Assembly (NCBI GenBank): GCA_016930935.1
Contig: JAFGFT010000008.1
Location: 1 to 64,000, forward strand
DNA from: Dehalococcoidia bacterium
GTDB taxonomy: Bacteria; Chloroflexota; Dehalococcoidia; GIF9; AB-539-J10
DNA: 64,000 nucleotides
Reading direction: 5' to 3'
Of the stretch, positions 1 through 64,000 are shown one piece after another; positions within the stretch are counted from its first letter, which is position 1; the number at the start of each line of letters is the position of its first letter. The position numbers were made by a program, and so were the translations under genes. Below the pieces are notes generated by a model that ran no database searches, was not told the DNA's origin, and was given only the letters and a program-made list of their open reading frames with translations.

Positions 1-531
1 CCTGCCTGGTTCGAGGAGCCGCTGCCTACTGATGCTGCGGCAGAAGACCTTGCACGTATTGTCGCGTCAACGGATATCCCAATCGTGACGGGTGAACGTC
101 TCGTGACGCGATGGTGCTTCCGAGATATCGTTGAGAAGCGCGCGGCGAGTGCCATTAATCCCGATCCGTGCCATGCGGGTGGTATCTCAGAGATGAAGAA
201 GATTGGTGAACTGGCCAACACCTACTACGTTGGTTTCACTCCTCACAGTGCGGGCGGTCCCGTAATGGTTGCAGCGAACCTGCACGTTGAGGCGTGCGCG
301 CCGAATTTCACCATTCACGAGTTCTTCGCGCCCGACCCTCCGTTCTACAAGGAGATTCTGAAGGAGCCCTTCCCCGCGCTCGTTGATGAGTGTATTCAGC
401 TTCCCGACAGACCTGGAATCGGAGTGGACCTCAATGAAGAGGTGCTCGCAACCCGTCCGTACAAGTATCATGACATGAGCAGTTTCTGGGATGTGCCGCA
501 GGTTCCTGCCGGCGGCAAGCTGGAAAGCTAG
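1..531 (+). CDS. Enolase-superfamily (mandelate racemase/muconate lactonizing) enzyme, 3' part
   Basis: The reading frame is open from base 1, so only the C-terminal 176 residues are present. They resemble the barrel and C-terminal part of sugar-acid dehydratases of the mandelate racemase/galactonate dehydratase branch: WFEEPL, then an ITGE-like strand (IPIVTGERL), INPDPCHAGGISE, and a PHSAGGP segment that carries the usual catalytic His region. Such enzymes abstract the proton alpha to a carboxylate in a Mg-dependent reaction. The substrate cannot be read from this fragment. The gene ends at a strong bidirectional hairpin shared with the convergent MBL gene. The family call is firm; specificity is unknown. 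Confidence 0.85.
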   Translation, partial: PAWFEEPLPTDAAAEDLARIVASTDIPIVTGERLVTRWCFRDIVEKRAASAINPDPCHAGGISEMKKIGELANTYYVGFTPHSAGGPVMVAANLHVEACAPNFTIHEFFAPDPPFYKEILKEPFPALVDECIQLPDRPGIGVDLNEEVLATRPYKYHDMSSFWDVPQVPAGGKLES

Positions 532-543
532 ACTTTCACAGTA

Positions 544-569
544 GGGCGGCCGGTGAAAACCGGTCGCCC
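544..569. terminator. Bidirectional hairpin terminator
   Basis: Inverted arms GGGCGGCCGGT and ACCGGTCGCCC (one mismatch) with a 4-nt GAAA loop lie between the stop codons of two convergent genes. Confidence 0.75.
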
Positions 570-1351
570 TATACCTCTACCTCCATGCCTTCACGAGCCA
601 TGGTGATGGAGGCGTCCTGCCTCTCTGCAACCCCTGTCAGTTCCTCTTCCAGTTCACTACTTGAGCCCAGCAGGGGATCCATGTGCACTGTCAGAATCTT
701 TGGTAGATCCCCGTGGAAGCTCCTGAAGTTCACGAGTTCTTTCTCCAGAAGTAACGGAGTCATGTGACCCGCCGCACGCACGAACTTGGTCTGGTGGTTG
801 GGTGCGGTGACTTCGACAACCAGCAGACTTGGAGATATGTTCTTCCAGAAATCGTCCGGGAGAGGCCCCGTATCGGACGTGTAGAAGAGTACGCGCCCGT
901 TGTTGTCCTTCACCTGAAAGCCCATCGTGTGATTCACGTGGCTGACGAGGATTGGCGTGATAGTGTGGCTGCCGGCCGTGACACTCGCGTTGGGCTCGAT
1001 AAGTGTGAATCGAAGCGTGGACTTCTCGTCGGGTATCATGTGCAGCCGCGGGTACACTTCGCCATTTAGAAGGCAGGTAATCAGCGTGTGCCGGACCTCC
1101 TCGCTGCAGAAGACGTCGGCGGAGGTTGCCATTCGCCAAAGGTTGAGCCCGAGCGCGGGAATGTCCCTGATGTGGTCGTAGTGACGGTGTGAAAGGAACA
1201 CTGCTTCCAGGCGTGACTGCTCAGCGAACGAGAGTCCCTCTGTGAGGGAGCCCGCGTCGAGGGCCAGAACGTCATCTATGATGAGTGAAACACATTTTGT
1301 CTCACTCGACGACAGGTTGTGGGCACCGAGGACACGTAATCGCATATGCAC
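569..1351 (-). CDS. MBL-fold metallo-hydrolase (RNase Z / cAMP phosphodiesterase-like)
   Basis: A 260-residue metallo-beta-lactamase-fold protein. The metal motif HxHxDH is seen as SHRHYDHI near residue 54, followed by later metal ligands in the SHVNHTMGF and HMDP segments. The short N-terminus (MRLRVLGAHN) and layout are closest to RNase Z-like and class II cyclic-nucleotide phosphodiesterase-like MBL proteins. It is probably a soluble Zn hydrolase of a phosphodiester or related substrate. Translation could start at the ATG at 1351 or at the second ATG two codons later. It is convergent with the dehydratase gene. The fold is certain, the substrate is not. Confidence 0.75.
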   Translation of the reverse strand: MHMRLRVLGAHNLSSSETKCVSLIIDDVLALDAGSLTEGLSFAEQSRLEAVFLSHRHYDHIRDIPALGLNLWRMATSADVFCSEEVRHTLITCLLNGEVYPRLHMIPDEKSTLRFTLIEPNASVTAGSHTITPILVSHVNHTMGFQVKDNNGRVLFYTSDTGPLPDDFWKNISPSLLVVEVTAPNHQTKFVRAAGHMTPLLLEKELVNFRSFHGDLPKILTVHMDPLLGSSSELEEELTGVAERQDASITMAREGMEVEV

Positions 1352-1429
1352 TAGCTTTGCGGGACGAATTGACCGTGCTCGAAGAATGGCGTGCCTTCGC
1401 AGGCTGCTGCAAGGTCGAAGAGGTCCAAT

Positions 1430-2176
1430 CTAGTCATTGTCATAGTGTGTCTCCATCTTGTAATCGTCGTCCATGATGATGGCATTGTCTGGCAATGTCT
1501 TGGCAAAGACAAGCTCCCTGTCATCTCCTGACCATTCGTTGAAATGGTAGCCGCCGTCGGGAACTGCAGGTAACGTAACGTGTTCATCTCGCACGCAGGG
1601 TATGGCGAGATTCTCATCCCCATCTGAGTCAGGGAACACGTTGGCATGGCCGATGGCTACGGCCTCTTGCGCGAGGGAGGGCAGTGGTGTCTCGAAAGTG
1701 GCGATGGTGCCGCCCGTGTCTGGACTTGAGGCGCCGTCAAGAGATGAAGTCTCTACGACGGGAAGCACAACATTGCCTGCCAGTGCAATCTGTGTGGCAA
1801 ACTCGTCGTCTCCCTCTGCGCTCTCCGAAAACAGCAGGTCGAATGCAATCACGCGGGCGCCGGCCTCGCTCAGTTGCCTGGTGACGACCGCATAATGGGA
1901 TCGTGGCCAGTCACTCATCTTTCCCAGTTGAGACATGGTCTTTTCATCAATGGCAATGATGGTGACGTGACTCCTGTCTGGCTCCGCAAGAGCGGAGGTA
2001 TCGGCGGCTCTGAAGAGGAAGTCTGTGGTTCTGAGTTACAGACTGTGGAATAATCCGAAGTGCATCGCAGTAGCCGCTGCGATTCCTACAGCCAGCGCGA
2101 GCAACAGTCCAGTTTGGTTCTGCAGATGTCCTGCAGCAACTTCACGACGTTTCGCTTCACCATGTACTTCTCTCAT
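1430..2176 (-). pseudogene. CHASE2-domain protein, interrupted by in-frame TAA and fused to an InlB-like repeat
   Basis: From an ATG at 2176 the frame encodes a short N-terminus and one hydrophobic helix (about residues 23-45, LLLALAVGIAAATAMHFGLF). A TAA stop follows at 2038-2036. The same frame then continues without a gap into a typical CHASE2 extracellular sensor start (LRTTDFLFRAAD, VTIIAIDEKTMSQLGK, WPRSHY, GARVIAFDLLF). In intact homologues this join is normally SLELRT-like, so TAA probably replaced a GAA codon. CHASE2 stops early, and the last 45 residues instead resemble a divergent InlB/bacterial repeat (GYHFNEWSGDD, ITMDDDYKMETHY). No kinase, cyclase or second membrane segment follows. 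I infer a decayed chimeric gene; stop-codon readthrough is an unlikely alternative. Confidence 0.65.
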
Positions 2177-2214
2177 ACACAGGCTTCCTATTCGTCAAGG
2201 GTAGATCGACTTTG

Positions 2215-2442
2215 CTAGCAGGCCGTAACCTCCACTCGCATTGTGGTCACCCGTTGTGCCCTCTCGCAGAGACGCCGGACGTCGGCCTCTTTGAAGAGAC
2301 GCCAGCCATGTCGGTCGACGCTACTCACATCATCGAACTCGCCTGTGCGGAGCCAGCGGAAGAACGTATTCTTGCTGATGCCAGCGGCGGCGCAGGCTTC
2401 ACTGGTGCGATAGTATGTCGTGTCACGAATCGTGATAGGCAT
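2215..2442 (-). CDS. Small MerR/excisionase-type helix-turn-helix protein
   Basis: A 75-residue protein made almost wholly of one winged helix-turn-helix of the HTH_17/MerR type: YYRTSEACAAAGISKNTFFRW, then a wing and DVRRLCERA. The start at 2442 is chosen because AAGGAG lies 8-9 bases upstream; the longer open frame has no such site. Stand-alone proteins of this kind act as small DNA-binding regulators or excisionases. No integrase or phage gene lies nearby, so a regulator is more likely. It lies 38 bases upstream of the broken CHASE2 gene on the same strand. Confidence 0.6.
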   Translation of the reverse strand: MPITIRDTTYYRTSEACAAAGISKNTFFRWLRTGEFDDVSSVDRHGWRLFKEADVRRLCERAQRVTTMRVEVTAC

Positions 2443-2562
2443 TGCCACGCTCCTTGTTACTACTTGAGTGTACGCAATAGTAGGTGCTATAGGGATGGAC
2501 CGTAAGACACATTGGTACTGTGAACCTCCTGCTTTTGGTAGAGGTGTGTCCGGAAGTACCAA

Positions 2563-2842
2563 CGTCGTGGGTGAGGAGGCTGATGTGTTCGCACGCTACG
2601 GATGACCGGCTACGTCGACATGGGTGGACAAAGACTGCACTCGGGACGATTGGTCGAGAACGTAGCGTGGAGGAGAGATGCAACGGGCTCGGCAGGACAG
2701 GGACAAGTCTGGAGGGGTGGTGGCCTCGGGGTTGATAGTGAAGGCACCGGTCGAAGTGTATTGATTGCCCTGGAGTAGCGGATGAGAGAGTGCCAGGGTG
2801 GTCACCTCTTGCGGAAGTGCCCACCCCTGGTAGTGCATCGCG
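2563..2842. other. Intergenic stretch with no recognisable gene
   Basis: About 280 bases between the HTH gene and the ferritin-like gene. Open frames here have unnatural Ser/Pro/Arg-rich composition and no ribosome-binding sites, and no RNA gene was recognised. Confidence 0.4.
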
Positions 2843-3142
2843 CTATTGCTTCTGAATCTCTTCCTCTACCTCTTCAGCGCCCTCCGCGTAGAACTTCTTC
2901 TCATCCGGGGCAAGCTCGTGCAGAAGCCTCAGAAACTCGCCGGCGTGAACCCGCTCCTCGTCTGCGATGTCCTTGAGTACCTCGATTGCGAGCGTGTTGT
3001 CCGTGGATTCTGCGAGTTGCATGTACAACTGGATGGCCTCGTACTCTGCCGAAATCATGAAGCGGATTGCGCGAATCAGTTCCTGGTCTGTGAGCTTCCT
3101 CTCACTCATTGTTCCTGCGAATGGTGTTCCGAAATCAGGCAT
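2843..3142 (-). CDS. Ferritin-like/rubrerythrin-type di-iron protein
   Basis: A 99-residue, two-helix ferritin-like protein. Iron-ligand candidates are Glu in SAEYEAIQLY (about residues 32-40) and the DEERVHAGEF segment (ExxH, about residues 61-70). A single helix pair suggests that the four-helix site is completed by dimerisation, as in encapsulated-ferritin-like proteins. It probably oxidises or stores iron, or removes peroxide. The acidic C-terminus (EEVEEEIQKQ) does not look like an encapsulin-targeting peptide and no encapsulin gene is in the window. The start at 3142 has AAAGGAG at good spacing. Confidence 0.75.
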   Translation of the reverse strand: MPDFGTPFAGTMSERKLTDQELIRAIRFMISAEYEAIQLYMQLAESTDNTLAIEVLKDIADEERVHAGEFLRLLHELAPDEKKFYAEGAEEVEEEIQKQ

Positions 3143-3312
3143 GTCAGTTGCTCCTTTCCTTCTCGTACTTGCCTTCCCCTGCGGTTTGCCGTTGAGCGAA
3201 AGGCCCGGTTGTGAGCCGTTGCACTACTTCCAATATCTGAACCTCATTTGTCGGTCCATGCAACGTCGGTGACTGTATTCTGGCATTCTCTCCTGAGCGT
3301 AGTCAGATAGCT

Positions 3313-4347
3313 TTATGGACGACCTGTTGATGTCTGTCCACACGCCCTGTCTCTGCCCTGGCTCTTCGCATCGTAGAGTGCGCCGTCGGCAAGGGCGACA
3401 AGTTTCTGGGCTGATGTGGCATCCCCAGGATAGGTGGCGAAGCCGATGCTCGCCGTCAGGCATCCCCCCGGTTGGCTGACATCTGCGCCTGAGAACTTCG
3501 TCGTCCGTACTGCTTCGACGACCCTTCGCGCCGTGGTCCCGGCACATGCGGTGGCACATTCCGGCAGGATGATGACGAACTCTTCACCTCCATAGCGGTA
3601 GGTGATGTCTGTGGGACGGACGCTTGCTCTCAGCAGTTGACCGAACTGTCGCAGGAGAGTATCTCCCTGCTGGTGTCCATGCGTATCGTTGTAGCGTTTG
3701 AACCAATCGATATCAATCATCAACAGTGAGGTCTCAGCGCCTCCTGTCGCTGCCGTGGCCAATGCTGCTTCAAGGTCAAGGTCGAACTTGCGCCTGTTGA
3801 AACATCCTGTGAGCGCATCCCTGATGGCAAGGTCGCGCATCTGTGAGTGAACGAGAGAACGTTCCACGGCAACGGATATCTCTGCGGCCAGGAACTCAAC
3901 GAAATCGACGTCAGCCTGCTCGTACGCATGCAACTGTTGAGAATCGACGTGGATGATGCCTATTACCTTCTCGCCGACCATGATAGGCGTGCAGATCATC
4001 GAGTTCATGGCGCACCCATGCGGCAGGCAGGCGAACGCGACACTATCCGACTGGCTTCCAGTCAGTATGCTGCTTCGTGTTTCGAGTATCGCCTGGATGG
4101 GCTCCAGTGTGAGGGGAAGGAGGGTGGTCGTTCCGAAGCTGAGAGCAAAACCTTTCTCACAAAGAACTCTCAATCCGGTTCCTTCAACCTGGAGAAGGGC
4201 GCATGCATCGCAGCCCAGTAGAACCACCAGTTCCCGAACTGCTATTCGTGCGATTTCCTCCAGTTCAAGACTGGGGCCGATGCTGCGGTGGATGCGCATG
4301 ATTGCCCGCATCCTGGCCATTTCCCGTTCAGATACTGATTCAGTCAT
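3313..4347 (-). CDS. GAF-GGDEF diguanylate cyclase
   Basis: A 344-residue soluble protein with an N-terminal GAF sensor domain (about 20-165) and a C-terminal GGDEF domain (about 170-335). The active-site loop is GGEEF (253-257), and the product-inhibition I-site RPTD (244-247) lies exactly five residues upstream, as in feedback-inhibited cyclases. IDIDWFKRYNDTHGH carries the metal and GTP contacts. It should make cyclic di-GMP from two GTP under control of a small ligand or redox signal bound by GAF. There is no membrane segment. No PilZ or EAL protein was seen nearby. Confidence 0.9.
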   Translation of the reverse strand: MTESVSEREMARMRAIMRIHRSIGPSLELEEIARIAVRELVVLLGCDACALLQVEGTGLRVLCEKGFALSFGTTTLLPLTLEPIQAILETRSSILTGSQSDSVAFACLPHGCAMNSMICTPIMVGEKVIGIIHVDSQQLHAYEQADVDFVEFLAAEISVAVERSLVHSQMRDLAIRDALTGCFNRRKFDLDLEAALATAATGGAETSLLMIDIDWFKRYNDTHGHQQGDTLLRQFGQLLRASVRPTDITYRYGGEEFVIILPECATACAGTTARRVVEAVRTTKFSGADVSQPGGCLTASIGFATYPGDATSAQKLVALADGALYDAKSQGRDRACGQTSTGRP

Positions 4348-4440
4348 AGCCTCTCTCGCTTATCTTCATCCTCGTCGCACGTCCTGCCGCGGGCAGGGTT
4401 GGGATGACTCGGCTTCTGGAGGAACTGGACAAATGCAGTT

Positions 4441-4566
4441 CTACTCGTCGATGAGTTCCATGTCTTCGCCGCAGCAGACCAGTGAGCCGCCGCCTGCCTC
4501 GGTTACCGTCACCTCGTTGCCACAGATATTGCAGCGGTACTTCTCTCCAACCTTCTTCACAGCCAT
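4441..4566 (-). CDS. Desulforedoxin-like iron protein
   Basis: A 41-residue protein matching the desulforedoxin fold: YRCNICG near the N-terminus and VCCGEDM near the C-terminus, giving the Cys-x2-Cys and Cys-Cys pairs that bind one iron. In larger desulfoferrodoxins this forms the N-terminal module; here it stands alone. It likely transfers electrons, for example to peroxide- or superoxide-reducing proteins. The start at 4566 is preceded by GAGGAGG, whereas an upstream ATG in the same frame gives a non-homologous extension. It is divergent from the flavodoxin gene at 4772. Confidence 0.85.
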
Positions 4567-4771
4567 CGTAGAACCTCCTCGTCTTCTTTGACTGTGGCCA
4601 TTTTCAAGTGCGTGGCCACTCGCTCCAAATGCGCTGTATTCAAGCGTAGTCATGCCACACTGTTGTGTCAATAATTACTGTGCGCATTATGTGTGGTGTT
4701 GTACGATTTGGTGACTGCCACGTTTCGCATCCCGGTAAACGGCAGAAGTCGAGTACAAGGAGGAAAAGGAC

Positions 4772-5275
4772 GTGAAGTATCTTGTGGTGTATTTCTCCAA
4801 CTCAGGCAGAACGAGGTGCGTAGCAGAGGCAATCGCTCACGAGTTGTCGGCTGATGTCGACGAGATCCTGGAGCGCAAGCCTCGATTTCCCCTCCTGGAT
4901 GAAGAGGGCAAACCCGCTGGTGGTTTCGCGATGCCCCGTGCCGCCTTAGCGGGCTTCCTGGGAGCAGGGTCTGCTATCAAGCAGTGTAGTGTGGAGCCCT
5001 CTGACTACGACGTAGTGCTCATTGGCACGCCTGTATGGGTCGGGTCCGTTGTCCCCGCGGTGCGTAGCTATATCAAGCAACACCGCAAGCCTCTCAAGAC
5101 CGCCGCCTTCTTCTGCACTGCGGGAGAGCCGGAAAAACAACGCGCCTTCACGCAGATGGGGAAGCTCGCAAGGTGCGAGCCGGTTGCCACACTCGCCGTT
5201 CACTCTGATGATGTGAAGGCCAATGAGTATGGTGGGGCAGTGCATTCCTTCGTAGAGCGCGTCAGGGGAAAATAG
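4772..5275 (+). CDS. Flavodoxin-family protein
   Basis: A 167-residue flavodoxin-like protein starting with GTG at 4772 after an AAGGAGGAAAAGG ribosome-binding site. The FMN phosphate loop is SNSGRTRCVAEAI (residues 9-21), and GTPVWVGSVVPAVRSYI matches the second FMN-contacting loop. It is expected to be a low-potential one- or two-electron carrier or an FMN-dependent quinone reductase of the NAD(P)H dehydrogenase type. Its divergent neighbour is desulforedoxin and a second flavodoxin is convergent, suggesting a redox-stress cluster. Confidence 0.85.
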   Translation: MKYLVVYFSNSGRTRCVAEAIAHELSADVDEILERKPRFPLLDEEGKPAGGFAMPRAALAGFLGAGSAIKQCSVEPSDYDVVLIGTPVWVGSVVPAVRSYIKQHRKPLKTAAFFCTAGEPEKQRAFTQMGKLARCEPVATLAVHSDDVKANEYGGAVHSFVERVRGK

Positions 5276-5281
5276 AACTAC

Positions 5282-5304
5282 GGGCGGCGCTGTATGTGCC
5301 GCCC
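5282..5304. terminator. Hairpin between convergent flavodoxin genes
   Basis: Perfect arms GGGCGGC and GCCGCCC with a 9-nt loop, located just after the stop of the first flavodoxin gene. Confidence 0.6.
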
Positions 5305-5331
5305 TGCCATGTCCTTTTGTTCGTGTCTCTC

Positions 5332-5814
5332 CTATGCTGGGTTCATGAGCCGCAACGCGAAGGCTTTCGCCTTCTCGATGTCGTCGGCGTTTGGGTGTCC
5401 TTTGGCAATGCCTCCGATTGGGCGAAGAAGACCGTACGTGTCGTGCCCCCTGCAGGAGAACTCTCCCTCGATGTGGAAGCCACCGCTCACCAGCAGCCGT
5501 CGCAGGTCTTTGTGGAAGTCACTCCCGAACGCACGGGCTAGTGCATAGGGGAAGCCCGCCGTCGAGAAGATAAAGGCTTTCGTATCGTTGCTGTTGCGGC
5601 ACTTTTCCGCGCAGGCCAGCACGGCCTGGTGGTGCTTGCCGAAGAAGATGCCCGAGCCAAACCCTATGAGGCTCGCGCCATCCACATCTCTGGCTGTGAG
5701 CGCGGACGCATCGACAGCAATTGCTTCGAGGCTATCTGCGAGGACCTCGGCAACCCTTCGGGTATTCCCGTGGTGTATCGACGTATATGCGATGATGCGA
5801 TTGCGTGTCACCAT
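5332..5814 (-). CDS. Flavodoxin-domain protein
   Basis: A 160-residue flavodoxin. The N-terminal FMN loop is TSIHHGNTRRVAEVLA; IGFGSGIFFGKHH and FSTAGFP match the other FMN-binding loops. The sequence is only distantly related to the flavodoxin at 4772. Its ATG overlaps by one base the TGA of the upstream stress-protein gene (TGATG arrangement), so the two are almost certainly translated together. It may be an electron carrier under stress or energy limitation. Confidence 0.85.
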   Translation of the reverse strand: MVTRNRIIAYTSIHHGNTRRVAEVLADSLEAIAVDASALTARDVDGASLIGFGSGIFFGKHHQAVLACAEKCRNSNDTKAFIFSTAGFPYALARAFGSDFHKDLRRLLVSGGFHIEGEFSCRGHDTYGLLRPIGGIAKGHPNADDIEKAKAFALRLMNPA

Positions 5815-6266
5815 CAGTGCTTGGACCTTGCAGGTGACACGGTCATCAACGGAACCGTTGAATGCTGCATGACTCGCAGGGCCACGCTGCCAACAGCCCA
5901 GCGGTGCAGGGCAGATTCACCGTGAGTACTCATGGCCACGAAATCTACGCCGTTCTTCGCTATGTAGTCCAGAATCTCTGCGGCGGGGTTGCCCTCTACG
6001 ACTACGTTCTCAACGCCGCCGCAATGCGTTCGCAGGCTGTCACCCACATAGGACAGGTACTCCTCTGCGGCCTCCCTGGCCTTCTTCTGGACATTCTTGG
6101 CGGTTGCCTCTCCAACGTAGTTGATGGCTCCGGCGGAGAATGGCTCGAGCACCCGCATCAGGACAACTTTCGGCGTGCCACAGGCTTTCGCGATGATGCG
6201 CACATGGTCGATGACGCATTCGGATTCCTTGGAGCCGTCGAGGGGTACCAGTATCTTGTCGTACAT
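5814..6266 (-). CDS. Universal stress protein (UspA family)
   Basis: A 150-residue single-domain universal stress protein. It begins MYDKILVPLDGSKESE, and the family's ATP-binding-type GxxG...S pattern appears as STHGESALHRWAVGSVALRVM. The start at 6266 is chosen because GGGAGGAAG lies just upstream. Related proteins are induced by starvation, oxidants or respiratory stress and often bind ATP. It forms a coupled pair with the downstream flavodoxin, which suggests a redox-stress role. Confidence 0.85.
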   Translation of the reverse strand: MYDKILVPLDGSKESECVIDHVRIIAKACGTPKVVLMRVLEPFSAGAINYVGEATAKNVQKKAREAAEEYLSYVGDSLRTHCGGVENVVVEGNPAAEILDYIAKNGVDFVAMSTHGESALHRWAVGSVALRVMQHSTVPLMTVSPARSKH

Positions 6267-6410
6267 CGTCTTCCTCCCTGTCTTCTCAGAGTGCTGCTCT
6301 ATCAAGGAAATGGGGTGGTAGTCTTCCACCTCGGGAATCGCTGTGGCGGGAGTATAGCGATGGGTACATGGCAAGTCAAAAGGGGTGTACGTGGGGTGTG
6401 GAAGCTAAAT

Positions 6411-7334
6411 CTAACGCTTTCTCGCGCGTCGGCGCAGGAGGACGAAAGCAGTTATCGCTGCAGTACAGAACGCAACAGCAAATCCGATAACGAGGGTAGT
6501 TGTATGGGGCTCGTCCGTGGATGGATTCTGTTCCTCTGATGCGTTCACCTCAGGGTTCGTTGTCTCAGTCGTTGATGGGCTTTCGATAGATGGGTTCTGC
6601 TCCTCGGTTTCTTGCACTATCGTGGCTGTTGCATCGGCCGGCATCGGGCCGCCCCAGAACACTTCAAGGTATGGCTGGAATCCCTCACCTTTCTCGAATG
6701 AGAAGAGCTTCAGTTCGTTCTCGCTGCGGGGATCGGGGGGTGTCTCGTTCTCCTGATCTCTTCTTTCTACAAGGCAGAGTCGGGTGATACCGCTCGTGTC
6801 TATGGCGGCGTCGAGAGCGGCAAGCGGAACCGTGCGATAGGCGAGTTCATGAGTCCATCCATCGACGTCAACATGGGCGCACACCGGTAGGTCTTCCGGA
6901 AGGGCATAATCCTCAGGCTGAAGTGGCACGTGAGGGTAGTCCTCGTTGCCTGCGAGCACGTAGAACTGACAGTCGTCGAGGTCTCCGGTGCACTTCGAGT
7001 AGATGTGCAGGACCGCTCCCGTTATTGGTTCATCGTCAGGGAGCGATGACGTGTCGAAGAACAGATAGCCCCGGTAGATGACGGTATCTCTCGTGTTGAC
7101 CTTGACGTAGATGAGGTCATCGTAGACTTCGGCAGGGTCCTGCGAAGTCCTGAGAGCGTCCCATCCTTCGTGGCTGTTCTGTCGAAGATGCCCGTCGTCG
7201 CGGGATGAGAGGAACGTACGACTCTGCGTCGTGTCGGCGGAGACGGAGGACAGGCAGCAGAGAATCGCCAATGCCATGATGGTTGCAGAGAGCGCCAACG
7301 CTCTGACGGGGTTTTGATATCTGGTAGATGTCAT
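6411..7334 (-). CDS. Secreted, C-terminally anchored surface protein (DNRLRE-like)
   Basis: A 307-residue protein with an N-terminal signal sequence ending near residue 34, an exported domain of about 190 residues, a Glu/Ser/Thr/Pro-rich linker (about 240-275) and a C-terminal membrane helix followed by RRRARKR. The exported domain (YRGYLFFDTSSLPDDEPITGAVLHIYS and a closing PYLEVFWG) has the beta-rich layout of DNRLRE-type modules found in large surface proteins. The lipoprotein at 29409 has a similar terminal domain. Anchor plus basic tail suggests display on the membrane. No enzymatic motif is seen. Confidence 0.6.
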   Translation of the reverse strand: MTSTRYQNPVRALALSATIMALAILCCLSSVSADTTQSRTFLSSRDDGHLRQNSHEGWDALRTSQDPAEVYDDLIYVKVNTRDTVIYRGYLFFDTSSLPDDEPITGAVLHIYSKCTGDLDDCQFYVLAGNEDYPHVPLQPEDYALPEDLPVCAHVDVDGWTHELAYRTVPLAALDAAIDTSGITRLCLVERRDQENETPPDPRSENELKLFSFEKGEGFQPYLEVFWGGPMPADATATIVQETEEQNPSIESPSTTETTNPEVNASEEQNPSTDEPHTTTLVIGFAVAFCTAAITAFVLLRRRARKR

Positions 7335-7392
7335 GGTGCTGAAGTCTGGTGACGTGTTTCATCAGCCTGGAAGTCACGGGGTGCTTTTCGCG

Positions 7393-7409
7393 CGAGTATT
7401 GTATACTCG
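7393..7409. promoter_or_regulatory. 17-bp palindrome between divergent genes
   Basis: CGAGTATTGTATACTCG is a perfect inverted repeat with 7-bp arms and a 3-bp centre, in the spacer between the surface-protein gene and the glyoxalase II-like gene. It is too tight for a transcription terminator and looks like an operator for a dimeric regulator. No target regulator is identifiable. Confidence 0.45.
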
Positions 7410-7530
7410 TGGATGACAGCGTGCAAACGTACGACGGTCAAAATACCTCGTGTGCAGGTACGTGTTCTTTCTGTCATGCACACTGGTGAGAGGCCGGTCC
7501 GGTCGTGGAACCACACGCTGGTAACAAGGG

Positions 7531-8301
7531 GTGTCTTTGCGCACGATAGTGATTATTCCAACTCTCTCAGACAACTACACATATCTGATTGAGAACGGGT
7601 CCGAGGCAGTCGTTGTCGACCCTGGGGAGGCGCGGCCCGTCCTTCGCAGGTTGGAGCGGACCGGTGCCTCTCTGGTTGCAGTGGTGTGCACTCACGGACA
7701 TTTCGACCATACGGCGGGCAACGAGGAACTGGTGCGCGAAACGGATTGTCTGTTGTATCTGCCCCGGGATTTGTCAGATGGTGATGCTGCCAGCACCGAC
7801 ATGGAGTTGTCGGCACGGAGTTATGGTCCTTTTAAGATGATCCTCATCCCCACCCCCGGTCATTCAAAAGACTCAGTCTGCTACTATCTCGCACCGGCAG
7901 AAGACGCTCCAGGTGCCGTCTTTACGGGAGACACCTTGTTCGTCGGTGGATGCGGACGCCTTTTTACTCACTCACCATCAGTGATGTGGCAGTCGCTGCA
8001 GCGGCTTCTCACTCTGCCACCTGAGACTCTTGTGTATTGCGGGCACGACTACGCGCTAGAGAACTACGAATTCGCACTCGACATCGAGCCAGACAATGGA
8101 GCGGTGAAGCGGCGACTGGAGGAGATGCGCGCTGTGGCGGACGTGTCCGGCAATTCGGTGCCTTCGACGATGGAGATTGAGCGGGCGACAAACCCGTTTC
8201 TCCGCGCGGCAGAACCCGAGATGAAGAGAGTGCTGGGAATGCCGGATGCAAGCGATGCCGAGGTGTTCGCGGAGCTGCGCAGACGCAAGGACCGGTTCTA
8301 G
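7531..8301 (+). CDS. Glyoxalase II-like MBL-fold hydrolase
   Basis: A metallo-beta-lactamase-fold protein of about 256 residues in the hydroxyacylglutathione hydrolase family. It has the binuclear-metal motif THGHFDH, TPGHSKDSVCYY, FTGDTLFVGGCGR and YCGHDY, all typical of glyoxalase II. The C-terminal part (FLRAAEPEMK) also fits the glyoxalase II helical domain. It would hydrolyse thioesters such as lactoyl-thiols. GTG at 7531 is adjacent to an AAGGGG; TTG at 7537 gives better spacing and a more typical N-terminus (RTIVIIPTLSDNYTY). Confidence 0.85.
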   Translation: MSLRTIVIIPTLSDNYTYLIENGSEAVVVDPGEARPVLRRLERTGASLVAVVCTHGHFDHTAGNEELVRETDCLLYLPRDLSDGDAASTDMELSARSYGPFKMILIPTPGHSKDSVCYYLAPAEDAPGAVFTGDTLFVGGCGRLFTHSPSVMWQSLQRLLTLPPETLVYCGHDYALENYEFALDIEPDNGAVKRRLEEMRAVADVSGNSVPSTMEIERATNPFLRAAEPEMKRVLGMPDASDAEVFAELRRRKDRF

Positions 8302-8384
8302 CCGGTCACGTGTACCGTTGGTCGCGCAGAAAAGACGGCGGGAACGAGCAGTCTTTCAATCGGCTTCTCTCGTGCACTACGCGC

Positions 8385-9131
8385 CTATCTCATCAATCCC
8401 CAGATTACGTGCCAGACGATGTCGGTAGACGTGTGCACGGTCACTGCGGCGAGGTAACCACTTGTGCGCATGAAGTAGGCGGTCACCATTGAGAGAAGTC
8501 CGTTCAGCAGGAATATCTCTATCAGCATTGCCGTGGGAATATCGGCGAAGCTTGGGTTTCCTATCATCAGCATGACTGATGGAATGTGGCCCATAGCGAA
8601 AAATGAGGCAGAGAAAAAGGTTGCCACCCAGAATACGGTGTTCTTCTGCTCTCCCTTCAGTGCCACACTGGATATCAGCCAGACAAGAAATGGGATGAAG
8701 AACAGCCTGAAGACCATCTCTTCACCAATGCCGGCTGAGAAAGATGCCAGCAGTGATAGGGGAAATGGGGGGTGGGGCAGAGGGCCAAGACTGTGGAATC
8801 TGCCGAAAAACCCGTCAGCGACGATGAAAATGAGTCCTATCCAGAGGCCTGCGACGCATGGCGTGATGAAGCGCTGGTGGGTAGTCACCTGAGGGTCCAG
8901 CAGGTCCGGGTAGCCCAGCTTTCGGCTCAGTCGGAGCCCGAGGTAGCCGAGTCCGCCGTACAAGAACAGCACAACGCCTGCGTTGAAGGCTGCGGCCATG
9001 GCAGGGGAAATCGTTGCCGTTCCTTCTCCCTGCTCCATGCCCTGGGGCAGCAAACTCGATGTTGCTGCCAGGATTGCGTTCAGCACGACGAGGCCGAAGA
9101 ACAGAAGGGTTGATGGTGAGTATCGTCTCAT
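8385..9131 (-). CDS. CPBP-family intramembrane metalloprotease
   Basis: A 248-residue integral membrane protein with about seven or eight hydrophobic segments. The signature EExxxR is present as GEEMVFRLFF, with later conserved His in FFAMGHIP and the third motif HTSTD near the C-terminus. The family (CAAX protease and bacteriocin-processing/immunity) cleaves in the membrane; bacterial targets are usually unknown. It is monocistronic and convergent with the MBL gene. Confidence 0.85.
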   Translation of the reverse strand: MRRYSPSTLLFFGLVVLNAILAATSSLLPQGMEQGEGTATISPAMAAAFNAGVVLFLYGGLGYLGLRLSRKLGYPDLLDPQVTTHQRFITPCVAGLWIGLIFIVADGFFGRFHSLGPLPHPPFPLSLLASFSAGIGEEMVFRLFFIPFLVWLISSVALKGEQKNTVFWVATFFSASFFAMGHIPSVMLMIGNPSFADIPTAMLIEIFLLNGLLSMVTAYFMRTSGYLAAVTVHTSTDIVWHVIWGLMR

Positions 9132-9294
9132 GAGAGGCGTATTCTAGCGCACTGGACTATCATGTGCGTACTGTGGTTCATGGATAGTCAGCACTTCTGC
9201 AACCCGCGTTCTCGTGTTGTCCCTCCGTCTTCTGTGTTGCAGGACTGGGTAAGTTAGAGTCCGAGGTTGATGTTCGGGCAGCCCTGTTCGTATT

Positions 9295-9310
9295 GACGGG
9301 CCTGCCCGTC
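9295..9310. promoter_or_regulatory. Operator-like palindrome upstream of galT
   Basis: GACGGGCCTGCCCGTC: perfect 7-bp arms with only 2 bp between them, about 100 bp before galT. A 2-base gap cannot form a stable hairpin loop, so a binding site for a dimeric regulator is the more natural reading. Confidence 0.4.
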
Positions 9311-9407
9311 TAGCTGGTACTCTTGTGAACAGGGAAGCGGTCGCGTAAGCTGAGGTAGAGTTACTGGAACTCTGTCGCTCGAGTGCTATTCCGTGGGAGG
9401 GGGGCGA

Positions 9408-10424
9408 ATGTCCGAGTTGAGGCTTGACCCGACAACCCGTGAGTGGGTTGTTATCTCAACCGAGCGTGCCAGGAGGCCGCACGATTTTGCGCAGGCGTCA
9501 ATCCACCCTTTGCCGCAGGAGTTCTACTCAACCTGTCCCTTCTGCCCCGGGAATGAGGCACAGACGCCGGGGCTGAGTGCGTCGTATAGCGATCCCGAAT
9601 CAGGGAAATGGAGGGTGCGTGTTGTTCCCAACAAGTTCCCCGCGGTTCGACCGGAAGGGTCCACACGGCGCAAGGAAGAGCATCCTCTCGCGCTGAGCCT
9701 CGATGGTGTTGGTATTCACGAAGTCGTAGTGGAGTCACCGCTACACAATCGATTGCTGGGTTTCATGAGCGATGACGAAGTCTTCGACGTGGTGCGGGCA
9801 TACAGGGATAGGCTTGTCACCCTCAGTGCCATGCCCAGCGTACGGCAAGTCACGGTGTTTAAGAACCACGGAGCGTCGGCGGGCACATCTCTCGAACACC
9901 CGCATTCTCAGATAGTGGCTACGCCTGTGGTGCCATGGCACGTCCGGCATCAGTATGACGTGGCGACGCAGTACTTCGACGAGCGTGGCAGGAACCTCTA
10001 CTCTGACCTGCTGGCATTCGAAGCGGAACAGGAAGTGCGCGTTGTCTGTGCAACGCCCCGGTTCCTGGTGATTCATCCCTATGCTTCCCGCCGGCCGTTC
10101 GAGACCTGGGTGCTGCCGAGGAGCGCCAGAGCTTCCCTTGGTGACCTGGATGATGATGAGTTGCGTGAGTTTGGGACGGTCATGCGGGACACATTGCGTT
10201 GCATCTTCACAGGGCTCAACAACCCTGACTACAATCAGGTTTTGTACACAGCACCCGCGGGAGACGAATGCGAGCCATACTATTCATGGCACCTCCGTGT
10301 GTATCCCAGGCTCACCGCTGTGGCGGGTTTTGAGATAGGCTCTGGTATTCATATCAACACAAGCTTGCCAGAGCAGACAGCCGCGTTCATGAGAGAGATT
10401 GCGTCATCCTGTTGTGGGCAATGA
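9408..10424 (+). CDS. galT: Galactose-1-phosphate uridylyltransferase
   Basis: A 338-residue enzyme exchanging UMP between UDP-glucose and galactose-1-phosphate (Leloir pathway) or a related sugar phosphate. CPFCPGNE carries zinc-binding cysteines, and the active-site His-x-His is in SLEHPHSQI, the usual HPHxQ motif. RVVPNKFPAV and WHLRVYPRL are further family blocks. The start at 9408 has GGAGGGGGG upstream. It lies 21 bases before the TreT-like gene. Because no galK or galE is here, it may supply nucleotide sugar for trehalose or glycan synthesis rather than galactose catabolism; that is inference. Confidence 0.9.
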   Translation: MSELRLDPTTREWVVISTERARRPHDFAQASIHPLPQEFYSTCPFCPGNEAQTPGLSASYSDPESGKWRVRVVPNKFPAVRPEGSTRRKEEHPLALSLDGVGIHEVVVESPLHNRLLGFMSDDEVFDVVRAYRDRLVTLSAMPSVRQVTVFKNHGASAGTSLEHPHSQIVATPVVPWHVRHQYDVATQYFDERGRNLYSDLLAFEAEQEVRVVCATPRFLVIHPYASRRPFETWVLPRSARASLGDLDDDELREFGTVMRDTLRCIFTGLNNPDYNQVLYTAPAGDECEPYYSWHLRVYPRLTAVAGFEIGSGIHINTSLPEQTAAFMREIASSCCGQ

Positions 10425-10445
10425 AACGAATGGAGGGAGAGAACA

Positions 10446-11663
10446 ATGGACCACTATGGCCTTGTGGAGATTGAAGACTATGAGCGCCTGATTGGCGCTG
10501 AGACAGTTGCACGTATCAAAGCGAAGGCCAAACTGCTGGAGGACCTTCGCATCGTCAACGTGAACTCGACCTATTATGGTGGGGGTGTGTCGCAGCTTCT
10601 CTCCTCGACCACATTGCTCATGAATAGACTGGGTCTTCGTGTGGGCTGGAGGACGATTCACGGGTCCCCTGATTTCTTCTCTGTGACGAAGAAGATGCAC
10701 AACGCGCTGCAGGGGGGTGACATCAATTGGAGTGAGCGCAAACAGGAGATATACGAGAGGGAAGTCTATGAGAACTCGCTGCTGAACCACCTCACGCATG
10801 ATATCGTCGTCGTCCATGACCCCCAGCCGCTTCCACTTATCAAGTACTACCGGAAAGGTGGGCCCTGGATATGGCGCTGCCACATTGACCTGGGAGCACC
10901 TAACCAGGAATTATGGTCGTATCTGGCTCCATACGTTGAACGTTATGATGCGGCGATACTCAGTTCCACGGATTACACGCAGGACCTCATAACCCCTCAG
11001 GTCTTCTTCATGCCGGCAATCGACCCGTTCTCGGCTGTCAATAAGGACATGTCGGATGACGAGGTCGCTGGGAGGCTTTCTCATCATGGAATACCGACTG
11101 ACCTGCCACTGATTGTGCAGGTATCGCGCTTTGACACCTGGAAGGATCCGCAGGGGGTGATTGACGCGTTCAATATCGTGAGGCAGGAGATGCCCTGTCG
11201 TCTCGTACTGCTTGGCAACGTGGCGACGGATGACCCAGAGGGGCCGCAGGTATATGAGTCACTGCTCGGTCAACAGTCTGATGACATAATCATAATCAGC
11301 TATCAGGATATGGCGCTGGTGAATGGGTTGCAGCGGAAGGCCGCAGTGGTGTTGCAGAAGTCGTTGCGTGAGGGGTTTGGATTGACCGTCTCCGAGGCGA
11401 TGTGGAAGGGCACCCCTGTCATAGGGGGCGATGTCGGTGGTATCAAGCTGCAGATCAAGGACGGTGAGAATGGCTTCCTTGTCTCGTCGGTTGAGCAGGC
11501 TGCTGAAAGAATCGCCTCCCTGCTGAAGGACCCTGATATGGCTCACGAGATGGGTCTGAAAGCCCGCGAGACGGTGAGGAAGAAGTTCCTTCTGAGTCGC
11601 TATCTGGAGCAGTATCTTGACCTGTTCAACTCGTTCGAGACCGTCTACCGCATACGCCCTTAG
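10446..11663 (+). CDS. treT: Trehalose synthase (glycosyltransferring, TreT-like GT4)
   Basis: A 405-residue GT4 glycosyltransferase. The N-terminus (RIVNVNSTYYGGGVSQLL) and DFFSVTKKMHNALQG match TreT, which joins NDP-glucose and glucose into trehalose. The donor-site block is REGFGLTVSEAMWKGTPVIG. It is directly downstream of galT with a GGAGGGAG ribosome-binding site and is probably cotranscribed with it. Trehalose would serve as a compatible solute or reserve; a second, OtsAB-type route is encoded at 54261. The main alternative is another sucrose/trehalose-type GT4 acceptor specificity. Confidence 0.85.
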   Translation: MDHYGLVEIEDYERLIGAETVARIKAKAKLLEDLRIVNVNSTYYGGGVSQLLSSTTLLMNRLGLRVGWRTIHGSPDFFSVTKKMHNALQGGDINWSERKQEIYEREVYENSLLNHLTHDIVVVHDPQPLPLIKYYRKGGPWIWRCHIDLGAPNQELWSYLAPYVERYDAAILSSTDYTQDLITPQVFFMPAIDPFSAVNKDMSDDEVAGRLSHHGIPTDLPLIVQVSRFDTWKDPQGVIDAFNIVRQEMPCRLVLLGNVATDDPEGPQVYESLLGQQSDDIIIISYQDMALVNGLQRKAAVVLQKSLREGFGLTVSEAMWKGTPVIGGDVGGIKLQIKDGENGFLVSSVEQAAERIASLLKDPDMAHEMGLKARETVRKKFLLSRYLEQYLDLFNSFETVYRIRP

Positions 11664-11700
11664 TAGCCGAGGTGGAGGGAGTATTCGTCGTCGCCGAATA

Positions 11701-12801
11701 TCACGCGGGGGTGGTGTCGAGGGTCTGGAGCGAACCGGCGAACAGGCTTGGAGTCTCTGGTGACTCCTTCTTGGCGGACTCGAGAGACGTCTGGCATCGC
11801 GCCAGCACTGTGGCCAGTTCGTCCCTGAGTTCGGCTACGACGTTGGCCTCCACTGCCTGGCGAGCGCGGACTATTGCCCTCTCGAAGTGGCGAGCCTTGC
11901 TGTTGCCGTGCATTATCTGAACCACACCATTGACGCCCCACAGCATCCCGCCGCCGGCGCTCTCGGCTCGCGTCAGCCGTGTGAATGTCGACATCTGACA
12001 GAGAACTCGACGGCCTGGCCCCATCAGCGGCCGGTCCTTCAGACGATTGGTCACCCAGCGCGTGAAGCAAGGCCCGAGGCTCTCATAGAACTTGAGGAGC
12101 ACGTTGCCCACGATGCCATCGCAGACGATGACATTCGCCTTGCCGGTGAGTACATCGAAGCCCTCCACGTTGCCCACGAAGTTCAGACCGCTCTGTTCGA
12201 GGAGGGAATAGCTTTCCTTCACAATGCGGTTTCCCTTGCCTCGTTCAGTTCCAGTGCTGAGGAGTGCTACCTTCGGTTTCTCAACATGAAGTACCTGTCT
12301 CGCGTACACATCCCCAATGGCCGCGAAAGAGAGCATGTGGTGGGGCTTGCAGTCTACGTTGGCTCCACCGTCAACGAGGATGGTCTCGGGAGCGAGACCC
12401 ACAAGGGGAACGCAGACGACCGGTCGTGCGATGCCTGGCATAACGCCGATGAAGTGCATTGCGCTTACCGACGTCGCACCTGTAGAGCCGGCACTGACCA
12501 TGGCATCAGCTTTGCCGTCACGGACGAGTTTCGCGGCCATTGCCACGGAGGACAATGCCTTGCGTCGCAACGCGTTCGTGGCGGACTCACCTTCGCGAAT
12601 GCCTTCGCGGGACTGGACGACAGTGACGTGTTCGGGCCACCCCCCACACCGGTAAATCTCTAGCGCGAGCTGGTCTGGCGGGCCTACGAGGATGACCTCG
12701 ACGCCACCCCGCTGAGCTGCCTTGAGCGCTCCCTTGACACTGTCCGCAGGTGAGTTGTCACCCCCCGCAGCATCAACAGCGATACGAATTCTTCTTGACA
12801 A
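11701..12801 (-). CDS. plsX: Phosphate acyltransferase PlsX
   Basis: A 366-residue PlsX, which converts acyl-ACP and phosphate to acyl-phosphate for phospholipid synthesis. Family blocks seen: IAVDAAGGDNSP at the N-terminus, SAGSTGATSVSAM, and LVDGGANVDCKP, followed by SESGLNFVGNVEG-like ...LLEQSGLNFVGNVEG and VCDGIVGNVLLKF. The start is TTG at 12801 with GGAG seven bases upstream. About 20 C-terminal residues go beyond the typical end. No fabH or acpP gene adjoins it, unlike the common plsX-fabH order. Confidence 0.93.
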   Translation of the reverse strand: MSRRIRIAVDAAGGDNSPADSVKGALKAAQRGGVEVILVGPPDQLALEIYRCGGWPEHVTVVQSREGIREGESATNALRRKALSSVAMAAKLVRDGKADAMVSAGSTGATSVSAMHFIGVMPGIARPVVCVPLVGLAPETILVDGGANVDCKPHHMLSFAAIGDVYARQVLHVEKPKVALLSTGTERGKGNRIVKESYSLLEQSGLNFVGNVEGFDVLTGKANVIVCDGIVGNVLLKFYESLGPCFTRWVTNRLKDRPLMGPGRRVLCQMSTFTRLTRAESAGGGMLWGVNGVVQIMHGNSKARHFERAIVRARQAVEANVVAELRDELATVLARCQTSLESAKKESPETPSLFAGSLQTLDTTPA

Positions 12802-12845
12802 TGGACAACTCCATGCGTGAAATGCGTTGACTAACGTATAAGACT

Positions 12846-12871
12846 ACTTGCAACTTCTTGATAGTGCAAGT
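12846..12871. promoter_or_regulatory. Inverted repeat in plsX-degV spacer
   Basis: ACTTGCA and TGCAAGT, separated by 12 bases, lie in the divergent intergenic region between plsX and degV. This is a possible operator for one or both genes. Confidence 0.35.
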
Positions 12872-13021
12872 CCGGTAGGGTACAGTTCGTGTTTGGGAAT
12901 CGTAGTGTGAAGTTGGTTGACTTCAGCAGTTGTCTTGTCTACATTCGGGATGTTGGTTGGTCGTGTAATGTCCTCGAGCATGTTCCAATTCCATCCGGGA
13001 ATCTAGTTGGAGGTGGTGGAA

Positions 13022-13858
13022 ATGCAGCGGGTGAGAGTGGTAACGGATAGCACTGCGGACCTCGACCCACAGACAGCGGGTGAGTTGGGAATCGAGGTGC
13101 TACCTATCTACGTGCGCTGTGGCGACAAGACGTTTCGTGATGGCGTCGATATCAGCCCTGCCGAACTGTACACCAGTCTCGATACACTGGTGATGCATCC
13201 TACCACCGCACAGCCCGGCCCTGAAGACTTCGCACGCGTGTACTCAGATGCGCCCGGGATGGATATCGTGTCCGTCCACATTTCGTCGCACATCAGTGGG
13301 ACCTGCAACTCGGCCAGGATCGCATGTGGCATGCTTGCGGGTGACAGGCAGATAGAGATTGTGGACTCCAAACTCAACTCCGCTGGTCTTGCCCTCGTCG
13401 CAATGGCCGCTGCGCGAGTAGCGCGTATGGGCGCGGCGTTTGAGGACGTTGTGGGCGTGGCACGGAGAGCCGCTGCAGAGGTCAAGATGCTGGGATTGTT
13501 CGATACTATGAAGTACCTTGCACGAGGGGGGAGAATCTCTCCTGCGATTGCGTTGGCTGCCGGTATTCTTCGCGTGAAACCTGTGCTTACGTTCCGGTCA
13601 GGGGAGCTTGTCCGCGCCGGCCTCGTACGTTCTCGTACAGAAGGCAAAGATAGACTGCTTAAGTTTGTGGCTGCACGTGCCCCAGTGGGGGAGATTGCGG
13701 TGTCTCACAGCACGAATTCCGAGGAAATCGAGGGTTTCGTCGAGCGTCTCAAGGGGCTGGTTCATGTTCCGCATATCCCTGTGTTTGAAATGGGAGCCGC
13801 GTTGGGCATTCATGGTGGCCCCGGGATGATAATAGTGGCGGTACGCACGCAAGCCTGA
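13022..13858 (+). CDS. DegV-family fatty-acid-binding protein
   Basis: A 278-residue DegV/FakB-type protein. It opens with RVVTDSTADLDP, and has the FRDGVDIS, TTAQPGPEDF and SSHISGTCNSA blocks that line the fatty-acid pocket. FakB proteins present fatty acids to a DAK-type kinase (FakA) to make acyl-phosphate, the same intermediate as PlsX. The divergent plsX neighbour therefore makes biological sense. No kinase partner is in the window. The start at 13022 follows GGAGGTGGTGG. Confidence 0.9.
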   Translation: MQRVRVVTDSTADLDPQTAGELGIEVLPIYVRCGDKTFRDGVDISPAELYTSLDTLVMHPTTAQPGPEDFARVYSDAPGMDIVSVHISSHISGTCNSARIACGMLAGDRQIEIVDSKLNSAGLALVAMAAARVARMGAAFEDVVGVARRAAAEVKMLGLFDTMKYLARGGRISPAIALAAGILRVKPVLTFRSGELVRAGLVRSRTEGKDRLLKFVAARAPVGEIAVSHSTNSEEIEGFVERLKGLVHVPHIPVFEMGAALGIHGGPGMIIVAVRTQA

Positions 13859-13884
13859 GGGTCGTTTGCGAAGGGGGTGCTTTC

Positions 13885-14676
13885 GTGGAATTCGTGAATA
13901 CTTTTCTCGTTTCCTTTGTCACAGTGTTTGTCTTTTTCAACTGTGTCTTTGTGCTGGCTTTGCGTGTGCGTGACAACAGTATCGTGGACGTTGCCTGGGG
14001 TTTGGGTTTCATTCTTGTCGCATTTGTGACGCTTGCCGTGTCCGGAAGACTTGAGGCGCGGCAACTTATCGTCGTGATGCTGGTGGTTATCTGGGGACTG
14101 CGTCTTGCCATTCGAATCTTCCGGCGTAATCGCGGTAGAGGAGAGGATTTCCGCTACAAGAAATGGCGTGAGGATTGGGGAGAACACTGGAAACGACATG
14201 CCTACCTGTTCGTGTTCATGGGACAGGGCATCATGATGTTGCTCATCACGATTCCAATCATGCTGCTGAATACGTATGCGGGACCATCGCTGGGATGGTT
14301 GGACGCGGTGGGTGTCGCTGTCTGGGGCATTGGCTTTCTGTTCGAATCGATCGGAGATGCCCAGTTGGACACTTTCCTCAAGGACCCTTTGAACAGGGGT
14401 ACCATCATGGACCGGGGACTGTGGCACTACACTCGACATCCGAACTACTTTGGCGAAGTGGTGCAGTGGTGGGGAGTCTATCTCATCGTGCTCTCAGTCG
14501 CATGGGGGTGGGCAGGCATCGTGGGACCGGTGACTATCACCGTGCTCATCGTTGCGTATTCCGGCATCCCCTTGCTTGAGAAGACGATGATGAAGAATCC
14601 CGACTACGTCCAGTATGCCCGGCGGACCAGCGTATTCTTCCCTTTGCCACCAAAGGACATCAGGGAGCGGGAGTGA
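13885..14676 (+). CDS. DUF1295 (steroid 5-alpha-reductase-like) membrane protein
   Basis: A 263-residue multi-pass membrane protein of the DUF1295 family, start GTG at 13885. Seen: DNSIVDVAWGLGF near the N-terminus and the C-terminal block GLWHYTRHPNYFGEVVQWWG, typical of isoprenylcysteine methyltransferase and steroid 5-alpha-reductase-like enzymes, which bind NADPH or SAM near this His/Tyr-rich motif. The real substrate of DUF1295 proteins is not established. It lies 26 bases after degV and may be cotranscribed. Confidence 0.85.
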   Translation: MEFVNTFLVSFVTVFVFFNCVFVLALRVRDNSIVDVAWGLGFILVAFVTLAVSGRLEARQLIVVMLVVIWGLRLAIRIFRRNRGRGEDFRYKKWREDWGEHWKRHAYLFVFMGQGIMMLLITIPIMLLNTYAGPSLGWLDAVGVAVWGIGFLFESIGDAQLDTFLKDPLNRGTIMDRGLWHYTRHPNYFGEVVQWWGVYLIVLSVAWGWAGIVGPVTITVLIVAYSGIPLLEKTMMKNPDYVQYARRTSVFFPLPPKDIRERE

Positions 14677-14723
14677 CAGCCTGGCGTGACGATAGTCGAC
14701 TACACTGACGGAGGCAGGGACTG

Positions 14724-15218
14724 ATGGCGCGCAACTATCATGAAGGAAAGAGTGGCTGGCACGTCGCTCCGATGAACCGGCTGGAGTGGGTCGAGACCGG
14801 ACTGAAGGTGACAGCCATGGTCATTGCCTTCATCGTGGTCGTGCGGGTCATTGTTTCAGGAGACTTCTCGTGGTCGGGCGTGGATGGCGGGTTGCAGGCG
14901 CGCATATTCAGGTGGATGGCAATCGCCCTGGCAATCGCGATTGTCGATAGACTGCAACAGCGGGAACTTGTATCGATAGCGTTTGTGATTTTCAACGACC
15001 TGGCGCATTGGAGTATGCATTTTGCGTTGTTGAGCGGATTCTCGATGGCAGCACCCATCGTTGCCTACTGTGCACTGATGGCTGCAGGTGACGTAGTGAA
15101 GATAGTATTCTTTGCGACGACGGGATACACCGTGCGAGGTGCACCCAGGGCTCTTCTGGTGGCAGGTGTCGCTGCCTTCGTGGTCGGCTATGTAGTGATT
15201 CTCGTTCTCAGTCTCTAG
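14724..15218 (+). CDS. Uncharacterised four-to-five-helix membrane protein
   Basis: A 164-residue protein with four or five predicted membrane helices (around residues 28-47, 65-80, 90-105, 110-130 and 140-163) after a basic N-terminus. I do not recognise the family; there are no catalytic motifs. GGAGG lies before the ATG. It follows the DUF1295 gene by 47 bases on the same strand and is probably in its operon. Confidence 0.6.
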   Translation: MARNYHEGKSGWHVAPMNRLEWVETGLKVTAMVIAFIVVVRVIVSGDFSWSGVDGGLQARIFRWMAIALAIAIVDRLQQRELVSIAFVIFNDLAHWSMHFALLSGFSMAAPIVAYCALMAAGDVVKIVFFATTGYTVRGAPRALLVAGVAAFVVGYVVILVLSL

Positions 15219-15256
15219 AGCGGCACTTCTGCCCGGTAGGTGGCCGCCGCGGAGGA

Positions 15257-15571
15257 TTACTCCACGACGACGGCGGTTCCGTAGGCGAGAATCTCTGAGG
15301 CGTTCTGCATCACGAGCGACGTGCTGAATTTCAGTCCGACAACGGCGTTGGCACCCTGCGCTTCGGCGTCCTCAACCAGTCGAGCTATTGCCTCTTCTCG
15401 AGACTCGCCCATCATCTTCGAGTACTCGACTATTTCGCCGCCCACGATGCCGCGGAGACTTGCGACGATGTCTGAGCCGATGTGGCGAGCTCGTATCGTG
15501 CTGCCTTTCACCCAGCCAATCGTGCGTACTATCTTCTTGTTAGCTATCGTGTCAGTCGTGACTACAATCAT
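15257..15571 (-). CDS. YbjQ/UPF0145 family protein
   Basis: A 104-residue YbjQ-type protein (heavy-metal-binding-domain annotation, DUF74). It has VKGSTIRARHIGSDI, GGEIVEYSKMMGESREEA and GANAVVGLKFSTS, the family hallmarks. Members form pentameric rings; their function is unresolved. Its ATG overlaps the TGA of the upstream small membrane protein gene (ATGA), giving translational coupling. Confidence 0.9.
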   Translation of the reverse strand: MIVVTTDTIANKKIVRTIGWVKGSTIRARHIGSDIVASLRGIVGGEIVEYSKMMGESREEAIARLVEDAEAQGANAVVGLKFSTSLVMQNASEILAYGTAVVVE

Positions 15572-15780
15572 CTGTCCACTCCCTTGAATCGGTCATTCTT
15601 GTTCGATCGCAGACGGTCTCTCAGCACAACTCCAAGGAGTACCAGGAGGCCAAGGCCGACCGCGCCCACCGCGATGCGAATCAGGAGGTCTACTTCCGGG
15701 TCTATGAAGAACTCCTTGATGCCCCAGACTGCCAATACCACTGCTCCTATGCCAATCAGTGCGTAGGCCAGCTTCTGCAT
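15568..15780 (-). CDS. Small two-helix membrane protein
   Basis: A 70-residue protein with two hydrophobic helices (about 5-20 and 34-53) and a basic C-terminal tail (RDRLRSNKNDRFKG). The start at 15780 is supported by GGGAGGGAAGGG immediately upstream; the longer open frame has no support. It overlaps the YbjQ gene start by four bases, so the two probably act together, perhaps at the membrane. Function unknown. Confidence 0.7.
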   Translation of the reverse strand: MQKLAYALIGIGAVVLAVWGIKEFFIDPEVDLLIRIAVGAVGLGLLVLLGVVLRDRLRSNKNDRFKGVDR

Positions 15781-15967
15781 TCCCTTCCCTCCCTGCTTGC
15801 TTGTAGCTTCTGAAAGTGAAGAGCCGACATGATAGCATATCCGCTGTACCGTGTAAGCAGAAAAAGATGGGTCGCTTTCCACGTTGCACGATTGACGTAT
15901 GCCAATCGGTGAAGTAGCATGTTTGTGTGAGTAATCGCATTTATGCGTATGTGACGGCGGATCTGGC

Positions 15968-16252
15968 ATGAATGACGTTGTGAATGTGGTCCGGGCGCTG
16001 TCAGCAGACATCCGGTTACGTCTGTTGCGCCTGCTTCGGAGTGGCGAGATGAGCGCGGCTGAGATCGAGCACACGCTCGGAATGCCCCGGCAGACACTGT
16101 CGTACCATCTGCACGTGCTTGAGGTGGGCGGACTTGTCACGTCACGGCGGGATGGTCGACGTCTCGTGTATGCCTCTTCGCTTCCTGCAGTCGCCGATTC
16201 AGGTGGCGAGTTCGAACGGTTCCTCACCCACGCGCTTGACGAGGTTCGCTAA
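15968..16252 (+). CDS. ArsR-type transcriptional regulator
   Basis: A 94-residue winged-helix protein of ArsR/SmtB type: ALSADIRLRLLRLLRSGEMSA, the recognition region HTLGMPRQTLSYHLHVLE and a wing GGLVTSRRDGRRLVYASS. It lacks the CxC metal-binding motif of classical metal sensors, so it may sense another signal. Its target is not evident; the downstream GNAT gene is on the same strand 81 bases away. Confidence 0.85.
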   Translation: MNDVVNVVRALSADIRLRLLRLLRSGEMSAAEIEHTLGMPRQTLSYHLHVLEVGGLVTSRRDGRRLVYASSLPAVADSGGEFERFLTHALDEVR

Positions 16253-16333
16253 GAGCGGTCTTCAATTCGGCACTCTCGTGCCTTGCTTCCGTGTCAACAG
16301 GTGTGATTGCTGTTGTGTTGAGGGGTGTGACTG

Positions 16334-16921
16334 ATGAGCAGTCCGTTCGGTGAGCACGTTGATGTGCCCGTAGCGCAGTATGATACGGGCGATACGTATC
16401 GGATGGTTTCCATTGATGCCGGTTACGAGGCATCGGAGGAGGACATCGCCTCCATTGTCAGTATCTGCAACGAACCGCTCGTCTATCGATTCCTGTTCCG
16501 TGACAGACTTGATGGGAACGCGTATGCAGAGCAGGATGCACAAGAGTTTCTGGATTGGGCTCGGAATGGTTGGATATCAGGGAGGCATTGCTTTTTCCTT
16601 CTCCGGTCTCCAGGTGGTGTCATTGCCACGTGTATAGATATCGGGGAACTGGATGAATCCGGCGAGGCACTGGTCGGGTATTGGGCTGGCGCCTATCACC
16701 GTGGAGTGATAACGAACGCGATGGACCGCCTGGCGGAGCTTGCTGCGGACGCTGGCTATCGGAAACTCGTTTCCCTGGTTGAAGAGGAGAATTTGCGGTC
16801 ACTCGCGGTTCTCAAGCGAACAGGATTCACTCACGTTGGCTCTCAAGAGCATTCCCTCACACGCCTTGATCGGCCTGTTGGGAAGACATTGAAGTTCCGG
16901 CGCTACGAGCGCGCCCTGTAG
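16334..16921 (+). CDS. GNAT-family N-acetyltransferase
   Basis: A 195-residue GNAT enzyme resembling RimJ/RimL and aminoglycoside-type acetyltransferases: GGVIATCIDIGELDESGEALVGY, then the acetyl-CoA region AYHRGVITNAMDRLAELAAD and a closing LKRTGFTHVG. The acceptor is unknown. GAGGGG lies before the ATG. Confidence 0.75.
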   Translation: MSSPFGEHVDVPVAQYDTGDTYRMVSIDAGYEASEEDIASIVSICNEPLVYRFLFRDRLDGNAYAEQDAQEFLDWARNGWISGRHCFFLLRSPGGVIATCIDIGELDESGEALVGYWAGAYHRGVITNAMDRLAELAADAGYRKLVSLVEEENLRSLAVLKRTGFTHVGSQEHSLTRLDRPVGKTLKFRRYERAL

Positions 16922-16967
16922 TACGGAGCTGGTTCCTCTGTCACCTCTTCATGATTGAGAGAACCAC

Positions 16968-16996
16968 TTGACATTGCACCACGTGAGTTGTATAAA
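16968..16996 (+). promoter_or_regulatory. lexA promoter
   Basis: TTGACA at 16968-16973 and TATAAA at 16991-16996 with an ideal 17-bp spacer, about 30 bases upstream of the lexA ribosome-binding site. The -10 element lies inside a perfect palindrome, which suggests repression by LexA itself. Confidence 0.8.
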
Positions 16997-17003
16997 TATA
17001 CAA
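16988..17003. promoter_or_regulatory. Candidate LexA/SOS operator
   Basis: TTGTATAAATATACAA: perfect 7-bp arms (TTGTATA/TATACAA) with a 2-bp centre, overlapping the lexA -10 box. It resembles neither the E. coli CTGT-N8-ACAG box nor the Gram-positive CGAAC-N4-GTTCG box. No second copy was found in the window by eye. Confidence 0.65.
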
Positions 17004-17025
17004 TATTCATGTGGAGGTGTCTGTC

Positions 17026-17658
17026 ATGACGAGGGGTGGTGCAAATAGTACACGGGACAGGGTTCTCTCCTTTACCAGGTCGTTCATCGCTGAGAAGGGC
17101 TATTCACCTTCGGTGAGCGACATCGTGGATGGCTGTCATTTAAGCTCTCCGAATCTCGCTCAGTACCACCTGAATGTATTGGAACGTGAGGGAGTGTTGC
17201 GCCGGGAGCCCGGCGTGTTTCGGAGCATTCAGATTGTACAAAGTAACAACTTTGAAGTTCCCCTGCTGGGCACGATTGCCGCAGGTTCTCCGATACCCGT
17301 GCCCGAATCGGATAACTGGGTTGCGAATGCCGAAGAGATGGTCGGCCTGACACGTGAGCTTGTGGGTGATGCGGAAAACCTGTTTGCGTTGCGTGTGAAG
17401 GGAAGGTCGATGATAGACGCCTGCATCATGGATGGCGACATCGTCATCATGGAGGCGACACAGACGACCCATGACGGAGACATGGTGGCGGTCTGGCTCA
17501 AGGACGAACATGAGGTCACCCTCAAGCGTATCTACAGGGAGAGTGGGCATATCAGGTTGCAGCCTGCGAACCGCCAGATGGAGCCTCTCTATGTGGACCC
17601 TGCAAACGTAGAGATCCAGGGTAGAGTGGTGGCGGTGATACGAAAACTGGCGCGCTGA
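17026..17658 (+). CDS. lexA: LexA-type SOS repressor
   Basis: A 210-residue repressor: N-terminal winged helix (about 1-70) and C-terminal S24 self-cleaving protease domain (about 78-210). The cleavage site is Ala86-Gly87 in GTIAAGSPIP; the catalytic Ser128 is in KGRSMIDA and Lys167 in VTLKRIY. RecA-stimulated cleavage would derepress its targets. The HTH (SDIVDGCHLSSPNLAQYHLN) differs from that of standard LexA, in line with the unusual operator upstream. The start at 17026 is preferred because GTGGAGGTG sits at good spacing. It leads an operon with the ImuB-like gene 24 bases downstream. Confidence 0.88.
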   Translation: MTRGGANSTRDRVLSFTRSFIAEKGYSPSVSDIVDGCHLSSPNLAQYHLNVLEREGVLRREPGVFRSIQIVQSNNFEVPLLGTIAAGSPIPVPESDNWVANAEEMVGLTRELVGDAENLFALRVKGRSMIDACIMDGDIVIMEATQTTHDGDMVAVWLKDEHEVTLKRIYRESGHIRLQPANRQMEPLYVDPANVEIQGRVVAVIRKLAR

Positions 17659-17682
17659 GCGCTCCTCAACGGAGTTCATTCG

Positions 17683-18873
17683 ATGCACATCGCATGTCTT
17701 CACCTGCCGCACTTTGCCGTCCAGGTTGAGAGGAAAGGACATCCTGCGCTTCGTGGGAAGCCCCTCATCATCGGTCGCTACCGTCATGACATGGGGTATG
17801 TTTCTGATGTCTCAGAGGAAGCCGCAGCCTGCGGAATAGCGCCGGACATGCCCCTGCGGCAGGCGTATTCCCTCTGTCCTGATGGTGTGTTCCTGCCCTA
17901 CAGTGAAGACACGTGTGGGGAAGCCTTCTCCCTCGTGCTCCTGCAGGTGGCACAGATGTGTCCAATCGTAGAGCCGTATGCACCATCGCACATCTTCATG
18001 AATCTCCGGTACGAGGCGGATGAGGTCAGGTTTGTTGAAGAGGTGACGGCTGCAGTGGAGAGGGAATCCGGGTGCTCCGTCTCATGTGGTATGGGGTCCG
18101 CACGGTTCGTGGCGCGTATCGCTTCTGAAGAGGCGGACCTGCACCGGATAGTGGTTGTTCCTGACGGAGAGGAGCAGGCGTTTCTCCGGGAACTGCCGCT
18201 GGAGAGTCTTCCCGTCTCGTCAGGGACGATCCGAAGGTTACGTTTGTTTGGTATATCACGTGTAGGAGAGTTGCTTTCCTTGCCGCGTGCTGCGGTTGAG
18301 TGCCAGTTCGGGAAAGAGGGACAGAAGCTCTACGAGCTTGCGCGTGGTCTCGATGACTCGCGGATAGGGCAGTGGGAGAAAGAGAGTGAGTGTGTCCGCG
18401 GGAGATGTTTCGATGTGCCTGTTGAGGATAGTGGTCAGTTGTGTGAATCGATAGAGGAATTGCTTGAATCGCTGTGTTTCGACCTGAAGGCGCGGTGGCA
18501 GTGCTGCCGGACCCTGGTGCTCACGCTGTCTTTTGAAGAGGGGGACGTAGCGCAGAAGGAGTTGCATTTCAAAGAACCGACCGCGTCACAGCGACTGATG
18601 GCACAGCGGCTTGTGAGCTATATCACCCGCTCTGTAGAAGTAGCACCGGTCAATGAGTTGAGCCTTGTAGCCAGCGACCTTTGCGCGGAATCTGGAACGC
18701 AGATGTCGTTTCTCGATGGGCCCCGGCGGTCAGATGAGGGATTCGCGAAGGCCATTGAGGTTCTGCAGCAGAGGTATGGGAGAGGCGTGATGAGAAAAGT
18801 GGTGGCACGCAGGAACGGCAGACTGCCGGAGGAGCGGTTCTCTCTCACTGCGTGTGAGGTGGATGAAAAGTGA
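17683..18873 (+). CDS. imuB: ImuB-like, catalytically inactive Y-family polymerase
   Basis: A 396-residue Y-family DNA polymerase homologue. The catalytic acids are missing: the N-terminal strand reads HIACLHLPHF instead of the usual D-containing block, and the S[L/I]DE palm motif is replaced by APSH at residues 100-103 (VEPYAPSHIFMNL). The DRIVAS-like and HhH regions (GTIRRLRLFGISRVGELLSL) remain. QMSFL at 340-344 resembles a beta-clamp-binding motif. These traits match ImuB, a scaffold recruiting DnaE2 to the clamp in the SOS mutasome. It is cotranscribed with lexA and overlaps the next gene by four bases (GTGA). Confidence 0.85.
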   Translation: MHIACLHLPHFAVQVERKGHPALRGKPLIIGRYRHDMGYVSDVSEEAAACGIAPDMPLRQAYSLCPDGVFLPYSEDTCGEAFSLVLLQVAQMCPIVEPYAPSHIFMNLRYEADEVRFVEEVTAAVERESGCSVSCGMGSARFVARIASEEADLHRIVVVPDGEEQAFLRELPLESLPVSSGTIRRLRLFGISRVGELLSLPRAAVECQFGKEGQKLYELARGLDDSRIGQWEKESECVRGRCFDVPVEDSGQLCESIEELLESLCFDLKARWQCCRTLVLTLSFEEGDVAQKELHFKEPTASQRLMAQRLVSYITRSVEVAPVNELSLVASDLCAESGTQMSFLDGPRRSDEGFAKAIEVLQQRYGRGVMRKVVARRNGRLPEERFSLTACEVDEK

Positions 18874-19121
18874 ACAAACTCGAGTGGCAGGCGCAGGAGA
18901 TAGAAGTGACGGAATCGGACGACTGTGAGCCGGTTGCGGTCATGTTCGGTGGTAGGAAAAGAGTCGAGTGCATCATGAGCCGCTGGCGGATAAGCCAGGA
19001 GTGGTGGAAGCAACCGGTAGAGAGGGATTACTTCAGCGTGCGACTTGAGGACGGGATTATCTGCGAGGTGTTCAGGGACCTCGCCACTGGTGGCTGGCAA
19101 CTCCAGCGGGTATATGACTAG
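18870..19121 (+). CDS. DUF6504-like small protein of the mutasome operon
   Basis: An 83-residue protein with GTG start overlapping the imuB stop. The pattern PVAVMFGGRKRVECIMSRWR, then WWKQPVERDYFSVRLEDG and a closing YD after FRDLATGGWQLQRV matches the DUF6504-type small proteins encoded beside imuB and dnaE2 in several bacteria. No enzymatic residues are apparent. The tight coupling suggests that it is a partner of ImuB or DnaE2. Confidence 0.7.
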   Translation: MNKLEWQAQEIEVTESDDCEPVAVMFGGRKRVECIMSRWRISQEWWKQPVERDYFSVRLEDGIICEVFRDLATGGWQLQRVYD

Positions 19122-19206
19122 GAACGGTTTTTGGTCCGCGGGAGTCTATATGAGGCGGAGTGTGGCAGGAGTCGAGTGGTGGTTCTCCTCACGCATGGAG
19201 GGGCCG

Positions 19207-19662
19207 CTAGTCATCGTTGCTGCTGTGCCTCCGTATCTCGTCTACTACGATGCAAGTGCACAGGACGAGCAGCGTTGCGAGGATGATTTGCCCGAAATAG
19301 AGGGGGTAGAGGAAGGTCTCGGCAACGCCGCCTCCAAAGGTTCTCTCAAAGAGCGGGCCATAGACCATGTATCCCAAGAACGTGAGAAGGAAGAAGGCGA
19401 TCGGAGTGTAGAGCACGGGCTTCACCGATACCGAGTGGATGATTCGCTTGCTCTTTCTCTCTGCAGCATCGTAGATGATGTCATTCACGCTCACCTCTAT
19501 GAACGTTGCTATCCGTTTGAGCATATCGATGTCGGGGAATGCCTTGCCTGTTTCCCAGTTCGAGACTGCCTGTCGGGTGACATGCAGTTCAGTGGCCATG
19601 TCTTCTTGGGACAGCCCGTGTCTCTTGCGGAAGTGTTGGATGTTTTTGCCGACTGTGTTCAT
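19207..19662 (-). CDS. XRE-family regulator with C-terminal membrane helices
   Basis: A 151-residue protein: HTH_3/XRE domain (about 6-62: NIQHFRKRHGLSQEDMATELHVTRQAVSNWETG) followed by two hydrophobic segments (about 85-103 and 117-140) and a short polar tail. The start at 19662 has GGAG upstream. XRE proteins fused to membrane helices usually sense an envelope or ligand signal. It is divergent from dnaE2 and separates it from the lexA-imuB part of the cassette, so it may regulate dnaE2; this is inference. Confidence 0.8.
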   Translation of the reverse strand: MNTVGKNIQHFRKRHGLSQEDMATELHVTRQAVSNWETGKAFPDIDMLKRIATFIEVSVNDIIYDAAERKSKRIIHSVSVKPVLYTPIAFFLLTFLGYMVYGPLFERTFGGGVAETFLYPLYFGQIILATLLVLCTCIVVDEIRRHSSNDD

Positions 19663-19778
19663 GTGCTGACTCCTTCTCGAAACCATAGCAGAAATCGCCG
19701 GGGCAATGTCGCAATGTTTGTGTGCGTCACGAAGGCAGCTCGGCTTTACGTTCGTACATATGCTGCAGGCAGGGCGCC

Positions 19779-22700
19779 ATGACGAGTTACGTGGAACTTC
19801 ACTGTCACTCGGCGTTCTCCCTCCTGGACGGTGCCTCACTACCTGAGGAACTGGCGAGCCGCGCTGCCGAATTGGACATGCCTGCACTCGCGCTTACCGA
19901 CCACGACGGCCTCTATGGCGCGGTTCGTTTCTACAATGCGTGCAAACAGGAGGGTATCAAGCCTGTTATCGGCGCGGAGATGACACGTGAGGACGGCTCA
20001 CATCTCACTCTCATTGCGCTGGATGCGGTGGGATACTCGAACCTGTGCCGGATGATAACGAAGTCGCAACTTTCCGGTCCCAGGGGCCATCCCGTGTTGT
20101 CATGGGAGACACTGGCGACTCATTCGTCAGGGTTGCTGTGTCTATCGGGCTGTGGCAGAGGTGAGATTTCGCAGCTCGCCAGGAGTGGTGCGCGTGTGGG
20201 TGCGCGGAAGGTTGCGTCCCGCTACATCGAACTCTTCGGCAGTGACCGGTTCTACATGGAGTTACAGAACAACATGTATCCCGGAGACGCAGGTCTCTGC
20301 GCCGTCCTTGTGGAACTGGCGCATGAGTGTGGTATCGGCTACGTGGCGACCAACAATGTGCACTACGCGAGGAAGGCGTCACACCGCCTTCATGACGTGC
20401 TGACCTGCATCAGGAACCACAGCACGCTTGAGGAATGTGCTGAACTTAGATTGAACGCCGAGTTCTATCTGAAGTCTCAGCCGGAAATGGCCCTGTTGTT
20501 CAGGGACTACCCTGCGGCGTTGCAGGCTGCTGGTGAGCTGGCGGAGCGGTGTAATGTGACGCTTGAGTTCTCAGACTACCGTTTTCCCGTCTTTTCCGTG
20601 CCTGAGGGGGAGAGTGTGAGGAGCTACCTTGCTTCTGTCGTGTGGCGCAATGCGAGGAGGCGGTATGAAGAGATTACTTCTGAGGTGCAGAGCCGGGTTA
20701 CTGAAGAGTTGGCCCTCATAGAGAAACTGGACCTGTCCGGTTACTTCCTCATCGTCTGGGACATCATGGAATATGCGAGGCACCACGGCATTCCGGCCCA
20801 GGGGCGTGGCTCGGCGGCGAATTCAATCATCGCCTATATCCTGGGCATCACGAAGGTCGACCCCATCAGGAACCGTCTCTTCCTTGGCCGGTTCCTCAAT
20901 GAGCAGATGGCCTCTATCCCGGATATAGACATCGACGTGTCTACCTCACACAGAGAGGAACTCATCCAGTACGTGTATGGCAGATATGGCGAGGAATATT
21001 CGGCAATGGTGTGTACGTACGTGACATTCCAGTCACGGAATACCATTCGGGAGGTTGGCAAGGTGTTGGGTATGCCGGTCCATGTGATTGACCGCCTGGC
21101 GAGGTCTGTCTCGTGGTCAGGATATGGCGCCGGGGGCTTGCGGAAGGAACTCTCCTGTGTCGAGGAGTTCAAGGCGTATTTCGAGCAGGTGCCGTGGCGG
21201 GATTTCGTGACTATCTGTGGGCAACTGGAGGATTTTCCAAGGCATGTTTCCATTCACAATGGAGGGATGCTCATCTCATCGTGTCCGTTGAGCGACATCG
21301 TGCCGCTTGAAAGAGCGGCCATGCCCGGCAGAATCGTCTGTCAGTGGGACAAGGACGGGGTTGCAGATGCAGGGTTGATAAAGATAGACCTCCTTGGGCT
21401 GCGGATGCTCTCTCTTCTCGATGAAGCGCGCGTACTGGTGGAACGTGAACATGGCGTTGTGCTGGACCTGGACGCGCTGCCGCAGGACGATGCCGGCGTG
21501 TACGACATGATAGGCCGGTGCGACACCATCGGAGTCTTCCAGATTGAGAGCAGGGCTCAGATGCAGACGCTTCCCCGCACAAGGCCTCGCTCCATCGATG
21601 ACCTCACGGTGGAGGTATCCCTCGTGAGGCCCGGACCTATCCAGGGGAACATGGTGCATCCTTACATAAGACGGCGCAACGGACTGGAGAAGGTCACGTA
21701 TCTTCATCCCAGGCTGGAGCCGATACTGTCCGAAACGCTGGGCGTTATCCTCTTTCAGGAGCAGGTTATCCAAGCGGCTATCGCGATAGCGAATTTCACT
21801 CCGGGAGAAGCCGACCAGCTGAGACGGGCGATGAGCCGGAAGCGCTCGAATGATGCCATCGAGCGAATGAGAGAACGCTTCATGCAGGGAGCGGTGGCGA
21901 ATGGCGTGGGGGCGGAATGTGCTGAGCGCGTGTTCGCGGCGCTGGGGGGATTTGCGCAGTATGGTTTCTGCAAGAGTCATGCGGCCGGCTTCGCTCTTAT
22001 CTGCTACCAGTCCGCATGGCTCAAACTTCACTACCCTCTTGAGTTCTATTGCGCTCTGCTGAATAACCAGCCGATGGGATTCTATTCCGCGGAGGTGGTG
22101 GTCCATGACGCACAGCGCCACGGCGTTCGTATCCTGGCAGTGGATGCGAATCTGAGTGAGACCGCCTGCTCTATCGAGAACGGATGTATCCGTCTCGGGT
22201 TGGGCTATGTGAAGAAGGTTGGTGCGAGGGTTGTTGAGAAGGTGCTGGACAGTCGGCGCGACGGACCATTTCTGTCACTTGAGGATTTCTATTTCAGAAC
22301 GGAACTCGAGAGTACGACGGTTGAGAATCTCATCCTCTCGGGTGCTTTCGATTTCTGTGGAGAGCCGAGGCGCAATCTCCTGTGGCAGCTTGGAACGCTA
22401 GAGAAGCGCGGTCCCCGCGAGCTTCCCCTCGAATCGGGTGGGACGGTTGTGTCGCTCCCTCAGATGAGCCCCCTTGAGGAGATGCGTTGTGACTATAACG
22501 TGCAGGAGATGTCAACAACCCATCACCCGATGGGAGTGCTGAGAGGGAAGCTGGAGGGGAAAGACCTTGTGAAGAGTTCCGACCTTGCTGTGCTTGGAGA
22601 CGGCGTGAGGGTGCGGTTGGCGGGCTACGTTATCATGAAACAACGGCCTCCCACCGCGAAGGGCTTCGCCTTCATCACGATGGAGGATGAAGAGGGAATG

Positions 22701-22910
22701 ATCAATGTCGTAATTCGCCCTGATGTGTATGAACGATACCGGCAGGTATGTATCTTTAATCCGGTGCTGATAGTTGAGGGGACGGTGCAGAAGAAAGATG
22801 GCACGTTGAATGTGAGGGCGGAATCAATCCATCCTGTGGTGCTGGGCAACGAAGAGTCACTTCCAAAACGAAGCAGGGCACACAGGAAGCCGCTCTCACA
22901 GACCAGTTGA
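19779..22910 (+). CDS. dnaE2: DnaE2-type error-prone DNA polymerase III alpha subunit
   Basis: A 1043-residue family C polymerase. The N-terminal PHP domain has HCHSAFSLLDG and TDHDGLYG. Palm catalytic acids are in PDIDID (residues 381-386) and IDLLGL (Asp537), with GRGSAANS in the nucleotide-binding region. The C-terminus ends soon after an OB domain (VRLAGYVIMKQRPPTAKGFAF), and length fits DnaE2 rather than the longer replicative DnaE1 with its tau-binding region. With ImuB it would perform translesion synthesis during the SOS response. The start at 19779 gives the conserved SYVELHCHS N-terminus. A main replicative alpha subunit must lie elsewhere. Confidence 0.85.
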   Translation: MTSYVELHCHSAFSLLDGASLPEELASRAAELDMPALALTDHDGLYGAVRFYNACKQEGIKPVIGAEMTREDGSHLTLIALDAVGYSNLCRMITKSQLSGPRGHPVLSWETLATHSSGLLCLSGCGRGEISQLARSGARVGARKVASRYIELFGSDRFYMELQNNMYPGDAGLCAVLVELAHECGIGYVATNNVHYARKASHRLHDVLTCIRNHSTLEECAELRLNAEFYLKSQPEMALLFRDYPAALQAAGELAERCNVTLEFSDYRFPVFSVPEGESVRSYLASVVWRNARRRYEEITSEVQSRVTEELALIEKLDLSGYFLIVWDIMEYARHHGIPAQGRGSAANSIIAYILGITKVDPIRNRLFLGRFLNEQMASIPDIDIDVSTSHREELIQYVYGRYGEEYSAMVCTYVTFQSRNTIREVGKVLGMPVHVIDRLARSVSWSGYGAGGLRKELSCVEEFKAYFEQVPWRDFVTICGQLEDFPRHVSIHNGGMLISSCPLSDIVPLERAAMPGRIVCQWDKDGVADAGLIKIDLLGLRMLSLLDEARVLVEREHGVVLDLDALPQDDAGVYDMIGRCDTIGVFQIESRAQMQTLPRTRPRSIDDLTVEVSLVRPGPIQGNMVHPYIRRRNGLEKVTYLHPRLEPILSETLGVILFQEQVIQAAIAIANFTPGEADQLRRAMSRKRSNDAIERMRERFMQGAVANGVGAECAERVFAALGGFAQYGFCKSHAAGFALICYQSAWLKLHYPLEFYCALLNNQPMGFYSAEVVVHDAQRHGVRILAVDANLSETACSIENGCIRLGLGYVKKVGARVVEKVLDSRRDGPFLSLEDFYFRTELESTTVENLILSGAFDFCGEPRRNLLWQLGTLEKRGPRELPLESGGTVVSLPQMSPLEEMRCDYNVQEMSTTHHPMGVLRGKLEGKDLVKSSDLAVLGDGVRVRLAGYVIMKQRPPTAKGFAFITMEDEEGMINVVIRPDVYERYRQVCIFNPVLIVEGTVQKKDGTLNVRAESIHPVVLGNEESLPKRSRAHRKPLSQTS

Positions 22911-22994
22911 CAGTGCGAACGCTTCGTTCTAGTGTGAGGGACAGTCTGGACGGAGTTGTCTGCCGTCCCAAAGCTGACTGGAGGGGGCTTCGCC

Positions 22995-23408
22995 ATGGCA
23001 GAACCTGCACCATCATCGGACGACCGAACCACGATCGGAGATCTGAAACGGCTCATCCAGGAGTTCGTCGATGAACGTGACTGGGGCAAGTACCACAATT
23101 CCAAAGACATCGCCATCGCGATAAACGTGGAGGCGGGAGAACTCCTCGAGCTGTTCGAATGGGTGCGTGAGGCGGATATCCCTGACCTGCTTGAGGACAC
23201 TGAGAAGCGTCGACGGGTGGGCGAGGAGATGGCGGATGTGGTGATGCTCTGCCTGAATTTCGCGTCCGTCGCGGGTTTCGATGTGGCGGAGACGGTCGGC
23301 CGAAAAATGGCCAGGAACAAGGCGAAGTATCCCGTTGAACTCGTCAAGGGGAACTACCGTAAGTACACGGAACTGCGGTCACACAAGGCTGCACCTGACC
23401 ACATCTGA
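22995..23408 (+). CDS. MazG-like nucleotide pyrophosphohydrolase (dCTPase type)
   Basis: A 137-residue all-alpha NTP pyrophosphatase. Metal-binding acids appear as EAGELLELFEW and EEMADVVMLCL, the ExxE and ExxD motifs of MazG/RS21-C6 proteins. It would hydrolyse (d)NTPs, perhaps modified ones, to monophosphates and pyrophosphate. It lies 84 bases after dnaE2 on the same strand; nucleotide-pool cleaning would complement an error-prone polymerase. The start at 22995 follows GGAGGGGG. Confidence 0.85.
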   Translation: MAEPAPSSDDRTTIGDLKRLIQEFVDERDWGKYHNSKDIAIAINVEAGELLELFEWVREADIPDLLEDTEKRRRVGEEMADVVMLCLNFASVAGFDVAETVGRKMARNKAKYPVELVKGNYRKYTELRSHKAAPDHI

Positions 23409-23415
23409 TAACGAA

Positions 23416-23443
23416 GCGGTGCCACCCCGGAGGGCGGCACCGC
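23416..23443. terminator. Hairpin terminator after MazG-like gene
   Basis: Arms GCGGTGCC and GGCACCGC, with an inner CCC/GGG pair around a CGGA loop, between two convergent genes. Confidence 0.7.
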
Positions 23444-23476
23444 CTGACTTCCAATCATCTATCCGGTCTGGAGTGA

Positions 23477-24658
23477 CTACATCTCGGAAGCGAGCTTGCC
23501 TTCATAGGCATGCTCGAAAAGTGTAATCATGCCGTCCTCGGTGACCTCTCTCGGGTTCCTGCGGCAATGGTTCGGACTCTTCAGCACGTTGCGCGCGAGC
23601 ATCTGAATCATGTCCTTCTCGACGTCCACAGACCTCAGAGACATCGGTAGGTCCAGGTCGAGGAGCAGTTTCTTGAATGCCACCGGAGCGAGGAACGCTG
23701 CATCTCGCAACGACAATCCGTCTATGTTCTCTCCGAGTACCTCGGCGATGTTTGCATGCTTCTCGAGTTGCGCAATCGCGTTGTACTCCATGACGTACGG
23801 GAGCGTAATTGCTATCGCATAGCCATGCGGGTAGTGCAGCTTCGTTGCCGGGTACACGAACGCGTAGCCGCACGCATGGCCGATAGTCGTGTCAGCGTTG
23901 CCCATCACGATGCCTGCGAGAAGTGATGCGAGGGCCATCCCCTCTCTCGCTTCCATGTCGCCGCCATTGCAGTATGCGGCGCGGAGGTACTTGTCGACGA
24001 GGCGCATCGATTCCAGTGCCAGCGCATCGGTCAGGGGATTCGCCTGCTTGGATTGATATCCCTCAATGGCATGGCACAGTGCGTCGATACCGGTGTTTGC
24101 AGTCACCGTGGCTGGCATTGACGAGGTGAGCGTCGGGTCCACGATGGCGACATCCGGGTAGAGCATGGAACTCACCAGCCCGACCTTCAGTTCGGGAGTG
24201 GCAAATACGGCGGTATCAGAGACTTCACTGCCTGTGCCTGCGGTTGTGGGGCAAAGCGCGAGTGGGGCAAGAGGATTGGTGAAACCATCCTTTATCCATC
24301 CCATGATGGTTCCCTGGTTCTTCAGAGAAACGGCGGCTGCCTTGGCGATGTCTATGGCGCTTCCGCCTCCGAGTCCGACGACACTGTCGAAACCACCTTC
24401 TCGTGCGAATGCAATGGCTTGCTCTCCTATCTCGACAGAAGGCTCCGCCTGCGCCTCATCCCATATCGTGGATGAAATGCCGCTCTCTTTGAGTACGGCC
24501 TGTATCTTGTCTGCCCACCCCGCCTCACGTATCGTGCGGTCGGTAATTATGACTGTCTTTGTGGCTCCTACCCCCTTCAGTTCGGTTCCGACCTGGTCGA
24601 TGGTCCCCGTGCCGAAGAGTATCTTCTTGGCTGTCCTGAATGGGAAGCTCGCGAACAT
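23477..24658 (-). CDS. Iron-containing alcohol dehydrogenase
   Basis: A 393-residue group III alcohol dehydrogenase. NAD-binding: GGGSAIDIAKAAAV and PTTAGTGSEVSD. The metal site includes His residues in CHAIEGYQSKQANP, NADTTIGHACGYAFVYPATK and HYPHGYAIA. It interconverts alcohols or hydroxy acids and aldehydes with NAD(P)H. The C-terminus (LLRNPREVTEDGMITLFEHAYEG-like) is typical. Substrate unknown. It is downstream of a small helical-protein gene with two hairpins between, so it is probably transcribed separately. Confidence 0.9.
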   Translation of the reverse strand: MFASFPFRTAKKILFGTGTIDQVGTELKGVGATKTVIITDRTIREAGWADKIQAVLKESGISSTIWDEAQAEPSVEIGEQAIAFAREGGFDSVVGLGGGSAIDIAKAAAVSLKNQGTIMGWIKDGFTNPLAPLALCPTTAGTGSEVSDTAVFATPELKVGLVSSMLYPDVAIVDPTLTSSMPATVTANTGIDALCHAIEGYQSKQANPLTDALALESMRLVDKYLRAAYCNGGDMEAREGMALASLLAGIVMGNADTTIGHACGYAFVYPATKLHYPHGYAIAITLPYVMEYNAIAQLEKHANIAEVLGENIDGLSLRDAAFLAPVAFKKLLLDLDLPMSLRSVDVEKDMIQMLARNVLKSPNHCRRNPREVTEDGMITLFEHAYEGKLASEM

Positions 24659-24790
24659 CTGTTTTCCCCCTGTACATAGTTGCGCAGCGACATGCGCATC
24701 CGGCCTGCCTCTGCTACAGGGACATTATACAGTGCCGTGTGGTGAAAATGTGAGAGGGTTCGTCCCTGCGAGGATGTCGATACCACTGCG

Positions 24791-24831
24791 TCTGACCTGA
24801 CGTTCGGTCAGACCACTCGTGGAGTGAGTGG
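24791..24831. terminator. Two adjacent hairpins
   Basis: TCTGACC/GGTCAGA (24791-24812, 8-nt loop) abuts CCACTC/GAGTGG (24813-24831, 7-nt loop). They sit just past the stop of the small gene at 24860, so tandem terminators are likely; a regulator-binding site is the alternative. Confidence 0.5.
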
Positions 24832-24859
24832 TGAGGGACACTAGCGATCCCTGAGATCG

Positions 24860-25132
24860 TCAGCTACTGTGGTCGGACTTGAAGTACTCTGACACCGTCT
24901 TTCCGAAATCTTCCGCCGCCGTCCCTGCCTGCCGGAACTTCTCCTTCACATCCTCGTCCTCGAACCTGTGGCCCAGGGTGGCGGCGGATTGTGCCGCCGC
25001 ATCTCCAAACTCCCTGGCCTTGGCCTTCAGTTCCGGGTCGCTGAATATCTCACTGATGGCCTGTCCGAATGCCGTGAACATCTGGCCGAGGCTTTCTCCC
25101 GCGCTGCGGTTGTTCTCACTGCTTTCGTCCAT
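24860..25132 (-). CDS. Small acidic helical protein of unknown function
   Basis: A 90-residue soluble, charged, largely alpha-helical protein. Two amphipathic segments resemble each other loosely (IFSDPELKAKAREFGDAAA and RFEDEDVKEKFRQAGTAAE), suggesting an internal duplication. No known motif. GGAGG precedes the ATG. It is followed by two hairpins and lies downstream of a universal stress protein gene on the same strand. Confidence 0.6.
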   Translation of the reverse strand: MDESSENNRSAGESLGQMFTAFGQAISEIFSDPELKAKAREFGDAAAQSAATLGHRFEDEDVKEKFRQAGTAAEDFGKTVSEYFKSDHSS

Positions 25133-25218
25133 ATGGCCCTCCTTCGTGGCTCAAACTCCCGTGACTGCGTCGACGGGCGCATCAGGACATGTCCCGCTGA
25201 AGCATCAGGAACGGGCGT

Positions 25219-25674
25219 CTATGTCTTCGTTTCTTTGGGGTTGACGGTGATGACGGGGATGCACGTGTGTCTAATGACGTGGTCCGCAACACTTCCAAAC
25301 ACGAGTCGCCCGATGTTCTTCCTTCCGTGTGTGGCGATTGCGATGAGGTCAATCTCGTTGGCTGTCGCATACTCGACTATCGTATTGCCTGGGCTTCCCT
25401 GTATGGTGACAGCCTCTGTAGCGATTCCTTGTTCTCTCAGTCTCTCCGCAAGCTGGTCAAGATACGTCTGTGACGTGAAGGCGAGTCGTCGCATCTCGTC
25501 TTCAACAACACTCTCCGCTCCCTGCGCGGACGCAGCAGCCAGCGCTGACGGCACGTTCACCACCTGGACCAACACGAGAGATGAAGAATAGCTCTGGGCG
25601 ATGCTCGTGGCGTAGGGAATCATCTGTTCCGCAAGGCTCGACCCATCCAGGCAAAGAAGAATCTTCTTGAACAC
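25219..25674 (-). CDS. Universal stress protein (UspA family)
   Basis: A 151-residue single-domain Usp starting with GTG. FKKILLCLDGSSLAEQMIPYA opens the fold, and ATP-type residues appear in ATHGRKNIGRLVFGSVADHVI and a closing CIPVITVNP. The GxxGxxxxGS pattern suggests ATP binding. It is one of three stress proteins in the window. Confidence 0.9.
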   Translation of the reverse strand: MFKKILLCLDGSSLAEQMIPYATSIAQSYSSSLVLVQVVNVPSALAAASAQGAESVVEDEMRRLAFTSQTYLDQLAERLREQGIATEAVTIQGSPGNTIVEYATANEIDLIAIATHGRKNIGRLVFGSVADHVIRHTCIPVITVNPKETKT

Positions 25675-25767
25675 TGTCTCACCCCCTCTGTCAATTCATC
25701 GATTGGCAGCCAGGTCCTGAATAGAATCACGCTACGCCAACATTGGCACTACGTCAACTTGCTCGTG

Positions 25768-26775
25768 CTAACGATTGCAATTGCAGCCCCCGGGAACCTC
25801 ATCAATAGTCGTGGAATACACTTCCCTGTTGAAGACCTTGAAGAAGACCTCTTCCGTGGCAGTGAGCCCGAACCTGTCTGTCACAATCACCGTCGCGGTG
25901 ACCTCCGCTTGTTCGTTGGGAGGCGTGAAGAGAACCACGCTGCCACTTGGTTCGATTGTCCCGCCGTCGCACGACCATGAGTAGGTCAACTCGGTGTCAC
26001 GAGCCGAGGCGACACACTCAAGCTCGCAGATACACCTGCTGCCCTTGAGCAATCTGAACCCCCAGTCGTACTCCTTGCTGTATTCGAGCAGTTGTGGCAG
26101 TACGATGATGTCGTCTATCGTTGGTGGTTCGCTCGGCGCAACCTTGACAAGTTCAGAGTGTGTGCATGCCGCTCCCAGTGCATCGGTGACCACCACAGAG
26201 ACAACATACGTACCCTTGGCCATGGGGGCTGTCCACTGAACCGTGGGCCCGGTTCCCGAAAATGAGCCTGCCACGCATGACCATGTGAAATCGAGGGCGT
26301 GCCCGTCAGTGTCGGTTGCGTCACACGTCAGCGGTGTTGCCTGTCCCTGCAACAGAAATGGGCGCTCACACGACACGGCGTTGATGATGGGTGATTGATT
26401 CCTTGCCACTGTCACGAGTGTGACGGAAGAATCTGTTTCTCCAGCACCATCGGAAACCTCAACCATGATGCCGTATGAACCCTCTCGCTGGGGAGCCGTC
26501 CATGTTGCTGTCTCGCCGTGGGTGACCAGAGTGCCGCCCGTCGATGACCACGTGTAAGAGAGAACATCGCCATCCTCGTCATGGGCTGCACAGAACAGAA
26601 CGCATGATTGCAGAGCGTACACCTCGTCGTGCGACGCGACAAACGTCTCAATCGACGGGCGAGCATTCTCAGGCTCTGGGTCTACGGTGGGGACGAAGAA
26701 GAACGTTCCGAAGAGCAGCACGGCAAAAGCAGTGCCGAGAATATTGATTGCAGAAGATTTGGACGACGAACCCAT
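25768..26775 (-). CDS. Secreted/anchored protein with three PKD/Ig-like repeats
   Basis: A 335-residue protein with an N-terminal hydrophobic helix (about 10-29), then three repeats of about 85-90 residues. Each has a D-x-DG or equivalent turn, a YTWS/FTWS/YSWS strand, TWTAP/QWTAP/FTPP and a closing VTD/VSD strand, the layout of PKD-type beta domains. Cysteines are frequent (CELEC, CNCNR at the end). It is probably exposed outside the cell membrane as an adhesion or spacer module. No catalytic domain. Confidence 0.7.
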   Translation of the reverse strand: MGSSSKSSAINILGTAFAVLLFGTFFFVPTVDPEPENARPSIETFVASHDEVYALQSCVLFCAAHDEDGDVLSYTWSSTGGTLVTHGETATWTAPQREGSYGIMVEVSDGAGETDSSVTLVTVARNQSPIINAVSCERPFLLQGQATPLTCDATDTDGHALDFTWSCVAGSFSGTGPTVQWTAPMAKGTYVVSVVVTDALGAACTHSELVKVAPSEPPTIDDIIVLPQLLEYSKEYDWGFRLLKGSRCICELECVASARDTELTYSWSCDGGTIEPSGSVVLFTPPNEQAEVTATVIVTDRFGLTATEEVFFKVFNREVYSTTIDEVPGGCNCNR

Positions 26776-26971
26776 AGCACTCTATCTCTTGTCACTGATT
26801 GCCACGGGGGTGGCCTTTCTGCTCAGCCAATTCTAGCCGAAACAATACTGCACAACAAGCTGGAACACCTGTGCGTCTTGCTGCGATAATCGCCCTCACG
26901 TCGAGGTGGCCCGTCTTCTGGAATGCCTGAAACGGTTGGGATATAGTGGCACGACAGGAGGGCGTCAGTTC

Positions 26972-28093
26972 ATGAAAGAATTGTATGAGAGCAGCGAACT
27001 CAACGGCATGGTTCTGAGGAACCGGTTTGTCCATTCTGCGACCAATGAGGGCATGGCGAACAACGACGATGGCACTGCGACCGAGCGGCTGATTCGTTTG
27101 CAGGAAGAGTTGGCGGAGGGCGAGGTTGGTCTCATCATTCCTGGCAACGCGTACGTAAGTGAACAGGGCAAGTCGCGGCCCGGCCAGACAGGAGTGCACA
27201 ACGACGACACTGTGGAAGGGCTGACGAAGATGGCTGAAGCGGTGCATAGGCACGGGTCGGCAATTGCCCTGCAACTCACGCATGCCGGCGGCAACGTGCA
27301 CGTCCCTATGGGGACGGGATACGCGCTGGGGCCGTCTGAAATGAAGCTGACCGATGTCCCCTGCAGACAGATGACGAAGGACGATATCGCTCAGACGGTC
27401 GCCGATTTCGCGGCAGCCGCAGTCCGGGCGAAGCAAGTGGGCATGGACGCAGTCCAGCTGCACGGTGCGCACTCCTACCTCCTCTCAGAGTTCGTGTCGC
27501 CGTATTTCAACAAGAGGACTGACGAGTATGGTGGTTCACTTGAGAACCGGGCGCGGATGGCCATCGAGACGATTCACGCAGTGCGCGATGCGGTCGGGCC
27601 TGATTATCCTGTCCTCATGAAGATCAATTCTGATGACTACCTGGTCGGAGGGTTTCCCCTCGTCGAGATGCTGCCCTATGCGCTGATGCTGGAGAAGGCA
27701 GGAGTGGACTCCATAGAGATAAGCGGCGGGACGCATTTCAGCGACCCGCGATTCTTCTGTTCAAGGCCTGTCGGCACCGTTCCGAAGGAAGAGGAGCTCT
27801 ACTTCAGGCAGGCGGCGCAGATATACCGCACGGCGGTCAAGGTTCCATTGATGCTGGTTGGCGGCGTGCGCTCATTCGATGTGGCGGAAAGCGTTGTTAC
27901 CAGCGGGCTTGCTGACTACGTTTCGCTGTGTCGACCGCTCATCAGGGAGCCGTATCTTGTGAAACGCTGGCGCGAGGGTGACAGGAGTCCGGCGACATGC
28001 ATATCGTGCAACTTGTGCTTCGGTCCGGTGAGAGCAGGTGAAGGTGTGTACTGCGTGGCTCTCGAGCGGCAAAGTCAGAAGAGTGGTTCGTAG
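26972..28093 (+). CDS. OYE-family NADH:flavin oxidoreductase
   Basis: A 373-residue FMN barrel of the Old Yellow Enzyme family. NRFVHSATNEGMA, QLTHAGG, the catalytic HGAHSYLLSEFVSPYFN segment and TDEYGGS are visible. The C-terminal block CISCNLCFGPVRAGEGVYC supplies four cysteines, as in the 2,4-dienoyl-CoA reductase and trimethylamine dehydrogenase branch, which bind [4Fe-4S]. The FAD/NAD domain of that branch is absent, so a separate donor must reduce it. It would reduce enones or related substrates. The start at 26972 follows AGGAGG. Its 3' end overlaps the convergent Fic gene by 19 bases. Confidence 0.85.
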   Translation: MKELYESSELNGMVLRNRFVHSATNEGMANNDDGTATERLIRLQEELAEGEVGLIIPGNAYVSEQGKSRPGQTGVHNDDTVEGLTKMAEAVHRHGSAIALQLTHAGGNVHVPMGTGYALGPSEMKLTDVPCRQMTKDDIAQTVADFAAAAVRAKQVGMDAVQLHGAHSYLLSEFVSPYFNKRTDEYGGSLENRARMAIETIHAVRDAVGPDYPVLMKINSDDYLVGGFPLVEMLPYALMLEKAGVDSIEISGGTHFSDPRFFCSRPVGTVPKEEELYFRQAAQIYRTAVKVPLMLVGGVRSFDVAESVVTSGLADYVSLCRPLIREPYLVKRWREGDRSPATCISCNLCFGPVRAGEGVYCVALERQSQKSGS

Positions 28094-29268
28094 GTTTCTA
28101 CTCCTGCCGTCAATGTCTGGAGCGCAGCGATCAGGCTTCCTGCTACCCAGAGAGAGCCCTGTCGAGTGACCATGCCGGTGCTCTCGACGCATGCGAGCGC
28201 CCTGGATGCGGCTTCGCAATCGACACCTAGATAGTCCGCCGCGGTTGTGGCGCTGACTATGGGGTGCTGGAACAGCATGTTCAACGTTCTTGCTGCGTCG
28301 TCATCCATGTGCGCTGCTTCGACGTGGTTCATGCTCATGGTGTGGAGGTGATGGACGCGCTGCAGACATGTGACCGTGTCCCTGGCGGAATCAGCAACTC
28401 CGAATAGATAGAACGATATCCAGTCTTCCCATGTGCCGTGCTGGCATACCTCAATCATTCGATAGTAGAACTCGGCGGATTGGCGCTGAAGGAAGTGGCC
28501 GACGAAGACCGCAGGGAACTTCTTGTGGGAGAGATGCTGGAGATAAAGAGGGGCGAAGATGAGTCCCATCGATTCGTTCATCGTCAGAAAGGGGTGTATA
28601 GCTGCATACTGGTAGTGTGCCATGGCGAGTCTTGCCAGTGGTGGGAGTGCACTTTCCGCGTGCAGATATCTCTCCCAGTTGTCCAGCAGGGAGTTCATCT
28701 CCTCCACAGGGGGAGGGACGAAGATCGCGGATGCGGGAGTTGACCCTGCCGGTCCTATCCAGTTCTGGGAGCGGCGAAAATGTCCCGGTGTGCTTCCTGT
28801 CTCGGCGATGCCGTCAAGTAGAACCTCGTGGAGTTCCCGCATGAGTCTGAGGCTCAATGGCAGCTCTTTCAGACGTACGCGTGCGTGCTCGTAGGTCCTG
28901 ATGTAGTTGAGTGCGAGGCGGATACCTCGTCCTGCGGAGACGCCTGTTGCCTCGGCCGTAAGGATGTCCTCCATCGTGACATGGAATCCTTCAATCCGTG
29001 CGGATGCTATGGCGTCGCGTCTCAGTAGATGAGTCCCGAGGTGAGGTATGGTGGATGCGGAGAAGGACACTCCCAGTTCGCCCAGAGCGTAGCTCGCTGA
29101 GGCAAGAGCACTTACCGCATCTGCTCTCCATGCGATTGCAGGGGGAAGCGGATTGGGGACGAATGCGTCAATGCCCGTTCGGGTATGCGTAACCCTCCCT
29201 GAAGGAGATGCGGCAAACAGAGTCTTGTCCATGTGGTTGCAGAGAGGGCCCAGACTGCGTACGTTCAT
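28075..29268 (-). CDS. Fic-fold protein with degenerate active-site motif
   Basis: A 397-residue Fic-family protein with the N-terminal helical part, Fic core and a C-terminal winged helix (about 330-395). GHFRRSQNWIG and SARIEG (the S/TxxxE[G/N] autoinhibitory motif, Ser89-Glu93) are conserved. The active-site motif HPFx[D/E]GNGRxxR reads HPFLTMNESMGL at 225-236. The catalytic His and one Asn remain, but the acid, Gly and both Arg residues are gone. AMP transfer is therefore doubtful. The wHTH suggests that it may act as a DNA-binding regulator. It has no clear ribosome-binding site; ATG at 29232 is an alternative start. Confidence 0.75.
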   Translation of the reverse strand: MNVRSLGPLCNHMDKTLFAASPSGRVTHTRTGIDAFVPNPLPPAIAWRADAVSALASASYALGELGVSFSASTIPHLGTHLLRRDAIASARIEGFHVTMEDILTAEATGVSAGRGIRLALNYIRTYEHARVRLKELPLSLRLMRELHEVLLDGIAETGSTPGHFRRSQNWIGPAGSTPASAIFVPPPVEEMNSLLDNWERYLHAESALPPLARLAMAHYQYAAIHPFLTMNESMGLIFAPLYLQHLSHKKFPAVFVGHFLQRQSAEFYYRMIEVCQHGTWEDWISFYLFGVADSARDTVTCLQRVHHLHTMSMNHVEAAHMDDDAARTLNMLFQHPIVSATTAADYLGVDCEAASRALACVESTGMVTRQGSLWVAGSLIAALQTLTAGVETYEPLF

Positions 29269-29367
29269 GCTATATCAGGGCGAGGACAGCTGCAAGGTTG
29301 CATGGAACTGCGCGCTGTCCTAAACCTGACGCTGGTTGAGTTCGTTAGACATAACAGAAGGTGTCTG

Positions 29368-29373
29368 TATAAT
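29368..29373 (+). promoter_or_regulatory. -10 box upstream of lipoprotein gene
   Basis: A perfect TATAAT lies 36 bases before the lipoprotein start codon; the -35 region is weak. Confidence 0.45.
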
Positions 29374-29408
29374 GGTGCCCCTGACGAATATGAGTGTGAG
29401 GTGAGGAC

Positions 29409-30776
29409 ATGAAGAAGCTGCTCTTTGTGATTTTTGCGCTGCTGGTGGCGCTCCCCGGGTGTTCATACATAATGCCCCAGTCGAATCAGCCACCCCAGGC
29501 CTACATCGATGATGTCTCCCCGTTGGAACCCTTGACTGGCGAGGTAGTGAACTTCGTTGGACACGGGACCGACGTCGATGGTGATGTCGTTGCATACCGC
29601 TGGCGGTCCGACAAGGATGGCGAACTGAGTTCGACGAAGTCGTTCACTGTCAATTCCCTGTCGGTGGGCGACCACATCATCTTCTTCAAAGTACAGGACA
29701 ACAATGGTGCTTGGTCAGCAGAAGTACGACGTTCTGTAAAGGTTCTCCCCGGTGCACCGATTCCTGCGAAAGTGAAGTCTTTTGCGGTGAGTCCGTCGTC
29801 GATTGAAGAAGGGGACACCGCGACACTTTCTTGGGAAATCCTGAACTCGTCAGAGGTCAGTATCAATCAGGGTATCGGCGTGGTACAACCGCTCGGCGAA
29901 GTTGACGTGTCTCCTGAATCTACGACGACCTATACCATCACGGCGACGGGTGGAGGCGCCACGGCAACGGCGCAGGTGACTGTTGAAGTCGACCCCGCAG
30001 AATTGGAGATTGTCTCTTTCGAGGCTGACCCCGAGTCGGTCCTATCCGGTGAAGTGTCAACGTTGAGTTGGGTAACCAAGGGGGCGACTGAGGTCAGGAT
30101 TCTTCCGCTCATCGGTGTGGTGGAACTGTCCGGTACACACGATGTCACACCGACAGGCGAACAGACGTACACATTCACACTGGTTGCGACTGACGGAGAT
30201 GAAACCATCACCAGAGTGGTGGAAGTTGAAAGCTCGGTGGCGATGCCGGACAGCTTTACGAAGGTCTTGACTCCAACGCTTACCAGAAGCGGATATGTCC
30301 GGGACAACGGGCAGGTGACGAAGGAATACATCTATGTCGGTGACGACAACAACGACTACAGTCTGCAGGCGTTCATGAGTTTCGACATCTCGGTACTACC
30401 TGATGACGCGATGCTCACGAGCGTGACCGTTGATTTCTCTGACTACTATCAGGTCTACGGAACGCCTTTCGATGACCTTGGCTGTTTGCGTTGCTACGTC
30501 GACGATTATGGCAGTCTCGGTAGCAGTGACTACTACACAGGGTCTCCTACCGGAGCTATCGACCGATGGTGTGACCTGGATGACCTTGATGATGTGGCCG
30601 TGAATGGGGATTTCAAGGACGCTCTCGAAGATAAGCTGGGGGACGACTGGTTCCAGTTGAGACTTCAGTTCACTGATGATGAGACGGATGGCAACGGTGA
30701 TAACGATATAGTCCTGTGGAAAGCAGGTGACCTTCCCAGGCTCACAGTCAAGTACTACTCGTATGAAGAAGAGTAG
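29409..30776 (+). CDS. Modular surface lipoprotein (PKD, Ig-like and DNRLRE-like domains)
   Basis: A 455-residue exported protein with a lipobox, LPGC, at the end of the signal peptide, so Cys17 or Cys18 should be lipidated. Domains in order: a PKD-like module (about 27-112), two Ig-like modules of the type SFAVSPSSIEEGDTATLSWEI and SFEADPESVLSGEVSTLSWV (about 118-275), and a C-terminal module (about 280-455) with TKEYIYVGDDNNDY and LQAFMSFDISVLP. The C-terminal module is like the exported domain of the protein at 6411. It probably binds or spans the outer surface. No enzymatic signature. Confidence 0.75.
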   Translation: MKKLLFVIFALLVALPGCSYIMPQSNQPPQAYIDDVSPLEPLTGEVVNFVGHGTDVDGDVVAYRWRSDKDGELSSTKSFTVNSLSVGDHIIFFKVQDNNGAWSAEVRRSVKVLPGAPIPAKVKSFAVSPSSIEEGDTATLSWEILNSSEVSINQGIGVVQPLGEVDVSPESTTTYTITATGGGATATAQVTVEVDPAELEIVSFEADPESVLSGEVSTLSWVTKGATEVRILPLIGVVELSGTHDVTPTGEQTYTFTLVATDGDETITRVVEVESSVAMPDSFTKVLTPTLTRSGYVRDNGQVTKEYIYVGDDNNDYSLQAFMSFDISVLPDDAMLTSVTVDFSDYYQVYGTPFDDLGCLRCYVDDYGSLGSSDYYTGSPTGAIDRWCDLDDLDDVAVNGDFKDALEDKLGDDWFQLRLQFTDDETDGNGDNDIVLWKAGDLPRLTVKYYSYEEE

Positions 30777-30814
30777 TTGTTGGGCCTGCTGAACGGACTC
30801 TAGAATGGTTCGGA

Positions 30815-30845
30815 CGGCGCAGTCATCGTGGAGGTGACTGCGCCG
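30815..30845. terminator. Hairpin terminator after lipoprotein gene
   Basis: Perfect 11-bp arms CGGCGCAGTCA and TGACTGCGCCG with a 9-nt loop, about 40 bases after the stop codon. Confidence 0.8.
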
Positions 30846-30931
30846 CCTTCTCATGTGTCCCGCATGGTGCTCAACACCGCACATCACCAGTGGTATACTT
30901 GCGCGGCCATTACGGCGGAGGTGAATCGTTC

Positions 30932-31855
30932 ATGAGAGTTGCGGTAGTGGGCATCGGTGGTGTTGGTGGGTACTACGGAGGCAAACTGGCGTATGCCTAT
31001 CCACAGGGCAGCGGACACGAGGTCATATTCTTCTGCAGAGGGGCGCACCTGGATGCAATCAAGCGGAGTGGTCTGAAGCTTGATTCCGCCGACGGTGAAA
31101 TCACTGCTGTTCCTTCGCTGGCGACGAACTCAGCATCAGACATCGGGGTTGTGGATGTCGTGTTGTTGTGCGTTAAGGGCTACGACTTGCTGCAGACGGC
31201 CCGTTCTGTGGCGTCAATCATTGGGCCCGAAACAGTGGTCATTCCTCTTGGCAACGGTGTCAACAACGACGAAATCGTGAGAAGCGCATTGGAGTGTGGA
31301 GATGTGCTCAACGGCTGTGTCTACATTTCGACCCACATTGAGGCTCCCGGTTTCGTACAGCAAACCGGAGGGAGTCGCAAGCTCTTTTTCGGACCTTCTG
31401 AAGGCGATGTCGAACCGTACAGGGTGGTGGAGAGATTTCTTGTGGGGGCCGAAATCGATGCTGAGCTGACGTCTGATGTGCAGGAAAAAGTCTGGTCGAA
31501 GTTCGTCTTCATCGGTCCCGTGTCAGGAGTCACCTCTCTGCATGGTGTGTCAATCGGCCAGATGCTGGCTCAGCCGGACCTGAAATCTACCCTGTCGCAG
31601 ATGATGCATGAAGTGGAGACAGTCGCTTCAAGGAAGGGCGTTTGTCTGCCTCCGGACATGGTAGAGAAAGCGCTCGCTACAGGGGCGTCATTTCCATTCG
31701 ATACGAAGTCATCTATGCAGCTCGACGTTGAGAACGGGCGTAAGGCGGAACTGGAGACGATGCTCGGATACGTCGTCGCCGCAGGCCGCGACTTGGGTGT
31801 TGAAACACCCGCACATGTGAACATCTACGAGGCCCTTCGGTCGCGCACGGCCTAG
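30932..31855 (+). CDS. panE: 2-dehydropantoate 2-reductase (ketopantoate reductase family)
   Basis: A 307-residue NAD(P)H-dependent reductase. The Rossmann motif is VVGIGGVGGYYGGKLA at the N-terminus, followed by CVKGYDLLQTA, PLGNGVNND and the catalytic Lys in EKVWSKFVFIGPVSG. It would reduce ketopantoate to pantoate for coenzyme A synthesis, although the family also includes other 2-oxoacid reductases. The start at 30932 has GGCGGAGGTG upstream, and a TATACT -10 box lies further up. Confidence 0.85.
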   Translation: MRVAVVGIGGVGGYYGGKLAYAYPQGSGHEVIFFCRGAHLDAIKRSGLKLDSADGEITAVPSLATNSASDIGVVDVVLLCVKGYDLLQTARSVASIIGPETVVIPLGNGVNNDEIVRSALECGDVLNGCVYISTHIEAPGFVQQTGGSRKLFFGPSEGDVEPYRVVERFLVGAEIDAELTSDVQEKVWSKFVFIGPVSGVTSLHGVSIGQMLAQPDLKSTLSQMMHEVETVASRKGVCLPPDMVEKALATGASFPFDTKSSMQLDVENGRKAELETMLGYVVAAGRDLGVETPAHVNIYEALRSRTA

Positions 31856-32025
31856 GTATTCGTAGTCGCATGTACGTACACAGCGTTGTCTTTCGAGGAC
31901 ATGGTCTCTGGCGTAGACGAATAGTCGGTTCACTGGTCTGGTGTGGGATGGGTGGAACCCGCGCATGGTGACGTCATGAACAATCGAGCAGTTGCATCTC
32001 CAATCCTGCAAGGGTCCCGTCAAGA

Positions 32026-32706
32026 ATGAGTGATATCTCGGAATCCCGACTTGTTCCTTGGCAGGTCGCGAGGGCATCACACGTGCTGAGGACCAGGGGA
32101 CCACGGGAGCTCGCCCTGAGGGCAGTGAGGTACCTGAGGGACCAGTCTCGACACGTGTACTACTTTGCCTGCTACGTCATCTATGAGATTGATACGGCTG
32201 ACTACATACGGGGCCTTGAGGCTCCTTCAATAGACGGACTCAAGGTATATGTACTGGAGAGCGAGAGTGATGTACGGCGATTGGTGGATGAGGGATATGA
32301 GGACCTGCGACGCGTTGTGAGACCTGCGACACGATGCTTGCAGGGAGGCGCGGTGGGTTTCTGCGCCTTCGTCAATCGCGATGTGGCTCACATCGCATGG
32401 GTGGGCTTCACCAGAGAGGCGCAGCGGATATTGGATGTGGTTCCGTACTTCGTTGACTTTGACCATGGAGAGGCCTGCTGGGGAGGGTCTTTCACGGCAG
32501 AACGATTTCGCAATCTGGGTATCTACCGTCACGTCATGGCGTGGCGACTGCGCTATTGCCACGAACGGGGCTATCGTGTCTTGGTGGATGCGACGAGGGT
32601 GGATAATGCACCGTCGCTGCGCAGTCAGTTCACGTACAATCCACGAACACGTGCATTCTACCGCTATAGACGCTTTCTACGCTGGTGTGACTGTACGGAG
32701 ATGTGA
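32026..32706 (+). CDS. GNAT-like paralogue 1 of tandem array
   Basis: A 226-residue protein and first of four adjacent paralogues. Shared blocks: an N-terminal Arg-rich region with RxRGPxxLxxR, then VLESESDVRRLVDEGYEDL, GGAVGFCAFVNRDVAHIAWV, VPYFVDFDHGEACWGGSF and RFRNLGIYRHV. The last matches the acetyl-CoA pyrophosphate loop of GNAT enzymes ([R/Q]xxGxG/A), here RNLGI. The end is RRFLRWCDCTEM. Its acyl acceptor is unknown. The ribosome-binding site is weak. Confidence 0.6.
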   Translation: MSDISESRLVPWQVARASHVLRTRGPRELALRAVRYLRDQSRHVYYFACYVIYEIDTADYIRGLEAPSIDGLKVYVLESESDVRRLVDEGYEDLRRVVRPATRCLQGGAVGFCAFVNRDVAHIAWVGFTREAQRILDVVPYFVDFDHGEACWGGSFTAERFRNLGIYRHVMAWRLRYCHERGYRVLVDATRVDNAPSLRSQFTYNPRTRAFYRYRRFLRWCDCTEM

Positions 32707-32943
32707 CCCAGGGTCCACGTGGGTTTCTTGTTGGGATGCGCTACCTGACAGTGTCAGCTTGACGCAAGAGTGAATGAGGATGCCACTCAAATCTGTGATA
32801 CGAGAACACGAGTTGACTGTGGGCAGGTCGCGGTTCCGTCGCGTTCATTCGGGATTGCCTCGGACACGAGAGCATCTGTCGCTTCGGTCCTCCTGACGAA
32901 GCACTGAGGATTCGGTGTGACCGACCGCGGAGGGACGTAGTTC

Positions 32944-33642
32944 ATGTGGCTGAGACGGCGAGTAGTCCGTATCTTCAAGGATGAGGGAGTGACCGGACTT
33001 GTGCGGGCGGCAGTGGCCATGGTGCAGCGCAGCGCAAGGCGAATTGCTTTCATTGGCGACTTCTATATCTATCGCTACCCGGTGCCTCTGACTGACGTTC
33101 ATATTCCCGAATCGCGTATTGAGGGTGTTGAGGTGCATGTGGTGGAATCTGAACGTGATATAGACACTCTTGTCGCAGATGGCTACGAGGACCTGCGTTT
33201 CGTGATGGTAGAAGCAGGGTCACGGTTGAGCGTGGGAGCCGTCGCCATCTGCGCATTCGTGCACAAGGAGTTCGCCTATGTTGGTTGGGTTGCTTTGTCT
33301 GAACCCGCGAAGCGCGCATTCGACCGCTTGCCGTACTACGTAGACTTCGAAGCTGGAGAGGGTTGCACAGGAGCAGCGTGGACGACTCCGCGATTTCGGA
33401 AGGCTGGCTTGTACGCCCATGTGTTCGGTCACGAGTTGCGCTACCTGCGTGAGGCTGGCAGAACGGTCTGCTGCAACGCAATAGGTACGGGCAACGTTGC
33501 TTCTCAGCGTGGTCAGGCACGATATGGTGCGCAGTTGTGTGCTGTTGGCCGCATCAGGAGGTTCTTGGTATGGCGCAGATGGGTTATGACGCCGGCGGAG
33601 GGATCTTGCCCATCCTTGGCCTCCACGACGATGCCCCGATAG
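32944..33642 (+). CDS. GNAT-like paralogue 2 of tandem array
   Basis: A 232-residue paralogue of the gene at 32026: VVESERDIDTLVADGYEDLRF, GAVAICAFVHKEFAYVGWVAL, SEPAKRAFDRLPYYVDFEAG, GCTGAAW and the loop RFRKAGLYAHV. C-terminal RRFLVWRRWVMTP matches the family end WTE-P. GGAGGG lies before the ATG. The 237 bases separating it from paralogue 1 hold no recognised feature. Identity to its neighbours is only moderate, so the duplication is old. Confidence 0.6.
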   Translation: MWLRRRVVRIFKDEGVTGLVRAAVAMVQRSARRIAFIGDFYIYRYPVPLTDVHIPESRIEGVEVHVVESERDIDTLVADGYEDLRFVMVEAGSRLSVGAVAICAFVHKEFAYVGWVALSEPAKRAFDRLPYYVDFEAGEGCTGAAWTTPRFRKAGLYAHVFGHELRYLREAGRTVCCNAIGTGNVASQRGQARYGAQLCAVGRIRRFLVWRRWVMTPAEGSCPSLASTTMPR

Positions 33643-33673
33643 TATGGTGGTATGATGTTTCGCACGATATGCT

Positions 33674-34432
33674 ATGAGCACGGCGTTGCCCAATACACAG
33701 AGTAGTGAAGAGATGAAGTCCAGGCGGCCCCGTGAACGTTCTGCCCTGTGGGTGGCTCCCGGTGATGGATTCCTGTCCATCATTCGACGGGCGAGGTCAC
33801 TTGTGAGGAGTGAGGGGTTCGGGGGACTGCTGCGCGGGCTTGGACGTTTCGCTCGTACATTGACACAGAAGGTGTATCGAAACGAACGGTTTCGTCTGTA
33901 TGAACTGCGTGTCGACGAAGCCTCGCGAATTCCGCTGAGCGCCCCTTTCGAAGGAGTGGAAATACACGCGATTGAGACTCGCGAAGACGCGCGGAGACTT
34001 ACGGCGAAGGGGTACGAAGACATCGTGCTCGCCGACCCTCACCTTGTAGCAAGGCTGGACAGCGGTGCGGTGGCGCTGTGTGCGTTTGTGAACCGTGAAT
34101 TCGCAAGCATCGATTGGTTGGCGTTTTCGGAGGATGCCAAGCGCTCTTTCGATAGTATTCCCCGCAGAGTCCCGTTCGAGAACGGTGATTGCTATACGGG
34201 TGGCGCCTTCACCGTCAGGCGACTGAGGGGAAGGGGAATAGCCACATACAGGCTGAGTTGGGCTATGGGCTACCTGCGCGACCGCGGCTCTCACATGCAT
34301 CGCGCTACCATTTCGGACCGCAATATTCCTTCGCAGCGAACTGTTGAGAGACTGGGCGGGAGTTTTGGCACGGTGGGCCACCTGCGCCGATTTCTGTGGT
34401 GGACCAGTTGGACCGAGACGCCGGTAGCGTAA
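33674..34432 (+). CDS. GNAT-like paralogue 3 of tandem array
   Basis: A 252-residue paralogue with a longer polar N-terminus (about 35 extra residues). ATG at 33713 is an alternative start. Shared blocks: SLVRSEGFGGLLRGLGRF, AIETREDARRLTAKGYEDI, GAVALCAFVNREFASIDWLAF, VPFENGDCYTGGAFT and a canonical acetyl-CoA loop RLRGRGIATY. It ends RRFLWWTSWTETP. It starts 31 bases after paralogue 2 and is likely cotranscribed. Confidence 0.6.
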   Translation: MSTALPNTQSSEEMKSRRPRERSALWVAPGDGFLSIIRRARSLVRSEGFGGLLRGLGRFARTLTQKVYRNERFRLYELRVDEASRIPLSAPFEGVEIHAIETREDARRLTAKGYEDIVLADPHLVARLDSGAVALCAFVNREFASIDWLAFSEDAKRSFDSIPRRVPFENGDCYTGGAFTVRRLRGRGIATYRLSWAMGYLRDRGSHMHRATISDRNIPSQRTVERLGGSFGTVGHLRRFLWWTSWTETPVA

Positions 34433-34618
34433 GAGTTTTTGCGGGTACTCAGTCCTTGCGCTTCGCGCCGGGAATGCTTCCTTCAGGTGGGGCTTTGACC
34501 CTCGGCGCGCTCAGGATGAGGGTTGTTTCCTCGCCATCATGATTGACACGCCGAACGGGCTGCGGCACAATCGCGAAGCACTCACATCAACGAATGAATC
34601 GAGGAGTCCGACATACAT

Positions 34619-35323
34619 ATGCTGAAGACTGCACTTGTTCGTGCCATGAGTATAGTGCGGACAGAGGGCCCGCTAGCACTGTTCAGACACGCTGTGGGAT
34701 TCAGCGCGGTCCTGAGCAGAGGCTTCTATCGAAAACTGGACGTGTATCTCTATCGACATGCTCTTGTTGAGCGTGACGGTGCCGCATATCTCCCTCGTCT
34801 CGATTCACACGAGTTGAGAGTGGTTGAGTCCAACGAACAGGCCGAGCAACTGGTGTCCGAAGGATTTGAAGACTTCCGACAGCTGTTTCTCTTCTCGCGG
34901 CGCAATCTCGCGTATGGAGCCGTGGCTTTTTGCGTGTACGTCGACAAGAGACTGGCGCACATTGGCTGGGTGGCGGTTGACGAGAAGGCGAAGGCGTACG
35001 TTGACGCAGTGCCGTTTCGTGTCGCGTTTGACCAGGGAGAGGCGTGTACTGGGGGGAGTCATACGTTTCCCCGGTATCGCGGCAAAGGTTTGATGGTCTA
35101 CGGCTACTATGTAAGACTGGAGTACCTCAGGGTCAAGGGGTTCACGGCCAGTCGCAACTCGGTTGAGGTGCACAATGTGGCATCTCACCGCGCGCACGCG
35201 AAATTCTCCCCCGAAATCACGGGTGTCGGTTGGTATAGAAGGGTTCTTGGCTGGTCGCGCTGGACGGAATCTCCGTTCCCTGGCGGTCCAGTAGTAGGTA
35301 TACCGCCTCCGTGGGATAGGTAG
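34619..35323 (+). CDS. GNAT-like paralogue 4 of tandem array
   Basis: A 234-residue paralogue: MSIVRTEGPLALFRHAVG at the N-terminus, VVESNEQAEQLVSEGFEDFR, GAVAFCVYVDKRLAHIGWVAV, VAFDQGEACTGGSHTF and the loop RYRGKGLMVYG, then RRVLGWSRWTESP. GAGGAG precedes the ATG. The CelD-type acyltransferase gene begins within 5-10 bases of its stop, so the two are almost certainly cotranscribed. Confidence 0.6.
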   Translation: MLKTALVRAMSIVRTEGPLALFRHAVGFSAVLSRGFYRKLDVYLYRHALVERDGAAYLPRLDSHELRVVESNEQAEQLVSEGFEDFRQLFLFSRRNLAYGAVAFCVYVDKRLAHIGWVAVDEKAKAYVDAVPFRVAFDQGEACTGGSHTFPRYRGKGLMVYGYYVRLEYLRVKGFTASRNSVEVHNVASHRAHAKFSPEITGVGWYRRVLGWSRWTESPFPGGPVVGIPPPWDR

Positions 35324-35327
35324 AGAA

Positions 35328-36542
35328 TTGCATGTGAGCGCAGAAGAGGCATGTCTGGGATACGCTGTTCGTGTTGTCACGAAGCTGGACGGACTCAGAG
35401 CGCTGTCGTCTGAATGGGAAGGTCTGTGGCAACATTGTGTTGGCCATCGCACCCCGTTCCTTTCGTACGAGTGGGTGTTGCTGTGGAGCGAACACTACCA
35501 GCTTGATGGCAGCCTGCGTACTCTTGTCGTGACGCGCGATTCGCGTGTTGTGGCCATAGTGCCTCTCACGATGCATCGCTACTCCATCGGACCGTTTAGC
35601 CTGAACGTGGTTGAGACGCCGGGGGAACAGAGTCGCAATCTGATAGGACTCGTTGTTCCGGGTATGGAGCAGGAGCTATCTGGCGTCATTGCGGGATTCA
35701 TAGATCAAGTATTCCTGCGTAAGGGCGTGTGCCTTCGGCTCTTGCTCGTGCCTTCCGATTTGCCGCTCCTCGCTGCACTGGCAGGAGCTTTTGCCGCCGA
35801 TGGTCACGGTGGGCGTATTCGGAACGTAGCGTTCCAGCCCGCGCCATATGCTCCCCTCCCCATCAGCTGGCAGGACTATCTGGATGCGCTTTCACGTTCA
35901 AGGCGCAAGATGCTGCAACGTGCAGCCACGTCACTTGGGATGCATCACGATGTCTGCTATGAGACATGCGGCGCTACTGAGATTCGTTTTGGGATGGAGG
36001 AACTCTACCGCATGCATCAGGAGCGTTGGCATAGCAGCGGAATACGCGGTCTCTTCGCGGACAAGAGGGCACGTGAGTTCCATACCTCTGTCGCTTTGGC
36101 GCTTGGGCGAAGGGATCTCATTCGCGTCTATCGAATGTGTATCGACGGTGAACCGGTCTCCATACACTTTGTCGGCGTTCTGGACGGTGTTCTGTACCTG
36201 ATACGGTCAGGCCGGGATATTGCCTGGGCCGACTATGATGTGGGACATCTTCACGAGGGTGATTGTCTGAAGAGGGCAATCATGGAAGGATTGAGTGAGG
36301 CCGATTTCTTGCGTGGCGCTGAACCGTACAAGTACTACTGGACGAAGCAGTACCGTATGTACAATCAGTTAGTGGTGAGTGGACGTGTCGGCCCCGTCAT
36401 GATGCCGGTCGGCCTTGTGTGGATGTGGCTGAGAATCTCGCAGTTTCTTGAGCATCGTCATACTCCTCGGGAGTTGGCGGCAATCTTGCGGATACGCAGG
36501 CGTGAAGCAAGAGAGCGGAAGGCGATGCGTGTCGATGTATGA
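35328..36542 (+). CDS. CelD/BcsL-type acetyltransferase (Acetyltransf_6)
   Basis: A 404-residue double-GNAT-type protein. WEGLWQHCVGHRTPFLSYEWVLLW at the N-terminus and a C-terminal half with SRRKMLQRAATSLG, FMEELYRMHQERW-like, GEPVSIHFVGVLDGVLYL and AIMEGLSEADFLRGAEPYKY match the CelD/BcsL family linked to extracellular polysaccharide modification. TTG at 35328 or GTG at 35334 may start translation. It closes the four-gene GNAT-like array and suggests a shared envelope or glycan acylation pathway, which is inference. Confidence 0.8.
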   Translation: MHVSAEEACLGYAVRVVTKLDGLRALSSEWEGLWQHCVGHRTPFLSYEWVLLWSEHYQLDGSLRTLVVTRDSRVVAIVPLTMHRYSIGPFSLNVVETPGEQSRNLIGLVVPGMEQELSGVIAGFIDQVFLRKGVCLRLLLVPSDLPLLAALAGAFAADGHGGRIRNVAFQPAPYAPLPISWQDYLDALSRSRRKMLQRAATSLGMHHDVCYETCGATEIRFGMEELYRMHQERWHSSGIRGLFADKRAREFHTSVALALGRRDLIRVYRMCIDGEPVSIHFVGVLDGVLYLIRSGRDIAWADYDVGHLHEGDCLKRAIMEGLSEADFLRGAEPYKYYWTKQYRMYNQLVVSGRVGPVMMPVGLVWMWLRISQFLEHRHTPRELAAILRIRRREARERKAMRVDV

Positions 36543-36655
36543 ACGGAGTGCATCTCAGCAGAGCGAGCACTGGCTAAGTGGTCATCCGGAAGGATGATTG
36601 TGGGAAGACGCGGCATCGTTCACTTACACGAACGGGGCAGATACCCGGGAAGGCA

Positions 36656-37486
36656 CTATTCTGTGGCGCCATTCATCTTGACACCCCTCGCCGCGATGAA
36701 CTGCGCAGTGAGCAGGCGGGTGGGGCTTCGATCCAGCGACTCGGATGCCTTCAGAAGGTGACGAATCAAGTTCTCGTGACCGGGAAGTCGAAGGCGCCGT
36801 AGCAATCGAACGCCGGCCTTCGCGAAGTAGCGGGAGTTGTGGATGATGGCTGTTGTGGCGGTGACGGTGAGGCCTGCATCTTGTAGAGCTTGTGCAAGTC
36901 CGCGTGCCGTGAGCGTCTTTCCAATGAAGTAGGGATTCTTTCCCATCGCAATCCAGGTTCTGAAGAGTGGTTCTGTAAGGTTGGTTGGATTGTCCATGGT
37001 GATGATGAGCACGCCGCCCGGACGAAGTACTCGCGCAAGTTCGCGTATGCTTCGCGTGATATCGCCCGCTTCACTGAAATGGTCGAGCGTTGAGTCAGAC
37101 ACGATGACGTCGAAGGTATCGTCTGCGAATGGCAGCGTTCTTGCGTCTCCCACGGTGTAGGAGGAGGTGCTTGAGCGAAGCATATTCTCGTTGTACTTCG
37201 CTGCGTGAAGCAGAGTGGATGAGATATCCATGGAGACAAGTCGTTCACTCTTGCCGATGCTCCATGAGAAAGCGCGTTCAGGGCACGTTGCCTCGGCAAA
37301 GACATCGGTCTTCCGAACGAGAGGGTTGCCGGTTTCGGGTGCCCACGCGCGGCATAGAGCGAGATGAACCCGTTGGTATTGTGCTGCCAGGAGTGGGTCC
37401 ATGGAGAAGGCGCCGTCCTGGATTCGCTCTACCGTGAGGTTCCAGCGCTGCACATCGGTGCCGTCGACTGTGGGAGATTGTGGCAT
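36656..37486 (-). CDS. SAM-dependent class I methyltransferase
   Basis: A 276-residue methyltransferase of the Methyltransf_11 type. SAM contacts: VSMDISSTLLHAA (motif I/II region) and GDARTLPFADDTFDVIVS, with ELARVLRPGGVLIITMDNP as motif III. The first glycine-rich loop is unusual (ERAFSWSIGKSERLVSMD), so the classical GxGxG is not intact. Acceptor unknown. It starts two bases after the stop of the BKACE gene and is thus in the same operon. Confidence 0.8.
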   Translation of the reverse strand: MPQSPTVDGTDVQRWNLTVERIQDGAFSMDPLLAAQYQRVHLALCRAWAPETGNPLVRKTDVFAEATCPERAFSWSIGKSERLVSMDISSTLLHAAKYNENMLRSSTSSYTVGDARTLPFADDTFDVIVSDSTLDHFSEAGDITRSIRELARVLRPGGVLIITMDNPTNLTEPLFRTWIAMGKNPYFIGKTLTARGLAQALQDAGLTVTATTAIIHNSRYFAKAGVRLLRRLRLPGHENLIRHLLKASESLDRSPTRLLTAQFIAARGVKMNGATE

Positions 37487-37488
37487 TG

Positions 37489-38376
37489 CTAGCGTTCCGT
37501 GTCGGTAGTGCGCCCGTAGGCTCCGTGGCCGGACTGAAGATTCAGTAGTCCGCGCAACTCTGATGGCGCCATTACTTCCCGTTCGTTGGCTGCGGCAAGC
37601 GTGTGAATGCGGGTGAGCAGGTCAATGTTGCGGGCGAGCCGCCGGTGCTTCATGTCATAGAATAGCTGGTCCTCGAGGCCTACGCGCACGCCTCCACCCA
37701 TTGCGACTGCCACAGAGTTCATTGGCAATTGTGCGTTGCCGATGCCCGCCAGGCTCCAGTAGGATTGAGGTGGGAGGTCGCGAATCATCATGCCTGCGTG
37801 GAGCATGTCAGCCTGTGCGGAAGCGATGTTGCCAAGCAGCAGGTTGAAATAGTGGGGTGGTTCAATCAGTCCCTTGCTTTCGAGGTACTTCGCGTAGTTG
37901 ATCATTCCTGCATCGAAAGCTTCGAGTTCGGGCAGGATGCCCCGCTTCTTCATCTCAGCAGCAAGTCGCCCTATCATGGAGGGGGCATTCATGCTGTCCT
38001 GTCCGCTGAAGTTCATGGAACTGAGCGTGAGACTGCCCATGTCCGGCTTCAGACTGCCCTCCAGTGACAATGGCTCCGCCCTCTTCTCAAATTCATGGAC
38101 AAGCCTGCCACTGAGAGAGACTGCGAGTACCAGGTCGGGCGCGTATCTCCGTATCCCTTCAACGATGCGCCCGTACGTGCCGGAATCGTGGGCAGGTTCA
38201 CCTGTGGCTTCGTCCCTGGCATGGAGGTGGACCATCGTGATGCCCATCTCGAATGCCTGGTGCACATCTTCAACTATCTCTGCAATACTAAGCGGAGCAT
38301 GGGGCGTCATCTCCCGCGTGGGAATCATTCCCGTGGGAGCGAAGTTAATTATCAGGGGTATAGTCTGTTCCTGCAT
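37489..38376 (-). CDS. BKACE-family beta-keto acid cleavage enzyme (DUF849)
   Basis: A 295-residue Zn-dependent TIM-barrel enzyme. It begins IPLIINFAPTGMIPTREM, with the metal-binding HLHARD motif, LPELEAFDAGM and GGGVRVGLEDQLFY. The family condenses a beta-keto acid with acetyl-CoA to give acetoacetate and an acyl-CoA; the founding member, Kce, acts on 3-keto-5-aminohexanoate in lysine fermentation. No other lysine-fermentation gene is near, so the true substrate is open. It is cotranscribed with a methyltransferase. Confidence 0.88.
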   Translation of the reverse strand: MQEQTIPLIINFAPTGMIPTREMTPHAPLSIAEIVEDVHQAFEMGITMVHLHARDEATGEPAHDSGTYGRIVEGIRRYAPDLVLAVSLSGRLVHEFEKRAEPLSLEGSLKPDMGSLTLSSMNFSGQDSMNAPSMIGRLAAEMKKRGILPELEAFDAGMINYAKYLESKGLIEPPHYFNLLLGNIASAQADMLHAGMMIRDLPPQSYWSLAGIGNAQLPMNSVAVAMGGGVRVGLEDQLFYDMKHRRLARNIDLLTRIHTLAAANEREVMAPSELRGLLNLQSGHGAYGRTTDTER

Positions 38377-38396
38377 CGAGTTTGCCAGTCCCTCAA

Positions 38397-38834
38397 CTAT
38401 CCGACCGGCGCATACTCAATCTCGACTTCCTCTGACATCGGACCGCGGTTGCCGTCCTCGGCGATTACCTGGATTTGATAGTAGTATCGCACGGTCGAAT
38501 AGAGTTCCGTCGTGTGTATCTCAACGTCTTTGTAGCTGGTCGCAAACGTGACCGCCTGAAGCTCCACCTCTGTCTTTTCTCCGTCCGGTGAGCCCAGCCC
38601 CTGTTCCGCACGGTAGATGGCATAGCCTTCAACCCTGCTGTCGGTACTCGCGTCCCACGTGACGACAATCATGTCCTCAGACTGCTCTGCGCCAGGGCTT
38701 AGCGTGACGCCCACGTTCTTGGGGGCCGGCAGAGGCTTGTCCTCGGGGGAGCAGCCAACCGTGGCACTACAGAGAAGACAGAGTGCCAACAAAGGGACCA
38801 CTAGAGTCTGCAGACGAAGAGAGTGTGTTCTCAT
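38397..38834 (-). CDS. Lipoprotein with a fibronectin type III domain
   Basis: A 145-residue exported lipoprotein: signal peptide with lipobox TVGC at about residue 28, then one FN3 domain (about 38-142) with IVVTWDAS, VEGYAIYRAE and YYYQIQVIAEDGNRGP. It is probably a small surface-binding protein. It lies 20 bases upstream of the BKACE gene, on the same strand. Confidence 0.75.
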   Translation of the reverse strand: MRTHSLRLQTLVVPLLALCLLCSATVGCSPEDKPLPAPKNVGVTLSPGAEQSEDMIVVTWDASTDSRVEGYAIYRAEQGLGSPDGEKTEVELQAVTFATSYKDVEIHTTELYSTVRYYYQIQVIAEDGNRGPMSEEVEIEYAPVG

Positions 38835-38942
38835 TGCTTTTTCCTTCAGGTTGAGTTTGAACGTGAGCCACGGATTGATGTGGAGCCATTATAGCGTAGC
38901 AACGTTGAATGTTGGTAGCGAGAGCAGTTGAAGAAGTCCCTG

Positions 38943-40967
38943 TCAGTTCCAGATGCCACGTATCCGGGCCGCGATATCGTGTTCCGGTGGTTCAAACGAT
39001 GGCAACTCAGGGGCCTGTTCCTCCACGCCGCATGAGCGCTGTTCCATCGTTCCCACCACATCGTCGGTGAAGAATCGGCATCTCTGAGCGTATGTGTGGC
39101 GGTCGGTTGTCCCCGGAGTCCTGCCGTAGAATCGTAGCGGCCACAACACGTAGAGGAAGTCCCGGGCGCGTGTCATTGCGACGTAGGTCAGACGCAGTTC
39201 TTCATCTATCTCCTCCTGGCTCCCCGTGGCCATGTCCGATGGTAGGCAGCCGTCTGCGGCGTGGATGAGATAGACCACGTCCCATTCGAGACCCTTGGCG
39301 GAGTGTACCGTGGAGAGAACGAGCCAGTCATCGTCCTTGATTGGGGGGCCTGCGAGGTCGCTTGTCGACATGGGAGGGTCGAGCACGAGGTTGTCGAGAA
39401 ATGACTCGAGAGATGTGTATCCCGTGGCAAGTTGCTCGATGTGGGCTATGTCGTGCTCCCGTGCCTCGGAGTTCTCATAGTTTTCCTTGAGAAGCGGCGT
39501 GTAGAACATCCTGACACGTTCTATCAGAGTGGAAGGGACTTCGCTTCTGACGCGTACAAGGTCAGCCATGAGGTGTCCCAACCGGTGGAGTCCGTCTCGT
39601 GCAGACGGAGGCGCAGAGAACGATTCGACCGACGCAGGGTCGTATCCGTGCGACGCCACGTGCGTGAAGATAGCATTTGCCGTCGCAGGACCGATGCCGC
39701 TGATGAGTTGCAGGACGCGGAACCATGCAATCTCGTCTCTGGGATTCTCCACAATACGCAGGAGACTTACGACGTCCTTCACGTGAGCGGCCTCAAGGAA
39801 TCTGAGACCTCCGTACTTGTGGAATGGGATGTTCTTGCGCGTGAGTGCCAGTTCAAGAGATGCGGAGTGAGAAGCGGCGCGGAATAGTACAGCCTGACGG
39901 CGCAGTGAGATGCCCTGTTCGTAGTGTTCAAGCACCAGCCGTATGACCTCTTCATCCTCGTGTCCCTCGTCTGCGCACGTGATGAGCTGCGGCTGCTGAC
40001 CCTGTCCCCTCGTGGCCCACAGGTCTTTCGTGTAGCGCTCATGTGCCTGTGCGATAACCCTGTTGGTGGTATCGAGGATGGGTTCCAGCGAGCGGTAGTT
40101 CTGGTCGAGTGTCACGATAGTGGCATCCTTGAACTGGGAGGGAAAATCCAGCATGTTCCTTACTGTTGCCGAGCGGAAGCTGTAGATGCTCTGGGCATCA
40201 TCTCCCACCACTGTGATGTTCTGATTTCTTTCACGCAATCGTGAGAGTATGCCTGCCTGGATGCGGTTGGTGTCCTGGTATTCATCGACGAGTATGTGGT
40301 CGAAGCGGCCACCCAGGGCGTCCTTCAAACGTGGGTCCTCAAGCAGGTAATACAGATAGAGCAGCAGGTCGTCATAGTCCAGCACACTCTGCTTCTGTTT
40401 CCGTTCAACGTAGGCGCTGAACAACGCAGTGAGGTCGTCTTTCCATTCGAGACACCACGGATAGTGCTTTGAGAGTACTGTTGTGAGGTCTTCATCGGAG
40501 TTTACGCGGCGGGAATAGATACCCATGCACGTTGCTTTTCGCGGAAATCGCTTGTTCTTTCTGGCGAATCCCATCTCATTGCGCACGAGGTTGAGAAAAT
40601 CCTCTGCATCTGTCCTGTCGATAACGGTGAAGTCGGGCGAGAGCCCCGCAGGTCGTGCGTACAGTCGTAATATCCTGTTCGCGACAGCGTGGAAGGTGCC
40701 TCCCCACGCCCGCTGCACAACCCCGGGATACGCGGTCAATGCAGCCCCCGCCCTCTTCAGCATCTCCTCTGCAGCGCGGCGTGTGAAAGAGAGAAGCAGA
40801 ATTCGTTCGGGAGAGACTCCTTCGGAAATCAGGTAGGCTACGCGGTACGCGAGTGTCTTGGTCTTGCCACTTCCCGCACCGGCCACGATGAGCAACGGGC
40901 CGTCACCGTGAGAGACAGCCTCACGTTGTCGCGGATTCAATTCCTGGAGCAATTCTGGTGTTAACAT
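38943..40967 (-). CDS. UvrD/PcrA-type superfamily 1 DNA helicase
   Basis: A 674-residue 3'-5' helicase. Walker A GAGSGKTKTLAYR, motif II VDEYQDTNR, motif III GDDAQSIYSFR, motif IV YRSLEPIL and motif VI VAMTRARDFLYV are all present. LNPRQREAVSHGDGP is the Q motif. It unwinds DNA in repair and replication-fork rescue. It is somewhat shorter at the C-terminus than E. coli UvrD, so the RNA-polymerase- or UvrB-binding tail may be missing. Confidence 0.93.
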   Translation of the reverse strand: MLTPELLQELNPRQREAVSHGDGPLLIVAGAGSGKTKTLAYRVAYLISEGVSPERILLLSFTRRAAEEMLKRAGAALTAYPGVVQRAWGGTFHAVANRILRLYARPAGLSPDFTVIDRTDAEDFLNLVRNEMGFARKNKRFPRKATCMGIYSRRVNSDEDLTTVLSKHYPWCLEWKDDLTALFSAYVERKQKQSVLDYDDLLLYLYYLLEDPRLKDALGGRFDHILVDEYQDTNRIQAGILSRLRERNQNITVVGDDAQSIYSFRSATVRNMLDFPSQFKDATIVTLDQNYRSLEPILDTTNRVIAQAHERYTKDLWATRGQGQQPQLITCADEGHEDEEVIRLVLEHYEQGISLRRQAVLFRAASHSASLELALTRKNIPFHKYGGLRFLEAAHVKDVVSLLRIVENPRDEIAWFRVLQLISGIGPATANAIFTHVASHGYDPASVESFSAPPSARDGLHRLGHLMADLVRVRSEVPSTLIERVRMFYTPLLKENYENSEAREHDIAHIEQLATGYTSLESFLDNLVLDPPMSTSDLAGPPIKDDDWLVLSTVHSAKGLEWDVVYLIHAADGCLPSDMATGSQEEIDEELRLTYVAMTRARDFLYVLWPLRFYGRTPGTTDRHTYAQRCRFFTDDVVGTMEQRSCGVEEQAPELPSFEPPEHDIAARIRGIWN

Positions 40968-41168
40968 GTCTCGGCAGCAGGGTACATGCTGAGTATACTA
41001 CCAGCCTCTTTCTCGACGGGCTAACCGTGCTGGCATCCTCGTTTATCCGGTGTGGCAGGGTCTGTTGACTTGTGCTTTTGCCTTGCCCTAAGCTAGCCGC
41101 TACAGGATTCTCCGGAGTTGCCTTGTCCACACAGGGAGAGTGTGAATCTGAATTGGGAGGGACCAGGA

Positions 41169-42029
41169 ATGACGGTACGGATTACCACGCTTGTTGAGAA
41201 TACGGTGAGTTGGGCCAATCTGCTTGGAGAATGGGGTCTCTCCATGCTGGTGGAGACGGAAGAACTCACATTCCTGTCTGACGCAGGGACCACGTCCGCT
41301 GCGGCGAAGAACTCGGTTGCTCTGGGAGTATCGCTCACCGGAGTCGATGTGGTGACTATCAGTCATGGACATTTCGATCACATGGGTGGTCTGATTCCGC
41401 TGCTGCAATTCATCCGAAAGCCTGTGCACGTTATCGGACATCCGAGCATATTCGATAGCAAGTATGCGTATCATCCCGGTTCAAAGATGTGCGAGTATGT
41501 GGATGATTCTGACTATGAATACATCGGCGCGCCCTACTCCAGGGAGGAGTACGAGAGGTGCGGCGCCCGCTTCGTGCTGGGCACGGACCCCGTCTGGTTG
41601 ACTGATAATGTGGTTACGAGTGGCGAGGTTCCGGTGCTGACCGACTATGAGACTATTGACGCCATGCTTCTTGTGAAGCAAGGCGACGAGTATGTTCCGG
41701 ACCCTCTTCCTGATGACCTTTCTGTCTTCATCAAGACGGAGAAAGGCCTTGTGGTGGTGCTTGGTTGTGCCCACCGTGGCATCATCAACCACCTGTGGCG
41801 CGGATTGGAGCTGACCGGGCTGGATAGAGTCTACGCCGTCGTAGGAGGTACGCACCTTATCGCTGCAGACGATGCTCGTATCGCGGAGACGATACGTGAG
41901 CTGAAGCGGCTCCAGGTAGAGGTTGTGGCAGCGTCGCATTGCACCGGCTTCAAGGCGGCGTGTGCACTCAGTCAGGCATTTGGAGATGCTTTCCAACTCA
42001 ACAACGCAGGAACGCGCCTGACATTCTAG
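41169..42029 (+). CDS. MBL-fold hydrolase (DHPR-phosphate synthase-like)
   Basis: A 286-residue MBL-fold protein with HGHFDHMGGL as the HxHxDH metal site, GCAHRGIINHL, VVGGTHLI and ASHCTGFKAA. This set matches the group annotated as 7,8-dihydropterin-6-methyl-4-(beta-D-ribofuranosyl)aminobenzene-5'-phosphate synthase-like. That activity is proven only for some archaeal members, so the function is uncertain. The start at 41169 follows GGGAGGG. Confidence 0.8.
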   Translation: MTVRITTLVENTVSWANLLGEWGLSMLVETEELTFLSDAGTTSAAAKNSVALGVSLTGVDVVTISHGHFDHMGGLIPLLQFIRKPVHVIGHPSIFDSKYAYHPGSKMCEYVDDSDYEYIGAPYSREEYERCGARFVLGTDPVWLTDNVVTSGEVPVLTDYETIDAMLLVKQGDEYVPDPLPDDLSVFIKTEKGLVVVLGCAHRGIINHLWRGLELTGLDRVYAVVGGTHLIAADDARIAETIRELKRLQVEVVAASHCTGFKAACALSQAFGDAFQLNNAGTRLTF

Positions 42030-42457
42030 AACCCTGTATTGGTTCGGCGGAACTTGAATGCTTCCATGCCTCAGTGCATGGTGGGGTGGACGTTGGTGCT
42101 TCTTGTCGGCCGCACTACGCGGCAGACAGTCAGGTTGACGTGTGCTGTCTTGAGCGGAGGAGATGATGTGGAACCTGCCGTCTGTGATGTGGTGAGTCTC
42201 ACCGGCAGCCCCGGACCTCGAGATGCCCAACTTTTCGGGTGCGCAACAGACTGACACTGCCTCCATCAGTCACTCCACTGTACGCAAGAGCCTGCAACTG
42301 GACTTTCCTTGTTGAAAGGGAGATGTGCCACAATGAGAATCCGCCCCGTCTTCGCCCTGTTGAGATGTAGCATCCTGATTTAGGAACTCGTGTACGGTCC
42401 CCGACATATGGCGCATCTCGAGATGAAGACTGCTTCCAAGAGAACAGGAGGAAGATA
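42030..42457. other. Long intergenic region without a recognised gene
   Basis: 428 bases between the MBL gene and a small membrane protein gene. Only very short start-RBS-like frames occur (for example a 15-residue frame after GAAAGGGAG at about 42332). No tRNA, clear riboswitch or homologous peptide was recognised. Confidence 0.35.
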
Positions 42458-42928
42458 TTGAACAAAGGCGTCAAGATAGGATTGGGAGTTGCGGTGGGAG
42501 TGGTCGCGATTCTGGTCGGCGTGAGCCTGTTCGGCGAGTCCGGGGCAGAATCCTATGAAAATGCCGAAGAGTACGTTGAGAAAGACGTGAACGCATATAT
42601 AGATGCTGCTCTGGACAATGATCACGTCAGGCTTGAGGACAGGTACGGCAAATCGCTGGCAGGGTTGGGAGAGACGATATATCTCAACTACCAGATTGAC
42701 GGGCAGAGAGCGAGAATAGTCGCGATAGAACGGTCCACGGATGAGTGCTGGGCAACCGTTGAGGGAGCATATGTTGCAATGGCCAGCAACACGACACATG
42801 ACAGTTGCACGTTCCTCTACACATACAAGAATGGCAGATGGCAACTGGCAGTGATACGGGTCGAGACCTACTCGGAAGGGAGCCAGTTGGCGGAGTTTGA
42901 ATGGCGGAGAGACATTCCGTTCAAATGA
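42458..42928 (+). CDS. Membrane-anchored protein of unknown function
   Basis: A 156-residue protein starting with TTG after a perfect AGGAGG. An N-terminal membrane helix (about 7-25) is followed by an exported domain with AEEYVEKDVNAYIDAALD and a beta-rich part with TFLYTYKNGRWQLAVIRVET. The latter pattern suggests an NTF2/SnoaL-like or DUF4878-like fold, but the match is weak. No catalytic residues can be named. Confidence 0.6.
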   Translation: MNKGVKIGLGVAVGVVAILVGVSLFGESGAESYENAEEYVEKDVNAYIDAALDNDHVRLEDRYGKSLAGLGETIYLNYQIDGQRARIVAIERSTDECWATVEGAYVAMASNTTHDSCTFLYTYKNGRWQLAVIRVETYSEGSQLAEFEWRRDIPFK

Positions 42929-43153
42929 TCTGAATGGGAGTCTTCGAAGTGGCCTCAGGAGCAGATGCTTTGGCCCTCACAGTGTATCAGTCTGTGTTGG
43001 CCGTTCGAACTGATGCAGGGCCCGCAACCCGATGACTGCCACACCTGGCATTTCCGGCACTTTCAGCGCACTTTGACACCCCTCATGTGCCGAACTACAC
43101 TCGGCCTCAAGTCAATCTAACCATTAGTACATAATGCTACCAGGAGGACTGTC

Positions 43154-44389
43154 ATGGAGCGCACCGTTGCATTTGCAAAGGTCGAAGGGGAGGACGTTGA
43201 GGGTGCCGTCCGCCATGCGGTGAGTCTCAGCGGGGGGCTGGACAGACTCATTTCATCGACATCGCGCGTCCTTGTCAAGCCTAATCTGTGGAGTCCTCAG
43301 CGGTCTGGTACCGGTTCTATCACGGACGCCAGCGTCACTGAGGCGGTCACGAAACTGGTGCTCGAGTATGGCGCCCGGTCCGTCGTCATCGGCGACGGAT
43401 GTGGTGCCGGCTACGATGGTCACGCGTGGAGCACTGATGAAGCGTTCGTGACTTCTGGCCTTCGTGACGTCGCCAATCGTCTTGGCGTGGAGCTTCGGAA
43501 TCTCAACTCGGATGCATTTGAAGAAGTCGAGATTCCTGATGCACGCGTCATGGACCGGGTGAAGATTGCTCGGACAGCGCTGGAAAGCGATGTCATCATC
43601 AGCGTACCCGTTCTGAAGAGCCACATCAGAACCCACGTGACATTGAGCCTGAAGAACATGAAAGGAGTCATTGCCGGTGCTGAGAAGCGGAAAACGCATC
43701 GTCTCGGTCTTGATCAGGCCATCGTCGACCTGAACAGGGTGGTGTGTCCGCATTTCGTTGTGCTGGATGCAACGATGGGTATGCAGGGACTGTGGAGCTA
43801 TCCCGATGACTGCGTGTCTATTGGCCTGGTGGGAGCAGGAGCACACGCATTGTCGGTGGACCTCGCAGGGGCGTGGCTCATGGGTATCGACCCGAATCGT
43901 GTCATGCACCTGCGCTACAGGGCGCAGGATGAAGGTCTGCCGGTGGGTCTGGAGGGCATACCACTGGTGGGTGAGCCAGTTGAGGCGTACCGTGCGAAGT
44001 TCAAGACCGGGTTTGAGGTTTTCAGTGAACGGTACCCCGGCGTCACCATCCTGCAGGGGGAATCGGCCTGCACCGGGTGCACCAGCGAACTGGTGACTGC
44101 GCTGAAGTATCTGGACATCTCAGGCTACTCTCCGGAGATGGCAGGACTGCATATCGTATTGGGCGACGTAGCAGAAGTGTCTCCTGCCGCGAAGCTCGCA
44201 GTGCTGGGGCGGTGTGCCGCAGCACATGCGCCACTCGGAGTATTCGCGGGGGGATGTCCCCCGTCTGAGGAGACTGTCATCAGGGCGCTGTGTGAGGCGT
44301 CGCACGTCGACCCCGCAGCAGTGCTTTATACCAGGGACAGGACGCGCAGGGAACTGTGGGACTCGACCAGAGAGTCACTTGAACATTAG
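43154..44389 (+). CDS. DUF362-domain protein, paralogue A
   Basis: A 411-residue DUF362 protein. VLVKPNLWSPQRSGTGSITDASVTEAV opens the domain, and GDGCGAGYDGHAW, VPVLKSHIRTHVTLSLKNMKG and EKRKTHRLGLDQAIVDL follow. A CTGC motif (Cys306 and Cys309) may hold metal or form a disulfide. DUF362 proteins often carry Fe-S clusters, but a full ferredoxin domain is absent here. It has the same length and Cys positions as the paralogue at 45504. Function unknown. Confidence 0.8.
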   Translation: MERTVAFAKVEGEDVEGAVRHAVSLSGGLDRLISSTSRVLVKPNLWSPQRSGTGSITDASVTEAVTKLVLEYGARSVVIGDGCGAGYDGHAWSTDEAFVTSGLRDVANRLGVELRNLNSDAFEEVEIPDARVMDRVKIARTALESDVIISVPVLKSHIRTHVTLSLKNMKGVIAGAEKRKTHRLGLDQAIVDLNRVVCPHFVVLDATMGMQGLWSYPDDCVSIGLVGAGAHALSVDLAGAWLMGIDPNRVMHLRYRAQDEGLPVGLEGIPLVGEPVEAYRAKFKTGFEVFSERYPGVTILQGESACTGCTSELVTALKYLDISGYSPEMAGLHIVLGDVAEVSPAAKLAVLGRCAAAHAPLGVFAGGCPPSEETVIRALCEASHVDPAAVLYTRDRTRRELWDSTRESLEH

Positions 44390-44415
44390 CCCACGGCGGT
44401 ATCGGGCGTATCCCG

Positions 44416-44880
44416 TCAGAGGGTGCGGAGCTCGATGTGTATCTCGCGGTCAATGGTGATGACCGCATAGCCGGCGTGCGCGGGTCCGGGGTTCACCATA
44501 TGGCTGCCCTCGACGATGTCGTTGTAAGGCACATGTGAGTGGCCGAAGACTATCAGGGCAGGGTCCTCAGGAAACATTGCCCGAACCCTTGCGGCTATCC
44601 CGTGTGGCGCTCCGGAGCCATGGGTAACGCCTACGGTCACTCCGCTGAACGTGAACAGTTGTCGGTGGGGTAGTTGGAGCTTGATTGCGGTGGAATCCAT
44701 GTTTCCTGCCACCGCGATTACCGTCCCGACCCTCCGCAGTTCCTCAAGCAGTGAAGCCTCCGTGTGGTCTCCTGCATGCACTATGAGACTTGCATCCTGC
44801 AGGGCGGCAAGAAGAGATGGTGGCAGTTCACTCAGGCTGCTCCTGTGTGAATCTGAGATTGCGACGATGGTGTTGTCCAC
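44416..44880 (-). CDS. YfcE/MJ0936-type metallophosphoesterase
   Basis: A 154-residue phosphodiesterase fold: AISDSHRSSL (D-x-H), VHAGDHTE (GDxx), GNMD, THGSG and FGHSHVPYND are the metal-binding motifs of the YfcE/MJ0936 group. It would hydrolyse phosphodiesters with Mn or other metals. The start is taken as GTG at 44880 with GGGAGAG upstream, because the longer upstream frame has no homology. It lies between the two DUF362 genes on the opposite strand. Confidence 0.85.
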   Translation of the reverse strand: MDNTIVAISDSHRSSLSELPPSLLAALQDASLIVHAGDHTEASLLEELRRVGTVIAVAGNMDSTAIKLQLPHRQLFTFSGVTVGVTHGSGAPHGIAARVRAMFPEDPALIVFGHSHVPYNDIVEGSHMVNPGPAHAGYAVITIDREIHIELRTL

Positions 44881-45034
44881 GAGCTCTCCCTTCCGTTGTC
44901 GTACTCTTTGCGGGTAGCAGTTCCCAAGTGAAGGGCACAATAACATAGACGACGGCGTTCCAACTATCGACATCGTGGATTTGGCATGGGTATCATGTGT
45001 GCTGTTGAATTGACGGTGCCTGGACGGAGGACAA

Positions 45035-45448
45035 TTGAAAGCGGCGACCGAGTATCTGTGGTTCAATACTGAGCACGAGCATGAGTATGTGAACATAACT
45101 GGCGAGGTTGAGCGTATCGTGGCGGCGAGCGGAATCCTGGAGGGATTCGTTCTCGTTTCCGCGATGCACATCACCGCAGGCGTCTATGTGAATGATGCGG
45201 AATCCGGTCTGATAGAGGATATTGATGAGTGGCTTGAGACCCTGGCTCCATTCCGCCCGGACTACCGCCATCATCGCACTGGCGAGATGAACGGCGATGC
45301 TCATCTGAAGAGTCTTCTTGTCCATCATGAAGTCATAGTACCTATCACGAAGGGCAGGCTGGACTTCGGGCCGTGGCAACAGATCTACTACGCTGAATTT
45401 GACGGACGTAGAAGAAAGAGAGTGGTCGTCAAAGCGATGGGTGAGTAG
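45035..45448 (+). CDS. YjbQ/UPF0047 family protein
   Basis: A 137-residue YjbQ-type protein starting with [75 protein letters not shown] are covered in pieces and match the family; its annotation is secondary thiamine-phosphate synthase. It precedes DUF362 paralogue B by about 55 bases on the same strand and is probably cotranscribed. Confidence 0.9.
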
Positions 45449-45503
45449 CCAACGTCCGGACAATGACATAGCTGTGGCAGGGATTATTCGCGAGGAGAGT
45501 GAA

Positions 45504-46739
45504 ATGACGCAACGTGTAAGCATCACCAGGGTTGAGAATTGCGATTTCGACCGTGCGGTGGCAGAGGCGCTTGATCTGGCTGGCGGATTTGCCGAACTCA
45601 TAAAACCTGATTCGCGCGTGGTCGTGAAGCCGAACCTGAACCGACCCGCACCTTCAGGCAGTGGTGCGGTGACTGATGCACGCATGACCGAGGCAGTGAC
45701 GAAAGCAGTGCTTGACATGCGGCCGGCGTCCGTCGTGATTGCCGATGGCACGTCAGTTGGCTACGATGATGGGAGCTTCAGCACTGAAGATGTTTTCGAA
45801 GTCACCGGTACCTTCGCAGTTGCGCAACGACTGGGTGTGCCGTGCGTCTTTCTCAACTCGGATGAGGCTGTGACGCTCAGGGTTCCGGAGCCACGTGTGA
45901 TGGAAAGGGTGCTCGTGGCCAGGACTATCGTCGAGAGCGACGTTGTCATAAGCGTTCCAGTTCTCAAGACGCATCCCCGGACAGTCCTGACGAATTCCCT
46001 GAAGAACCTGTTTGGGGCCGTCGTGGGAATCGAGAAACGGACGAGTCACATGCTTGGTATCAATGAGGCGCTTGTCGACATTTTCTCGGTACTGCGCCCG
46101 GCGTACTCCATCGTGGATGCGAATGTGGCGAGCGAGGGCGTCTGGCGTGTGCCTGAAGATTCCAGGGTGATGGGCCTGGTTCTCGCAGCGAAGGATGCGC
46201 TTGCCGTCGACGTGGTCGGCAGTGCGCTCATTGGCATTGACCCCCACTCAGTGTTCTATCTGCGTGCCATGATGGAGTGGGCAGGCGAGGTGCACGGTCT
46301 TGACGATATCGAGATTGTTGGTGAGTCTCTGTGGGACAATGCCGAACGGTTCAAACCATCTTTTGACGTCTTCATGGAGGCGTTTCCGGATGTCACAGTG
46401 GTCACTGGAGACGAGTTTTGTGGTGGCTGCATCGCGGAGCTGCTGTCTGCTCTGAAGCATCTGAAGCAGGCTGGATATGAAGCTGAGATGAAGGGGCTCA
46501 AGATCCTGGTTGGCAATCCGACGGAGTTCGAGCCGGGCGATAAGATGGTCGTAATCGGTGGATGCAGCGAGGAGTTGGAAGATGTGGGTCATGTGGCTTC
46601 CGGTTGTCCTCCCAACGAAGACGATGTGCTTGAGGCTATCTGCGAGGCATGCGGTGCCGAGCCGTCGCTGGTGATGTCCATCCGTGACGAGACCCGTCGC
46701 AAGATATGGGATTCGACGAGGGACGTAATCACCAGATAG
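45504..46739 (+). CDS. DUF362-domain protein, paralogue B
   Basis: A 411-residue DUF362 protein, paralogue of the gene at 43154. VVVKPNLNRPAPSGSGAVTD, IADGTSVGYDDGSF, VPVLKTHPRTVLTNSLKNLFG and EKRTSHMLGINEALVDI match block by block, and CGGC puts Cys306 and Cys309 at the same positions. The end (RDETRRKIWDSTRDVI) also matches paralogue A. The start at 45504 follows GAGGAGAG. It may act as a heteromeric partner of paralogue A; this is inference. Confidence 0.8.
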   Translation: MTQRVSITRVENCDFDRAVAEALDLAGGFAELIKPDSRVVVKPNLNRPAPSGSGAVTDARMTEAVTKAVLDMRPASVVIADGTSVGYDDGSFSTEDVFEVTGTFAVAQRLGVPCVFLNSDEAVTLRVPEPRVMERVLVARTIVESDVVISVPVLKTHPRTVLTNSLKNLFGAVVGIEKRTSHMLGINEALVDIFSVLRPAYSIVDANVASEGVWRVPEDSRVMGLVLAAKDALAVDVVGSALIGIDPHSVFYLRAMMEWAGEVHGLDDIEIVGESLWDNAERFKPSFDVFMEAFPDVTVVTGDEFCGGCIAELLSALKHLKQAGYEAEMKGLKILVGNPTEFEPGDKMVVIGGCSEELEDVGHVASGCPPNEDDVLEAICEACGAEPSLVMSIRDETRRKIWDSTRDVITR

Positions 46740-46797
46740 GATGCCGTGATGCCCTGACTGGCATGCCTCAGGGCACATATCGAGGCAGAGTCGACTC

Positions 46798-48108
46798 CTA
46801 GATATCGTAGCGGTAACGGAGTACCTGTCGTCGAATCGCGGGGAAGACGAGTCCTGCCAACAGGACGGCGACTCCTGCTATCAAGGCAATGAGCTTCCAA
46901 TCTCCCTTGATAGCTGTGCTGCTGAATGACGGAAGGCTTATTCTGTCGAACATGCGAGACATGAAGCCAGGCGAGTCTTCTGTCTCGGCGAGTCTCACTG
47001 CTTCGGCCAGGGCTTGTGGTGTGGTGGCTGGCGCCACGGTGAAAGTGCCTGTCATTCCATTGACCGCTATCTCACACGTCGCTTCAGCCTGTGCGATGAG
47101 CGTGAACTCGACTGTGGTGCTCTCTCCCGGCCCCAGTGTGACTGTCTTCTGTTGAAGTATCTCGTCGTCAAGTATCAGGCTCAGAGGGCACGCGGCCTCA
47201 GGGGCATCTCCACCGTATTGCGTCACAACACTGACTGTAATCGTATCTCCCACAAGAGGCGCTGAAGGTACTATCGTTGGAGAACTGATACTGAATCCGG
47301 GTGCAGTGGCGGCAATCATGCCCTCGGGCTTCGGTAGCATGATGCCGAATTCGGTCAGATGACTGACATCGGCCGTCACCGTCATGTCATCCTCGTCTAC
47401 CACGGAGGGCAACTCCACCCAGGTATCATTCTCGTCGTCAAAGAAGGCCATGCGAAGCTGGCTGTCTCTCATACCCTCGGGAATCTCAGCGGGGTCAAAA
47501 TGGAGAACGACGGGCAGTGGGGGGTCGAAGGTGGCACCGTCAGGCTCGATATCGTAGATAGCTCCTATGATAAGCATGTCAGCGGGGATGTCGTGTGGTG
47601 TCTTCGGGAAGGCTGATACTTCAGTGAGTTCGTGGTCATCTTCGTCCAGGGCTGATGTGCCATCGGGGATGGATATGACGAAGACGGACTCGTCTGCAGG
47701 CTCTTCTTCTTCACTCCGGACAAAGTTCGCCGTCAGACTCTTGTGGTTATAAAATGGCGTCTCAAGAGGGTTCTCCGTGCTGGTGAGAGAGCCTGACCAA
47801 CTGGCGAACTCATAGCCCTTCGCTGGGACCGCCTCCAGAATTACACTATCTCCCTGCCAGATTTCGATTGAGTCCGATTCCAGTTCATCGCCGTCGACCT
47901 CGATGTATCCGGCCTCTTCGGGCGTGACATCAAAGGTAATCGTGATCTCAACGGTCTCGTCGTCGTTGCTGTAGTCGCCAGTTGGACAGCGGCCGGTGTT
48001 ACATGCGGCATTGAGGGCGGGGGGCAGCACGGCGAGCGTCAAGAACAGGGAGATGGCGAAAATGGGGAGAACTCTGTGGGTCATCAGTCGGCAGGTTGTT
48101 TTCTTCAT
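46798..48108 (-). CDS. Secreted, C-terminally anchored modular surface protein
   Basis: A 436-residue protein with a signal peptide (to about 34), an InlB-B-type repeat (about 48-130: GDSVILEAVPAKGYEFASWSG and NHKSLTANF), a middle beta domain (to about 265) with FDPAEIPEGMRDSQLRMAFF, a CARDB/Ig-like domain (about 275-370) and a C-terminal membrane helix (about 407-425) with a basic tail. It is probably a surface adhesin or sensor. The InlB-like repeat resembles the tail of the broken CHASE2 gene at 1430. Confidence 0.75.
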   Translation of the reverse strand: MKKTTCRLMTHRVLPIFAISLFLTLAVLPPALNAACNTGRCPTGDYSNDDETVEITITFDVTPEEAGYIEVDGDELESDSIEIWQGDSVILEAVPAKGYEFASWSGSLTSTENPLETPFYNHKSLTANFVRSEEEEPADESVFVISIPDGTSALDEDDHELTEVSAFPKTPHDIPADMLIIGAIYDIEPDGATFDPPLPVVLHFDPAEIPEGMRDSQLRMAFFDDENDTWVELPSVVDEDDMTVTADVSHLTEFGIMLPKPEGMIAATAPGFSISSPTIVPSAPLVGDTITVSVVTQYGGDAPEAACPLSLILDDEILQQKTVTLGPGESTTVEFTLIAQAEATCEIAVNGMTGTFTVAPATTPQALAEAVRLAETEDSPGFMSRMFDRISLPSFSSTAIKGDWKLIALIAGVAVLLAGLVFPAIRRQVLRYRYDI

Positions 48109-48267
48109 AAGGAATACACTCTTGGACGTTCGAGTCCGGGAGTTGGCAGAGAATCGAGGCTTGCCGAACTCACGATTGTCGTGAATCTACAACTGATTGT
48201 TGTCTGTTGTCAAATGCTACTTGGAATCTCGATGCGGAGGGAGTGTGGAAGGCGGACGCTCTGGTCT

Positions 48268-48291
48268 TATAATTAGTTGGCGATGCAACTA
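48268..48291 (+). promoter_or_regulatory. -10 box with adjoining dyad before the MATE gene
   Basis: TATAAT (48268-48273) is directly followed by the dyad TAGTTG-N6-CAACTA (48274-48291), so a bound repressor would block the promoter. The dyad looks like a MarR-type site, but no MarR gene is adjacent. Confidence 0.5.
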
Positions 48292-48317
48292 GTGTCTTGC
48301 TAGACTTGTTGGGTCAT

Positions 48318-49733
48318 ATGAAAGCGATGAAAGAGAATCACTCTGCGGGTGCTGCCCGACAGAACATGTTTGCGAATCAGCCCGTCAAGTCGCTTCTCTG
48401 GAGACTTGCCTTGCCTGCGATGGGCGGCATGCTGTCCATGGCTCTGTACAACGTTGTCGATACGATCTTCGTTGGCCGTGGGGTGGGCTCGCTCGCAATC
48501 ACAGGAGTGACACTGGCCTTTCCGGTAATGATGTTTACGATGGCCCTTGGGCAGATGGTGGGTATCGGTGCCGCGTCAATTGTGTCCAGAAACCTTGGGG
48601 CTGGTGATCTGAAGAAGGCCGAGTCAACGCTGGGAAATGCTGTTGCCTTGACTGTCATCATGGGATTGGTGATGACCGTTCTGGCATTGCTGAATATCTC
48701 CACCCTTCTGGAGTGGTTCGGTGCGTCTGACGTCGTCGCGCCCTATGCGCGTGACTATCTGTCTGTAGTCCTTGTCGGAACGTTGTTCGCGATGTTTGCC
48801 ATGGGCATCAACAACATCGCCCGCGCTGAGGGGAATGCGCGTGTCGCAATGATGTGCATGATTCTCGGTGCTGGCATCAACATCATCCTGGACCCCGTCT
48901 TCATATTCCTGTTGGATATGGGGGTGCGTGGGGCGGCGATAGCGACCGTCATCTCGCAGGTGCTCCAGGTGGCCTTCCTGATACGGTACTTCATTTCGAG
49001 CAAGAGCACCCTGAGGCTGAGCCCTGCGATTATCAGGTTGCATGGAAGGCTTGCCCGGGAAATCCTGGCCGTGGGAGCCCCCGCTTTCGTCAGGATGGGT
49101 GCCGCCAGCCTGATGGTTCTCATTATCAACAGAACACTCGGGTTCTACAGCGGTGACATGGCCATCGCGGCGTTTGGCATCGCGAACAGGGCCATGATGT
49201 TCGCTGCCATGCCACTGATGGGTATCGCGCAGGGGCTCCAGCCGGTACTCGGGTTTTCGTATGGTGCGAGACAGTATCGACGGGCTCTGGAGGTGACCAG
49301 ATATGCTCTTTTTGTTGGGACATGTGTATCGGTCATTGGCTTCCTGTTCCTTGCACTGGTGCCCGAGCCAATCGTCCGGATCTTCACCACGGATCCGGTG
49401 CTGATTGAGCAGGGTGTCTATGCGGCTGAGCGGATGTTTGTCGTGTTCTTCCTGGTGGGGTTCCAGATTGTGGGCTCAACGGTGTTTCAGGCTCTCGGCA
49501 AAGTGACGAAGTCGTTCATCACATCGACATCCAGACAGGTTCTCTTCTTCATACCTCTCGTTCTAGTCCTGCCCCGATTCCTGCAGGCAGACGGTGTCTG
49601 GCTGACTTTCCCTCTCAGTGACGCGCTGTCGTTTGTCTTGACTGCTGCGCTGATAGTACCGCAGCTTCGAGAGTTCAGCCGTAAGATGGACGAACCACTG
49701 CCGGTGGTGACTGGTGCAACCTCCAGTTCCTAG
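48318..49733 (+). CDS. MATE-family multidrug/toxin exporter
   Basis: A 471-residue, 12-helix MATE transporter of the NorM/DinF-like (prokaryotic) group. Blocks: LALPAMGGMLSMALYNVVDTIFVGR at the start is split around helix 1, GMGINNIARAEGNAR, and QGLQPVLGFSYGARQY in the second half. It exports cationic drugs or toxins by Na or proton antiport. The start may also be TTG at 48297. The promoter carries an operator-like dyad. Confidence 0.9.
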   Translation: MKAMKENHSAGAARQNMFANQPVKSLLWRLALPAMGGMLSMALYNVVDTIFVGRGVGSLAITGVTLAFPVMMFTMALGQMVGIGAASIVSRNLGAGDLKKAESTLGNAVALTVIMGLVMTVLALLNISTLLEWFGASDVVAPYARDYLSVVLVGTLFAMFAMGINNIARAEGNARVAMMCMILGAGINIILDPVFIFLLDMGVRGAAIATVISQVLQVAFLIRYFISSKSTLRLSPAIIRLHGRLAREILAVGAPAFVRMGAASLMVLIINRTLGFYSGDMAIAAFGIANRAMMFAAMPLMGIAQGLQPVLGFSYGARQYRRALEVTRYALFVGTCVSVIGFLFLALVPEPIVRIFTTDPVLIEQGVYAAERMFVVFFLVGFQIVGSTVFQALGKVTKSFITSTSRQVLFFIPLVLVLPRFLQADGVWLTFPLSDALSFVLTAALIVPQLREFSRKMDEPLPVVTGATSSS

Positions 49734-49783
49734 TCAGTTCTTCTTCACGTCATGGCTCTGACTGACTTTTCATCGCTGGGATT

Positions 49784-49802
49784 CCCGCGACGTCAGCGCG
49801 GG
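49784..49802. terminator. Hairpin after the MATE gene
   Basis: Arms CCCGCG and CGCGGG with a 7-nt loop, about 50 bases past the stop codon. Confidence 0.5.
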
Positions 49803-49900
49803 TGCGTGGAGTGGGTGCCTTCGTACAGATAAGCGTTCACACGCTATACTAAACAGGTTGTCGTTGCGGTGCCCGCTGTTGGCGGGCCGGTACAAGAGAA

Positions 49901-50923
49901 ATGCGTCCAAAGGCGATTGGCTTGCTGTCAGGAGGGCTCGACTCAGTCCTTGCTATCAGACTCGTGATGGAGCAGGGGATTGAAGTCGTGGCACTCCATG
50001 TCGTCCTTCCGTTCGTGGCCAGGTCGAAATGCGCCGGACCCGCAGCGGAATGGCTGGGGATTCGCCTGGTTGAACGGGAATTGGGAGAAGACTTCGTAGA
50101 TGTGCTGAGGAATCCGAAGTATGGCTACGGCAAAGGCTTCAACCCATGCATAGACTGTCACCTGTACATGCTTCGTATGGCGCGTCAACTTATGGAGGAT
50201 GAGGGAGCCGATTTCGTAGTGACCGGGGATGTGTTGAAGCAGAGACCCAAGAGCCAGACGCTGAACGCATTGGGTATAGAGGACAAGTGGTCAGGCCTCA
50301 AGGGGCTCATCGTGAGGCCTCTCAGTGGTGCGCAACTGGCGCCAACTTTGCCGGAGGCGGCGGGAGTGGTGGATCGGGCGAGATTCCTTTCTCTTATCGG
50401 CAAGAACCGAAAGCCACAGTTGGAGCTTGCTCGTGATATGGGTCTCACGGCTTTCAGCCCCCCCGCCGGTGGCTGCGCGCTCACCAATCGCGAGTTTGGG
50501 GTCAAGGCAAGGACCTTCTTCTCACTGGTGCCTCATGTGACGCTGGATGACCTCGCACTGTTGCGCTGGGGGCGTCATTTCTATCGGGCAGGCGCCCACA
50601 TAGTGGTGGGGAAAGACCGCAAAGAAAACAGCCACATCATGGAGTTGAGGAAGCCCGACGACGTGGTCTTTCGGGCCTCTGACGTGGGAAGCCCAATCGT
50701 GCTCCTGCGGGGCGAGGTGACGCAACTGACACTGGTGGCAGCCGCGCAGTTGACGGCCGTATACTCGGACACGTCTTCAGGGGACGTTGCGAACGTGAAG
50801 TACTTCGGCGCTGGTCTGCAGGGCAGCGTTGCCATAGAGCAGTCTGCGGGAGAGCAGGGGCCGGCCAACGGCCAGAACGGAGTGACCGCTCGAACGTGTC
50901 CCGTCCTGGCCCTGATGGGCTAG
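49901..50923 (+). CDS. PP-loop RNA-thiolation-like enzyme with C-terminal DUF814 (NFACT-R)
   Basis: A 340-residue protein. The ATP pyrophosphatase loop is LLSGGLDSVLAI (N-type PP-loop), followed by FNPCIDCHLYM, whose two Cys residues parallel the sulfur-handling site of MnmA-type 2-thiouridylases, and a second conserved Cys at GGCALTNREF. The C-terminal part (HIVVGKDRKENSHIMELR) is a DUF814/NFACT-R-type RNA-binding domain. It probably adenylates and thiolates a tRNA uridine. Its 3' end overlaps the convergent aminotransferase gene by four bases. Confidence 0.8.
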   Translation: MRPKAIGLLSGGLDSVLAIRLVMEQGIEVVALHVVLPFVARSKCAGPAAEWLGIRLVERELGEDFVDVLRNPKYGYGKGFNPCIDCHLYMLRMARQLMEDEGADFVVTGDVLKQRPKSQTLNALGIEDKWSGLKGLIVRPLSGAQLAPTLPEAAGVVDRARFLSLIGKNRKPQLELARDMGLTAFSPPAGGCALTNREFGVKARTFFSLVPHVTLDDLALLRWGRHFYRAGAHIVVGKDRKENSHIMELRKPDDVVFRASDVGSPIVLLRGEVTQLTLVAAAQLTAVYSDTSSGDVANVKYFGAGLQGSVAIEQSAGEQGPANGQNGVTARTCPVLALMG

Positions 50924-52293
50924 GCGTACCTCTCTTCTACCCTCCGGACGGCATCTTCTATGGCGTCACATACCATCGACAACTCTGAATCCGTGCTTGT
51001 CAGAGGCAGGTACATCGTGATGGTGTTGCCGTAGTGTGGGAACTGGCATGTCAGCAGGACACCGTGCTCTCGTCCAACTTCGTTTATGAGAGACGTGACT
51101 GCTGCGGGATCATCGAATCGTTCCTTCGTATTCTTGTCTCGCACTAGTTCGATGCCCTGTATCGCTCCGTTGATTCTGACGTCTCCGACGATTGAGGATT
51201 GTGATGCAAACGAGCGCAGGCGTGTTCCAGTTATGGTGCCTATCTCCTGCGCACGTTTGACGAGTCCGTGCTTTTCTACGTACTCGAGTCCCGCGAGTCC
51301 TGCGGCCGCAAGATACGCGAGTCCGCCGTAGGTGAATCCATGATGCATGCTCTCAGTCTTGACGATTACCTGTCCAATCTCCTCCGTCATGTGGGTCACC
51401 GCAAGTGCACCACAACCGGCCGATATCGACTTGCCGAGACAGATGATGTCGGGCACGATTCCGCGCTTTTCAGATTCGAACCATGCACCGGACTTGGCGA
51501 TTCCTGTGATTACTTCGTCGACAACGAGGAGAATGCCATATCGGGTGCATGTCTCCCGGATGGCTTTCATGTAGCCCTCAGGCGGTGGGACGATGCCGAG
51601 GCCTGTGTTGGTGCACTCCGTTATGACGCACGCGATGGTGTCCGGATCCTCAAACTGAATGACGCGCTCGAGGTCCCTTGCGCAGAGAAGGCGACATTCG
51701 GGATACGTCTTCTCGTACGGGCACCTGTAGCAATTGGGTGCATTGAAGGAGACGAAGCCTCCCATGAGAGGTTCGTAGGGTGCCCTGCGGAATGTGTGTC
51801 CGCTCGCGCTGGACATTCCGAGACTCATCCCGTGATAGTCTCCTGGTATGCGGTGAAGGATCTTGTACTTTCCTCCCTTTCCACACGCTTTCCAATACTG
51901 CCTGGCTATCTTGATGGCCCCTTCCGTCGCGTCCGTACCATTGCATCCGAAGATGCTGTACTTCAGGTCTCCGGGGGACAGGCTCGCAATCTTCTCCGCG
52001 AGCCTGAGAATTGGCCCTGTGGGTACGAAGAGGGGTGTGGTGGAAGGGATGCGTGCCATCTCTGACTTGAGCGCATCCATCACTTCTGGAAGTCCAAACC
52101 CAAGATATGAGGCAGATGCACACGATTCTGTGTCGAAAAGCTTGTTTCCCAGTATGTCTATCGCGTAGTTGCCCTCGGTCGAAGCGATGATTGAACCGGG
52201 CTTGCCGTAGAAGGACTCCCCTTTTGCAAAGCCGGAAACGTAGTACTCTCGTGCAAGTCTGACGAGTGTGTCAGTATCGTCTTGTTGATGCAT
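50920..52293 (-). CDS. Class III PLP-dependent aminotransferase
   Basis: A 457-residue aspartate-aminotransferase-family (omega) enzyme. The catalytic PLP-Lys is in CLGKSISAGCGALAVTHM, the preceding VVDEVITGIAKSG has the conserved Asp, and GMSLGMSSASGHTFRRAPYEP binds cofactor phosphate. It transfers amino groups from omega- or alpha-amino donors to a keto acid or aldehyde. GGGAG precedes the ATG. The substrate is not predictable from context. Confidence 0.9.
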   Translation of the reverse strand: MHQQDDTDTLVRLAREYYVSGFAKGESFYGKPGSIIASTEGNYAIDILGNKLFDTESCASASYLGFGLPEVMDALKSEMARIPSTTPLFVPTGPILRLAEKIASLSPGDLKYSIFGCNGTDATEGAIKIARQYWKACGKGGKYKILHRIPGDYHGMSLGMSSASGHTFRRAPYEPLMGGFVSFNAPNCYRCPYEKTYPECRLLCARDLERVIQFEDPDTIACVITECTNTGLGIVPPPEGYMKAIRETCTRYGILLVVDEVITGIAKSGAWFESEKRGIVPDIICLGKSISAGCGALAVTHMTEEIGQVIVKTESMHHGFTYGGLAYLAAAGLAGLEYVEKHGLVKRAQEIGTITGTRLRSFASQSSIVGDVRINGAIQGIELVRDKNTKERFDDPAAVTSLINEVGREHGVLLTCQFPHYGNTITMYLPLTSTDSELSMVCDAIEDAVRRVEERYA

Positions 52294-52589
52294 CGCTATA
52301 ACTCCCTGGAGACAGGGTCGGCTTTCCGGGCAATCGGTGGTATCTCTCCCCGCTCCGACATGATGGCAAAAGGTACATCAGGCTGGCCACGTTCGCAAGC
52401 GCATGCACGTCTGAATAAGGCCACATTCTTTGTGGTGGTGAAGACCTGTGTGCACTCGTCGGCGATATCTGCATAAGCACAAACGTTGTGGTAGTATCGT
52501 CAATCAACAACTCATGCGGAGCAGCTCATCAATGTACCTTCATGGATTGACGGGGAATATGAGTTGCTCGAACGCGAAGGAGGATGATT

Positions 52590-53051
52590 GTGTACAGGAA
52601 GATGCTGGTGCCCCTCGACACTTCTGACATTGCTGAGTGCGTCTTTGATCACGTGAGCGAGATTGCGACAGCGCGAGCAATTCCGGAGGTTGAACTGCTT
52701 GTTGTTGTGGAACCTGTCAGGCCTGCTGCTGTCGCCTATTTCGGCAGCGATCGCGTAGAGGAAGCCGAGGATACTGCCCGGAAATCAGCGGTCAGGTATC
52801 TCGACAAAGTGAAGGCGAATCTTGGTCTAACGACCTCAAACGTCAAAGTGAATGTTGTCTCTGGCCAGCCTGCGGATGAGATTCTCAAGTTTGTTGAAGA
52901 GAATGACGTTGACCTTGTAGTGATGAGTTCTCACGGAAACTCAGGTGTGTCCGGCTGGTTTCTTGGCAACACTGTGGAGAAGGTATTGCGACGTTCCATA
53001 GCCCCCGTGTTCCTTGTCCCCCACCCTTCATGTCGTCGCCCTGTTGCCTGA
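52590..53051 (+). CDS. Universal stress protein (UspA family)
   Basis: A 153-residue Usp. GTG at 52590 is preferred over ATG at 52584 because AAGGAGG lies six bases before the GTG and overlaps the ATG. YRKMLVPLDTSDIAECVFD and SSHGNSGVSGWFLGNTVEKVL match the family, with GxxGxxxG in the ATP loop. It is the closest relative in this window of the stress protein at 5814. Confidence 0.88.
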   Translation: MYRKMLVPLDTSDIAECVFDHVSEIATARAIPEVELLVVVEPVRPAAVAYFGSDRVEEAEDTARKSAVRYLDKVKANLGLTTSNVKVNVVSGQPADEILKFVEENDVDLVVMSSHGNSGVSGWFLGNTVEKVLRRSIAPVFLVPHPSCRRPVA

Positions 53052-53075
53052 ACGGACGCCTAGTGCGTGATTTGC

Positions 53076-53101
53076 GGCAGGACTCCTTTCGGAGTCCTGC
53101 C
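53076..53101. terminator. Strong hairpin terminator
   Basis: Perfect 11-bp arms GGCAGGACTCC and GGAGTCCTGCC with a TTTC loop, 25 bases after the stress-protein stop codon. Confidence 0.85.
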
Positions 53102-53141
53102 TTGATATGGAAAGACGACGCCCGACCATGTAGCATGGCAT

Positions 53142-53639
53142 GTGATGAGACATGTTCTTGGAATAGCATCTGCTGCCCTGGCTGCCGGTGACCCTGCCTT
53201 CCGCACTCTGGAATTGGATTTCCTCAGACTCGCCTACGCTGTGGCACATCTCAATGCGAAGGGAGACGACACGTGTGGATACATCGTCGTGCTCAGGCAG
53301 GAGATTCGTGATGTACTGCGACGTCTTCGCGCGAAATATGAGGTCGGAGATGGCGTCAACATTGTGTTTGCGAGTCTGCTTGTGAGTGACATGACCCGGC
53401 TGTCTGATGCCTCGGACCTGTTACAGAGTGACGATTCATCTGGAGCGGGCAGAGATATTGCAAGGGAAGTCGCATTGAGTAGTCTGCGCCGTGAGGTATT
53501 TGACCGTGAACCCTGCGTCGAGGAGCTGGTTTCTACCGTTACCTTGCCTTTCGACGTAGCGTGGGATTTCTACGGAGTGGTGCGGGATGATAGTCTGCAG
53601 TCTGAATCCGCGGTTGAAATGTCTCCCCGGCTGTTCTAG
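53142..53639 (+). CDS. Helical protein of unknown function
   Basis: A 165-residue protein, start GTG at 53142 or ATG at 53145, without a clear ribosome-binding site. It is mostly helical (AFRTLELDFLRLAYAVAHLN, VLRQEIRDVLRRLRAKYEVG) and has no recognised motif. Codon use is ordinary. Confidence 0.45.
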   Translation: MMRHVLGIASAALAAGDPAFRTLELDFLRLAYAVAHLNAKGDDTCGYIVVLRQEIRDVLRRLRAKYEVGDGVNIVFASLLVSDMTRLSDASDLLQSDDSSGAGRDIAREVALSSLRREVFDREPCVEELVSTVTLPFDVAWDFYGVVRDDSLQSESAVEMSPRLF

Positions 53640-53781
53640 CGCAGATGTGGCTGTTTCAGAACTGCGTATTGTGGACATGTGTTGTGGGTGTTGCCTATCA
53701 TGCAACAGTCAGTGACCGGGTCAGGACCGGAATCGAGGATGAGAGAGAGTATCACGGTGACACCGTCAACGGAGGTGGACA

Positions 53782-53928
53782 ATGGATCGCAACGTCCTGT
53801 TCGGGGTAGTTCTTCTGGTTCTCGGGATACTTGTGCTGGTCGCTCCCGGCTTCCTGCAGGCCGTGGTAGGAGTAGTGCTGATAGTTGTTGGCCTGCTTGC
53901 TGTCCTTGGTAGAAGGAACATTCTGTAG
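53782..53928 (+). CDS. 48-residue hydrophobic membrane protein (DUF3096-like)
   Basis: A very short gene, MDRNVLFGVVLLVLG, with two membrane helices split by a Pro-Gly turn (VLVAPGFLQ) and a basic end GRRNIL. The ATG follows GGAGGTGG. The pattern resembles the small DUF3096-type membrane peptides. Function unknown. Confidence 0.7.
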   Translation: MDRNVLFGVVLLVLGILVLVAPGFLQAVVGVVLIVVGLLAVLGRRNIL

Positions 53929-54260
53929 CAGCCTGTTGCGCCATCGCTGCTTCGCCGGATGGCGGCATCTGTTGTGTGTCAGCACGTCGGGCATGAGTGT
54001 CCTATCTGCTGGGCGACTGGTCCGTTCTCGTCGTCTATCGTGATGTTCTACTCTTCTTGCTTCGCCATGCATCTCCGTCTTCAGGTGAAGGTGCGGATGG
54101 GTGTGTTCTGAGCGAGGAGGTTCAGGCGAATCACTCCGCTGTGTGTGTTGAACCAGGATTACAGTGAGTGCTCACCCGCGCAGTGCAACGGATGTGGCCG
54201 GTACCCGTGTGAGGCAATGCCATTCCATCCGATGTGTCAGGGACAGACCGCTCCTCAGCA
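53929..54260. other. Intergenic region with one cryptic Cys-rich frame
   Basis: About 330 bases between the small membrane protein and the trehalose gene. The only candidate is the Cys-rich frame listed separately; nothing else was recognised. Confidence 0.4.
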
Positions 54261-54264
54261 CTAG
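54130..54264 (+). CDS. Possible Cys-rich micropeptide
   Basis: An open frame of 44 codons with six cysteines in a metal-like spacing (C-V-L...ECSPAQCNGCGRYPCEAM...MCQG). AGGAGG at 54115-54120 lies nine bases before an ATC codon; the first standard starts in frame are GTG at 54145 or TTG at 54148, far from that site. Its stop shares bases with the convergent trehalose gene stop. The dense, even Cys spacing is unlike a chance frame, but the missing start codon keeps the call tentative. Confidence 0.25.
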   Translation: MTPLCVLNQDYSECSPAQCNGCGRYPCEAMPFHPMCQGQTAPQH

Positions 54265-56450
54265 TCTTCTACTGTGAGAAGGTCTCTCAGCAAGGTGGTG
54301 ACTTTGCCGGGCGAGCCAAGATTATAGTGCGCTGCGGTGGTGCCGAAGCCGACCTTTATTGACCATGCCCCATCGGGCAGGGCCCTGAAGGTGTCCTCGT
54401 CTGTCCAGTCATCGCCTATTGCAAGGATGAAGTCGTAGTTGCCCTCTGAGAACCAACGCTGCGCGGCTCTCCCTTTGTTCACTCCTGAGTTTTTGACTTC
54501 AACTACCTTGCTGCCTTCGAGTACCTGGAGGTTGAGGTTTGTGGTGAGCGCTTCGAGGTGTAGCACAAGCTCACGAGCTCGGAGGTCGCCTAGCCGCGAA
54601 TCTGACCTGCGGTATTGGAATGCCAGCGAGAAGTCTTTCTCTTCCACGAATGAGCCGGGGGTTCTATCGGCGTAGAGTTCGAATATCGGCCTCACTTCCT
54701 CCTTCCATTCTGCGTTCAAAGACTCGAACATCTCCCAGTCGTCAGCCCCCTTTGGCTTGAGCCAGACGCCATGCTCCGCAACCATTCCAATGTGCAACTC
54801 GCCGAACCAGCCATTGAGTGAAGTCCTTTCTCTTCCGCTTATGAGCACGACATCCGTGTTCTCACTGTTGGACAGGGTAGAGAGAAGCTCCAGCACTTCC
54901 TGGGTGGGAACAGCCTTCGATGGCCGGGAAAAGAAGGGCACGAGCGTTCCATCGTAGTCGAGCAGGAGCAGTCTGCGTTGCGCCTGCTGATAGTCTTTGA
55001 CCAGCTTGCGGCGTGCCTGCGCACCCAGGACTCGAGTTCTGAGTTCTTCCTGTGCACTTGCCGTCTCTTGAAGGGTATTGAGGAAATCCTCGGCCCATCG
55101 GCGAACATCGTAGCGCCTCAGGCGGCGCTGCATGACGCGTAGACGTTCGCCCTGTTCGGCGTCGGTCATGGCGAAGGCGGTTTCAAGCGAGGCGACAAGG
55201 TCTTCCTCATTGTTCACATTGACGGTGACTGCTTCTCCCAGTTCCTTTGCGGCTCCCGCAGTCTCACTCAGTATCAGGACTCCGCGTCCATCCGTCCGTG
55301 ATGCGAGATACTCCTTGGCAACGAGATTCATTCCATCCCTGAGGGGTGTCACCAGTGCCACGTCTGCCCGCCGGTAGAGAGCGACCAGCGACTCGAAGGG
55401 CACGGAGCGATACGTGTAGGTGATGGGCGTCCACCTGAGGCTGCCATGCTTCCCGTTGATGGCCCCCACAAGTTCATCAATCTGCTTCTTGAGGAGGGCA
55501 TAGCGTGCCACCATCGTGCGGGACGGGACGACAACGAGCACGAACTTGAGTTTCTCCCGGTACTGGGGATTGCGGTCCAGGAACAGGTCAAATGCGTCGA
55601 GTCTCTGAAGGATGCCCTTCGTATAGTCGAGCCTGTCTACAGATAGAATTGTTCTCCGTTCCCGGAAGCTCTCGTTCAACTTGTCGACCTCTTTCTCAAC
55701 CTCGGGTGAGTTGGCGGCTGAGGCGAACCGGCTGTAGTCGATGCCCATCGGAAACACATCGACCCTGGTTGACCTGTCTCCTACCGGAATCCGTCCCATC
55801 CAGGACTCGTGCCCAAGCAGGAAGCGAACACTCGCGAGAAAATGGCCCGCATAGTCCCAGGTGTGGAAGCCGACAAGGTCAGATGCCATGATTCCCTCAA
55901 GAATCTCCGTGCGCCATGGAAGCATCCGGAACATCTCGATTGACGGGAAAGGAATATGGAGGAAGAAGCCTATGGTGGGATCCTGGAGTCGGCTGCGGAG
56001 CATCCTGGGAAGGAGCATGAGCTGGAAATCCTGCACCCAGATGATGTCTCCCTGCTGCCATACCTCGACTATGGCGTCACAGAATGTCTGGTTTGCGTGC
56101 TCGTACGCTTTCCATGCCGATTCGGAATATGATGCATATTGTGGAAAGTAGTGGAACAGCGGCCAGATTGTGGCACTGCAGAACTTGTTGTAGTACTCGT
56201 CAACTTCTCTTTGAGAGAGGAATACCGGGAGGCAATTCTGAGCGAGGAGCTTCTCGCGAATCTCATCTCGGTCTGCGGAGGAGTTCTTGCGGTCAATGCC
56301 GGGCCATCCTATCCACAGTGCATTGTATGACTTGTAGAGTGATGAAAGGCCCGTGGCAAGACCTCCCGCACTCGGTTCAAAATGCAGGTGGCCTCTGCGT
56401 TTGTGCACCGTCACCGGTAGCCGATTTGAGACTATCAGCAGCCTTCCCAT
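54261..56450 (-). CDS. otsAB: Bifunctional trehalose-6-phosphate synthase/phosphatase
   Basis: A 729-residue fusion. Residues about 1-460 form a GT20 synthase: RLLIVSNRLPV, the W-x-G-WPGID donor region, DYSRFASAA, SVDRLDYTKGILQRL and VTPLRDGMNLVAKEY. Residues about 500-725 form an HAD phosphatase: LLLDYDGTLVPF, ISGRERTSL and GDDWTDEDTF. It makes trehalose-6-phosphate from UDP-glucose and glucose-6-phosphate and then removes the phosphate. The start at 56450 is supported by GGGAGG eleven bases upstream. A second trehalose route (TreT) lies at 10446. Confidence 0.93.
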   Translation of the reverse strand: MGRLLIVSNRLPVTVHKRRGHLHFEPSAGGLATGLSSLYKSYNALWIGWPGIDRKNSSADRDEIREKLLAQNCLPVFLSQREVDEYYNKFCSATIWPLFHYFPQYASYSESAWKAYEHANQTFCDAIVEVWQQGDIIWVQDFQLMLLPRMLRSRLQDPTIGFFLHIPFPSIEMFRMLPWRTEILEGIMASDLVGFHTWDYAGHFLASVRFLLGHESWMGRIPVGDRSTRVDVFPMGIDYSRFASAANSPEVEKEVDKLNESFRERRTILSVDRLDYTKGILQRLDAFDLFLDRNPQYREKLKFVLVVVPSRTMVARYALLKKQIDELVGAINGKHGSLRWTPITYTYRSVPFESLVALYRRADVALVTPLRDGMNLVAKEYLASRTDGRGVLILSETAGAAKELGEAVTVNVNNEEDLVASLETAFAMTDAEQGERLRVMQRRLRRYDVRRWAEDFLNTLQETASAQEELRTRVLGAQARRKLVKDYQQAQRRLLLLDYDGTLVPFFSRPSKAVPTQEVLELLSTLSNSENTDVVLISGRERTSLNGWFGELHIGMVAEHGVWLKPKGADDWEMFESLNAEWKEEVRPIFELYADRTPGSFVEEKDFSLAFQYRRSDSRLGDLRARELVLHLEALTTNLNLQVLEGSKVVEVKNSGVNKGRAAQRWFSEGNYDFILAIGDDWTDEDTFRALPDGAWSIKVGFGTTAAHYNLGSPGKVTTLLRDLLTVED

Positions 56451-56694
56451 GCGTTCATCCACCTCCCTTGGCATTACAGTAGTCGTCCGAAGCCTACCCG
56501 TCCGATTATACGCGCTGGTCTTGTCATGAACAAAGGTTCCCAGCCTGCTCTTTGCTCCCACTCGCGGCCTGCCGTACGTTGACCTCTTGAATATCACTCA
56601 CTAGACTAGATGGCGTAGAATGCGGCCCGGATGTCTTGTCATAACTCGCGGCATTTGCGCGTGAGTGGAGTCTTAGAGATTGAAGGAGATTCAA

Positions 56695-57762
56695 ATGAAG
56701 GCGATTGTGCTGTGTGCGGGGAAGGGAACCAGGCTTCGGCCGATTACTCACTCAACGCCGAAGCACCTCATTCCGGTTGCAAACCGGGCAATCATTTCCT
56801 ATGTGCTGCAGCAGATTGCAGATGCGCACATCCATGAAGTGGGGATAGTTATCTCTCCAGACTCGGGAGGGATGATTCGTGAAGCGGTCGGGGATGGGTC
56901 ACAGTGGGGCCTGTCGGTGTCCTACATAATCCAGGAGACAGCGGGTGGACTGGCGCATGCGGTTAAGGTGTCCAGAGCTTTCCTGCAAGACTCCGATTTC
57001 CTGATGTTCCTGGGGGACAACCTTATTGAGGGCGGGGTAGTCCCGATGATAGAGGAGTTTGCTGCGCACAAACCTCAAGGTCTCGTTGTGCTCAAGGGGG
57101 TGGAAGACCCGAGGCGCTTCGGCGTAGCAGAACTGGACAGCAACGGCGCGGTGATACGGCTTGTTGAGAAGCCGAAGGAACCGAAGAGTAACCTCGCACT
57201 GGTTGGCGCGTACGTCTTCACTGCGGATATCCATGAGGCCATTGACGGGATAGGTCCGTCATGGCGTGGTGAACTTGAGATTACTGATGCGATTCAGCGG
57301 ATGCTGGACATGGGCAAGGTGGTCAGGAGTCATGTGCTGAAGAAGGACAGTTGGTGGTTGGATACCGGCACCATGACAGACATACTGGAGGCCAATCGGG
57401 TCTTGCTGGAGGCGGGTGACGGAGAAGGCAAGGAAGGGTTGTTTGGCGGGTTGGTCAACGGCGAGAATAGCGTCGCGTCTGATGTCGTCATGTCTGGATG
57501 TGAGCTTGTGAAGCCCGTGTCTATAGCTGCCGGGTGTGTGCTGAGCGATTGTCGCGTGGGACCTCATGTGAGTCTTGGCAGAGGGGCGCGTGTGAACGGT
57601 GCGACAATTGCGAATAGCATTGTCATGGAGGGAGCGGAGGTCTCTGGCTCTATTGTGTTGCAGAATAGCATCATGGGTGCGCGTTCACGTGTCACCGGCT
57701 CCGGTGGAGGCAAGCTGTCAACTGTGTTCATCGGTGATGACAGCAGCGTGCAGCTTGGTTAG
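56695..57762 (+). CDS. Sugar-1-phosphate nucleotidyltransferase (RmlA-like, long form)
   Basis: A 355-residue enzyme. N-terminal nucleotidyltransferase domain (1-235): IVLCAGKGTRLRPITHSTPKHLIPVAN, LGDNLIEGG, VEKPKEPKSN and WWLDTGTMTDIL. C-terminal left-handed beta-helix repeats (about 245-350; VMSGCEL, VLSDCRVGPHVSLG). This layout fits the long glucose-1-phosphate thymidylyltransferase group, supplying dTDP- or UDP-sugars for glycans. GGAG precedes the ATG. It is divergent from otsAB. Confidence 0.88.
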   Translation: MKAIVLCAGKGTRLRPITHSTPKHLIPVANRAIISYVLQQIADAHIHEVGIVISPDSGGMIREAVGDGSQWGLSVSYIIQETAGGLAHAVKVSRAFLQDSDFLMFLGDNLIEGGVVPMIEEFAAHKPQGLVVLKGVEDPRRFGVAELDSNGAVIRLVEKPKEPKSNLALVGAYVFTADIHEAIDGIGPSWRGELEITDAIQRMLDMGKVVRSHVLKKDSWWLDTGTMTDILEANRVLLEAGDGEGKEGLFGGLVNGENSVASDVVMSGCELVKPVSIAAGCVLSDCRVGPHVSLGRGARVNGATIANSIVMEGAEVSGSIVLQNSIMGARSRVTGSGGGKLSTVFIGDDSSVQLG

Positions 57763-57903
57763 CCGGCACCGGGATGCAGTGTTCGAGCCTACTAGACACT
57801 CCATGGTCCTTCGTTTCTGATACTATGCCGCGTGAAAGACCGGCTGTGGTACATCCGCATGGTTGTGAAGGGACCACCTGTGTGTGGGGTGGCATTCTAG
57901 AAA

Positions 57904-57931
57904 GAGCCACGTGTGAAGTCTCGTGTGGCTC
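57904..57931. terminator. Hairpin after the nucleotidyltransferase gene
   Basis: Arms GAGCCAC and GTGGCTC with a 14-nt loop between two same-strand genes. Confidence 0.4.
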
Positions 57932-58008
57932 ACAGCGGTGTTGGCACTACGTTGGGCAAATCTGCTAATAATATGTTCAGGTAGCTTGAAAATCGAAGGA
58001 GGTTGGAT

Positions 58009-59259
58009 ATGGCGTATGACATCGAGCGATTGAAGGACAAGGAACATTTCCAAAACGGTGAGTTCTGGGTTTCTCCTCTGAATTTTGAGGATGAAGTTAT
58101 ATCGGACTTCCGCGGAAAGAAAGTGCAGATTCACGATGTGACGCTGCGCGATGGAGAACAGACTGTTGGTGTAGCGTTCTCTCCCGAGGAGAGAGTGGCA
58201 ATTGCAGAAGCTCTGAGCGATATCGGCATCCATCGACTGGAGATTGGAATGCCGCCGGCTTCACCTGAGATTCTCGAGGGCATGAAGCGCATTGTGAACC
58301 GCAACCTCCAGTCTGAGATGGTTGCGTTCGTCCGAACTATCAGGAAAGACATCGACATGGCGATTGATTCGGGCGTCAAGACTGCGATTCTCGAACACAT
58401 CATGAATCCATACGCCACAGAGTCTGCCTACGGCCTCTCCAAACAAGAGGTGATGGACCGCCTCATCGACACGGTGACATATGCCAATGAGAAGGGTCTC
58501 AAGACCATCTTCATGGGCTGGGACCTCACGCGTGGTGACGACTGGGACTTCGTGAAAGAAATCTACCAGACGCTTGCTGCAGAGACTAAACTGGACGGTC
58601 TCGTGGCTGTGGACACCGTGGGCGTTGCTTCCCCCAGAGCGGTGGGCTATCTGTTCCGCAAGCTCAGCGAGTGGCTTCCCAATACGCGGCTCGAGTTCCA
58701 TTCTCACAATGAGTTCGGCCTTGGGAATGCAGGCTGCATTGAGGCCATCGCGAATGGCGCATCCGTCATTCACACTGCCTACAACGGGCTTGGCGACAGG
58801 ACCGGCAATGTTGCCACTGAGGAAATCGTCATGATTCTTGAACTCCTCATGGGCATCAAGACGGGCATCAAGCTCGAAGGTATCATGAATGCGTCAGTGA
58901 CGGTTGAGAATATCTCTCAGCGTAGGCTCGCAGGCAACAAGCCGATCGTTGGTCGAGACCTGAACAAACTGGAGACCGGCATTGGTGCCGATCTACACCG
59001 CAAGTTCAATGATGCTGGTTTCAATGTCACCATTCAGGCCTTCCAGCCTGAGGTGGTGGGGATGGAGCCATACCATCTCGTCATGGGCAAGAACAGTGGC
59101 GCAGCCACGATAGAGTTCTATCTCGACAAGCTTGGCGTCACAGCGACGCAGGACCAGGTCAAGGAGATTACAGACAGGGTCAAGTGGCAGGGTCGGGTGC
59201 AGCATACCCTTCTCACAGACGCTCAGTTCCTGAAAATCTGCCACGACGTGATTCGCTGA
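58009..59259 (+). CDS. Homocitrate/isopropylmalate synthase-family enzyme
   Basis: A 416-residue HMGL-like enzyme with VTLRDGEQTVGVAFSPEERV (catalytic Arg-Asp), GIHRLEIGMPPASPEI, FHSHNEFGLGNAG (metal-binding His) and GDRTGNVATEEIV. It joins acetyl-CoA and a 2-oxoacid; the best fit is the homocitrate synthase branch, but citramalate or isopropylmalate synthases are close. The usual LeuA C-terminal regulatory domain is absent. The start at 58009 follows GAAGGAGG. Substrate cannot be fixed from the sequence alone. Confidence 0.85.
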   Translation: MAYDIERLKDKEHFQNGEFWVSPLNFEDEVISDFRGKKVQIHDVTLRDGEQTVGVAFSPEERVAIAEALSDIGIHRLEIGMPPASPEILEGMKRIVNRNLQSEMVAFVRTIRKDIDMAIDSGVKTAILEHIMNPYATESAYGLSKQEVMDRLIDTVTYANEKGLKTIFMGWDLTRGDDWDFVKEIYQTLAAETKLDGLVAVDTVGVASPRAVGYLFRKLSEWLPNTRLEFHSHNEFGLGNAGCIEAIANGASVIHTAYNGLGDRTGNVATEEIVMILELLMGIKTGIKLEGIMNASVTVENISQRRLAGNKPIVGRDLNKLETGIGADLHRKFNDAGFNVTIQAFQPEVVGMEPYHLVMGKNSGAATIEFYLDKLGVTATQDQVKEITDRVKWQGRVQHTLLTDAQFLKICHDVIR

Positions 59260-59295
59260 TAGCTCATACAGTCACGCGTTGATGGTGTACGCAAT

Positions 59296-59349
59296 GACCC
59301 GCCTGCTGGCCCTTTTCCTCGGTTATGGAAAGGTGCCGGTGGGCGGGTC
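59296..59349 (+). terminator. Long imperfect hairpin terminator
   Basis: GACCCGCC pairs with GGCGGGTC, with inner GGC/GCC and TTTCC/GGAAA pairs, about 40 bases after the synthase stop codon. Confidence 0.75.
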
Positions 59350-59415
59350 TCATTTGTGTGTGGCAGCGGTGAATGCAACAGAACTGCCTCACCAATTGAA
59401 GACGCTGTGAAAAGG

Positions 59416-59445
59416 GGGGAAGGGAGGCTCCCCTCTCCCTTCCCC
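59416..59445. terminator. Second hairpin, perfect 11-bp stem
   Basis: GGGGAAGGGAG and CTCCCTTCCCC with an 8-nt loop. The arm is all purine on one strand; a backup terminator is the simplest reading. Confidence 0.6.
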
Positions 59446-59636
59446 TGGAATGGAGGGAAGTTGAGTTTGCGCCCTGAGGTGGAAATAAGGGGTATGGTAG
59501 GGCAAACCACCTAAAGACTAGCATGCAGACAAATACGAGTCAAAACGATTTGTTGTGCCTGTAGTATGCTGTGGCTGTGGGACGAAGCGCCAGTGTCAGG
59601 TCGTCTCACGTTGATTTCGCGTGAGAATGGTGCACA

Positions 59637-61019
59637 ATGACTGACCATAGGTTTCGGTGTCCTCGTTGTGGCAGGGCGCTCAACTATGACGTTGCCATGG
59701 GGTTGTGGTGGTGTCCCGACCCTGATTGCGGAACTGTCGTGCGGCAGGGGGCACTTCCGGAGCAGCGGCCATCGGCTCAATCCGGGGGCGTGCATTCATT
59801 CAGCGCACCTGCACAGCGCGACCTTCCACAGGACACAGAGGAAGAGTGGCAGCCACATGGTTGGAGCACGGGCCGGCGCATACTGATTGTCCTGGTAGCT
59901 CTGCTGACAACTGCGGCCGTTCTCATGATGGCTCTGTCACCTCTGAGCTGGTTTCGTGGTGTGGTTCTGTCAGTTTCACCCCACAGCGTCACATTCGTTG
60001 ACGACTGGGGGACGGGGACAATGCCTCAGGCGATTGCCATTCAGAACGATGGGAAGGGAGAGATGAACTGGCACGCGACAACCGATGTTGCGTGGCTGAC
60101 CGTTGAGCCTTCACAGGGGACTCTTCAAGGTGGGCTCCAGGTTGTGACTTTGCGTGCGGACATCACAGGTCTCGCTGTGGGACAGCACGAGGGCGTGTGC
60201 ACGATTGCCTCAGAGGATTCTCGAAACTCACCTCAGATTGTCGGCGTCCTTCTGAAAGTAGAGCGTTCCCCTGAGACGCGCGCGATCCAGAGTCTTGTTG
60301 GGGATGATGTTGAGGTTTTCTACGGTGAACAACCTCCCTATGTTGAAGGACCGAATGGGAACGAAATCTACCTGGTCAACAACAGCCTTGCGACCAACGT
60401 CTCGTGGAGCACCCTCGCGACTTTCCTTGAAATGGACAACACGGATGAGAATCCTTATCTGCAGGGCGAACGGATGTGTGGCACATTTGCGGAGATGCTG
60501 CACAACAATGCGGAGGCCGTCGGCATTCGTACCGCATGGGTCTCTATCGACATGGTTGGGCAGGAGATCGGACATGCGCTCAACGCGTTTGTAACCACTG
60601 ACAGAGGGGTGGTCTTTGTCGACTGCACGGGTGAGGACGCAGGGTTGGTAGTCAGCGCGGAGGCAGAAGCCGGGGTGTGTGACTATGACAAGATTGCGTA
60701 TGTTCTGAAGGGCCGGGAATATGGGCTTATCTCTCTTGACTATGCAGAGTCTTCCGACTATCCATTCTACGAAAAGTACACAAAGGCATGGGAGGACTAC
60801 ACCACGGACCTTGATGAGTTCAATGCTCTTGCGGATGAGTACAATGCCCTTGTGGCGGGACGACGGCTTGTTGTAGGCTCACAGGACGCTCACAGGGCCA
60901 CGAGTCTCTACAATGAACTCGAAAGGCGCCGTGTGTCTATGGAGATGCAGCGTCAGCTCCTCGGTTCCTGCCGTTGGGATTCTATTGGAGTCGTGGAACA
61001 GGTGGAGTTGTACTGGTGA
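59637..61019 (+). CDS. Membrane protein with zinc ribbon, BACON-like and transglutaminase-like domains
   Basis: A 460-residue protein. Residues 8-31 hold a zinc-ribbon pattern (Cys8, Cys11, Cys26, Cys31). A membrane helix spans about 82-105. An exported BACON-like beta domain (about 108-210: PQAIAIQNDGKGEMNWHATT) follows. The next part has a transglutaminase-like triad: Cys281 (RMCGTFAEML), His313 (IGHALNAFV) and Asp329 (VVFVDCTG). The C-terminus (about 385-445) is a long amphipathic helix, possibly a coiled coil. It probably cleaves or crosslinks an amide outside the cell, with the cytosolic zinc ribbon as sensor or anchor. No close named family is known to me. Confidence 0.65.
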   Translation: MTDHRFRCPRCGRALNYDVAMGLWWCPDPDCGTVVRQGALPEQRPSAQSGGVHSFSAPAQRDLPQDTEEEWQPHGWSTGRRILIVLVALLTTAAVLMMALSPLSWFRGVVLSVSPHSVTFVDDWGTGTMPQAIAIQNDGKGEMNWHATTDVAWLTVEPSQGTLQGGLQVVTLRADITGLAVGQHEGVCTIASEDSRNSPQIVGVLLKVERSPETRAIQSLVGDDVEVFYGEQPPYVEGPNGNEIYLVNNSLATNVSWSTLATFLEMDNTDENPYLQGERMCGTFAEMLHNNAEAVGIRTAWVSIDMVGQEIGHALNAFVTTDRGVVFVDCTGEDAGLVVSAEAEAGVCDYDKIAYVLKGREYGLISLDYAESSDYPFYEKYTKAWEDYTTDLDEFNALADEYNALVAGRRLVVGSQDAHRATSLYNELERRRVSMEMQRQLLGSCRWDSIGVVEQVELYW

Positions 61020-61039
61020 CCGCCAGCAGCCACGTGAGA

Positions 61040-61912
61040 CTACTCTTGCCTGGGCAGCCCTGATTCACAGGGCACTCCTGTCTGACAGAGCCCACAGCCG
61101 GTAATCGGCACGGCGTACCGCTTTCGCAGAGGACGTAGTGTTTCTTCCTGATACTGTTCGCATTTCTGCTTGTCATGCCCCCTTGGCCCTATGGCTCCAG
61201 CGGGACATCGTTGGATGCACGCACCACAGTCTGCCCGCGTCAGGTAGGGACAGGCTTCGATGTGCGAGGCGAAATGCCGGACTGTAACGTCAAGCGGCGC
61301 GTCAGTAACCACGCTGCCACATCGCATGGCCTTGCCCAGAGGTGTGAGGAATCCGTCACAGAGTCCGAAGGTTCCGAGTCCCGCGGCGAATGCAGCGTGT
61401 CGTTCCGACCATGTGGATGCGGCGTATCCGGGGATGCCTCGCAACGATTTGTAGAGGGGAGATGTGGCGGGTGCCACTGCTGCAGCTGCATGGCTCCTGA
61501 GATGGCCTGCCACCATGTTGCGCAGTACATCGTTGAACTGCTCCCCGTAGTAGCGGGTGTGTGCCCACCTGAGCGAGGGCGCCTTTGTCATCAGTGCGTT
61601 GCTTTCTCTCGTGCGCGCTGCTATTGGTAGTATCCAGCACACGACACGGACGATCGGCGGCTCTTGCCTGCGGAGGTTGGAGGAAGCATGCCCCAGCACC
61701 TCGCGGGGCGTCATGTGGTATGGGCCGATGGTCTCCTTGTACTGCCGGAAAAGAGGGTCGTCGCCGTCGGCGACACCGACGAGCGGCGAATCGAAGATGG
61801 GCCCATCGTCGATGAAGCGCAGACGGTTGTGCGAACTGTCTCGCACCACTCCTTCAACAAAGACGGTGATTGAAGCGAGCGAAAGCGACACGTTTACAGA
61901 CATGCCGTGCAC
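61040..61912 (-). CDS. Epoxyqueuosine-reductase-like 2x[4Fe-4S] protein
   Basis: A 290-residue iron-sulfur protein. WSERHAAFAAGLGTFGLCDGF and GKAMRCGSVVTDAPL match the C-terminal core shared by QueG and reductive dehalogenase-like proteins. Two clusters are bound by CGACIQRCPAGAI and by Cys in CGLCQTGVPCESG, with further Cys in KCEQY. The B12-binding regions of QueG are not evident in the N-terminus. It probably transfers electrons or reduces an organic substrate. MSVNVSL three codons later is an alternative start. Confidence 0.75.
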   Translation of the reverse strand: MHGMSVNVSLSLASITVFVEGVVRDSSHNRLRFIDDGPIFDSPLVGVADGDDPLFRQYKETIGPYHMTPREVLGHASSNLRRQEPPIVRVVCWILPIAARTRESNALMTKAPSLRWAHTRYYGEQFNDVLRNMVAGHLRSHAAAAVAPATSPLYKSLRGIPGYAASTWSERHAAFAAGLGTFGLCDGFLTPLGKAMRCGSVVTDAPLDVTVRHFASHIEACPYLTRADCGACIQRCPAGAIGPRGHDKQKCEQYQEETLRPLRKRYAVPITGCGLCQTGVPCESGLPRQE

Positions 61913-61942
61913 TTGTCCGCGTTGGCTACGCGTGTCTGATTG

Positions 61943-64000
61943 CTACAGGCGAGTTTCTGGACCCCATCCTGAGATGTCGTTGGCACAGATGATACCTGAC
62001 ATAACAACTGATTCGATGCCGGCGCCCGGGAACGTGGAGGCTCCTGCAAGGTAGAGCCCCTTGATTGGCGTCCTGAAATGCGGTCTCCGCGTGTTGACCG
62101 ACTGGTCAAACCCGTACATGGCACCCTCGGGCATCGAGGTGTAACTCTCGAAGGTGCGGGGAGTGGCAGCATCGAGCACAGAGATGCTATTGCTCAGGTC
62201 AGGGATGATTTCTTCTGCCTTGCGAATCAGGAAGGCAGTGAATTGGCGCTTCCTGTCTTCGTACGTTCTCTCGTCCCGTGAAGGGAAGTCGCCGTAGCCG
62301 ATAGGGGCAGTCAGCGTGATGGCTGCGCATCCTGGAGGTGCAAGGCGATTGTCCGCGTTGGAATTGATGAAGATGCTGAAGTCTCCCTCAACGTGATGGA
62401 TGTACGTGGGATAGGACGTCAGGTTCTTGTCTACTCCGACGTACACCACGAAGGCGGAGCGTGACATCTTGAGACTCTTGACGAAGTCTATGTACCGGCC
62501 GCCTATCTCGTTCGCTTTGACAAGCTGCAGCACGCACGTGCGTGCATTTGCGTTCGAGACGACTACATGAGCCTGGAATATGTCCGAGCCGGAGCGCACT
62601 CCGCGCACCTGGCGTCTGTCGGACAGAATCCTGTCGACCTTGTAGTTCGTCATTATGGTGCCGCCGTTCTGCTGCACTATGTTTGCCAGCATCTCTACGC
62701 AGGCGTACGGGCCGCCAAGAGGGAAGTAGTTGCCTTCAATGACAGGTCCGATGCATGTGAGCAGTGCTCTCAGGCCCGGCGTTGCATCCGCAGTCGTCCC
62801 GTTTCGGACTGACATCGTCGCCAGCAGGGTCTTCAGGTCCTCGCTCTCTATGTGCTCGTCGAGCTTCTGCCGATACGTCTTGTTCATCCAGTCATACATC
62901 GCCGGATAGTCACGTGGCAGGTAGGCGGCAGCCTTCTCTCCCAGCAGGCGGACTATGAGATGACTGGGAATCGGTGTGCCGAACCTGCTGCTGAATTCGT
63001 AGAACTGGTAGTAGGCTTCGGAAGCCTCCTGGAAGAACGCACTGATGCCGGTTGCCTGGTCAGGAAAGACATTGCCCAGGGATTTCACCAGTTGCGGGAT
63101 GCCTGTACCGATGTCTATATTCTGACCCTTGTAGGAGTACCGTGTTGAGCCGGGTATGAACCGACCCTCGGTCTTCACGCCCAGCTCGTTGAACAGGCGG
63201 CGGACCGTGCCGTTGTCCCACACTCCGGACACACTGCTGACACCGGTGCTGAATACGAAATCGTCACGCTCAAGTGAACTGCAGTAGCCCCCGACCTGTG
63301 CCTGCTGCTCCATCACGAGTACTTTGAAACCTCGCTTGGCCAACAGTGCTGCAGTGGTCAGCCCTCCCACGCCGGCACCGACGACGGCCACATCATACTC
63401 GTTCTCCTGCGAACTGCTCCCCGGCAGCACATCGACGTGCCACTCGTATGGCTTGAATCGTTGCTGGATGAGATAAGCGGGCCCCTTGCTCTGGAAAATG
63501 AGAGAGAAGACGAACCCCGTGATGACAAGTCCGATAACCAGGGGGCCTGCCAGTGACACAGTGGCAAACAGAGTGATAAGGGCGCAGAGGAAGAACACTC
63601 CCGCCCATACAAGCGTGACGATGTTGTGCACAGAGATGAAGTCAGGGTTCATCCAGTATTGCCGGGGATAGTCGTATCGTGCAGCGTCTGAGCTGAACGG
63701 CCTCTTGATGGCCATCGATGCGATTGCCATCAGGGTGAGTACGGAGAAGCTGATTGGGCCTGCGTTGCTCATCAACAGGTCGGCGTTGATGGTACGTGTC
63801 AGCACTGCCATGACGGCGAAATACACGACTGACGTGAGGTCCATGAGGCGGTAGCGCCTGGACCATATCTGCTGCACGAGAAGCGCAAGGGACAGGCCGA
63901 GTGCAATGGGGATGCCCGCAGTCTCCCCCATGCTCGCGAAGACCCAGTAGATCGCCCACGGCACGAAGGTAACCGCGAGCATCAAGGCTCCGACGGGTCT
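61943..64000 (-). CDS. Membrane-fused FAD-dependent oxidoreductase (phytoene desaturase/retinol saturase-like), 5' end possibly outside
   Basis: About 680 residues are visible from an ATG at 63985, but the frame stays open to the window edge. The N-terminal about 165 residues hold four or five membrane helices. An FAD-binding Rossmann motif follows (VVGAGVGGLTTAALLAKRGFKVLVM), then substrate-domain blocks such as GIPQLVKSLGNVFPDQATGI, and the closing GLYLAGASTFPGAGIESVVMSG typical of carotenoid or retinol-type oxidoreductases. It likely desaturates or saturates an isoprenoid or polyene lipid. The fused membrane domain is not part of the usual CrtI architecture. Confidence 0.8.
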   Translation of the reverse strand, partial: RPVGALMLAVTFVPWAIYWVFASMGETAGIPIALGLSLALLVQQIWSRRYRLMDLTSVVYFAVMAVLTRTINADLLMSNAGPISFSVLTLMAIASMAIKRPFSSDAARYDYPRQYWMNPDFISVHNIVTLVWAGVFFLCALITLFATVSLAGPLVIGLVITGFVFSLIFQSKGPAYLIQQRFKPYEWHVDVLPGSSSQENEYDVAVVGAGVGGLTTAALLAKRGFKVLVMEQQAQVGGYCSSLERDDFVFSTGVSSVSGVWDNGTVRRLFNELGVKTEGRFIPGSTRYSYKGQNIDIGTGIPQLVKSLGNVFPDQATGISAFFQEASEAYYQFYEFSSRFGTPIPSHLIVRLLGEKAAAYLPRDYPAMYDWMNKTYRQKLDEHIESEDLKTLLATMSVRNGTTADATPGLRALLTCIGPVIEGNYFPLGGPYACVEMLANIVQQNGGTIMTNYKVDRILSDRRQVRGVRSGSDIFQAHVVVSNANARTCVLQLVKANEIGGRYIDFVKSLKMSRSAFVVYVGVDKNLTSYPTYIHHVEGDFSIFINSNADNRLAPPGCAAITLTAPIGYGDFPSRDERTYEDRKRQFTAFLIRKAEEIIPDLSNSISVLDAATPRTFESYTSMPEGAMYGFDQSVNTRRPHFRTPIKGLYLAGASTFPGAGIESVVMSGIICANDISGWGPETRL

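Follow-up and report, generated by a model that had tools for sequence, protein, structure and literature searches.

A tandem GNAT array beside a BKACE gene in Dehalococcoidia, possibly part of an acylation module for envelope glycans

Genes at the locus

The window analysed here is a stretch of 64 kb from a Dehalococcoidia genome (G000). A sequence-only reading of it had described four adjacent genes of one architecture, followed by a CelD gene, and both the open reading frames and a whole-genome search show that these four tandem homologous genes (32026–35323) and the CelD gene are real. All five lie on the forward strand. The tandem genes encode GNAT-fold acyltransferases, assigned by homology for copy 1 (32026..32706, 226 aa), copy 2 (32944..33642, 232 aa) and copy 3 (33674..34432, 252 aa as listed, with the real start possibly at about 33755) and by the fold of an AlphaFold2 model for copies 2 and 4 (copy 4: 34619..35323, 234 aa). 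A fifth copy is found on a separate contig of the same genome (G000:C6). Copy 4 shares 33–37% identity with copies 1 to 3 in the whole-genome search (E = 4e-41 to 9e-33), which agrees with the earlier view that the duplicates are ancient rather than recent. The CelD/BcsL-type acyltransferase gene (35328..36542, with a TTG start) begins 4 bp past the stop of copy 4, within a few bases as had been noted. Its product matches Acetyltransf_6 (PF13480) at 5.4e-23, with 82.2 bits against a cut-off of 22.

The GNAT copies are less easily classified. Matches to the Pfam family Acetyltransf_1 stayed below threshold for copies 1, 3 and 4, copy 2 had no Pfam match at all, and no NCBIfam family claimed any of the copies above its cut-off. 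The shared motifs that had been listed for the four proteins are present, but looser than claimed: copies 3 and 4 have GYEDIV and GFEDFR in place of GYEDLR, GExCTGG becomes GDCYTGG in copy 3, and at the C-terminal WTExP copies 1 and 2 read CTEM and WVMTP. The first 50 residues carry a net positive charge in most copies, and the N-terminus is predicted to be helical, with hydrophobic moments of 0.54–0.80 in the window copies.

Just outside the array and the CelD gene (32026–36542), and convergent with them, lies a pair of genes on the reverse strand (36656–38376). The pair consists of a SAM-dependent methyltransferase (36656..37486) and, 2 bp upstream of it, a member of the beta-keto acid cleavage enzyme family (BKACE, PF05853; 37489..38376; 2e-77, 260 bits against a cut-off of 24.8). 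This pair, which the sequence-only reading had passed over, is the neighbour that best explains the array. Upstream of the array, an ApbA/PanE-type ketopantoate reductase gene (30890..31855, forward strand) is a syntenic neighbour in G000, G001 and G005. We rejected it as a core part, as it is conserved in the syntenic loci of the genus only and was not seen at the locus of G076, a genome from another family of the order. No glycosyltransferase or flippase gene was found adjoining the array in the window, and the STT3 genes of the genus are on contigs other than that of the array. STT3 was also rejected as a partner, being near a GNAT gene in G076 only and widespread across the order regardless. 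Scans for promoters and terminators did no better than on shuffled sequence. The chromosomal neighbours of the locus are kept across genomes; an origin from a phage or mobile element was rejected, with no match in phage records and a flat GC content.

Fold and CoA loop of the GNAT copies

The AlphaFold2 models of copy 4 (pLDDT 90.9; top VIA Z 13.6, to MshD 1ozp) and copy 2 (pLDDT 88.9; Z 13.5 to MshD) predict a complete GNAT fold. Structure prediction thus found the proposed fold for these two copies, and homology places copies 1 and 3 in the GNAT superfamily as putative members. In this the copies resemble known GNAT N-acyltransferases such as MshD, VipF and the glucosamine N-acetyltransferase 5kf1, from which they differ by belonging to an unclaimed family, by an extra basic helical N-terminus and by their tandem arrangement with CelD.

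The acetyl-CoA loop (Q/RxxGxG/A) is intact in copies 3 (RLRGRG) and 4 (RYRGKG). Its first glycine is replaced in copy 1 (RFRNLG) and copy 2 (RFRKAG), so the description of a weaker loop in these two copies was correct. The suggestion that they act as scaffolds found no support. The first glycine is variable in relatives too (N, K or Q), with KFRQRG in the single-copy member of G076. Since the loop varies throughout the family, and a full fold is predicted for copy 2, we rejected a non-catalytic role for copies 1 and 2.

Conservation of the array in Dehalococcoidia

Next, we consider how the array is distributed. Conservation of the array with CelD in related genomes was a check set beforehand, and such arrays were found within one Dehalococcoidia genus, with four tandem copies in G000 and G005, two in G001 and a single, chimeric copy in G006. 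An orthologous CelD gene terminates the array in all four genomes, and in each of them it overlaps or nearly touches the last GNAT gene. The distribution of the array is therefore not random. Copy 1 pairs in the tree with a G001 protein (G001_a, support 0.88), and copy 4 has CelD-linked orthologues in G001 and G005 (clade support 0.92). The chimeric copy of G006 suggests that the array contracted by recombination between copies. Conservation in the four genomes partly supports the idea of an acylation system, of which the combinatorial element is hypothetical; copy number varies between genomes by duplication and recombination.

The methyltransferase has counterparts beside BKACE in G001, G005, G006 and G076. 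PaaK-like ligase genes lie beside the arrays of G005 and G006, and the G076 locus unites GNAT, BKACE, methyltransferase and PaaK-like ligase genes in a different order, together with STT3/AglB, flippase and GT2 genes. At the G076 GNAT locus there is no CelD gene; in the other family of the order, the core does not include CelD. A distant GNAT in G004 is found among NeuB and UDP-GlcNAc 2-epimerase genes.

A BKACE orthologue (E<1e-60) is present in five of the six genomes of the order that carry the GNAT family (G000, G001, G005, G006 and G076) and in none of the remaining 78 (84 in total). Four of the five co-occurring genomes belong to one syntenic genus, so few independent events within the order underlie this count.

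The BKACE clade and its neighbours across phyla

A scan of named genomes with the single protein P0004 gave no match, and the aligned GNATs diverge too far to serve as a query. We therefore used BKACE as the query across phyla. In 66 of 80 clade loci, taken from 204 BKACE loci and phylogenetically uneven (about half are from Bacteroidota), an acyltransferase gene is directly adjacent to BKACE. By comparison, about 1,040 non-adjacent ORFs of BKACE loci yielded seven profile matches. The adjacent partner is a related GNAT in 43 loci and a PglD-like hexapeptide sugar acyltransferase, carrying a PglD_N domain, in 23. Most of the GNAT genes share the strand of BKACE and overlap it or lie at most 20 bp away. 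The Dehalococcoidia and Flavobacteriaceae GNATs are related in a profile comparison (93.6% probability, E 2e-7). The linkage of acyltransferase and BKACE could also stem only from the use of acetyl-CoA by both enzymes.

The surroundings of these pairs often include genes for sugar building. At L169 the order is DegT aminotransferase, WbqC, hexapeptide acyltransferase, BKACE and GT2, with similar sets in other loci, and a sugar aminotransferase or glycosyltransferase gene is nearby in G076, L169, L172, L145, L098, L101, L112 and L161. The Flavobacteriaceae BKACE–GNAT pairs, carried for example by the cultured marine flavobacteria Robiginitalea, Flagellimonas and Arenibacter, showed no obvious common glycan neighbour in their partly annotated neighbour clusters. 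The PglD-like enzymes, akin to the PglD/NeuD/VioB-type N-acyltransferases of surface-glycan sugars, hold a place equivalent to that of the GNATs but belong to the hexapeptide left-handed beta-helix family. This suggests that the two partner types fill the same role by non-homologous replacement.

The window BKACE is distant from the characterised Kce (131 bits), and shares PF05853 with the BKACE/Kce enzymes (2y7d, 3no5; DUF849). Aligned to 2y7d, the residues H50, H52, E235, E152, R231 and D236 are invariant among 82 BKACE sequences. We take the metal ligands to be His, His and Glu, following the structure work on Kce; on this alignment the ligands and the catalytic Glu, Arg and Asp are present. 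The clade differs from Kce in having Phe154 at the position of Tyr145 in all 82 sequences, and in the loci examined it lies beside acyltransferases, not lysine-fermentation genes. A lysine-fermentation reading (Kce–Kdd, CoA-transferase) had been suggested by small paired upstream genes; we rejected it, the pair at L169 being WbqC and the hexapeptide acyltransferase. The active-site tyrosine is stated to be present in all BKACEs, and BsfD, which likewise has Phe there, does not catalyse the usual cleavage (PMC12871164). Because of the replacement of Tyr145, we do not claim cleavage activity as certain.

A possible acylation module

That BKACE, methyltransferase, GNAT and ligase genes are linked in these genomes is a direct observation. 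In many phyla BKACE adjoins the gene of an acyltransferase, frequently with sugar-building genes around it; for this reason the gene set probably places unusual acyl groups on a cell-surface sugar. The association thus favours the acylation role, possibly on an envelope glycan, that the sequence-only reading had proposed. We give about even odds to the array being the amplified acyltransferase part of a BKACE–acyltransferase module that acylates an envelope glycan. In such a module, BKACE would make or alter a short acyl-CoA, its product probably being an acyl-CoA, and PaaK/FlxY-like ligases would activate further acids in some genomes. The GNATs and CelD would transfer acyl groups from CoA to amines or hydroxyls of the glycan or a lipid-linked precursor, with the methyltransferase tailoring the acyl group or the sugar. 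This direction of acyl flow, and a glycan as acceptor in the Dehalococcoidia organism, are what we infer from the gene neighbourhoods. The GNAT gene would have duplicated in tandem in the genus and then diverged, and each copy therefore probably differs in donor or acceptor.

More tentatively, supplying the donor may be the dedicated task of this BKACE clade, in an acylation module that is widespread but undescribed. The enzyme would make an unusual acyl-CoA by cleavage or, considering the Phe substitution, by C-acylation as in BsfD, and the neighbouring GNAT or PglD-type N-acyltransferase would pass the group to surface amino sugars. The Dehalococcoidia array would then diversify this module, its tandem GNATs together with arrays of tandem ligases yielding several acyl decorations. 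In the papers covered by our literature search, no description emerged that joins BKACE or DUF849 to acyltransferases or to polysaccharide genes. Exosortase/PEP-CTERM exopolysaccharide loci contain acyl-CoA ligase, FemAB and acyltransferase genes, and so may be comparable in combining ligases with several acyltransferases. They differ in that neither exosortase nor PEP-CTERM genes were seen among the annotated neighbours here.

The product could instead be an acylated lipid or secondary metabolite, with membrane-bound GNATs acylating an amino-lipid or small molecule through basic amphipathic N-helices and BKACE and PaaK-like ligases supplying the acyl-CoAs. The predicted helices with their mostly positive first 50 residues, the resemblance of the ligases to FlxY of flexirubin synthesis and the absence of glycan genes adjacent to the window array are consistent with this. 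However, hydrophobic moments as large as those found are not specific for membrane binding, the same BKACE clade lies beside PglD-like sugar acyltransferases, DegT, WbqC and GT2 genes across phyla, and the G076 homologue is accompanied by STT3, flippase and GT2; we consider a lipid or metabolite product rather improbable. It is less probable still that lineage-specific acetyltransferases of small molecules or proteins expanded by chance beside an independent, conserved metabolic pair. The array and BKACE are indeed convergent and not co-transcribed in the genus, and the extra copies elsewhere (G000:C6, G005:C38) have no BKACE among the genes seen there, but the GNAT–BKACE link recurs in G076, in L116 and also in about 40 Bacteroidota loci, whose genes touch or overlap on a single strand, and order genomes without the GNAT also lack the BKACE orthologue. 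A defence array of resistance or toxin GNATs, acetylating drugs or tRNA, is very improbable, since the aminoglycoside acetyltransferases among the fold matches (Z ~11) are placed no higher than many other GNATs, we noticed neither an antitoxin-like gene nor a mobile element adjoining the array, and the locus has constant chromosomal neighbours and no match in phage records.

If the acylation module is real, an entire clade of BKACE (DUF849) enzymes, which records name after the lysine-fermentation enzyme, would gain a function. The module would tie these enzymes to glycan acylation in many phyla, among them cultured Flavobacteriaceae in which the role is testable. For the uncultured Chloroflexota lineage studied here, it would mean a surface chemistry diversified by duplication and recombination of acyltransferase genes.

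A tandem GNAT array and its history

Four tandem GNAT-like ORFs (copies 1-4, 32026-35323, forward strand) and a CelD gene (35328-36542, forward strand) were found where the sequence-only reading had placed them (32026-36542). Searching the window's own genome (G000) with copy 4 recovered the other three copies (E = 4e-41 to 9e-33, 33-37% identity) and a fifth on a small contig (C6). CelD is a clear Acetyltransf_6 protein (Pfam, 5e-23), whereas the Pfam GNAT signal was faint in copies 1, 3 and 4, the Pfam scan of copy 2 gave no match, and an NCBIfam search matched none of the GNAT copies. AlphaFold2 with the family alignment gave confident models of copy 4 (pLDDT 90.9) and copy 2 (pLDDT 88.9), for both of which the closest solved structure is the GNAT mycothiol synthase MshD (Z 13.6 and 13.5, respectively), with further matches to VipF and a glucosamine N-acetyltransferase (Z about 12.6-13.3). 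A basic helical N-terminus precedes the GNAT core (residues 2-36 in copy 4). As copy 2 is modelled with a GNAT fold, the suggestion that copies 1 and 2 are scaffolds is not supported.

The search for the array covered six further genomes of the genus. The G005 array consists of four tandem copies and ends in CelD; upstream of it lie a PaaK-like ligase and an additional GNAT. Two copies precede CelD in G001 and a single one in G006, where the locus is close to a contig end. The only copy in G004 is a distant one, among NeuB and UDP-GlcNAc 2-epimerase genes, and the search found no family member in G002 and G003. CelD orthologues (E<1e-89) are confined to G000, G001, G005 and G006, and in all four the last GNAT and CelD overlap or almost touch. 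The copies next to CelD in G000, G001 and G005 form one clade (support 0.92) and copy 1 groups with a G001 copy, G001_a (support 0.88), so at least some duplications are older than the species. The G006 DNA aligns continuously to G005 (~91%) through BKACE (beta-keto acid cleavage enzyme), a methyltransferase, CelD and the 3' part of the last GNAT, and then skips ~2.6 kb to the 5' part of the first copy and the ligase. The single G006 GNAT is therefore chimeric, joining the first copy to the last. Barring a collapse in the assembly, this points to an array that shrank when its copies recombined. About 20 kb away from the G001 array lies a decayed copy (L048:72-1505) that lacks a start codon and is read in the frame of a SpoU rRNA methylase.

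BKACE adjoins acyltransferases across phyla

What the sequence-only reading missed is the pair directly beside the array and convergent to it, a methyltransferase (36656-37486) and a BKACE (37489-38376; PF05853, 2e-77). Both have orthologues at the equivalent position in G001, G005 and G006. Among 84 genomes of the order, BKACE at E<1e-60 occurs only in these, G000 and G076, from another family, and all five also contain the GNAT family. In G076, the GNAT lies between a polysaccharide-type flippase and BKACE, at a locus with a PaaK-like ligase, two methyltransferases, a GT2 and an archaeal-type STT3 oligosaccharyltransferase. Compared with the genus loci, this shows that GNAT, BKACE, methyltransferase and ligase recur as a set with shuffled gene order; CelD and ApbA seem to have been added at the level of the genus.

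The BKACE alignment, run against named genomes, yielded 80 loci, about half of them from Bacteroidota and hence not independent, of which 66 have a directly adjacent acyltransferase (a GNAT of the profile in 43, a hexapeptide acyltransferase in 23). The same profiles matched 7 of about 1,040 non-adjacent ORFs. GNAT adjoins BKACE in many Bacteroidota loci, and most GNAT neighbours are on the BKACE strand, overlapping or <=20 bp away. The Flavobacteriaceae and Dehalococcoidia GNAT profiles align with 93.6% probability (E 2e-7, 118 columns), against 68% over 52 columns for a Dehalococcoidia Acetyltransf_9 GNAT as a rough control; by profile comparison these GNATs are homologous, although orthology is not claimed. 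In L110, one more locus from Dehalococcoidia, BKACE is followed by a different GNAT, of the Acetyltransf_9 family. The hexapeptide protein scanned has a PglD N-terminal domain. Locus L169 reads DegT sugar aminotransferase, WbqC, hexapeptide transferase, BKACE and GT2, and similar gene sets occur in L098, L101, L112, L145, L161 and L172.

Three loci with neither neighbour have ~360-aa genes directly after BKACE (L118:10882-11961, L120:3584-4660, L119:1074-2168), possibly a third partner type; the Pfam scan found no match for the L118 and L120 proteins. In one Dehalococcoidia MAG and about nine Bacteroidota loci, Flavobacteriaceae among them, the BKACE-GNAT pair is followed by a Mg-chelatase-like ComM/YifB gene (e.g., L116:11623-13284, L124:11511-13046), through either chance or a common insertion site. 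Plasmid pRSE21 of Salmonella Karamoja encodes a BKACE (L177:13992-14861) that shares 46.6% identity with that of the window. Its operon also contains RibD-like, GTP cyclohydrolase II, methyltransferase, riboflavin synthase and MFS genes, an arrangement reminiscent of flavin-analogue biosynthesis.

The BKACE-acyltransferase association is the key new fact. Our literature search found no description of it, which is not proof of novelty.

A possible acylation route

BKACEs convert a beta-keto acid and acetyl-CoA to acetoacetate and a shortened acyl-CoA (PMC12871164). All 82 sequences of the BKACE clade keep the metal ligands as well as the catalytic residues Glu, Arg and Asp. Unlike Kce, the lysine-fermentation enzyme, which has Tyr145, the clade has Phe at this position, as does BsfD, which catalyses acetyl transfer in place of cleavage (PMC12871164); the acyl product therefore cannot be named.

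Related PaaK/FlxY-like ligases are themselves arranged in tandem, away from the GNAT array: four in G000 (G000:C20:34541-40310), where the ligase relatives lie on contigs other than that of the GNAT array, and six, one of them partial, in G005 (G005:C107:8771-16770); G001 has two in tandem (G001:C8:16181-18439). In the G000 array, a single 983-aa ORF holds two ligase domains, and the genes flanking the ligase arrays look housekeeping (BipA, SpoU). Archaeal-type STT3/AglB oligosaccharyltransferases (TIGR04154, above cut-off) were found in 8 of the 11 genomes of the order that were searched (e.g., G000:C19:35938-38226, L047:2812-5184, L093:5058-7397), some with flippase and glycosyltransferase neighbours, which suggests protein N-glycosylation in these bacteria.

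The acylation system proposed from the sequence finds partial support: BKACE and acyltransferases are associated across phyla and sugar genes accompany them at other loci, but the window has no glycan genes beside the array. That two unrelated acyltransferase folds take the same place beside the BKACE clade suggests that BKACE supplies the substrate of the acyltransferase, an acyl-CoA. This acyl-CoA would pass to the neighbouring GNAT or hexapeptide enzyme. The ligase arrays, though at other loci, would fit several acyl donors, and the acceptors may be amino sugars, given the DegT, PglD-type partners and glycosyltransferases at other loci.
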